Origin: a virus
Length of the DNA: 28,873 bases
Strand: one strand, 5' to 3'
IMG/VR virus record: IMGVR_UViG_3300025671_000371
Location: 1 to 28,873 of that record
The notes beneath the pieces were generated by a model. It was not told where the DNA came from, made no database searches, and saw only the letters and a program-made list of their open reading frames with translations. Position numbers and translations under genes: made by a program. This document shows positions 1 through 28,873 of the stretch, one piece after another; position 1 is the first letter of the stretch, and each line of letters opens with the position of its first letter.

Positions 1-350
1 TGTGTCCGGGATTCTAAATTTGCATATTTAGCAAAATCATCACGATCTAATAAAGCCAATGCAGCTTTTTCATAATTCACTTGACCTCTTAGATCTCTAT
101 AACTTTCTAAGTTAGCAGTAATCTTTGTCCAATTTTGTATTTGTAATAATTTTTGTCTTTTCTTTTCGGCTGACATAAATTCCAAAGTATCAAAAGTGTC
201 TTTTGCTGCTTTAGCAGATGCCGCAGCATCATTCATATTATTTTTATATTCGCCTTCTAATTCATCAAAAAGATCCCTGGCTTCATTAGCCTGATCTCTT
301 GTGATGGTTCCTTCATTTTCAGCATTGATAATACAATCTTTAAAACTCAT
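1..350 (-). CDS. Internal virion protein, N-terminal part (3' end beyond left edge)
   Basis: An open frame runs from an ATG at 350 to the window edge without a stop, giving the first 116 or so residues of a longer protein. It begins MSFKDCIINAENEG and is highly charged and helical, rich in Lys, Asp, Glu and Ala. Its ATG overlaps the stop of the preceding gene as ATGA, so it is translationally coupled and belongs to the same late operon. From its place after the gp14-like and two 770-residue virion proteins, it is probably another large ejection or internal virion protein. No domain is recognisable in the visible part. The reading frame is convincing; the function is inferred from position only. 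Confidence 0.75.
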   Translation of the reverse strand, partial: MSFKDCIINAENEGTITRDQANEARDLFDELEGEYKNNMNDAAASAKAAKDTFDTLEFMSAEKKRQKLLQIQNWTKITANLESYRDLRGQVNYEKAALALLDRDDFAKYANLESRT

Positions 351-2671
351 TCAACACATCCTCTTAATCTATCTAACATAGCTTGATCTTGTTCGATCTC
401 ATTGCGAATATCACGTACACTTTGCGACTGCACAACAGTTGCGCCTGTTTCTGGATCAATAATTTCCTCAATGGGAATTTCTAATGTTTCATCTAAATCT
501 GGAATAGATAATAGATCGTTTTCTAATTGATCTCCTTGTTCTACAAATCCTTTACCGCCTACTTCTTCAAAGGCATCTACTTGGCTTTCTGCGACATCCT
601 CAAACGTGTCCCCTTTCTGCGCAACATTGATAGGCTGTCCAACATCGCCAGATGTAACCCTGTCGATATCGCCTGATTCAATTGATCGTCTGACAGCATC
701 GAGGAATCCCTCAGTAGATTGTCTATAGCTTCCGGTATCTCTCGCTGTTCTTGCTGCGGCTGTGAGCGCATCCGAGAGCGGACCCGCTTTGTTCGCAAGG
801 GCTTGGATGATTGCGATTGCTTTTTCGTCATTTTCTGCTCTCCTAATGTTTTCATTACGTGCTAATACGTTACCTGCATCTTCCATTTTACTTGCATTTT
901 TAACTAAAGTATTGAAAGCTGCCTTGTCTCGTCTTAATGCTTTTATAGTGTTATCTAATATCTTTGCTCTTTCAATGAAATAACTTTCTACAAACAGTTC
1001 TTCACCGAATAAAGATTCTTGTGTTATTTTTTCTCCACCTGTTTCTCTAATTTGTCTAACAATAGATTCAGCCTGGAACGCATTAGATGGATCTGTCTTA
1101 TTTAATATTTGTATTGCATTTAATTGTAGTCCTGGATCTTCTATTAATTTACCTACAATAGAACCGTATTTAGGATTAAGTACACCATTGACAATAGAAC
1201 TAAAGGCTTCATCTGATAATAAAACCAATCCTTGTGCTTGTTGAACTAATGCAGATGATGGTGGTAATTCACCAATTTGTGTTGGATCCATTCTTAATAT
1301 TTTTGCTGCATCAATGGCTGTTCCTGTTCCCTCAGAAATATTTTTTACAGCAGCAATAACTCTAGCCATTTCTGGTGTAATGCCATCTTTTTCACGTAAG
1401 ATAAATCCATACAATGCAATATCTTGTGTAGGATCTTGAGCAGATAATCTTTTAGCCAGGCCTAATCTTTGATGTCCATCTGCTATAAATTGTCTGCCAT
1501 CTGCATACTCAAAAACGGTAACAGTGCCTGATTTAATAGGATCCCATTTAGTGATTCCTTGCAATCTTTTGCTAACGCCAAACTCATCACCGCCTGCTTT
1601 AAACTGAAATGTCTCTGCATCTACTTGTATATTAGCTGGATCTAATCTTGTTAATAAAGGATCGGCATTATCCATTTCAAATAGATTCCTGGATCCTGTA
1701 TTGCTTTCAGATATATCTGGCATCCTGGGCGCTTCTGCTTGTGATAAGGCCCTGGTTGCTTCGTTTAATCTTGATTGTGATTCAGTAAAGTCTGCATCAT
1801 TAGTATTTCTTAAAGCATTGGCTTCATCTTCTAAAATATCAATAGTTGTTTCTAACGTATTGGTATTTCTATTTCTTTGAATTAAGCCTGTGTTTCTTAA
1901 TGCTTCAATTCCTCTTTGTGTTTGCTGTTTGGTTAAATTATAAGTTGCATTTAATCCTCTAAATGCTGCTGGTAGTGCAGCACCTACTGTTCCTGCGGCT
2001 GCAACATTTGTCCAGAATTGTTCCGCAGTATATTCTAATCCTAGTTCGTTATACCATTGTGCAACCTCTGGTTGAATCATGGCTTCTACACCAGCATTAA
2101 CCATAAACTCTCTAAATAATAATGTACTTAATTTAGTTCCCTGCCCAAATGGTATAATCATTGAAGCAATATTTATTGGATCTGTAGCTGCACCAGCCAT
2201 ACCTCCTGCAAATCTTGCTAACCCTCCCTGGAATCCAGGAGTCCTTGTAGCTATCTCATTAAATTGTTGGTTATATTCTAAAGCCTGGTTTCTTGCCCTG
2301 CTTTCTATTTCTTCTTGTGTAACCCATTGCAAATCATTTAATGTGTCTGGATTTTGTTGAATAATGTTTACAATACTATTTATATAAGATGAATAAGGAT
2401 TAACTGAACCATTGGTTAAATCATATACAAAAGAGTCAACTTCTCTAACGGAAATTGGATTAATTAAATTCATTTCCATTCTTTCATTAATAGTATCAAT
2501 CACTGGCCCCCACTGATCTCCAATCATATTTTCCATGCTAAAAGTATTTTCCATCGCTCTAACTTGATGGAACGCAGCATTAAAATTTTCTATTAACCCA
2601 CCTCTGCTTTGAGTTATAACGCTTTGTGGATCAGTAAGTGTAGGATCTTTTACCCCGGTATATAAGGTCAT
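347..2671 (-). CDS. Large internal virion protein with ParB-like domain (774 aa)
   Basis: The position corresponds to the large internal virion (ejection) proteins of T7-like phages. Residues about 147-240 are rich in Gly and Ala with hydrophobic stretches (GGLARFAGGMAGAATDP), a composition common in phage proteins that enter the cell envelope at infection. Residues about 270-310 look like coiled coil. Residues about 345-460 resemble a ParB/sulfiredoxin-type fold: a strand pair ending in ADGRQFIADGHQRLGLAKR, where the G-H-Q/R-R motif is the family signature. ParB-type domains bind DNA or nucleotides, and some act as nucleases; which applies here is unknown. The start overlaps the upstream stop (ATGA). 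An enzyme delivered with the DNA is possible but inferred. Confidence 0.8.
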   Translation of the reverse strand: MTLYTGVKDPTLTDPQSVITQSRGGLIENFNAAFHQVRAMENTFSMENMIGDQWGPVIDTINERMEMNLINPISVREVDSFVYDLTNGSVNPYSSYINSIVNIIQQNPDTLNDLQWVTQEEIESRARNQALEYNQQFNEIATRTPGFQGGLARFAGGMAGAATDPINIASMIIPFGQGTKLSTLLFREFMVNAGVEAMIQPEVAQWYNELGLEYTAEQFWTNVAAAGTVGAALPAAFRGLNATYNLTKQQTQRGIEALRNTGLIQRNRNTNTLETTIDILEDEANALRNTNDADFTESQSRLNEATRALSQAEAPRMPDISESNTGSRNLFEMDNADPLLTRLDPANIQVDAETFQFKAGGDEFGVSKRLQGITKWDPIKSGTVTVFEYADGRQFIADGHQRLGLAKRLSAQDPTQDIALYGFILREKDGITPEMARVIAAVKNISEGTGTAIDAAKILRMDPTQIGELPPSSALVQQAQGLVLLSDEAFSSIVNGVLNPKYGSIVGKLIEDPGLQLNAIQILNKTDPSNAFQAESIVRQIRETGGEKITQESLFGEELFVESYFIERAKILDNTIKALRRDKAAFNTLVKNASKMEDAGNVLARNENIRRAENDEKAIAIIQALANKAGPLSDALTAAARTARDTGSYRQSTEGFLDAVRRSIESGDIDRVTSGDVGQPINVAQKGDTFEDVAESQVDAFEEVGGKGFVEQGDQLENDLLSIPDLDETLEIPIEEIIDPETGATVVQSQSVRDIRNEIEQDQAMLDRLRGCVE

Positions 2672-4983
2672 TGTAATAACCAGCTATTCTCTAAGAGATT
2701 AAGATATAAAGGATTGCCATCTCTATCACCTATCTTTTCAAAAGTAGGTATTCCACCACTAAAAAAATTCATATTTTTACGAACCAGATAATAGTTACCC
2801 ATACCTGCTTCACTTTGTTGTAATACATAATCACCATTATTAATATCCTCAATCATTCCTGGATCAATATTAGTAGATTCTGTTATTTGCTGTAATTGTT
2901 CAAATGTTAAATTGTCTAACATGGTTTCATATTGGTCAGCATTGTAACCAGGCATTAATAGTGTAGGTTGGTCATTTACATCTTGGATGCCGCCTGTGCC
3001 AGATTGATTGTCATATCCTAATAATTCATTGATCGAATCAATATATAAACTATCATCAAACATATTTAATTTACGAGCATCTTGTGCTTTCTTTGTATAT
3101 AACGCTTCTGCCAATGTCATTGTTGATCCATATAATTCTGGCGTATATGACAAAGCATTTTGTAATTGATTATCTTGTATCATACGTACATCAACAGTGT
3201 TTATTGTTGCCTGTATACCACTTGCTATTAATTCTTGTCCTGCTAATACATTTCTAGCTGTTTTTGCCTGGCCTATATTTAATAATCCACCTACTAAAGC
3301 CATATTAGAATCAATACCATTTATTTGGGCAAATACTTCAGGTGCATAATTACCAAAGTTTTGTGTAACAGTTTGTAATAAAGTTAATTTGGTCATTGCA
3401 TCACCAGACGCATAAGTTTCTGCCAATGTATTTGCTTCTAAACTTGTTAAGAATTTTAATGGACCACCATACAAAGACCTTACTGCCAGCCCATCTTCGA
3501 TTCTTTTTGGTATAGACGCAGCTAATGCTTCTGGTGTAGAAAAATCTAATGGACTGGATGTAATTTGTCCCATTGTTTGCCCCAAAGAAATAGGATCACT
3601 CTCTCTCTTATTTTTCATGGTAGTTAGAAGGCTCTGTCCTAACTCAAATATCTTTGTTTCCATAAGATCATCCATGCCTTCCATACCTATTCCCTCTAAT
3701 CCTTGATCTCGCATTACGCTTAATAATTCTTCTAATCTGATAGGTCTCATAGATTTAAAAGTGGAAACTGTATTATTAATAAATTGGAATGTATTTAATT
3801 GATCGTATAGCTCTCCCTGGAATGGAGTAGGCAAAGCTGCAATTCTATCTTCCATAGCAATAATCCTATCTGGTTGGACTATGCCTTCATTGGTAATAAT
3901 TGTTTCAAAGTCTCTAATATTAGATGATATTTCTCTGGATTGACCTTCTGCAATAGATACTTTAGCGTTTACCATACCGCTTAATGCGGTTAATAAACTT
4001 CGATTATCATTAATTGATAATTCTGGTAATGGGTTTGCCTGGATTTCATTAATATAATCTAACTGGTTTTCAAAGTTTAAAGTTTGAAAGTTATAAATAG
4101 CATTTTCTTTTGCGGCAATTGAAGCTGCATTATTTTTATTTTGTAGATTATTTTTATAGGCGTCTAATTGTTCACTGGTTAATGAACCTAAAGCGTCAAT
4201 ACTTGCTATTGCTTCTGATCTCTCTCTATAGCTTGGTAATGCAGATATTTGTGATTCAATATAATATCCTGTTACTTGATTTTCTAAAGAAATTAATTGT
4301 TGTTGTTTTATTTCATCAAATATATTTTGATCTAAAATACTTTGCCTGGCGCTTTCTAATACATTAGCTGTATCTTGATCCATGATACCGCCTGTAGCAA
4401 TAAGGCTATTTCTTATCTGATCAAGCCTTTGCGTTTGTAGCGCTTCAAATTCAACAGTTTCCGCTTGTTGTTGTAAAACATTGTATCTATTTAAATATTG
4501 TGAATCAGCATTAGCTGCTACTGTTTCTAATCTGTTTCTTAATGATGCGGCAACCCCGGCATCAAATTGACTTAGTGATGCAGAAAATCCATCAACAACA
4601 TCTAATAATTGAGAATTAACATTTTCATAAGGTGTTGTATTAAGTTGAGCATCTGCCAAGATTCTATCAATTTCAAATCTTGCTTGACTCTCAATTCTGT
4701 CTGCACCTACTCTGTTTGCTAATGCGTAAGCAGCTCTCTCTGCTTCAGTTCTTGGTCCACCTCTTTGTGATATTTGTTCTAGTATAGAAGCATCGCCAAA
4801 TTCATATACTGCCTGCTCTCCTTCTCTCCGTCTTTTTTCTTTAACTTTAGTAGATACAAATTCTTGCATACGTGCTAAATCACCACGTATCATTTCTGTT
4901 CTAGCAGTTGTACTAGGTCGTTGTAATCTGGGAGGGGCTACTGCTTGTATGCCTGTTTTTGTATATCTAGGTAACTGTGCCAT
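2668..4983 (-). CDS. Internal virion protein, gp15-like by position (771 aa)
   Basis: A long, mostly alpha-helical protein rich in Gln, Asn, Leu and Ile, with no signal peptide or membrane segment. The N-terminus is basic and the body contains many predicted helices with coiled-coil character (for example QQLISLENQVTGYYIESQIS). It lies directly after the gp14-like gene and starts one base inside that gene's stop region, so it is coupled to it. In T7-like phages this slot holds gp15, which with gp14 and gp16 forms the ejected core and periplasmic channel. The sequence itself shows no catalytic motif. Role assigned from length, composition and gene order. Confidence 0.75.
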   Translation of the reverse strand: MAQLPRYTKTGIQAVAPPRLQRPSTTARTEMIRGDLARMQEFVSTKVKEKRRREGEQAVYEFGDASILEQISQRGGPRTEAERAAYALANRVGADRIESQARFEIDRILADAQLNTTPYENVNSQLLDVVDGFSASLSQFDAGVAASLRNRLETVAANADSQYLNRYNVLQQQAETVEFEALQTQRLDQIRNSLIATGGIMDQDTANVLESARQSILDQNIFDEIKQQQLISLENQVTGYYIESQISALPSYRERSEAIASIDALGSLTSEQLDAYKNNLQNKNNAASIAAKENAIYNFQTLNFENQLDYINEIQANPLPELSINDNRSLLTALSGMVNAKVSIAEGQSREISSNIRDFETIITNEGIVQPDRIIAMEDRIAALPTPFQGELYDQLNTFQFINNTVSTFKSMRPIRLEELLSVMRDQGLEGIGMEGMDDLMETKIFELGQSLLTTMKNKRESDPISLGQTMGQITSSPLDFSTPEALAASIPKRIEDGLAVRSLYGGPLKFLTSLEANTLAETYASGDAMTKLTLLQTVTQNFGNYAPEVFAQINGIDSNMALVGGLLNIGQAKTARNVLAGQELIASGIQATINTVDVRMIQDNQLQNALSYTPELYGSTMTLAEALYTKKAQDARKLNMFDDSLYIDSINELLGYDNQSGTGGIQDVNDQPTLLMPGYNADQYETMLDNLTFEQLQQITESTNIDPGMIEDINNGDYVLQQSEAGMGNYYLVRKNMNFFSGGIPTFEKIGDRDGNPLYLNLLENSWLLQ

Positions 4984-5546
4984 TATGTTGTACTCCTAGT
5001 ACCAATAATTTGACCTGATGGTGTCATTCTTTGTGCACTAACATTTAATGCAGATAGCTGTGCTGGTTTAGTAAATTTAAAAGGATTATTTTGTGCAATA
5101 TCTAATAAGTTAAAGCCAGCATTAATTAATGCACTATCTCTATAACCCTTGCGTGCATCTACGCCAGCTTCCGCAAACAGTCTTGCTTGTGCGCCTGCAC
5201 CTGCATATTCTAAAGTTGCATTATCCCTGGCAATGTAATATTCCATGACTGCATCCCTAGTGCTTTGTTCTGCTACAGCAAATGGATTGCCTGTAGTAGC
5301 TTCAATACCACTGGCTGCTGCCCTTGCTGCTGTTGTTGCTAATACTTTGTTAAGATTATTTAAAATATCAGCACCTTGCTGTCTATAGGATATAGCAGCA
5401 CTTCTGCCTTGTAATAAAGCATCGGCTGCTGCCTGATCATATTGTTCTTGTGTTTGCTTACCTTGTTCTTTGGTAAGATCATATTGTTTCTTACCTAAGA
5501 ATAATTGAACGCCTGTTGTAATTGCAGGCAATAACCAAGTTGGCAT
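4983..5546 (-). CDS. Internal virion protein, gp14-like (187 aa)
   Basis: A small Ala-rich protein starting MPTWLLPAITTGVQLFLGKK, with a short hydrophobic N-terminus followed by amphipathic helix with repeated Gln, Ala and Arg. The segment AARAAASGIEATTGNPF, then further Ala- and Arg-rich helix, matches the general pattern of gp14-type internal core proteins of short-tailed phages, which are ejected first and are proposed to make an outer-membrane pore. It sits between tail tubular protein B and the gp15-position protein, as in T7-like genomes. Length is close to T7 gp14 (about 196 residues). The identification rests on pattern and position, not on a diagnostic motif. Confidence 0.75.
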   Translation of the reverse strand: MPTWLLPAITTGVQLFLGKKQYDLTKEQGKQTQEQYDQAAADALLQGRSAAISYRQQGADILNNLNKVLATTAARAAASGIEATTGNPFAVAEQSTRDAVMEYYIARDNATLEYAGAGAQARLFAEAGVDARKGYRDSALINAGFNLLDIAQNNPFKFTKPAQLSALNVSAQRMTPSGQIIGTRSTT

Positions 5547-5568
5547 TTATCTGTCTCCTATAATCATA

Positions 5569-7770
5569 TTAATTACCGATACTCATTCGATATTCTAATC
5601 CTAATAATGTCATCTTTAATGGTACGGTCTGAGTTATCGTTATCTGGCCTGTATCACTAAAGCCTAAAATTCCATGTACAGTTTTTACACCTGTATATTC
5701 TTCGATGGGCGTATCTAATACAGCTTCACCAAAGTTTCTAAATGATATTTCTGTACCATTTATATTAATGCTTTGTGTTTCATAAACTAAAGCATCTATT
5801 TGTATTATACGCTTTTTAACACCCTGGACACTGCCTGTTGATAATCTTGGTTCAGTTGGCATCGTAACAATAGATACAGTAAAGTCTAATCCAACTTCAT
5901 AGCTAGATGTTGCTGCAGTATCAAAGGTAACAGTATAAGGTGACGCTGGTACAGTCTGACTGTTCTCAATTGCACCATCTCTAATGATGGCTATTTCTTT
6001 AGCTTCTAAATGCGTAACATTAACACTAGCTGCTGCACCCCCGGTTAATGCACTATCTAATGTTAGAGTATTATCAAACTTCTCTAAATAATATTTATCA
6101 ACACTATTAATGGTTCTTTTAACAATAACGTAGACATCATCTATTTCTACTGCAACAGCTTTAAATAAACCATCGGTAGTAAAATTACTAGGGGCAATAA
6201 CATTCTGTACTGCCAATATAGAATAGACTGTCATAGATCCATCATCGGCATTAACAATAAATAATCTATCGGTTTCGTCTGTGCTAGTAGCTCGTCTAAT
6301 AGCCAGATCAGTTGGTGTCTTAATAAGATGTGAACTTAATACAGATAATGTTGTTGACTGATAACTGTTAGTTGAATCTGTATATTGGAAACTGATTAAT
6401 GATTTACCTTGTCTTTGTACAAATACCGTAGCACCGTTTAGATCTTCAATCGGTACACCAGGCTTACTGCCATATCTTGATTGTGCTTTAACCTGGAAGT
6501 TAGATGGAGTAATAGGTTCTCCAAACGATTGAGCCACTACAAACTCAGATGCAGTAGTAAAGATTCTTAAATCACCTGATGAGGTAATATTAGTAATAAC
6601 GTTTAGCTGATTGGTGTTAATCGTAGCTTCTACACCTTCATCATCTAATGCAGTGCCAGGATCGAAGTTAAAGTAATCAGCAATCCTAGAACCCCATATT
6701 GTGTTAGGTCTTGCATCTGTACCACCAAAATATAATCGTTGTTGATGGAAGGTTACAGCTTTAGGCCATCCTCTTGTATCTGACCAGGTATTCTCGTAAC
6801 CATGCTCTGATTCCCAGTTGCCTGATGTAATGGCTGATGTATCAAAGAAAGGAATAGTAACGTATGCTTTGACTGATGTGGCAGAAACATATTGTACAAT
6901 TCTAGCTCTACCGAATCCGTTTTTAACATTAACGTATTCACCTACTGCTGCTGGTTTGTATGCCTTAATATCATAGCTAGATGTTGCATCTGGTGCAGTA
7001 TCCCATGCTGGAAAGACTGATAATAATTTAGTTGCAGCTACATAATCTTCTACGTGCCTGGTTTGTCCTGCGCCTGTACCAGATGTAATTTCTATAAACA
7101 TACCGTTAGGTTGGTCATCAGTAGTAAAACTTGATGCTGCTTTTAATGTAATAGTATCTGCGCCACCACCTTGGGCTGTACCTGTATCAGTAGTAACTGA
7201 AGATGCGTTTAAAGTAATATTGCCTGTGGTAGCACTAGGAGTAACAGTAAAGGTAGGTTCATGGTAATCCTGGGTAAATGGATATTGAGGAATAAAAGAT
7301 AAATCTAATTGCTCAAAAGTCCATTCAGTATCAGCATCACGTACTAGTCTGTATGGATGTAAATCACCATGAGCTAGAATAATAGTATCAATCGCTTGAG
7401 TATAATTGAGTTCATCAATCATATCTGCTGTTATTGCGGTTGCTGTTATATAATCATTGCCTGATGAATTAATGTTGGTTTGTAATACGCCAGCTTTAAA
7501 TACATAAATACGACCAGCTACAACGACTAAGGTATAACTATCATTAACACTAAACTCAAAAGGTATGAGCTTGAACTTGGTAAAAGAACTACCGAAGTCA
7601 TGTATAAACTTAAGACCGTCTCTACGCTTTACACCGCCTTGTGGTTGTACATATACGTTAGTTGCTGTCTCTAAAGCGTTTTGATATTGGTCAAGATCAG
7701 TTCTTGCTTTTAGTAATGGATCAAGTTCGCCAACACTAAAGTTCGTCTGAAACTGAACGATCTTAGCCAT
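5569..7770 (-). CDS. Tail tubular protein B / tail nozzle protein (733 aa)
   Basis: The N-terminus MAKIVQFQTNFSVGELDP followed by ALETATNVYVQPQGGVKRRDG is the typical start of gp12-type tail nozzle proteins of short-tailed phages. The body is beta-rich with many Thr, Ser, Val and Asp residues and a WGSRIADYFNF segment, consistent with a beta-propeller nozzle. It would form the distal tail tube that carries the fibres and opens on receptor contact. It lies one base downstream of the tail tubular A gene and upstream of the gp14-like gene, the conserved order. Length is similar to T7 gp12 (794 residues). Confident call. Confidence 0.92.
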   Translation of the reverse strand: MAKIVQFQTNFSVGELDPLLKARTDLDQYQNALETATNVYVQPQGGVKRRDGLKFIHDFGSSFTKFKLIPFEFSVNDSYTLVVVAGRIYVFKAGVLQTNINSSGNDYITATAITADMIDELNYTQAIDTIILAHGDLHPYRLVRDADTEWTFEQLDLSFIPQYPFTQDYHEPTFTVTPSATTGNITLNASSVTTDTGTAQGGGADTITLKAASSFTTDDQPNGMFIEITSGTGAGQTRHVEDYVAATKLLSVFPAWDTAPDATSSYDIKAYKPAAVGEYVNVKNGFGRARIVQYVSATSVKAYVTIPFFDTSAITSGNWESEHGYENTWSDTRGWPKAVTFHQQRLYFGGTDARPNTIWGSRIADYFNFDPGTALDDEGVEATINTNQLNVITNITSSGDLRIFTTASEFVVAQSFGEPITPSNFQVKAQSRYGSKPGVPIEDLNGATVFVQRQGKSLISFQYTDSTNSYQSTTLSVLSSHLIKTPTDLAIRRATSTDETDRLFIVNADDGSMTVYSILAVQNVIAPSNFTTDGLFKAVAVEIDDVYVIVKRTINSVDKYYLEKFDNTLTLDSALTGGAAASVNVTHLEAKEIAIIRDGAIENSQTVPASPYTVTFDTAATSSYEVGLDFTVSIVTMPTEPRLSTGSVQGVKKRIIQIDALVYETQSININGTEISFRNFGEAVLDTPIEEYTGVKTVHGILGFSDTGQITITQTVPLKMTLLGLEYRMSIGN

Positions 7771-7771
7771 C

Positions 7772-8389
7772 TTAACCTCTTACATCTATAAGCGAATAAT
7801 CCTCAATAACTTCTGGTGGTTTGCCACGACTATCCGTATTCATTGCTTGTCTAAATAATCCACCTCTAAGATTTTCTCCGGGTGTACCAAAAGCTACATT
7901 GTTATAGTAATCTGCTTTAGATATTTGATCGGTAATTACTACTGATAATTCAGCAGCTAAAGCGTGTTTAAGTAAATGCACAAAGTAGGGTGGCATCTTA
8001 CTTTCTGAAACTGTGTATTGATAATCTATATAGACTGTGGGTAAGTTTGTGAATAACTTATCTTCGTATATTTCCCATCCATGGTGCATTGGTCTTTCTG
8101 TATTACCGTTGCTTGCAAAGACTGCAATAACACCAGATAACATATCACCTGGTAATTGATAGGAATAAGTCCATTCATTGATAGGAGCAGTAACTAACTG
8201 TCCTAGTTCTACTTTTTTCATACTCCATGACCAAGGATATCGGCCAATCAAAGTATCTCTGACATCATAATATAAGCGACTACAAGCCTGTGCTGCATCT
8301 GTTCCTTCAGTAAACGAGGAAAGGGGCGATGCCCCCATGAGTATTAATGCGTCTGAACAAATGCTTAAGTCTGTATCGCCTGCTGCCAT
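7772..8389 (-). CDS. Tail tubular protein A / head-tail adaptor, gp11-like (205 aa)
   Basis: The N-terminal segment with ICSDALILMGASPLSSF, then AAQACSRLYYDVRD and RYPWSWSMKKVEL, is characteristic of gp11-type gatekeeper proteins that bind the portal dodecamer and start the tail tube. The helical N-terminal part and beta-rich centre (YSYQLPGDMLSGVIAVFAS) agree with that fold, and the length is typical (T7 gp11 is 196 residues). It sits between the capsid/decoration genes and tail tubular protein B. An AGGA ribosome site lies about 7 bases before ATG, just after the strong hairpin at 8410-8427. Confident call. Confidence 0.92.
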   Translation of the reverse strand: MAAGDTDLSICSDALILMGASPLSSFTEGTDAAQACSRLYYDVRDTLIGRYPWSWSMKKVELGQLVTAPINEWTYSYQLPGDMLSGVIAVFASNGNTERPMHHGWEIYEDKLFTNLPTVYIDYQYTVSESKMPPYFVHLLKHALAAELSVVITDQISKADYYNNVAFGTPGENLRGGLFRQAMNTDSRGKPPEVIEDYSLIDVRG

Positions 8390-8409
8390 AAATAAATCCT
8401 AAGTAGGTA

Positions 8410-8427
8410 GGGGGCGGTTAAGCCCCC
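8410..8427 (-). terminator. Strong GC hairpin between capsid/decoration genes and tail genes
   Basis: A perfect 6-bp stem of G/C pairs (GGGGGC, loop TTAACC, GCCCCC on the minus strand) stands in the 51-base gap after the decoration-protein gene. No U-run follows directly, so it is not a textbook intrinsic terminator. It could be a leaky terminator, a processing or mRNA-stabilising structure. T7 has a terminator at the equivalent place, downstream of gene 10, which keeps capsid transcripts more abundant than tail transcripts. Structure seen; function inferred. Confidence 0.5.
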
Positions 8428-8440
8428 ATACCCGGTTGGT

Positions 8441-8719
8441 TTAGTCAGAATCTGTAGAGGTAACTGTCAAACCATCAGTAACGTCAACAACGCCACCTGA
8501 GTTTGAAGCTACATAACAAATGCTAACTGCTTGAGTTCCACCAGTGGAAGATCTTACGAAGATAATATCTCCAACGTTAAGAACGTCAGATAGGGTATTG
8601 AAATACCCAGCAGTATTTATATCTCCGATTGCATCTGCTGATGAATATGCGTATAAAGCCACGCTGTTACCTGCTTTAGAAGCAGAAACAGTTGACCATC
8701 CAGTTGATGAATATGCCAT
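8441..8719 (-). CDS. Putative capsid decoration / head fibre protein (92 aa)
   Basis: A small beta-rich protein rich in Ser, Ala, Gly and Val with almost no charged residues. It contains DINTAGYFNTLSDVLNVGDI, a pattern (aGYFn...L.vGD.I) I associate with small proteins encoded beside the major capsid gene in many marine phages and with repeats in head fibres. It starts from ATG at 8719 with a ribosome site (AAAGGAGG) close upstream, in the 12-base gap after the capsid gene. Strong translation signals and its place suggest a structural protein made in large amounts, most likely on the capsid surface. Function inferred. Confidence 0.7.
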   Translation of the reverse strand: MAYSSTGWSTVSASKAGNSVALYAYSSADAIGDINTAGYFNTLSDVLNVGDIIFVRSSTGGTQAVSICYVASNSGGVVDVTDGLTVTSTDSD

Positions 8720-8731
8720 GATCTACCTCCT

Positions 8732-9565
8732 TTATTCAGTACAGCTAATTTGTACAATGCCTTCATCGTCAATAGCGATTGCGCCAGCAGAGAACATTGA
8801 GCTTACTAAGAAAGATGTTTTCTCAGGAACATAGTTCACCTCGGTTTTTTGCGCCATTGATTCTGCATAACCTAAAGAATCTTTATGCCATGCATAGCAA
8901 GTACGAGTTGATGGTTTTGGAAGTCCACCTTCATCACGATCACCCATGGTTAGGATGTTGAAGCCCATGAACGTATTGATTTCGCCACGAACAAGAGCTT
9001 TCACAGCAGCATAGTCTGCGCTGGTGATTTCGGTTTCGCCTAATAGAGCATCTAGTTGGCTAGCGTGCATGAGAAGGTATCTGTCCTCAGAAGGAACATT
9101 GTTCTCATTAAGTGCTTTAGCAGCAGCACGTAGTTTTTCGATGTTCATGTTTGAGCCTGCGCCACCTACAGAAGTAGCAACAGTTGAAGGGCTAGCAGCA
9201 GCATCAAGTGCATCTATGCAGATTTGATCCATTCTTCTAGCGATTGATTTTGATACTACCTCAACGAGTTCTCTCCTCTCATCAAAGTTGATGTGAGACT
9301 GATGGAAAATATCGCTGTATTCTGCAGCAATATAATCTGTCAATGAAAGAGTGACTTGTGAGTAAGTAACGTTTAGAGGTGTTACATCAGTTTGTGGAAC
9401 ACGAACGCTAGCAACACCTTTGCCAATTTTAGGGAATTTGACGGTGTTACCTTGTACATTTGAGCGAGCGCGCATTGTGCCACGTAATAATGCTTCACCT
9501 TGATACGCTTGTTTAACTTCTGATTCAAACAGAGTTACAAACGCTGTGCTTACATTTTGAGCCAT
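8732..9565 (-). CDS. Major capsid protein, HK97-type fold (277 aa)
   Basis: The sequence shows the usual layout of a T7/HK97-type coat protein: an N-terminal arm (TLFESEVKQAYQGEALLRG), a beta-rich E-loop-like segment (NTVKFPKIGKGVASVRVP), a long spine helix (ERRELVEVVSKSIARRMDQ), and A- and P-domain segments ending with ITSADYAAVKALVRGE, GFNIL and FSAGAIAIDDEGIVQI. It assembles the icosahedral head on the scaffold encoded just upstream. It is shorter than T7 gp10A (345 residues). I see no second, frameshifted product. A GGAGAG ribosome site lies 5 bases before ATG. The gene is preceded by an unusually long, structured leader. Confidence 0.93.
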   Translation of the reverse strand: MAQNVSTAFVTLFESEVKQAYQGEALLRGTMRARSNVQGNTVKFPKIGKGVASVRVPQTDVTPLNVTYSQVTLSLTDYIAAEYSDIFHQSHINFDERRELVEVVSKSIARRMDQICIDALDAAASPSTVATSVGGAGSNMNIEKLRAAAKALNENNVPSEDRYLLMHASQLDALLGETEITSADYAAVKALVRGEINTFMGFNILTMGDRDEGGLPKPSTRTCYAWHKDSLGYAESMAQKTEVNYVPEKTSFLVSSMFSAGAIAIDDEGIVQISCTE

Positions 9566-9610
9566 TGGTACTCTCCAATAAAATTAAAAATAAAAATTAA
9601 CTTATCGCAC

Positions 9611-9699
9611 ACCGTTAGCCATAGAGGGCGGTTACTTGTAGGTTATAGACCTACCGACTAATGGGTTCACCACGTAGTTGGGCCGAATGGTTATCCAAC
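9611..9699 (-). promoter_or_regulatory. Structured leader of the capsid gene (three hairpins)
   Basis: The 174 bases between the scaffold stop and the capsid ATG hold no convincing gene but three potential hairpins on the capsid transcript. They are 9677-9699 (GTTGG/CCAAC with an inner CC/GG pair), 9638-9654 (perfect GTAGGT, loop of 5, ACCTAC), and 9611-9632 (ACC/GGT plus GCC/GGC with a bulge). The segment is clearly richer in G+C than the AT-rich flanks, and an A/T-rich unstructured stretch follows up to the ribosome site. It may be a translational enhancer, processing site or small RNA. Not a recognisable tRNA. Confidence 0.45.
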
Positions 9700-9739
9700 A
9701 CTCTATTTGTAAACTAAAACAATAATTTATGCAAGCTTT

Positions 9740-10510
9740 TTAACTATTTGCTTCCATCCATTGTTTCTCAATACTCTGTCTCCAGGCTGCATCTGTTTTC
9801 CATCTAGGATCTGCAATGGCTTGTTCTAAGTCTAATTTAGATATTTGTGGAGTATTTACTACAGCATTAACAGGTATAGATTCATTGGTAATAGATTGAT
9901 GGTATTTTAAGAAAGCATTGATAGCAGGTGCGCTATTTAGAGTATTAGCTAGTGTATCTCTTTCATTGGGTGTAAGAGGTGCTTTAGTTAATAATCTTTC
10001 AGCCATAGCTATTTTTTCTTTAGCATTTGGTCCAAGCTTTTGCATTTCAGATTGCAAATCACGCTCTTGTTGTTCTGCAATATCTTTGGTTTGCGCAAAA
10101 ATCTGTTGTGTTAATTCATCAAAGGCTTTTTGACTAACACCGTTTTCTTTTGCCCACTCAGTGATAATAGCAAGTCCAGGATCTTCTGGATCTAAGCCAT
10201 CCTCAACCAACGCTTCAATGTTGTAATCACCATCTGGAGCCTTGTGCTTTCCTGAGCGGAATTGCTTTTCGAGTTCGTTGTAGCTTTTGGCGAGCTTTTC
10301 GATGTCTGGACCTTCTTCACCCCAGAACTTTTCTGGGTAGTAGTCAGGTCTTTCGATTTTTTCATTTTCTTCTTGGTTGTTTTCTTGATTGCTGTCATCA
10401 GCTTTTACCTCCTCATATACAGGAATAGGTGCTTCTTCTTGAGAATCGTTATCTACTTCCTGTGGGTTTACTAATCTTTCTTCTTGTTCTTGTACTTGTT
10501 CTTCAGACAT
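9740..10510 (-). CDS. Scaffolding protein (256 aa)
   Basis: The first 55 residues are very acidic and rich in Gln, Glu and Asn (EEQVQEQEERLVNPQEV), followed by a short motif YYPEKFWGEEGPDIEKLAKS and a helical body. This is the usual make-up of scaffolding proteins in T7-like phages, where YPEKFW and ELEKQF-type segments recur. It would guide capsid assembly and leave the prohead before or during DNA packaging. The C-terminal part (DPRWKTDAAWRQSIEKQWM) is the likely coat-binding helix. The gene lies directly upstream of the capsid gene and overlaps the preceding Bbp19-like gene by 8 bases. Confidence 0.9.
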   Translation of the reverse strand: MSEEQVQEQEERLVNPQEVDNDSQEEAPIPVYEEVKADDSNQENNQEENEKIERPDYYPEKFWGEEGPDIEKLAKSYNELEKQFRSGKHKAPDGDYNIEALVEDGLDPEDPGLAIITEWAKENGVSQKAFDELTQQIFAQTKDIAEQQERDLQSEMQKLGPNAKEKIAMAERLLTKAPLTPNERDTLANTLNSAPAINAFLKYHQSITNESIPVNAVVNTPQISKLDLEQAIADPRWKTDAAWRQSIEKQWMEANS

Positions 10511-10766
10511 TGCTACTCCTTTCTAATCTTTTTTCAATCATTCTTACAATTTCCATTGCACCTGAACGTGCATATCCCAAACTGGGATCTTCGCCAGGCG
10601 ACCAACTAGGTCTATCAATGGTAATACTTCTAAGGTGATTTAGGACTTTTTGTCCTTCGGGTGATTTAAAAACTTTACCGTATAGGATATCTATATCGTC
10701 TGCTTTAGGTTTATCAACTAAACCGGGAACCAGACTTTCCCATCCTTCCCATCCTTCCTCTGCCAT
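10503..10766 (-). CDS. Bbp19-like small phage protein (87 aa)
   Basis: The pattern VFKSPEGQKVLNHLR, then a proline-rich stretch with WSPGEDPS, then ARSGAMEIVRMIEKRL corresponds to the Bbp19-like family found between portal and scaffold genes of many podoviruses. The function of that family is not established; a structural or assembly role is likely from context. The gene lies 11 bases after the portal gene and overlaps the scaffold start by 8 bases, so expression is coupled to it. The N-terminus is Trp- and Glu-rich (AEEGWEGWESLVPG). The frame is secure and family assignment is from memory of the motif. Confidence 0.75.
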   Translation of the reverse strand: MAEEGWEGWESLVPGLVDKPKADDIDILYGKVFKSPEGQKVLNHLRSITIDRPSWSPGEDPSLGYARSGAMEIVRMIEKRLERSSNV

Positions 10767-10777
10767 AGTTTTTTAGC

Positions 10778-12319
10778 TTATGCCCCTCCTTGTGTTGGTG
10801 CTACTTGTTGTTGCTGTTGCATCATTTCTTGCAACTGCGCCATTGCTTGTTGTTGTTCTTCTTGTGTTGCTAACAATCCTTGGTCAATACCTAATTGTGC
10901 AGCAACAAACTGTAAGATCCTTGGAACGCTTAATGTTAATTGTCCTTGTGTACCCATGCTGTTTGCTATTTGCATATATTGTATAACGTCATTAACTTCT
11001 TGTAATTTCTGGGCCTGGGCTAATGGTGATACAGGTGTAACTTTAACTTCAACACCATCTACTTTTAACGGTAGATCTATAACACCTTGTTGATCCATAA
11101 CAAATAAAGTTCTTGAAACAATAGGAATCATGGTTTCAGTAATCAATCGACCAAAGGCAGAACCTAGATTGGTTGCTAATTCTCTGGTTCTTTCTGCAAT
11201 TTCAGTAGCAGATCTAGCACTCATGTTGTCTGGTGGCAAGGTATCATCCATAAGAATCTTTTTAATATTCATACGTAGATCATTAATAACAATCTGACTA
11301 ATATTAAAATCACCTGCTCTTGGTAAGGGTGCTAATGATGGACCTTGAGGACCACCGTTTCTAGCAACACTGATAATTGCACCTGGTTGAATCTTAACAT
11401 TCTGTGGATTAAGTACGCCATCGTCTGATGCAAGATAAACACCAGCAATAGATAGGCTTGCATTTTTAAGAACAAGCTCTACGGTTTTGTTTAGTGTTTT
11501 AATATCTGGTATTGCAGTAACCAAAGGACCACGACCATAGACTTCACCTGCTACTTTCATGTACCTGGCTACAACAAAAGGACTGGACTTCATGTATTTA
11601 AAATACAGTTCTTGTGATTTAGCTGGCCATATAACGTGATAACAATATTGTCCTGATTCATTATCGTAAATGACACAATCAATCAGATCTACATCTTGCT
11701 CTGGTCTATTATTAATAACTTCTTGCAGTTGTGGGCTGATGGTTGCATCAGGAAACTCAACAGGAATACTCTCTGCTTTTAATCTTAGTTTACGATAAAC
11801 ATTATCAACCGTACCGTTAGCACCTTCTTCAATAGCAATAAGGTATTGAGGTATGGCAGTAAATCTAACGGGTGTTGTTTCATCTCCAGGAGTAATCATC
11901 ATTACGCCTGTACCTACAGCTAAGTCTAATAAAAACTCACCCATAGCTAAATCAAAGCTGGTCTGACGTAGTGTGTCAAATAATAGATCCGTATAGTTAT
12001 CTAAGATGGTTTGTGCTTGTTCTTTTTGACCTTGGGGGATCGCACTACCAGCTTCTAAACGACACCATTGTTTGTAAGGAGGAAACAGACCAGCCTGTAA
12101 CCTGTTTGCAAATCTTTGTGTAGCATGAACTGCTGTTGAGTCAAAGACTCTAAGCATCTTTCCTTTGCCTGCAACTTTACCTTCATAATATCCGCTATAC
12201 AGATTTCTTTGAGGTAGCGCAAATTCATAGCAATCCTCATAAATAGTTCGCCATTCATCTTTACGAGCTTGTGCTTTAGCTTCTCGTTGCATTATATTTT
12301 TTACATCTAATCTAGCCAT
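10778..12319 (-). CDS. Portal / head-tail connector protein, gp8-like (513 aa)
   Basis: Strong resemblance to T7-type head-tail connectors: an N-terminal segment with EDCYEFALPQRNLY, then FDSTAVHATQRFANRLQAGLFPP, and the later SARSATEIAERTRE motif of the crown/stem region. Length fits (T7 gp8 is 536 residues). The protein forms the dodecameric ring through which DNA is packaged and ejected. The C-terminus is Gln-rich (MMQQQQQVAPTQ), common for the barrel end in this family. The gene follows the 93-residue protein directly and precedes the Bbp19-like gene, the expected arrangement. Very confident. Confidence 0.95.
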   Translation of the reverse strand: MARLDVKNIMQREAKAQARKDEWRTIYEDCYEFALPQRNLYSGYYEGKVAGKGKMLRVFDSTAVHATQRFANRLQAGLFPPYKQWCRLEAGSAIPQGQKEQAQTILDNYTDLLFDTLRQTSFDLAMGEFLLDLAVGTGVMMITPGDETTPVRFTAIPQYLIAIEEGANGTVDNVYRKLRLKAESIPVEFPDATISPQLQEVINNRPEQDVDLIDCVIYDNESGQYCYHVIWPAKSQELYFKYMKSSPFVVARYMKVAGEVYGRGPLVTAIPDIKTLNKTVELVLKNASLSIAGVYLASDDGVLNPQNVKIQPGAIISVARNGGPQGPSLAPLPRAGDFNISQIVINDLRMNIKKILMDDTLPPDNMSARSATEIAERTRELATNLGSAFGRLITETMIPIVSRTLFVMDQQGVIDLPLKVDGVEVKVTPVSPLAQAQKLQEVNDVIQYMQIANSMGTQGQLTLSVPRILQFVAAQLGIDQGLLATQEEQQQAMAQLQEMMQQQQQVAPTQGGA

Positions 12320-12601
12320 TTACTTTGCCTTATTTCGTTTACTAATTGCAGCAGCCTTTGCTCTTGCATCTGCCTTAGACGAAGCACCCCAGGCCTGCAA
12401 AGACAAAAGCAATCTTGTTGGTCTGCCCTTGGAATCTCTTTCAGGCCCAGGATTGCCCGCCATTCGAGCCAGGAAGGAAGCTCGTCTGGGATTATCGCCT
12501 GACTTAACAGGAGGTTTTAAATTAGCACCTGTCGTTCTTTTAAAGTAAGCACGACCTGCCGCAGTCAAACCGCCTGATGGATTTTTATGTTCTTTCTTCA
12601 T
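12320..12601 (-). CDS. Small basic phage protein (93 aa), unknown function
   Basis: A compact, strongly basic protein containing KNPSGGLTAAGRAYFKRTTG, then ANLKPPVKSGDNPRRASFLARMAGNPGP and RPTRLLLSLQAWG. This pattern is familiar from small uncharacterised proteins in marine phages and myoviruses, where it is well conserved, but I cannot name a function. No signal peptide or membrane segment. The ATG at 12601 directly abuts the TAG of the upstream 45-residue gene, and its stop directly abuts the portal start, so it is embedded in the packaging/head operon. Nucleic-acid binding or a capsid interior role would suit its charge; both are guesses. Confidence 0.75.
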   Translation of the reverse strand: MKKEHKNPSGGLTAAGRAYFKRTTGANLKPPVKSGDNPRRASFLARMAGNPGPERDSKGRPTRLLLSLQAWGASSKADARAKAAAISKRNKAK

Positions 12602-12739
12602 CTAGTATTTTTTCTTTTTCTTTTTCATTTGTTTTTCTATACGTTGCATAGTTCCAAATATGTAGGCTTGCTTACGCTCACCTGTTAATCCTTGTTGCTC
12701 TGCGCTTAGTAATAAACGTCTATGTAATTTCTTAGGCAT
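12602..12739 (-). CDS. Small basic protein (45 aa), unknown function
   Basis: A short open frame from ATG at 12739 to TAG at 12602 fills exactly the space between two neighbouring genes. Its start overlaps the upstream stop as TAATG and its stop abuts the downstream ATG. The product begins MPKKLHRRLLLSAEQQGLTG and ends in a run of lysines followed by Tyr, so it is very basic, with a central segment that could be helical. No family is recognised. The tight fit at both ends is the main evidence that it is real; the lysine-rich end suggests nucleic-acid contact, but that is inference. Confidence 0.65.
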   Translation of the reverse strand: MPKKLHRRLLLSAEQQGLTGERKQAYIFGTMQRIEKQMKKKKKKY

Positions 12740-12912
12740 TATTTACTAAACAATAATCTTTTTTTCTTTGCAGTACGTGCTGACTTTCTAAAAGCATCAG
12801 CAGTAGGTGCGCCAGCTTCACCTGGTTTTCTCATCTTCTCGCCAGATCCTTCTGCTATTCTTTTACGTTTAGCATGGATATTAGCGTATAAACCTTTTCT
12901 TACTTTTTCCAT
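12739..12912 (-). CDS. Small basic phage protein (57 aa), conserved type
   Basis: The preferred start is ATG at 12912, preceded by GGAGAGG with a spacing of about 4 bases; an ATG at 12939 would add 9 residues but lacks a comparable site. The product has the segment KGLYANIHAKRKRI followed by GSGEKMRKPGEAGAPTADAF, a pattern I recognise from small proteins in many aquatic phages near the portal genes. Function is unknown. It is very basic and ends with KKKRLLFSK. It overlaps the 3' end of the proline-rich protein gene by 13 bases and its stop overlaps the next start. Confidence 0.75.
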   Translation of the reverse strand: MEKVRKGLYANIHAKRKRIAEGSGEKMRKPGEAGAPTADAFRKSARTAKKKRLLFSK

Positions 12913-13955
12913 CTTTCCTCTCCACCCATTGCTGTCCATCCTTCTTTTCTGTTTTGTTTAGCGGTAAATGCTTTCTCAGAATACTGAGGTGGTCTTTGAT
13001 AATCGGGTAGCAATCTGTATTCTTCAGGTACATCTTTCCAAGACGTTAATCCTTTTTCAACAGCAGAAACAATAGTTGCATCAGGTTTAGCAGTAGCAGT
13101 AGCGGGTGCTAATTTCCTTGGTGTTGGGAAAGCATATTTACCAAATAACATTCTAATACCGCCACGCCTTTTAACTTGACCACGATAAAATAGTTGTCTC
13201 CTTGCTTCTGTTTCCATTTCAGCAGCACGATCTGCTGTTTTTTGTAATATGTTTTCTATTTCTTGTTCTGATGGTGGTGTTGTACCTACACCCTCAACCA
13301 CTGCTTCTGGGGGTGGTGGACCTGCAACATATCTTGATGTAGTTTCTTGTGCTGCAATATTTTTTACAACCTCAGATAATCTATCATCAATAGGTAGCAC
13401 TGCTTTACCTGGCAATAAAGAAACATTAGATGATGCTTTTATTTCCTGATTTAAAATTGCTTTATCTAAAGCAGAAGAAGTTTTTAATCTATCACCAGGT
13501 CCCATATCAGCCATATCAGGTAACATACTTGCTCTGCCTTCAGCAGCAATATCTTGCACATAATTTGCTTTAGTTTGAATTAATGGTGGTGGTGGCTTTG
13601 GACCTATAAATGCAGGCTTGCCAACAGTAGATAAAGTTTCTGGTTGTACTTTTGTTGGGGTAGGTGCTGTTGGTGATTTTGCTTGTTGTGGCAAACGATC
13701 ACCTGGACCTACATCTGCTGCTATAGCTTCTGCTTTAATAATTTCTTTAGGCGGTATTGGTAATACTCGAGGAGCTGTCTTGGTAATTTGTACAGGTAAT
13801 TGTGTTTTAATTACAGGCTTTGTTGCTGTTTTGGTTACAGGAGCAGGAGCAGGTTTAGGAGCAGGTTTAGTTACCTTCTTAGTTGTCAGTGGTGTTCCAC
13901 GTGAAACAGATGTAGGTAATTTAATATCCTGGAATAAAAGTTTAGGTAAAGCCAA
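12900..13955 (-). CDS. Proline/lysine-rich low-complexity protein (351 aa), TTG start
   Basis: The frame begins at a TTG (13955) directly after the stop of the GNAT-like gene, with AGGA about 8 bases before it; no ATG occurs in frame until well inside, so the rare start is likely. Residues about 20-130 are rich in Pro, Thr, Lys and Ala. The phrase GPGDRL appears twice (VGPGDRL and MGPGDRL), with a weaker third version (IDDRL). The second half is more ordinary and contains AAEMETEARRQLFYRGQVKR, a probable helix. No domain is recognised. A flexible virion-associated or assembly protein is possible. Confidence 0.65.
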   Translation of the reverse strand: MALPKLLFQDIKLPTSVSRGTPLTTKKVTKPAPKPAPAPVTKTATKPVIKTQLPVQITKTAPRVLPIPPKEIIKAEAIAADVGPGDRLPQQAKSPTAPTPTKVQPETLSTVGKPAFIGPKPPPPLIQTKANYVQDIAAEGRASMLPDMADMGPGDRLKTSSALDKAILNQEIKASSNVSLLPGKAVLPIDDRLSEVVKNIAAQETTSRYVAGPPPPEAVVEGVGTTPPSEQEIENILQKTADRAAEMETEARRQLFYRGQVKRRGGIRMLFGKYAFPTPRKLAPATATAKPDATIVSAVEKGLTSWKDVPEEYRLLPDYQRPPQYSEKAFTAKQNRKEGWTAMGGEERWKK

Positions 13956-14441
13956 TTAATTTTTCCTATCTACAGTTCGGGCTAACATGAAGTAATCATT
14001 ACCTTCTGGTCCATAATTCTTCAAGGTACCCTCTATTTCAAAACCAATACTCTTGACAAAGCAAAGAGTTCTCTCATTGGGTACTGTAACCTGAATCTGT
14101 AAACGGTTCAAGCTAAAATCTTTTATAATGATATCAATAAGTTCTGATATTTTGCTCATGTGCGATATCAGAAACATATCATCATTGTCTGATGGCATCA
14201 TCCATAGCTCGCCTACACCCTGCCATAATAGCTGAACACCAAAGCAACAGAGGATATCTCCGTCAGATATGTAGGTGTATGATAGCCCATCATGGTTAAA
14301 GTTTGTTTTATGGTAGCCTTTGGCCAGGCTTTCTATGTATCGGCTCTCGTATTGCGCAATATTGACGTTTTCTAAATGTCTTTCTCTAAAGGGTAGGATT
14401 TGGAAGTCAGGATGAATTACAGTATTTTTTAATAGTTCCAT
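13956..14441 (-). CDS. GNAT-like acetyltransferase-fold protein (161 aa)
   Basis: The order of elements fits a GCN5-type N-acetyltransferase fold: early strand (FQILPFRERHLENV), a central pair of strands (CCFGVQLLWQGVGELWMM), a helix, and the C-terminal strand-helix-strand with RLQIQVTVPNERTLCFVKSIGFEIEGTL. The NERTLCFVKSIGFE segment matches the acetyl-CoA binding end of GNAT proteins. T7-like phages have such GNAT-like proteins near virion genes (the gp13/DUF2833 type), where an assembly role rather than catalysis has been proposed. No substrate can be named. It starts at the terminase large-subunit stop with a one-base overlap. Confidence 0.75.
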   Translation of the reverse strand: MELLKNTVIHPDFQILPFRERHLENVNIAQYESRYIESLAKGYHKTNFNHDGLSYTYISDGDILCCFGVQLLWQGVGELWMMPSDNDDMFLISHMSKISELIDIIIKDFSLNRLQIQVTVPNERTLCFVKSIGFEIEGTLKNYGPEGNDYFMLARTVDRKN

Positions 14442-15958
14442 TACATAATCTCAAAGTCAGTATCAGCAGTAAACATACCACCAGATGATTGATAAGATCC
14501 TCTGCGTAATCGTCTTTGTTCACCGCCACCTAACATGAGATAACCGAAAGCATCGCCTACGTGAGAATGTTCGTTCTTAACGGGTTGGTCTTTAAAGCGT
14601 TCTTGTCCAGCACCTAGGCTTTGTCGTTTAAAAAAGTAACCGCCAGATAATGATTTTCTCAGTCGCAAGCATTTTTTGTCAACAACTAATCCAGGTTTAC
14701 CATTAACTAATCGGTTCATGGGGCTGGCACCTGCTTCACGCCTAACTTGGAAAGCGTTACTGTCAGTAGGTTGTGCCTTAAATCCCAGGGATCGTAGATG
14801 GTCAAATGCAGTAACCTCATAGATCTCATCTCGTTTATTACCCGCAGGATCGCCCCATATTAAAATTTCTTGTTTGTTGTATTTTTGTGCAATGATGCTA
14901 AGTAGTTCTTGACCAAACCGTTCAAGTCCCATATCAAACGTAACCAGTTCATCTAAGATCTTCCATGCACCACTGGCAGTACGCTGACCAAAGATAGCCG
15001 CAGGCGTTAAACCAAAGTCAACACCAATCTGTACCGGGTAGTAAGGATCAACATCACAATTACCTGACATCAATTCATCATCGTATTCGGGCCACACAGG
15101 CCTTCCCTCTTGCACAAATGTATATTTGCCTTCTGCGTAGCACCGAATCCAATCTGCATTTTTACCGCCCAGTAATTGTTGGTAATAACCAGGAGGTAAG
15201 TTATTTCTGTTCTCTGCGTTTTGATTTATCTTCCACCATTTACCGCCACTGAATTGATAACCATTAGCTTCAGGATGGTCAGGTATTTCATCAGGGGTAG
15301 CAGGTAACACGCCACCGGGTTGTCTAAAGAATTGCCAAGCAAACTCACCTTTGATTGGTTCTTTCTCAGCTAGGGTATGCCACCAATGATCAGAATCAGG
15401 TGGGTTAGTGTCCATCCATATTCCGTACCAGGTAGGTCCACCGTCAGCTTTGGTAGGATATCTGCCTACCCTGTGGGTTAAACCGTCTATGACAGCTTTC
15501 GGTAACTCTCTGGCTTCATTACACCAGGCCCCGGTTACTTCTAAGGATAATAGTTTTCTAACGGACTGGGGGGTATCGAGAGCCAGGAATATAACTTCGC
15601 AATCTATTCCAGCAGCATCACCTCGGCTTGGGAGTTTTAGGTGGTGGGTGATTGGTGGTTGCCATCTCATACCGCCCCAGGTTGATTCAGGAAATAACTC
15701 TTGCCAGGTCTTTATGGTAGTTGTTCTAAGTTCGGGGTAGGTATTACGTACCACAACAAACCTTGTGTACCGTATCCCATCTCTGGGCGATGGCTTTTGT
15801 TTAACAGCACGCAACATAATCTCAGCAGCACAGCCATAAGATTTACCGCTACCCACAGGCCCCATAAGGCCACGTACAAAGCTTTCAGAGTTTAGAAACT
15901 TCCAAACCGTTGGGCTTTCAGAGAAGTCAAGGTTTAGACTGGGAACTTCGGTAGGCAT
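14441..15958 (-). CDS. terL: Terminase large subunit (505 aa)
   Basis: ATP-driven packaging motor and nuclease. A Walker A motif GPVGSGKS lies at residues 33-40. A Walker B-like strand with the catalytic acid follows (GAWCNEA, residues 143-149). The RNase H-like nuclease half shows IGVDFG (Asp about 314), WGDPAG (Asp about 370) and HSHVGDAFGY (Asp about 469). Length is normal for the podovirus type. The start lies inside the end of a small overlapping frame (15927-16142), and the small-subunit candidate is just upstream. The TSD-like C-terminal tail is short. Very confident. Confidence 0.95.
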   Translation of the reverse strand: MPTEVPSLNLDFSESPTVWKFLNSESFVRGLMGPVGSGKSYGCAAEIMLRAVKQKPSPRDGIRYTRFVVVRNTYPELRTTTIKTWQELFPESTWGGMRWQPPITHHLKLPSRGDAAGIDCEVIFLALDTPQSVRKLLSLEVTGAWCNEARELPKAVIDGLTHRVGRYPTKADGGPTWYGIWMDTNPPDSDHWWHTLAEKEPIKGEFAWQFFRQPGGVLPATPDEIPDHPEANGYQFSGGKWWKINQNAENRNNLPPGYYQQLLGGKNADWIRCYAEGKYTFVQEGRPVWPEYDDELMSGNCDVDPYYPVQIGVDFGLTPAAIFGQRTASGAWKILDELVTFDMGLERFGQELLSIIAQKYNKQEILIWGDPAGNKRDEIYEVTAFDHLRSLGFKAQPTDSNAFQVRREAGASPMNRLVNGKPGLVVDKKCLRLRKSLSGGYFFKRQSLGAGQERFKDQPVKNEHSHVGDAFGYLMLGGGEQRRLRRGSYQSSGGMFTADTDFEIM

Positions 15959-16142
15959 ACAATTTATTTTTAACGTATTGTTCTAATCTAAAATCTAAAG
16001 CGGATGTACCGTCTAGCTGTTTTGCTAGCCAGGTTGAATCTTTGTTCATATGGGCAAGGATATCTCTAATCGGTATCTTCGCTTCCAGTATCGCTTTGTT
16101 CAGATCCACTACTCTCGGATCCGTTATCTTCTTCAATTTCAT
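15927..16142 (-). CDS. Small protein overlapping terminase genes (71 aa), tentative
   Basis: A frame from ATG at 16142 to 15927 overlaps the terminase small-subunit candidate by 77 bases and the large-subunit start by 32 bases. The non-overlapping middle has no other gene, and the product looks protein-like, with IPIRDILAHMNKDSTWLAKQLDGT, which could be a small helix-turn-helix. The ribosome site at the ATG is weak (AAGGA about 13 bases upstream); a GTG in the same frame about 30 bases further in is an alternative start. It may be a DNA-recognition partner of the terminase. Start and function uncertain. Confidence 0.5.
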   Translation of the reverse strand: MKLKKITDPRVVDLNKAILEAKIPIRDILAHMNKDSTWLAKQLDGTSALDFRLEQYVKNKLYAYRSSQSKP

Positions 16143-16521
16143 AGGTTGTCGTTGGTCCTTTCATGTTAATCCCAACAATGCTGGGTTTATCTTCGTTCTT
16201 TTCTACGTCCAACATACCTGATGCTTTAGCTAAGACTCTTAGTACAGCCACCTTATCAAACATCTCAATGGTTACCCCATCCTTTGTTGCGCTGATACGT
16301 TTAATGGCTCTTAAAGCGTGTTCAGGTATTTGGTCTAATGGTTTAACGGTTCCATCTAAATTAACAATATCGGTAATATTTGCAGTACCCAAGCTAAGTA
16401 ATTCGGCAGCCACAGCTTCTTTATGCTGATGTAACGTCTCGGACCTACCAATCCTGCGTTGTACCATACGTACACCACCGAATCTACCTAGCGGGGGAAT
16501 CTTTGTACTGGATCTAGCCAT
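16066..16521 (-). CDS. terS: Terminase small subunit-like protein (151 aa)
   Basis: The protein lies immediately before the large terminase. It begins with a basic segment, then a helix (LHQHKEAVAAELLSLGTANI), and then PEHALRAIKRISATKDGVTIEMFDKVAVLRVLAKASGML, which resembles the oligomerisation part of small terminase subunits (Terminase_2 type). The last 25 residues are rich in Ser, Asp and Glu. It would recognise the packaging site and regulate the motor. The basic N-terminus (RFGGVRMVQRRIGR) could be the DNA-binding arm. The assignment depends on position plus this C-terminal pattern. Confidence 0.7.
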   Translation of the reverse strand: MARSSTKIPPLGRFGGVRMVQRRIGRSETLHQHKEAVAAELLSLGTANITDIVNLDGTVKPLDQIPEHALRAIKRISATKDGVTIEMFDKVAVLRVLAKASGMLDVEKNEDKPSIVGINMKGPTTTYEIEEDNGSESSGSEQSDTGSEDTD

Positions 16522-16539
16522 GTACTAGTTATACCACAA

Positions 16540-16803
16540 TTAGAATGGAATATCGTCCTCGAATGGATCTGACTCTTGCGGTGAAGCAACAGGCTTTTCT
16601 GCACTGGCAGGTTTAGGTTTTTCTAATTTAAATTTTGCAAGTGGGCGATTAGCTGGATCGTCAGCATTACGTCTCCAACCAACAAACTTATAATCCACAC
16701 CGTCAATGTTAACGGTAGCATTAAAGTCAGGTTGCTCTGGTCTTTCTTTGTATTTGTTTTCCCAAATAACGATTTGATTTGTGTTGTCGTATTGTTCAGG
16801 CAT
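16540..16803 (-). CDS. Small protein with SSB-like acidic C-terminal tip (87 aa)
   Basis: The protein ends DPFEDDIPF, essentially the C-terminal tip of bacterial SSB (DDDIPF) that recruits host replication and repair proteins. The N-terminal 60 residues are compact and beta-rich (IVIWENKYKERPEQPDFNATVNIDGVDYKFVG split over several strands), much shorter than the OB fold of E. coli SSB. A Lys/Pro/Ala-rich linker (LEKPKPASAEKP) separates the two parts, as in SSB. It may be a mini single-strand binding protein or a decoy for the SSB interactome. It lies between the initiator and the terminase and has an AAGGAG ribosome site. Confidence 0.7.
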   Translation of the reverse strand: MPEQYDNTNQIVIWENKYKERPEQPDFNATVNIDGVDYKFVGWRRNADDPANRPLAKFKLEKPKPASAEKPVASPQESDPFEDDIPF

Positions 16804-16875
16804 TTAAAACTCCTTCCTAAATTAATTGAAACGATATCTTAACACTGTTTATGAAAAAACGGGAAAATATTTTTG

Positions 16876-16932
16876 TGAGGGGGAGTGATGATTAGATGAT
16901 GGGGTAGGGGGCAAGGGGTCTCTTTTTTTACT
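16876..16932. promoter_or_regulatory. G-run / C-rich spacer between initiator and late genes
   Basis: The 138-base gap 16804-16941 contains four runs of four or five G on the plus strand (16879-16883, 16901-16904, 16907-16911, 16915-16918), followed by a T-run at 16923-16929, striking in an AT-rich genome. On the minus-strand transcript the same stretch is C-rich and almost without G, the composition of Rho-utilisation sites, so Rho-dependent termination between the initiator and packaging genes is possible. The plus strand could instead form a G-quadruplex. No gene is seen in the gap. Confidence 0.4.
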
Positions 16933-16941
16933 TGGTTAAAA

Positions 16942-17769
16942 TTAAGCTTTAAGTTTGCGGGCTATGTCTTTGATTTTATTATCAAGCTTGGGGTTAGTCC
17001 CTGTCTTTAGTAGTTTATTCTCTATAGGTTTTTTAAAGTAGGCCAAGGTGTGAGCGATTGGTCTACGGTTATCTCTGCAATACTTGTAGTGATCGTTAAG
17101 GATATTTAAAAAGACTTCATGCGTTAGGCCTTGCGCTATCCATGAGCGCATCAACTGCTCATCTTTTAAATTGTAAGATCTTGGTTGTCCTAAAGTTTGA
17201 CCAAAGTTTTTAAACATGTTGCAAAACTTCCGGACTTCCCCGTCCGTCACACTATATATATTATTATTATATATATCGTTATTATCTCGTTTGTGTGATC
17301 CTATAGCGTCACTACCCCTGTGATCCCTAGGCGTCACACCCTCTTTATTCTCTGTGACATTCAGAGCGTCACACCCTGTTAGTTCTCTTTCCATCTCTGA
17401 CAACTCGATAAGTTCCCGAGCGTTAAGGGTTCCTCGTGCGTCGTCCTCTGTAATGATCCCCTCTTCATAGATAACTCGATAGGTTGTTGTAGGTTGATCT
17501 TTAAATTGTTTTTTAACGCGGGTAACCAGTCCAACATCTCTAAGCTTTTTTAAGTTCCTGTTTATTGTTTCTCGAGTCTTACCCAGTTCATCCGCCAGTC
17601 TTTGTTGGCTAACCCAAGTGCGGCCTATTCTGTCCGTATAGCTGCACATAACGACCAAGGTATTAAATGCTGTTTGCGGGATTTTTTGCGCAGATAACAA
17701 CTTAATAGCCCTAATCGGCACTATCGAGTATTTGCGTAAGTCCTTGTTTCTTAAGGGTTTAAATTCCAT
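16942..17769 (-). CDS. Replication initiator, lambda O-like, winged helix (275 aa)
   Basis: Residues about 31-100 form a typical winged-helix DNA-binding domain: helix 1 (AFNTLVVMCSYTD), then WVSQQRLADELGKTRETINRNLKKLRDVGLVTRV and a wing ending TTTYRVIYEE. A hydrophilic, Asn/Asp-rich linker follows (about 131-175), then a helical C-terminal domain with KDEQLMRSWIAQGLTHEVF and AYFKKPIENKLL, typical of phage initiators that recruit the host helicase or loader. In lambda O the N-terminal domain binds iterons inside its own gene; here the linker codons contain such repeats (17294-17378). The gene is read divergently from the plus-strand cluster. Initiator role inferred with fair confidence. Confidence 0.8.
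   Translation of the reverse strand: MEFKPLRNKDLRKYSIVPIRAIKLLSAQKIPQTAFNTLVVMCSYTDRIGRTWVSQQRLADELGKTRETINRNLKKLRDVGLVTRVKKQFKDQPTTTYRVIYEEGIITEDDARGTLNARELIELSEMERELTGCDALNVTENKEGVTPRDHRGSDAIGSHKRDNNDIYNNNIYSVTDGEVRKFCNMFKNFGQTLGQPRSYNLKDEQLMRSWIAQGLTHEVFLNILNDHYKYCRDNRRPIAHTLAYFKKPIENKLLKTGTNPKLDNKIKDIARKLKA
17244..17378. other. Putative replication origin: iterons plus AT-rich segment
   Basis: Inside the initiator gene, two exactly adjacent 25-bp units (17294-17318 and 17319-17343) each read TGTGATCC, four bases, GCGTCAC. A third related unit, TGTGAC-N7-GCGTCAC, lies at 17353-17378. Each unit is a dyad with GTGA and TCAC arms. A further CCGTCACAC occurs at 17244-17252, and a pure A/T tract of 24 bp (17253-17276), able to form an 8-bp hairpin, lies between it and the units. 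Iterons beside an AT-rich tract within an initiator gene is the arrangement of the lambda origin. Repeats are seen; origin function is inferred. Confidence 0.65.
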
Positions 17770-17793
17770 TGATAATAATTAGAAATAATTAGT

Positions 17794-17824
17794 TTGCATT
17801 TAATAATTAATTAGTGTTTATAAT
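17794..17824 (+). promoter_or_regulatory. Candidate promoter for the plus-strand small-gene cluster
   Basis: TTGCAT at 17794-17799 and a perfect TATAAT at 17819-17824 are separated by 19 bases, slightly long. The element lies 57 bases before the ATG at 17882, which has a GAGGG ribosome site. It overlaps the opposing candidate promoter, so the two directions could compete. AT-rich context weakens the prediction. Confidence 0.35.
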
Positions 17825-17851
17825 TAGATATCATTTTATTAATGATTGCAA
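17823..17851 (-). promoter_or_regulatory. Candidate sigma70 promoter for the initiator gene
   Basis: On the minus strand, TTGCAA (17846-17851) and TCTAAT (17823-17828) are separated by 17 bases, a good fit to a -35/-10 pair. They lie about 55 bases upstream of the initiator ATG in the 112-base divergent gap, which is extremely AT-rich, so chance matches are easy. Confidence 0.45.
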
Positions 17852-17881
17852 AAAGATAATTTATAACTAACGAGGGAAACA

Positions 17882-18088
17882 ATGAATAAATTTACATTAC
17901 CAGAAAAAGCCAAGAAAGCATTAAGACAAGGATTGACTATTAAATTCAGCGATGACTTGCCAGAAGCCGACTATAAAGCAATATGTGCTTTATGCGATGA
18001 ATACCAATCTAAACACTTTAGCGCAGTTTGGAAAGGTAAAAAGTTTTTTACTTTTCAAGGTAAAAGAGAAAGAGTAATTTTTGATTAA
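17882..18088 (+). CDS. Hypothetical small protein (68 aa)
   Basis: First gene of a plus-strand cluster of six, with ribosome site GAGGG 6 bases before ATG. The product is basic, starting MNKFTLPEKAKKALRQGLTI, with an acidic centre (FSDDLPEADYKAICALCDEY) and a basic, aromatic C-terminus (VWKGKKFFTFQGKRERVIF). It contains two Cys in the CALCDEY region but no metal-binding pair pattern. No family recognised. Placement next to the replication initiator on the opposite strand suggests an early, host-directed role, a common use of such small genes; this is inference only. Confidence 0.65.
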   Translation: MNKFTLPEKAKKALRQGLTIKFSDDLPEADYKAICALCDEYQSKHFSAVWKGKKFFTFQGKRERVIFD

Positions 18089-18104
18089 TTTAACGGAGGA
18101 AACA

Positions 18105-18431
18105 ATGACTAAACAAGAACTAAAAGAAAACAAAAAAGACTTTTTAAGTTTACTTTCAGACAAGTACACATTAAAAAGATTTATTTCTGATCTTCTTTTG
18201 TGTGGTGCATACGGTGAGGAAGAGGATCAGATCACAAAAAGAATACTAGGCGCAAGCAAACGTACAAATAAGGTTGCTCAACTATCGCAACAATTGGCAC
18301 GTGTTGAGTGTTGCGGGTTGTCTGGTCGTCATGCTATTGAAGTTTATTATTCTATGAATCAAGAGCAAAGAGACACAGCAAATAAAATAATTCAAGACGC
18401 TATTAATTGCGCATTAAACGAGGGGGAATAA
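18105..18431 (+). CDS. Hypothetical protein (108 aa)
   Basis: Start chosen at ATG 18105, which has a strong GGAGG 5 bases upstream; a TTG at 18081 in the same frame would add eight residues but lies across the previous stop. The product is helical and charged: MTKQELKENKKDFLSLLSDK, then a Gly-containing centre (LCGAYGEEEDQITKRI) and SGRHAIEVYYSMNQEQRDT. No family recognised. The segment TNKVAQLSQQLARVECCG could be a short helix-turn-helix but the match is weak. The stop overlaps the next start (TAATG), so the two are co-translated. Confidence 0.65.
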   Translation: MTKQELKENKKDFLSLLSDKYTLKRFISDLLLCGAYGEEEDQITKRILGASKRTNKVAQLSQQLARVECCGLSGRHAIEVYYSMNQEQRDTANKIIQDAINCALNEGE

Positions 18432-18574
18432 TGAAACATAAAAATAGAAACAGATATATCAATAATGAGGTAGAGCCATTATGGGTTTCTATCTTGGCCG
18501 CAATTGCTGGGTTTGCCTTATGGGTAGGCATGGCATGTTTTGCATGGTTATTATTACCAATCATAGGAGGGTAA
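18431..18574 (+). CDS. Small single-pass membrane protein (47 aa)
   Basis: A short frame fills the space between two genes, with ATG overlapping the upstream stop as TAATG and GGGGG just before it as a possible ribosome site. The first 15 residues are basic and polar (MKHKNRNRYINNEVEP). One hydrophobic segment follows (LWVSILAAIAGFALWVG, continuing through ACFAWLLLPIIGG), long enough for one or possibly two tight membrane passes. The positive N-terminus predicts N-inside orientation. Early phage membrane peptides often act in exclusion or host takeover, but nothing here shows which. The composition supports a real gene. Confidence 0.65.
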   Translation: MKHKNRNRYINNEVEPLWVSILAAIAGFALWVGMACFAWLLLPIIGG

Positions 18575-18578
18575 ATAA

Positions 18579-19001
18579 ATGAGACTAAAAGATATTTATA
18601 ATGAGCTAGAAGATCCGGCTATTGGATTCTTTACGGATTCTTTAACTTGGATTGAGCAGGATGGAAAGGAAATACTAGAGGACCACATACGTAGAGATCA
18701 GCTAAAAAATGTAAATCTCTGCCTTGATGCGCTCTCTCTTATATCTCAAGGCCATATTCCAATGAGTGCAGATAAGTACTTAGAACTTTCAACGGATATT
18801 GCTGATCGTAATATGCAGCTAGATCTTGGTGATACGTACCATAAAGAACTAATCAGGACTGATAATGGCTCGATAGAATTTACCGATAAAGGACAGGCTA
18901 TATTTGATGAGGTCTATTTACCAGATGCAGAGCAATACCTTAAGACGTTGGGTATTATTCATGCTGATACTTTTTTTAATCAATTTGAGGAGAGCGAATA
19001 A
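18579..19001 (+). CDS. Hypothetical acidic protein (140 aa)
   Basis: ATG at 18579 follows an AGGAGG site 8 bases upstream. The protein is acidic and helical, beginning MRLKDIYNELEDPAIGFFTD, and contains TWIEQDGKEILEDHIRRDQL and FTDKGQAIFDEVYLPDAEQY. The last third (LIRTDNGSIEFTDKGQAIFDE) resembles a strand-turn-helix but no family is recognised. No signal peptide or membrane segment. Its stop overlaps the start of the next gene (TAATG), so the pair is translationally coupled and may act together. An inhibitor or DNA-mimic role would suit the charge but is speculation. Confidence 0.65.
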   Translation: MRLKDIYNELEDPAIGFFTDSLTWIEQDGKEILEDHIRRDQLKNVNLCLDALSLISQGHIPMSADKYLELSTDIADRNMQLDLGDTYHKELIRTDNGSIEFTDKGQAIFDEVYLPDAEQYLKTLGIIHADTFFNQFEESE

Positions 19002-19348
19002 TGCAAGATAAAATCTATGAGGTGAACGATAAAGAGTTATTTGCTGGTAGTGGCATCATGTGGCACATGACTATTGATCCAAATGAGGATGATCAACACT
19101 TTCCAAATGATCCCATCGTAAGGTTTTATGACACTAGCTCTGAAAACTTTTATAACCCGAAAGAAGGAAAGTATTTAGGGCAATTTGTATCAAGTTATTA
19201 TCTTAGTACCTTACTAGAAAGCCAAGGCAATCATGCAAATACTGGATTATGTTTACATGGTGGCGTTGAATCTTGGTTCATTTCAAGTTCAGGAATGGAA
19301 ATTGTTTATAAACATTTGGAAAATTACAACAAAGGAGGAAAAAAATGA
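19001..19348 (+). CDS. Hypothetical protein (115 aa)
   Basis: The ATG overlaps the preceding stop and GAGAG lies 6 bases upstream. The product is acidic and aromatic-rich with GIMWHMTIDPNEDDQHFPND, then VRFYDTSSENFYNPKEGKYL and a Gly/His-containing segment (GNHANTGLCLHGGVESWFIS). The pattern suggests a compact mixed alpha-beta domain. No catalytic motif or family recognised. It is followed by an overlapping gene (ATGA, 4 bases). Together with its neighbour upstream it looks like a pair of co-expressed early proteins of unknown function. Confidence 0.65.
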   Translation: MQDKIYEVNDKELFAGSGIMWHMTIDPNEDDQHFPNDPIVRFYDTSSENFYNPKEGKYLGQFVSSYYLSTLLESQGNHANTGLCLHGGVESWFISSSGMEIVYKHLENYNKGGKK

Positions 19349-19563
19349 AAGATCAAATTTATAATGCTTTTGTAGTGGCGCTCTCTTTATCGATAACTGC
19401 ACCGAATGAAGAATTAGGGCGGGAAATGTTATCTGCGGCTGAAGATATCGGGGCATCTTTAACCGAAGCAAAAGTTAATAAAGCCAAGAAGATCATTACA
19501 AAGGCTATTGAATCTGGCAAATTGCATGATTTAATTGCTGAAAAAGGATTATTATTAAATTAA
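19345..19563 (+). CDS. Small conserved-type phage protein (72 aa)
   Basis: Last gene of the plus-strand cluster; its ATG overlaps the previous stop as ATGA and has AAAGGAGG upstream. The sequence FVVALSLSITAPNEELGREMLSAAEDIGASL followed by a Lys-rich helix (read in two pieces) resembles small phage proteins with ALALSLSVTAP near the start that I have seen across aquatic phages; their function is unknown. It is all alpha-helical with no membrane segment despite the Leu/Ser-rich stretch. An intrinsic terminator begins about 20 bases after its stop. Confidence 0.7.
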   Translation: MKDQIYNAFVVALSLSITAPNEELGREMLSAAEDIGASLTEAKVNKAKKIITKAIESGKLHDLIAEKGLLLN

Positions 19564-19582
19564 ACTAGAACATTCCCCCGTT

Positions 19583-19633
19583 GCCTATTCTATATAGGCC
19601 TTAGCCCCGCCCTAAAAAGCGGGGCATTTTTTT
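19583..19633 (+). terminator. Intrinsic terminator of the plus-strand small-gene cluster
   Basis: A 7-bp G/C stem (GCCCCGC at 19604-19610, GCGGGGC at 19619-19625, loop of 8) is followed by A and seven T on the plus strand, a textbook intrinsic terminator. A second hairpin (GCCTAT/ATAGGC, 19583-19599) lies just before it. The stem overlaps the last codons of the convergent RusA gene; on the minus strand no T-run follows it. Confidence 0.9.
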
Positions 19634-20019
19634 ATCTCAATCTCAATAAAATTTTTATCTGCGTATCTCTTTGATGCTCTGATCTTTTGCACGAGTGTAT
19701 CATCTATAAAACAAATCCCGTTTAAGGCATCTAATAGGCTCTTTAAGAGGTTATCTAGGTCAGCCTTGGGTAGGACTACACCATTCAAACAATCGTCTCT
19801 TTTTGATTGGTTGTAACTTTTGGGTACTTGAAAATAAAAATTGGCGTTAACTTGTACAGGCGTGGTGAAGCAATCACCTTTTGATACGTTATCTTGAGCG
19901 ACAGTCTTTATGAACTTCTCATAATCTTTGGTACGTTTCGGAGTATATGAATGACCCGAACGGGTGAAACGTGGGCGGCCTTTTGGAATAGGTAACGTCT
20001 CTATGTAAAGGTGAATCAA
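19612..20019 (-). CDS. rusA: RusA-family Holliday junction resolvase (135 aa)
   Basis: Structure-specific endonuclease that cuts four-way junctions formed during recombination and replication, helping resolve branched DNA before packaging. The RusA signature is clear: PIPKGRPRFTRSG near the N-terminus, and PKADLDNLLKSLLDALNG followed by FIDDTLV, giving the metal-binding Asp residues 87, 89 and 106 or 107. Length is close to E. coli RusA (120). It forms an operon with the small DNA-binding protein upstream (ATGA overlap). The end of its coding region doubles as the stem of the convergent plus-strand terminator. Confidence 0.92.
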   Translation of the reverse strand: MIHLYIETLPIPKGRPRFTRSGHSYTPKRTKDYEKFIKTVAQDNVSKGDCFTTPVQVNANFYFQVPKSYNQSKRDDCLNGVVLPKADLDNLLKSLLDALNGICFIDDTLVQKIRASKRYADKNFIEIEIKKCPAF

Positions 20020-20219
20020 TGGTGTCTATTAATCCAAGTACTTAAAGATTCTTTAGTCTCAGATGGTGTACCGTTAATGGCCTGATCCAAGAGTGAAGCA
20101 ACGAGTAAAGCGTTGCTGACACCTCTGGTCTTGGCCAGGTCTTGTACTTGATCCTTTAGAACTTTAGGTAACCTAATAAATAGCGGTTCTAAATTTTCTG
20201 CATTTTGTTTCTTATTCAT
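20016..20219 (-). CDS. Ribbon-helix-helix-like DNA-binding protein (67 aa)
   Basis: The segment LEPLFIRLPKVLKDQVQDLA shows the strand (LFIRLP) followed by two helices (VLKDQVQDLAKT and SNALLVASLLDQAIN), the Arc/MetJ ribbon-helix-helix plan. It probably binds DNA as a dimer and may repress one or both of the promoters in the adjacent 64-base divergent gap, since it is the first gene of the rusA operon. No strong ribosome site is visible at the ATG (20219). Stop overlaps the rusA start. The target is inferred. Confidence 0.7.
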   Translation of the reverse strand: MNKKQNAENLEPLFIRLPKVLKDQVQDLAKTRGVSNALLVASLLDQAINGTPSETKESLSTWINRHH

Positions 20220-20220
20220 G

Positions 20221-20248
20221 TTGCAATGATATCAGATATAGATATACT
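20221..20248 (+). promoter_or_regulatory. Candidate sigma70 promoter for the recombination operon
   Basis: TTGCAA (20221-20226) and TATACT (20243-20248) are separated by 16 bases, about 35 bases before the ATG at 20284, whose ribosome site is AAGGAGG. The element starts right at the divergent ATG of the ribbon-helix-helix gene, so that protein could regulate it. GATATCAGATATAGATATAC inside it is repetitive and may contain an operator. Confidence 0.5.
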
Positions 20249-20283
20249 AATGGTGTTATAAATAATTTATAAGGAGGATATTT

Positions 20284-20499
20284 ATGACATACTTAAACGA
20301 TCTTAACCGAGACTATTGGATGGACGATGATGCAGACAACGATGATGCGCAAAGTCTGTCAGAGTTCTGTAGGCAAATACAACATCAGGAGATTTGCGAA
20401 CATGATTTGAAAGTTGCAATTGATTCTGTATTGTCTACGGGTTGTTCGAAAGGTAGATGCTCAATATTATGTGAAACATTTATCAAGGAGTGGAAATGA
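20284..20499 (+). CDS. Hypothetical acidic protein (71 aa)
   Basis: First gene of the long plus-strand recombination operon, with a strong AAGGAGG site 7 to 8 bases before ATG. The N-terminal part is strongly acidic (DYWMDDDADNDDAQSLSEF), and the rest is helical with four Cys (two in GCSKGRCSILC), which could be a small metal site but does not match a known zinc pattern. No family recognised. The stop overlaps the next gene's ATG (ATGA), so the two are coupled. Its acidic head suggests protein or DNA-mimic interactions, as inference only. Confidence 0.65.
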   Translation: MTYLNDLNRDYWMDDDADNDDAQSLSEFCRQIQHQEICEHDLKVAIDSVLSTGCSKGRCSILCETFIKEWK

Positions 20500-20780
20500 T
20501 AGACACAAGAGCAGAAGCGCATGAGAAAGCAAGAACCTTTTGTAAGCGACTTAAGAATGACATACGTTTATCACTTGTTGCTAAAACACAAACGGGTTCT
20601 GAGTTAGCTGAAAGGTTAGGTGTCGATGTCTTATCAATCAGACCAAGACTGACCGAGATGTATAAGGACAAAGAGATATACGTTATCGGTACACGAAAGA
20701 ATAGAAAGGGTGGCAATGAACGAGTGTTCAGAATGACCAGCACTTTCTATGAGGATTGGTACGACAATGAAACCGTTTAA
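20496..20780 (+). CDS. Winged-helix protein (94 aa)
   Basis: Start chosen at ATG 20496, which overlaps the upstream stop and has AAGGAG 5 bases before it; a GTG six bases earlier is less likely. The centre (TGSELAERLGVDVLSIRPRLTE) is a clear helix-turn-helix, followed by a wing with YVIGTRKNRKGGNERVFRM. This small winged-helix type is common in phage early regions, where it may regulate transcription or help replication. Located directly before the exonuclease and annealing genes. Exact role unknown. Confidence 0.75.
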   Translation: MIDTRAEAHEKARTFCKRLKNDIRLSLVAKTQTGSELAERLGVDVLSIRPRLTEMYKDKEIYVIGTRKNRKGGNERVFRMTSTFYEDWYDNETV

Positions 20781-20859
20781 CGTTAGTGAGATCAACAATC
20801 GTTGTCAGGTTGTCGATCATCTTGCATTTAATATGGATAAAATTTTTAAGGAGGAATCC

Positions 20860-21534
20860 ATGACAGAAATATTAGGAACAAACAGTACGTGGCATTACAT
20901 GGAACAGCGCACAGCAGAATGGTATCTGATGCGTAAGGGTGTATTTACCGGGAGTAGCATTGGTAATTTTGTAAGACCAAACGGTAAGCCATACACTGAA
21001 GCGGCCAAAGAAAATTATTACAACACTGTCCTTGCTGGACTAAGGCAAAGTGAAAGTAGATTTTTAGAACAAGCCTTTGATTCTCAGGAAAGGATCTCTG
21101 CCCCTATGAAACGTGGCACAGATTTAGAACCTGAAGCCTTACAAAAGTATATGCAAATGACAGATTATAATGTTGAAGCAGTAGGGTTTATTAAACACAA
21201 TGATTACCCTATTGGTTGTAGCCCAGATGGTGTCATTGAAAGCGAACACAAAGGCGTTGAGATCAAGGTGCCACTTAACTATAACCATACCAGGGTATGG
21301 AAAACCAGAGAGGTACCTGAGAAATACTATGGCCAACTGCAAATGTGTATGTGGCTAACAGGTTACAAGCAATGGGATTTCTTTAGCTATTGCGAACCTG
21401 AAGATAACCAACCCTCAGTTATTATTACTGTTGCCTATGATGAGGAGTGGGTTAAAGGAATGTTAAACAGAGTCATACCAATCTGCCATGAACTATTTAT
21501 AGATTCAGCAGACATGGACGATCAATTAGTTTAG
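20860..21534 (+). CDS. YqaJ-family recombination exonuclease (224 aa)
   Basis: A lambda-Exo-like 5'-3' nuclease producing single-stranded tails for annealing. The family motifs are present: EWYLMRKGVFTGSSIG near residues 20-34, RGTDLEPEAL (Glu about 90), GCSPDGVIESEHKGVEIKVP (Asp about 123, Glu 134, Lys 136) and YYGQLQMCMWL (Gln about 159). The ATG at 20860 has AAGGAGG 5 bases upstream; an ATG at 20767 would add 31 residues and overlap the previous gene without a good site. The neighbour downstream is an ERF annealing protein, forming a Red-like pair. Confidence 0.92.
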   Translation: MTEILGTNSTWHYMEQRTAEWYLMRKGVFTGSSIGNFVRPNGKPYTEAAKENYYNTVLAGLRQSESRFLEQAFDSQERISAPMKRGTDLEPEALQKYMQMTDYNVEAVGFIKHNDYPIGCSPDGVIESEHKGVEIKVPLNYNHTRVWKTREVPEKYYGQLQMCMWLTGYKQWDFFSYCEPEDNQPSVIITVAYDEEWVKGMLNRVIPICHELFIDSADMDDQLV

Positions 21535-21542
21535 GAGGAAAA

Positions 21543-22040
21543 ATGACTGAAGATAAAACAAGAGCGTTTCGAAAAGAACCATTGGAAAAACAAGAAGCCA
21601 ACCAAGGAGAATATATTGATCCTAAATTGGCACAAGCATTGCTAGAAGCACAAAAGAAAATAACTCATGCTGTAAAGAATGCAGAGAATCCACATTTTAA
21701 AAGTGCATATGCAACGTTAGAAGCTACCATTGAAGCAGTCAAGAAACCCTTAAATAATAATGGTATTACTTTTTTGCAAGTGCCTTACCACGTTCCAGGG
21801 TACCAATGTGTTGAGACTGTATTCATACTTGCAGAGAATGGTGCGGTATTTAGAGCAGGTAAAACTTCTGTTGCTTGTAAGGATCAGACTCCCCAATCTT
21901 ATGGTAGTTCATTAACGTATGCCAGAAGATACTCCTTAGGTACATCATGCGTACTTAAGACAGAAAAGGATGATGATGCAAACAAAGCACAATCTTCTAA
22001 TAACACAACCAGGCCATCTGATAATAAGGGGCTTATGTAA
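21543..22040 (+). CDS. erf: ERF-family single-strand annealing protein (165 aa)
   Basis: Annealing recombinase that pairs complementary single strands, partner of the exonuclease encoded 8 bases upstream. The Erf motifs are NPHFKSAYATLEATIEAV (about residues 49-66), NNGITFLQVP, and SYGSSLTYARRYSLGTSC (119-136), followed by KTEKDDDANKAQ, the acidic end typical of the family. Length is slightly short compared with P22 Erf (204), mainly by loss of the C-terminal region. AGGAGG lies close before ATG. Together with YqaJ and RusA it gives a full recombination and branch-resolution set. Confidence 0.93.
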   Translation: MTEDKTRAFRKEPLEKQEANQGEYIDPKLAQALLEAQKKITHAVKNAENPHFKSAYATLEATIEAVKKPLNNNGITFLQVPYHVPGYQCVETVFILAENGAVFRAGKTSVACKDQTPQSYGSSLTYARRYSLGTSCVLKTEKDDDANKAQSSNNTTRPSDNKGLM

Positions 22041-22258
22041 TGGACAGTTATTACAGAAGGACCGGTGAGAAACATATAGATAAGGTTTATAAATTCATTC
22101 AAGAATACCAAAAGAAATATGTGATCACCCCAACCCAAGAAATTATTGGCAATAAGTTTGGTTTGAGCCAAAGCAATGTGACTATTGTTTTGCGCAGCCT
22201 GGAAAGACAGGAAAAAATCAAAAGAGGTGGAGGTAATTATGCCATCAAGATACGTTAA
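22040..22258 (+). CDS. LexA-like winged-helix protein, copy 1 (72 aa)
   Basis: The start overlaps the erf stop (TAATG). The sequence KVYKFIQEYQKKYVITPTQE, then IGNKFGLSQSNVTIVLRSLE and KIKRGGGNYAIK, has the three-helix plus wing layout of the LexA N-terminal DNA-binding domain, without any C-terminal protease or dimer domain. The next gene encodes a paralogue with the same layout and the same GGGNY wing, so the pair arose by duplication. Possible roles are a small repressor or a modulator of an SOS-type or phage operator; none can be shown from the sequence. Confidence 0.75.
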   Translation: MDSYYRRTGEKHIDKVYKFIQEYQKKYVITPTQEIIGNKFGLSQSNVTIVLRSLERQEKIKRGGGNYAIKIR

Positions 22259-22445
22259 GGAAGATCATATTACCAAAGCTGTTGTAGTGATTAGTGATTA
22301 TCAAAAAGAAAACTTAATCACACCCACCAGGGATATCTTAGCGCAGGAATTAAATCTATCTCCATCTCACATTACACAACTCTTAAAGATTTTGGAGGAG
22401 AGAGGATTTATAGTTCGAGGTGGTGGCAATTATGTCATACGATAA
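22239..22445 (+). CDS. LexA-like winged-helix protein, copy 2 (68 aa)
   Basis: Start chosen at ATG 22239 with GGAGG 6 bases upstream, overlapping the end of copy 1 by 20 bases. The product has AVVVISDYQKENLITPTRDI, LAQELNLSPSHITQLLKILE and GFIVRGGGNYVIR, aligning along its whole length with copy 1 and with LexA N-terminal domains (the TPT-R-I, L-S--HI recognition helix and glycine wing). Recognition-helix residues differ between the copies (SQSNVTIVLR versus SPSHITQLLK), so they may bind different sites or form a heterodimer. The ribosome site lies inside the codons for the GGGNY wing of copy 1. Confidence 0.75.
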   Translation: MPSRYVKEDHITKAVVVISDYQKENLITPTRDILAQELNLSPSHITQLLKILEERGFIVRGGGNYVIR

Positions 22446-22506
22446 GGACTTGATTTTATAAGGTATTTTAGTAATATGATATCTGAGGTAATAACAAGAG
22501 GTGGAT

Positions 22507-22923
22507 ATGACCACTATTGTTTGGCACCAGGAAGGGATACTAGCCACTGATCGTATGGCGGTCAGCGATGGCATAGCGTCGAAGTGTCAAAAGTTATTTA
22601 CCTTAGACCATTACGCTATTGCAGTATCAGGGACACTTAGTTGTGGCCCAGCGTTTGTCCGTTGGTTTAATCATTTAACCGGGGACTGTCCGCTTGATGA
22701 TGATACGATAGTTTATGTAATGGATCTCAACACCGGGCAGTGTGATGAGTTTGATTCAAATGGAGTTGGTATATCTTTGAACCCACCATTTGCCAGCTCT
22801 GGAACAGGCTCAGGCATTGCCCTCGGTGTCCTGGAAATGGGTGGTACCCCACAGCAAGCCATAGAAATAGCCAGTAAGTACGATGTTAATACTGGATTGG
22901 GGGTAGACCTGGTAAAGATATGA
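22507..22923 (+). CDS. HslV/proteasome-beta-like Ntn hydrolase (138 aa)
   Basis: After Met the protein starts TTIVWHQEGILATDRMAVSD, matching the HslV and proteasome beta N-terminus TTIV...AADG. Thr2 would become the N-terminal nucleophile, Asp15 corresponds to HslV Asp17, and Lys29 (in KCQKLF) to Lys33. The later SSGTGSGIALGVLEMGGTPQQAIEIA matches the GSGG...A...A helix region. ATG 22507 is chosen because it places Thr directly after Met and has AGAGG 5 bases upstream. At 138 residues it is shorter than E. coli HslV (176). No HslU-like ATPase gene is in the window. A phage self-compartmentalised protease is inferred. Confidence 0.8.
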   Translation: MTTIVWHQEGILATDRMAVSDGIASKCQKLFTLDHYAIAVSGTLSCGPAFVRWFNHLTGDCPLDDDTIVYVMDLNTGQCDEFDSNGVGISLNPPFASSGTGSGIALGVLEMGGTPQQAIEIASKYDVNTGLGVDLVKI

Positions 22924-23105
22924 ATCAATATTATTTATTATTGATTATCTTCTCGGTAGGTTGTGTCAATACCTACATTCCTACATCTAGTAACAATCAA
23001 GATGAAGTCATTGTCTGTAAAGATTATGGCAAGACTATGGATTGTATTGTATCTGATAAACGATCTGCTGAGTACGAAATACAAAGAGTATTGGATAGGT
23101 ATTAA
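22920..23105 (+). CDS. Small lipoprotein-like exported peptide (61 aa)
   Basis: The N-terminus MNQYYLLLIIFSVGCVNTYI has a short hydrophobic segment ending in SVGC, a weak lipobox (Leu is missing at -3), so Cys15 may be lipidated after export. The mature part is short and charged, with two more Cys (VCKDYGKTMDC) that could form a disulfide. The ATG overlaps the stop of the Ntn hydrolase gene (ATGA) and the stop overlaps the next ATG. It could be an outer-membrane spanin-like subunit or an exclusion lipoprotein, but it is far from the lysis genes and on the other strand. Confidence 0.6.
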   Translation: MNQYYLLLIIFSVGCVNTYIPTSSNNQDEVIVCKDYGKTMDCIVSDKRSAEYEIQRVLDRY

Positions 23106-23848
23106 TGAAGATATTACATTTAGATATAGAAACTGCACCGCATAAAGTTTATTCCTGGGGATTATGGGGCCAGGATATTAGCATTAAAAATATAATTGAA
23201 CCTGGTTACACCATGTGTTGGGCAGCCAAGTGGCATGGCAAGAGAGAAATCATGTTTGATTCCATGCACGAAAGCAGCCATAAAAAAATGATTAAAACAA
23301 TCTATGATCTGATAAATCAGGCTGACGTTGTATGCCATTATAACGGGACGAAATTTGACATGCCTACCCTGAACTCGGAATTTATAAAATATCGCCTAGA
23401 TCCCCCCAATTTGTACGCTGAGATCGATTTATTAAAGACAGTTAGAAGGCGGTTTAGATATCCTAGTAATAAATTAGATTATATCTCTGGTTTATTTGAT
23501 CTTGGAAACAAGACAAAGCATATGGGCATGGATCTATGGAAGGCTTGCATGGAAGGAGATGAACAAGCCTGGAAAATAATGAAGAAATATAATAGACAAG
23601 ACGTTAATCTATTAGAGAAAGTCTATAGACATCTATTACCCTGGATTCCGAATCATCCGAACTGGGGACTGCATAAGGAAGATCATGGTTCTTATGTGTG
23701 TCGTAACTGCGGTAGTAGTAATATGAAAAGGAATGGTTTTTATTATGCGGCAACCACTACGTATCAGAGAATTAAATGTACATCTTGCGGATGGCAAGGT
23801 AAGCTAAGAACCCAGGCCAGTAAACCACCTGAAGGATTAACTAAATAA
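23105..23848 (+). CDS. DEDD-type 3'-5' exonuclease with zinc ribbon (247 aa)
   Basis: An RNase H-like exonuclease domain of the YprB/DnaQ-like type: motif I HLDIETAP (Asp7, Glu9), motif II CHYNGTKFDMP (Asp85) and motif III KYNRQDVNLLEKVY (Asp166). The C-terminal 50 residues carry a zinc ribbon with C-x2-C at 199/202 and 225/228. It may process DNA or RNA ends during replication, recombination or host nucleic-acid degradation; the zinc ribbon probably binds nucleic acid. Start overlaps the previous stop (TAATG), and it belongs to the recombination operon. Nuclease class is confident; the substrate is not known. Confidence 0.88.
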   Translation: MKILHLDIETAPHKVYSWGLWGQDISIKNIIEPGYTMCWAAKWHGKREIMFDSMHESSHKKMIKTIYDLINQADVVCHYNGTKFDMPTLNSEFIKYRLDPPNLYAEIDLLKTVRRRFRYPSNKLDYISGLFDLGNKTKHMGMDLWKACMEGDEQAWKIMKKYNRQDVNLLEKVYRHLLPWIPNHPNWGLHKEDHGSYVCRNCGSSNMKRNGFYYAATTTYQRIKCTSCGWQGKLRTQASKPPEGLTK

Positions 23849-24084
23849 TGTCAGCTAAAGATAGACAAGAGGGTGGTAATCACTACAAGAAATACAAGAT
23901 ACAACCCTATGATTTTATAATGGAGAATGGATTGTCGTATCTTCAGGGTAATATTATTAAGTATATTTGTCGCTATCAAGATAAGCATAAAGATCAAGTC
24001 ATTGATTTAAAAAAGATTATTCATTACTGCGAACTAGAAATAGAAAGGATCAGCTCATCAATTCAAAATGAGGACCGTCTATAA
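23848..24084 (+). CDS. DUF3310-family protein (78 aa)
   Basis: The sequence GGNHYKKYKIQPYDFIMENG followed by YLQGNIIKYICRYQDKHKDQ and DLKKIIHYCELEIER is a clear match to the DUF3310 family, described as nucleotide-kinase-like in some phages (SaV type), though its biochemical role is not settled. It is common in marine phages. Last gene of the plus-strand operon; its final 35 bases overlap tail-to-tail with the convergent endolysin gene. I see no strong terminator after it. Confidence 0.88.
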   Translation: MSAKDRQEGGNHYKKYKIQPYDFIMENGLSYLQGNIIKYICRYQDKHKDQVIDLKKIIHYCELEIERISSSIQNEDRL

Positions 24085-24502
24085 AAGGTCTCTTACCTTC
24101 TGACCTTCTTAAATCTATGTAAGCATCGGTGCATGATTGCATCGTTCCTTCCCACTTACGGATGTCATGGCATTGCCAAGCGGCACCCCATCTGATTTGT
24201 ACGTCATGTGCAATAGCAGCACTTCGCATCGCATCTGCTATATCGTCATAGAGTTTGATTTCCCAGGAGACTCTTGGCCCTACGTAAGCAACCAGGTCTA
24301 CTGCATGACCTGTTAAATGTTTAGACTTCATGGTCTTACTTGCACCCGCAGCAACCAATGCTTGTTGTTCCTCATGGGTTCTTCTTCCCTGGAGTACACC
24401 GAAATCTACTTTGGTTAATTGAATCGCAGTCTTAACAACCTTGACCAGTTGTTTATCGACACCTTCTAAACGATCTAAAGATCGCTGACTAAGTTTATAC
24501 AT
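24050..24502 (-). CDS. Endolysin, peptidase M15 (L-Ala-D-Glu / VanY type, 150 aa)
   Basis: The zinc peptidase motif SKHLTGHAVDLVAY (SxHxxGxAxD; His62, Asp69) and the C-terminal GPHFEL (His145) identify an M15 peptidoglycan peptidase like the T5 endolysin, cutting the peptide stem. YKLSQRSLDRLEGVDKQLVK is the typical N-terminus, so ATG at 24502 is preferred; an upstream ATG (24547) would add 15 residues coded inside the small membrane protein gene. No signal peptide, so release depends on the holin. The start overlaps the end of the small membrane protein. The 3' end overlaps the opposing DUF3310 gene. Confidence 0.92.
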   Translation of the reverse strand: MYKLSQRSLDRLEGVDKQLVKVVKTAIQLTKVDFGVLQGRRTHEEQQALVAAGASKTMKSKHLTGHAVDLVAYVGPRVSWEIKLYDDIADAMRSAAIAHDVQIRWGAAWQCHDIRKWEGTMQSCTDAYIDLRRSEGKRPFIDGPHFELMS

Positions 24503-24611
24503 AATATACGTATAGTAACAAAGGCAGTAAGATTGTAAAGATAACAAAGGACCAAACTATATTGCCCTCATCTGCAAAAAACTCATCGAGTTTTGTCTTT
24601 AACTTTTTCAT
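24495..24611 (-). CDS. Small membrane protein in the lysis cassette (38 aa)
   Basis: A short frame between holin and endolysin, overlapping the end of the first and the start of the second. The product starts MKKLKTKLDEFFADEGNIVW and ends with a hydrophobic segment (SFVIFTILLPLLLYVYYV) that would span the membrane once, N-terminus inside. An AGGAGG site lies 11 bases before ATG, rather far. It may be a second holin, antiholin or pinholin-like regulator of lysis time. Too short for family assignment; supported by the tight packing and membrane segment. Confidence 0.6.
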   Translation of the reverse strand: MKKLKTKLDEFFADEGNIVWSFVIFTILLPLLLYVYYV

Positions 24612-24966
24612 AAGATCTTAAACCTCCTAAACCTAGCATACCCATAAGCACAGGTAGCATGGTACTTGTATCTGCCTGGGGTATATCAATACCAAACCCA
24701 GAAGCAATAGGACTGACAAGAAAATTCACCATGAAACCAAGCACACAAACCCACCCGGTAGCTGGTCTCCATCCACGCTGGAACCAATTACCCTGGGCTT
24801 CTTGTTTATTAACCTCGATCTGAGCCAAGTTAATCTGATGAGCGTTATCAAGGATTGCTTTCTCAATCTCTTGTCTAGCCCTTTCGGCATGGTTCTTATC
24901 GGGTATTACCCGGTCAATCACTGTACCGACTGATGGCATTATGGCGTTCATTAAATTCTGTATCAT
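24583..24966 (-). CDS. Holin, 3TM-type family (127 aa)
   Basis: The segment GNWFQRGWRPATGWVCVLGF is the hallmark of the 3TM-type phage holins (Holin_3TMs family). Hydrophobic stretches cover residues about 70-93 and 100-116. The N-terminal half is a charged helix (PDKNHAERARQEIEKAILD) that is typical of this family and would lie in the cytoplasm. It would open the inner membrane to let the endolysin out. Immediately upstream of the small membrane protein and endolysin in the same operon, it forms the core of the lysis cassette. Confidence 0.9.
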   Translation of the reverse strand: MIQNLMNAIMPSVGTVIDRVIPDKNHAERARQEIEKAILDNAHQINLAQIEVNKQEAQGNWFQRGWRPATGWVCVLGFMVNFLVSPIASGFGIDIPQADTSTMLPVLMGMLGLGGLRSYEKVKDKTR

Positions 24967-25084
24967 TTCTTAACTTCTCTAATTTAAATTTTAATAACTT
25001 ATTCTCACTTAATAATAAATTATTACTACGCTCAACCTCAGTCAGCCTTTTGATGAACCTTATCTTTTCATCTGTTAGCATCAT
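24914..25084 (-). CDS. Small coiled-coil protein overlapping the holin start (56 aa), tentative
   Basis: A frame with two adjacent ATGs at 25084 and 25081 and stop at 24914, overlapping the first 53 bases of the holin gene. The product, with RFIKRLTEVERSNNLLLSEN followed by KLLKFKLEKLRN, has a leucine heptad pattern of a coiled coil and no membrane segment. No strong ribosome site is seen. It may be a cytoplasmic partner of the holin, or a chance frame; the heptad pattern and the otherwise empty 117-base gap favour a gene. Confidence 0.4.
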   Translation of the reverse strand: MMLTDEKIRFIKRLTEVERSNNLLLSENKLLKFKLEKLRNDTEFNERHNAISRYSD

Positions 25085-25146
25085 AACTTTGCAACTATAA
25101 AATAATTACAATAATAATAATAACTTATAAAGTGTGATATTGGAAA

Positions 25147-25332
25147 TTAATTAAATGCGATCTGTGCCAGGAGTAATATGACTGCACCTGAACATGAGAT
25201 AAGAATAAACTCCAGTCTTTTAATTCTTAAGATAGTCTCCTTCCATCTTTCTGCACAGACAGCTTCATGCGTAGCTAGATGTTTATCTATACCATCTATC
25301 CTTTCATGCGCTAATTCTGTGGTTCGTTTCAT
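25147..25332 (-). CDS. XhlA-like small membrane protein (61 aa)
   Basis: The layout matches haemolysin XhlA-like phage proteins: an N-terminal charged helix with His and Glu (IDGIDKHLATHEAVCAERW), then KETILRIKRLEFILI and a single C-terminal membrane segment (SCSGAVILLLAQIAF). XhlA-type proteins work with holins at the membrane during lysis. ATG overlaps the stop of the upstream coiled-coil protein (ATGA). The gap 25085-25146 downstream is A/T-rich with no gene. Confidence 0.75.
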   Translation of the reverse strand: MKRTTELAHERIDGIDKHLATHEAVCAERWKETILRIKRLEFILISCSGAVILLLAQIAFN

Positions 25333-25811
25333 CTTGCTAACGGATTGCTAACTGCGTCAAAGGCTTCCCATAATTGATCTACTTCTGCAGCAAACTCTCT
25401 TAATGCTCCTTCATATTCTTCTACTGTTTGTTCAATACTTTCTACAAGTTGTTGATTATCCTCAACAATATTAGAATTGGTATTGATCCTATCCCGTAAG
25501 TCTAACAGCAATTGTTGCTGTTGCATAATGGTTTCTAAGTTGGCACCCAGGGTAGCCAGTCTTGCTTGTAAAGTAGCTATATCACTTTGCGCTATACTCT
25601 CCTCAATCAAAGAAATTCTGCGCTCTAATGGGGCTAATTCTGGTACCTGGATAGCTGATACCTGGGATTCTAAACTGTCTACTCTGCCCATGAACTCAGC
25701 AAAGCCATAGATAAATCCAGATATGGTACTGATAATCGTAAAGCCAATGGCAAGATAAACTCCTTTAAACTTAATACCAGAGATATTAAGTTCTGTATCT
25801 TGTAGGCTCAT
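25329..25811 (-). CDS. Membrane-anchored coiled-coil protein (160 aa)
   Basis: Residues about 15-40 form one membrane segment (VYLAIGFTIISTISGFIYGF), followed by a long coiled coil with heptad repeats (VDSLESQVSAI, LERRISLIEESI, LQARLATLGANLETI). The topology, short N-inside tail and large periplasmic coiled coil, is like an i-spanin (Rz type), though length and spacing are not diagnostic. In this cassette it could span the periplasm together with one of the exported neighbours. ATG overlaps the upstream stop (TAATG). Role inferred from topology and location. Confidence 0.7.
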   Translation of the reverse strand: MSLQDTELNISGIKFKGVYLAIGFTIISTISGFIYGFAEFMGRVDSLESQVSAIQVPELAPLERRISLIEESIAQSDIATLQARLATLGANLETIMQQQQLLLDLRDRINTNSNIVEDNQQLVESIEQTVEEYEGALREFAAEVDQLWEAFDAVSNPLAR

Positions 25812-26581
25812 TAGAAGGAATTGCCAGTGTAGATAGATTCGCCTGTGAAGTACACATCTTCTAAAGACTTCATTGAATTACTTAAGAATCCATACATGGA
25901 ATGAAATGCCTGGCCACTGTTGTAAAATGTAATGCTGTCTTGCACTGCATTGTAAGCAACGGTCATGCTAGATAGGTTCACGTTATAGGCTTCTGCCACA
26001 TCATCATTAGATGAGGTTAAGGCTTCGTTGTTAGAAGCAGCTAAGAAAGCAGCAGCATTAATCGCATGAGTTTGGACTGATTCTAAACTTGTATTGTAAT
26101 TGTCAACCTGGGTTTGTGTTAAACCTACATTATTATCTTGAATGTAATCTTGTAATTGTTGTTGTTCTTGTACGGTATCAGCATTGCTGGCTTGCTCAAA
26201 GACATTGACTACAGTAATTAAAGATGTTGTAGCAGCAACGAAATCATCTACTGCACTCTCTAATTGCACCATCTCTGTTTCATGTGCGTCTTGAAGTAAA
26301 GCCTGAGTATTGTAGTAAACCGCATTTTGCACAGCAGACAGCGCATTATTATAAGTAGTCATCTGTAATTCTGTAATCAATGCCTGATCTATCGTATCAG
26401 TTGGAGCAATACCACCGACACCTGCATAATAATTCAGACCGCTCACTGCATAATGGCCCTGGTCCACTGTATCTATAATGGATGCGGACGCATTAATTAA
26501 GTCTTGAACTGTATCTGTTTGTGACTGTGCGGAATCTATCAGAAATAGACCGAGTATCAGTATTAATATCTTCTTCATCAT
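25811..26581 (-). CDS. Exported helical protein with signal peptide (256 aa)
   Basis: Start at ATG 26581 (an adjacent ATG follows at 26578), preceded by GGAG at short spacing; an ATG at 26590 gives three more residues. The N-terminus MMKKILILILGLFLIDSAQS is a clear type I signal peptide with likely cleavage after SAQS. The mature protein is helical and rich in Ala, Asn, Gln, Asp, Val and Thr, with few or no Cys (for example SALQNAVYYNTQ-like turns), and no known domain. It sits between another exported protein and the membrane coiled-coil protein. A periplasmic role in lysis, exclusion or virion adsorption is possible; which is unknown. Confidence 0.7.
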   Translation of the reverse strand: MMKKILILILGLFLIDSAQSQTDTVQDLINASASIIDTVDQGHYAVSGLNYYAGVGGIAPTDTIDQALITELQMTTYNNALSAVQNAVYYNTQALLQDAHETEMVQLESAVDDFVAATTSLITVVNVFEQASNADTVQEQQQLQDYIQDNNVGLTQTQVDNYNTSLESVQTHAINAAAFLAASNNEALTSSNDDVAEAYNVNLSSMTVAYNAVQDSITFYNSGQAFHSMYGFLSNSMKSLEDVYFTGESIYTGNSF

Positions 26582-27116
26582 TGTCTCCAATTCTTAAAAC
26601 TATATCATAGTATTCTTTTTGTTCATCATAATTTGGTATGAATGTTTGTGGATTCATGCGCATATAAATATAGGCGATATTACCTACAATCAGTTGACCG
26701 TTTACTGTGAAAGGACAGGGCGTACCTGATTGAAACATACTAAACCATATCTGTTCTGACTCACACGCTCTGCTAACTGCAGCTATGTTCATGTTTAAAG
26801 TCTGTAATAGTTTGGCTTCTCTGATTCTTAAACAATCTTCATCTACCCGGTAACTGCCATGCGACATACCAAGTAAACTTAACTGGATACTTCCACCTGC
26901 ACTGATAAGGCAAGACTCACTACCATTAAACATATAACTAGGCGCAATAGCTGACGGTGGAGGGGATGGAAATCCTGCCCCTCCTCCAGTATAGTTATTG
27001 GTAGTATCAGTATTATTGCTACTAACTGTAGAATTAACAGTATTGCTGTTAAGATCTCCTGACTGTTGAGCAAGGATAACACTAGGTATTAATAATAATA
27101 ACCATAGGTATCGCAT
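26493..27116 (-). CDS. Exported Cys-containing protein (207 aa)
   Basis: Signal peptide MRYLWLLLLIPSVILAQQSG with cleavage after LA; no lipobox. A Ser/Thr/Asn-rich linker and a Pro/Gly segment (GGGAGFPSPPPSAIAPS) follow. The folded part has four Cys (69, 95, 118, 134), fitting two disulfides in the periplasm, with GSYRVDEDCLRIREAKLL, NIAAVSRACESEQIWFSM and SGTPCPF. I recall this DEDC...A...C...GTPCP pattern from proteins near lysis genes of aquatic phages; function unknown. Its last 89 bases overlap the start of the next exported-protein gene, an unusually long overlap. Confidence 0.7.
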   Translation of the reverse strand: MRYLWLLLLIPSVILAQQSGDLNSNTVNSTVSSNNTDTTNNYTGGGAGFPSPPPSAIAPSYMFNGSESCLISAGGSIQLSLLGMSHGSYRVDEDCLRIREAKLLQTLNMNIAAVSRACESEQIWFSMFQSGTPCPFTVNGQLIVGNIAYIYMRMNPQTFIPNYDEQKEYYDIVLRIGDNDEEDINTDTRSISDRFRTVTNRYSSRLN

Positions 27117-27122
27117 AGCATA

Positions 27123-27293
27123 TTACTTGCCAGGCATCTTGGCCTTACCCAAATTAATGGCTAAGACTTCTATGATCTTATATGCTTTACCAAGTAGTTG
27201 ATCGTCTTTAGGTGTGGGTGTTACAGCGCATACTAGCGATGCAATCATTACAATATCAGGGATCAGATTTATCAGGGCTATTAGTTTCTCCAT
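27123..27293 (-). CDS. Small hydrophobic protein (56 aa)
   Basis: Start taken at ATG 27293, which has GGAG 7 bases upstream; ATG at 27335 in the same frame lacks a site. The product starts MEKLIALINLIPDIVMIASL, with a hydrophobic stretch to VCAVTP, then a Lys/Pro turn (TPTPKDDQLLG) and a helix with KIIEVLAINLGKAKMPGK. One membrane pass or an amphipathic membrane-bound peptide is likely. It overlaps the previous gene by 38 bases. I recall similar small proteins near phage fibre genes but cannot name a function. Confidence 0.65.
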   Translation of the reverse strand: MEKLIALINLIPDIVMIASLVCAVTPTPKDDQLLGKAYKIIEVLAINLGKAKMPGK

Positions 27294-27489
27294 CTTTTTT
27301 CTCCAGGGAAAGTTTAAGTTGTTGTATAAATACATCTAATGCGACTTGCACCTGGTCCCCTTGTAATCGGATAATACCAGCCCTTCCCTGTAAGTCTTTA
27401 ATTTGTGCAACTAAATATAATTGATCCTCATTTAAATCAGATTCTTTATATTCAATTCCATCAATGGTTAATGTTCCTTCCTGATTCAT
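27256..27489 (-). CDS. Small phage protein, DUF6447-like (77 aa)
   Basis: The N-terminus has GTLTIDGIEYKESDLNEDQL, followed by VAQIKDLQGRAGIIRLQGDQ and VALDVFIQQLKLSLEKK. The plan TIDG-EY---L and then a helix pair with leucines and a Gln-rich centre resembles DUF6447-type proteins common beside tail-fibre genes of aquatic phages. Function unknown, perhaps a fibre chaperone. It follows the fibre gene after 8 bases. Family assignment is from memory. Confidence 0.65.
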   Translation of the reverse strand: MNQEGTLTIDGIEYKESDLNEDQLYLVAQIKDLQGRAGIIRLQGDQVQVALDVFIQQLKLSLEKKDGETNSPDKSDP

Positions 27490-27497
27490 AGTATCCC

Positions 27498-28873
27498 CTA
27501 TATTCCTGCAATAATAAATGCTAGGAGTTCACTGTAACGAACACCCATGCGTTGTTTTTTGATTGCACCTTCTGGTGCTTCAGCTTCTGTTTCATATGTG
27601 TCTGTGCGAGTATAGGCTTCTTTAGCTTCTACAGCTTCAGTGACTACATTGCCATCTTCATCAAGTACAGCTTCTTGAGCTTCTATGGCTGGAACATCAG
27701 TATAACTTTCCCACCATTCGCTGTTAATAAACATAGCGTAATCACTTGCATCTAAACCTTCAGCAGTAAAAGCATCTTGTAAGTCTTGAGCGATGATACC
27801 AAAGTGTACTCTGGCTTCATCACCTTTTTCTTCAACAGCAGACTTCCATCTAAACTTCTTCAGCAAACCTTTAGCAGCAACAGCGACTCTTGTCTCTGCA
27901 TCTGTTAGAGCTTCTATATCTTGTTTTTCGTTCCTGTCTGAAGTTTGGATAGTGCCGTTGGTTGCATAGATGTCATCAAATCTAATTGCACTATGACCAA
28001 CGTCTAAAGTATTATCAACTTGTACGCCTGTAGATGGATTTGCTGGAATAAATGCAGAGGTTGTTAAATCTCCCCTAAACATGATTCCACTTGAGTCATT
28101 ACCAATAATAATGCTTCCACCACCAGTAGATGTAGAGCTAATACTTCCAACTTTAGTGGTTGCTTGGTAAAATGCAGTTACGTCTCCATGATTGGACAGT
28201 CTGTTGACCTCGAGACAAGCCGCTCCATCTACAACAAATTGCCCGCCGCCATCTGGGGTAAGGCGTGAACCTGCTGTGCTGAAAGATGTAGTCGTTTTAC
28301 CCACCAACACGTTGCCTGATGAGTCGATACGCATTCTTTCAATAGCACCGCCTGAAGCATTATAGGCTGCAGTACCAAAAGTTAATGCTCCACTAGGCAA
28401 AGTACCATTTCCTTGTTCATTAACACTTTTAATAAATGATGCTGTATAAGGTGCATTGCCTGAAGCATCAGATGAATAATATTCTATAGTTCCAATAACA
28501 TCTCCAACATCCCAGTCTGCACTTTCTGTTGTATTGTTAATTCTAAATGTAGGCGAATCTAGTGCCGCATCTCCTCCTGAATTACCTGATGCAATTTCTA
28601 AAATTGTGGAAGGACTACTCGTACCAATACCAACGCCTGTACCATTAATCACCATTCTCTCAGCACCAGCAGTATCGAATCTTATGATATCTTCGTCAGC
28701 AGATTCTTCGACTTGTACTTTGGTGTCCTCGTCAGCGTCTTTTAGTATCGTTGCTGTGTTAATGTCTGTTTGCGTAAAGGTCATTACCTCTATCGTTGCT
28801 GTGTTTGGTGGAGCAGTGTCGAAGGTTAATGTAGTGCCAGAGGTTGTGTATCCGTCTTTCTGTTGATAAACAC
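27498..28873 (-). CDS. Tail fibre with C-terminal S74 chaperone (N-terminus beyond right edge)
   Basis: The frame stays open from its stop at 27498 to the window edge: upstream of an internal ATG at 28784, the in-frame codons read VYQQKDGYTTSGTTLTFDTA, a typical fibre segment. So the gene is truncated by the window, and 28784 is not its start. The middle is a repetitive beta-rich shaft (VGIGTSSPSTILEIASGN). The C-terminal domain, from SDRNEKQDIEALTD (Ser codon at 27939-27941) through HFGIIAQDLQDAF to MGVRYSELLAFIIAGI, is the peptidase S74 intramolecular chaperone, which trimerises the fibre and then cleaves itself off at that Ser. It binds the host receptor. Confidence 0.9.
   Translation of the reverse strand, partial: VYQQKDGYTTSGTTLTFDTAPPNTATIEVMTFTQTDINTATILKDADEDTKVQVEESADEDIIRFDTAGAERMVINGTGVGIGTSSPSTILEIASGNSGGDAALDSPTFRINNTTESADWDVGDVIGTIEYYSSDASGNAPYTASFIKSVNEQGNGTLPSGALTFGTAAYNASGGAIERMRIDSSGNVLVGKTTTSFSTAGSRLTPDGGGQFVVDGAACLEVNRLSNHGDVTAFYQATTKVGSISSTSTGGGSIIIGNDSSGIMFRGDLTTSAFIPANPSTGVQVDNTLDVGHSAIRFDDIYATNGTIQTSDRNEKQDIEALTDAETRVAVAAKGLLKKFRWKSAVEEKGDEARVHFGIIAQDLQDAFTAEGLDASDYAMFINSEWWESYTDVPAIEAQEAVLDEDGNVVTEAVEAKEAYTRTDTYETEAEAPEGAIKKQRMGVRYSELLAFIIAGI

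Follow-up and report, generated by a model that had tools for sequence, protein, structure and literature searches.

A putative replication origin within a phage HTH_36 initiator gene and a CRP-like recognition helix that may read its iterons

The window, that is, the whole stretch of DNA analysed, is the 28,873-base linear virus record IMGVR_UViG_3300025671_000371, a fragment that carries a gene for a 275-aa replication initiator at 16942-17769 on the minus strand. By Pfam, PHROG, AlphaFold, and Foldseek, the protein is divided into an HTH_36 winged helix, a disordered linker, and a helical C-terminal domain. Its match to PF13730 (HTH_36; E=3e-9, 36.8 bits) lies above the curated cut-off of 25, and PHROG families phrog_270, 678, and 428 (replication initiation, O-like, and DnaD-like loader families) are matched at E values of 2e-10 to 2e-8. 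The first AlphaFold model was poor (mean pLDDT 52.6) and gave no matches in a fold search; a second model (m74dc115778e3), for which 12 diverse alignment rows were used, resolved the winged helix with pLDDT values mostly of 61-87. The winged-helix DNA-binding domain covers residues about 19-99 (17473-17715, minus strand), with predicted helices at 32-42, 55-62, and 66-78 and strands at 82-87 and 94-99; residues 103-172 (17254-17463, minus strand), with pLDDT below 50, form the disordered linker, and the C-terminal domain is helical from residue 176 on. With the second model, the top Foldseek matches were DnaD and RepA-type winged-helix initiators (PDB 9a5c, 4pql, 4pt7, and 5kbj) at borderline E values of 3e-3 to 3e-2, and comparison with solved structures by sequence gave no significant match. 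Likewise, no relatives of the window protein were recovered by tblastn in named phages or by peptide patterns in bacterial genomes. The next gene downstream is SSB-like (16540-16803, minus strand; PHROG single-strand DNA binding protein, E=8e-10) and is followed by a terminase gene. Judged by its family matches, the product of 16942-17769 is an HTH_36, O-like phage replication initiator.

The linker codons hold an array of units of the form TGTGA-N10/11-TCACA, which is placed about 400-525 nt into the initiator gene, where it separates the regions encoding the DNA-binding and C-terminal domains. In coding-strand order, iteron 1 (TGTGACGCTCTGAATGTCACA, N11; 17353-17373), iteron 2 (TGTGACGCCTAGGGATCACA, N10; 17319-17338), and iteron 3 (AGTGACGCTATAGGATCACA, N10; 17294-17313), all on the minus strand, are followed by a 24-bp pure A/T run (17253-17276), which lies next to the iterons, towards the 3' end of the gene, and is a candidate DNA unwinding element, and then, on the far side of this run, by a lone half-site (GTGTGACGG; 17244-17252, minus strand). 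The three iterons are kept in relatives, as is the GTGTGAC of the lone half-site in all aligned relatives; the run is A/T-rich in relatives, its sequence itself not being strictly kept. Neighbouring units are separated by N5 or N14. The first-pass annotation had described two exactly adjacent 25-bp units, a diverged third, and a 24-bp A/T tract with a fourth half-site beyond it, and the adjacent pair (iterons 2 and 3, exactly 25 bp apart), the tract, and the fourth half-site are all borne out; the third unit (iteron 1) is indeed diverged, and is also displaced, with an offset of 34-35 bp and N11 in place of N10. The placement of the units in different reading frames holds as well, with the refinement that only two of the three frames occur: GTGACGC starts at codon positions 2, 1, 2, and 1, and the third frame would read its TGA as a stop. 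That the array can sit in the linker at all would be attributable to the tolerance of the linker for the iteron-encoded peptides CDA/VTP. Besides the run at the array, the window contains a single A/T run of 20 nt or more, likewise 24 bp of pure A/T (9577-9600), just outside an open frame that ends at 9565 and with no TGTGA sites near.

Exact TGTGA/TCACA words number six in 140 nt at the array and at most two elsewhere in the window, and one of 300 whole-window dinucleotide shuffles reached six words. When synonymous codons were swapped among the gene's own positions, leaving the protein unchanged, the motif count (observed 9; permuted mean 2.0) was reproduced in 0/5000 permutations, and the protein sequence thus does not force the half-sites. 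Relatives were found in IMG/VR at 95-100% and at 67% protein identity, and in the aligned relatives no other DNA of the region varies as little as the half-sites. Codons for the same amino acid are identical between the window and L007 at 22/22 positions in half-sites vs 172/233 elsewhere (p=0.003), and between the window and L009 at 15/17 vs 86/163 (p=0.005). The comparison of homologues proposed in the first-pass annotation, which held the repeats to be a DNA-level signal, accordingly came out in favour of that claim: in relatives of 67% identity the half-sites are unchanged or almost unchanged, while other synonymous sites diverge. These comparisons indicate that the iteron units are preserved as DNA, beyond the needs of the protein. 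Repeats that arose at the peptide level or by replication slippage, with no function as DNA, would be in keeping with the tolerance of disordered linkers for repeats and with the plain codon repeats that some of them carry (e.g., EPVK in L092); nevertheless, this account is highly improbable given units in two frames, half-sites that resist synonymous change and are never recreated by synonymous permutation, and inverted half-sites, which are not made by simple slippage.

The locus had been annotated as a lambda-type origin, a description that suits the layout (winged helix, linker iterons, A/T tract, and C-terminal domain) and fails for the protein family, which is HTH_36 and not Phage_rep_O. 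In the lambda origin within gene O, dyad iterons similarly separate the DNA-binding from the C-terminal domain within the initiator gene, occur in more than one codon frame, and are followed by A/T-rich DNA. The lambda iterons (ATCCCTCAAAACGAGGGA, 18 bp, four copies, several codon frames) differ from those of the window in sequence, PF04492 (Phage_rep_O) has no match in the window protein, and the HTH_36 profile built in this work does not match lambda O. P, the helicase-loader gene, lies next to O in lambda; among the window genes searched, no P-like helicase-loader gene was found, either after the initiator or elsewhere, the record being a linear fragment. Lambda O forms dimers, which assemble into the O-some when they occupy neighbouring iterons (PMC3985674). 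The dyad shape of the window units alone is no proof of a dimer, because the spacing between facing half-sites (TGTGA-to-TCACA), N10/N11 in the window, ranges over N7-N11 across lineages; back-to-back half-sites are mostly N4-N6 apart across lineages, with one N14 in the window clade.

The recognition helix of the window initiator starts with RETINR (residues 66-71; 17557-17574, minus strand), as compared with RETVGR in E. coli CRP, and a profile of HTH_36 domains (A5) aligns RETINR in register with REMVGR of the CRP-family protein Vfr (E about 2e-4), which makes the segment the counterpart of R180-E181-T-V-G-R185 in CRP. E. coli CRP reads TGTGA by contacts from R180 to the first G and from R185 and E181 to the second G:C pair, in a site of the form TGTGA-N6-TCACA (PMC11253593). 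The initiator appears to read its sites by the same three residues, in which case the protein's own sequence predicts its target. Because the spacing of the units differs from the fixed N6 of CRP, the likeness is one of half-site reading and not of dimer geometry. CRP/FNR regulators (E. coli CRP, Vfr) resemble the window initiator in having RExxxR at the recognition-helix start and TGTGA half-sites, and are set apart by a cyclic-nucleotide domain, N6 spacing, and a role in transcription, in contrast to the N10/N11 spacing, repeated array, and replication context of the initiator, in which Pfam matched no cyclic-nucleotide-binding domain. With no such domain and with a different spacing, the window initiator is, on sequence criteria, not a CRP. 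Use of the array by the host's own CRP/FNR-type regulator is conceivable insofar as TGTGA/TCACA are CRP half-sites; however, CRP sites have N6 (PMC11253593), a spacing found neither within the units (N10/N11) nor between them (N5 or N14), and from lineage to lineage the sites go with the helix of the phage protein itself, as set out below, so this explanation is given very little credence.

The pairing of helix and half-site was surveyed from both directions. Viral contigs were scanned by the iteron DNA pattern alone, and bacterial genomes were scanned with a stricter version. Besides close kin, the first scan returned the HTH_36 initiators L016, L025, and the truncated L018, and the second gave L039 (Fulvimarina endophytica) and L035, whose initiator gene is that of L025; the array lies within the linker each time. 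The domains found in this manner are 25-38% alike, and all intact ones share R-E-T-[IV]-N-R at the recognition-helix start, such that 3/3 intact lineages chosen by DNA pattern carry the rare helix. Other pattern matches were set aside: L011, L021, L024, and L026 lack a long open frame spanning the array, and L036-L038 are repeats or chance occurrences in unrelated genes. GTGACG arrays in initiator-like genes of L010/L013 and L019 were excluded for their different fold; their GTGACG-N-CGTCAC units (L010:4595-4626, L013:1170-1201, and L019:4236-4264) lie in genes resembling non-HTH_36 initiators and suggest further convergence on this half-site.

In the opposite direction, protein similarity was used to gather HTH_36 genes of phages, plasmids, and genomes, which were scored without reference to TGTGA. 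Among 77 HTH_36 lineages, a linker with at least five TGTGA half-sites was found in 6/6 RExxxR lineages vs 0/71 others; the overall Fisher value (4e-9) overstates the association, given that 4/6 of the RExxxR lineages are not blind (the window, and L016, L025, and L039, which were found by DNA pattern). The two RExxxR lineages chosen by protein are the L131 clade (a Devosia plasmid and kin), found by protein search only, with TRETVNR or TRETINR and six half-sites, and L181, fetched with patterns outside the helix, with PRETVNR and five half-sites; for this pair, the comparison stands at 2/2 vs 0/71, or about 4e-4 by counting. L092 was rejected as a TGTGA lineage, as three of its four words fall within the plain EPVK codon repeats, and the half-sites of RR-type helices (GGTGAA and the like) were not used because their register is ambiguous. 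Linker repeats are frequent among HTH_36 initiators, each lineage having its own (GGGTGCAA in L032, GGGCGAAC in L052, TGGTGAAC in L072, and ATTCGTCA in L071), and helices other than RExxxR pair with other linker repeats, e.g., in L032, L033, L052, L071, and L072. The HTH_36/O-like initiators of Pseudomonas phage JBD68, Caudovirus D_HF5_3, and Arthrobacter phages likewise resemble the window initiator in domain family, in gene layout, and, in many cases, in having linker repeats, and differ from it in repeat sequence (e.g., GGGTGCAA in JBD68) and in helices without RExxxR. By its domain and architecture, the window initiator belongs with the HTH_36 phage initiators.

When the helix columns were left out of the tree, RExxxR required five changes, and grouping its lineages as one clade was rejected (p-AU 0.004), although this tree is weakly resolved, with 72 columns and many open forks. 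The RExxxR/TGTGA pairing therefore probably arose repeatedly. A further case is provided by L051, sister to L016 (63% over the domain), which has the helix RKTVNY and in which three of about five half-sites are TGTAAC, the others being TGTCAC and TGTGAT; its repeats were not singled out by a blind repeat finder (z 1.3). In a 1984 report, replacement of Glu181 of CAP by Lys, Leu, or Val reportedly changed the preference at the same base pair that is altered in TGTAAC. As a natural specificity switch paralleling these mutants, L051, being one sequence, is suggestive only. Taken more broadly, the survey is somewhat in favour of an HTH_36 recognition code, whereby a few helix residues would fix the half-site of the same gene, unrelated lineages would repeatedly reach the CRP solution, and natural variants such as L051 would switch it.

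The array is thus best explained as a phage replication origin inside the initiator gene, lambda-like in layout and with CRP-style recognition of its iterons, a reading that is considered very probable. In the scheme that we infer for physical binding, strand opening, helicase loading, and origin activity, initiator protomers would bind the TGTGA half-sites of the three dyad units via the winged helix, in which R66 would make a CRP-type contact to the G of TG, and E67 together with R71 to the second G:C pair. Once bound, the protomers would gather over the 120-bp array and, as lambda O does, help to open the adjoining 24-bp A/T run by straining it, whereupon the C-terminal domain, DnaD-like by weak fold match, may help to load the helicase. 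A marked A/T run beside the array is found only in the window clade, the other RExxxR lineages being without one. If the initiator instead bound its own gene to limit its synthesis, as an autoregulatory operator or transcription roadblock, with the origin elsewhere, the presumed reader would again be the gene's own product, and intragenic sites could block transcription. Such a role in place of an origin is unlikely, however, as the array sits about 400-525 nt into the gene and has no counterpart in the rest of the window, the region upstream of the gene included, and as an origin better accounts for the A/T run that separates iteron 3 from half-site 4 and for the linker iterons seen across the initiator family; operator and origin roles can also coexist. 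A GC-skew switch had been suggested as a check on the origin, and a minimum is indeed present near 17.5 kb; as it coincides with divergent transcription, it is not independent evidence and was left uncounted.

The layout of linker iterons beside an A/T tract is that already known from lambda; what is new here is the RETINR helix, as in CRP, and the association of RExxxR with TGTGA among HTH_36 lineages. A literature search, which missed most subscription journals, turned up no paper that connects the iterons of phage initiators with a recognition helix of CRP type. For the majority of uncultured phages, to our knowledge, the origin has not been mapped. Should the initiator gene contain its own sites and the helix predict their half-sites, sequence alone would suffice to read both the origin and the specificity of the initiator. 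Sites and reader in one gene also move together, and the system, if true, would be a clean natural case of one DNA-recognition solution evolved repeatedly for replication rather than transcription, with the target encoded in the reader's own gene.

Two further observations were made among the collected lineages. In the Lichenicola cladoniae plasmid (L137), the locus 1201-1500 gives an HTH_36 coding match where the PLSDB table annotates no gene. Finally, AACC units (often AACCRTCA) recur in tandem every 10-12 nt on the coding strand downstream of the linker iterons in L027, L032, L181, L183, L192, L195, and others, and are absent from the window clade. AACC-N5..9-AACC occurs in 28/77 lineages (shuffled mean 4.3, maximum 9) and on the other strand in 2/77, and all three codon frames are represented; these units may be a single-strand or loading element, or may in part reflect a peptide motif.
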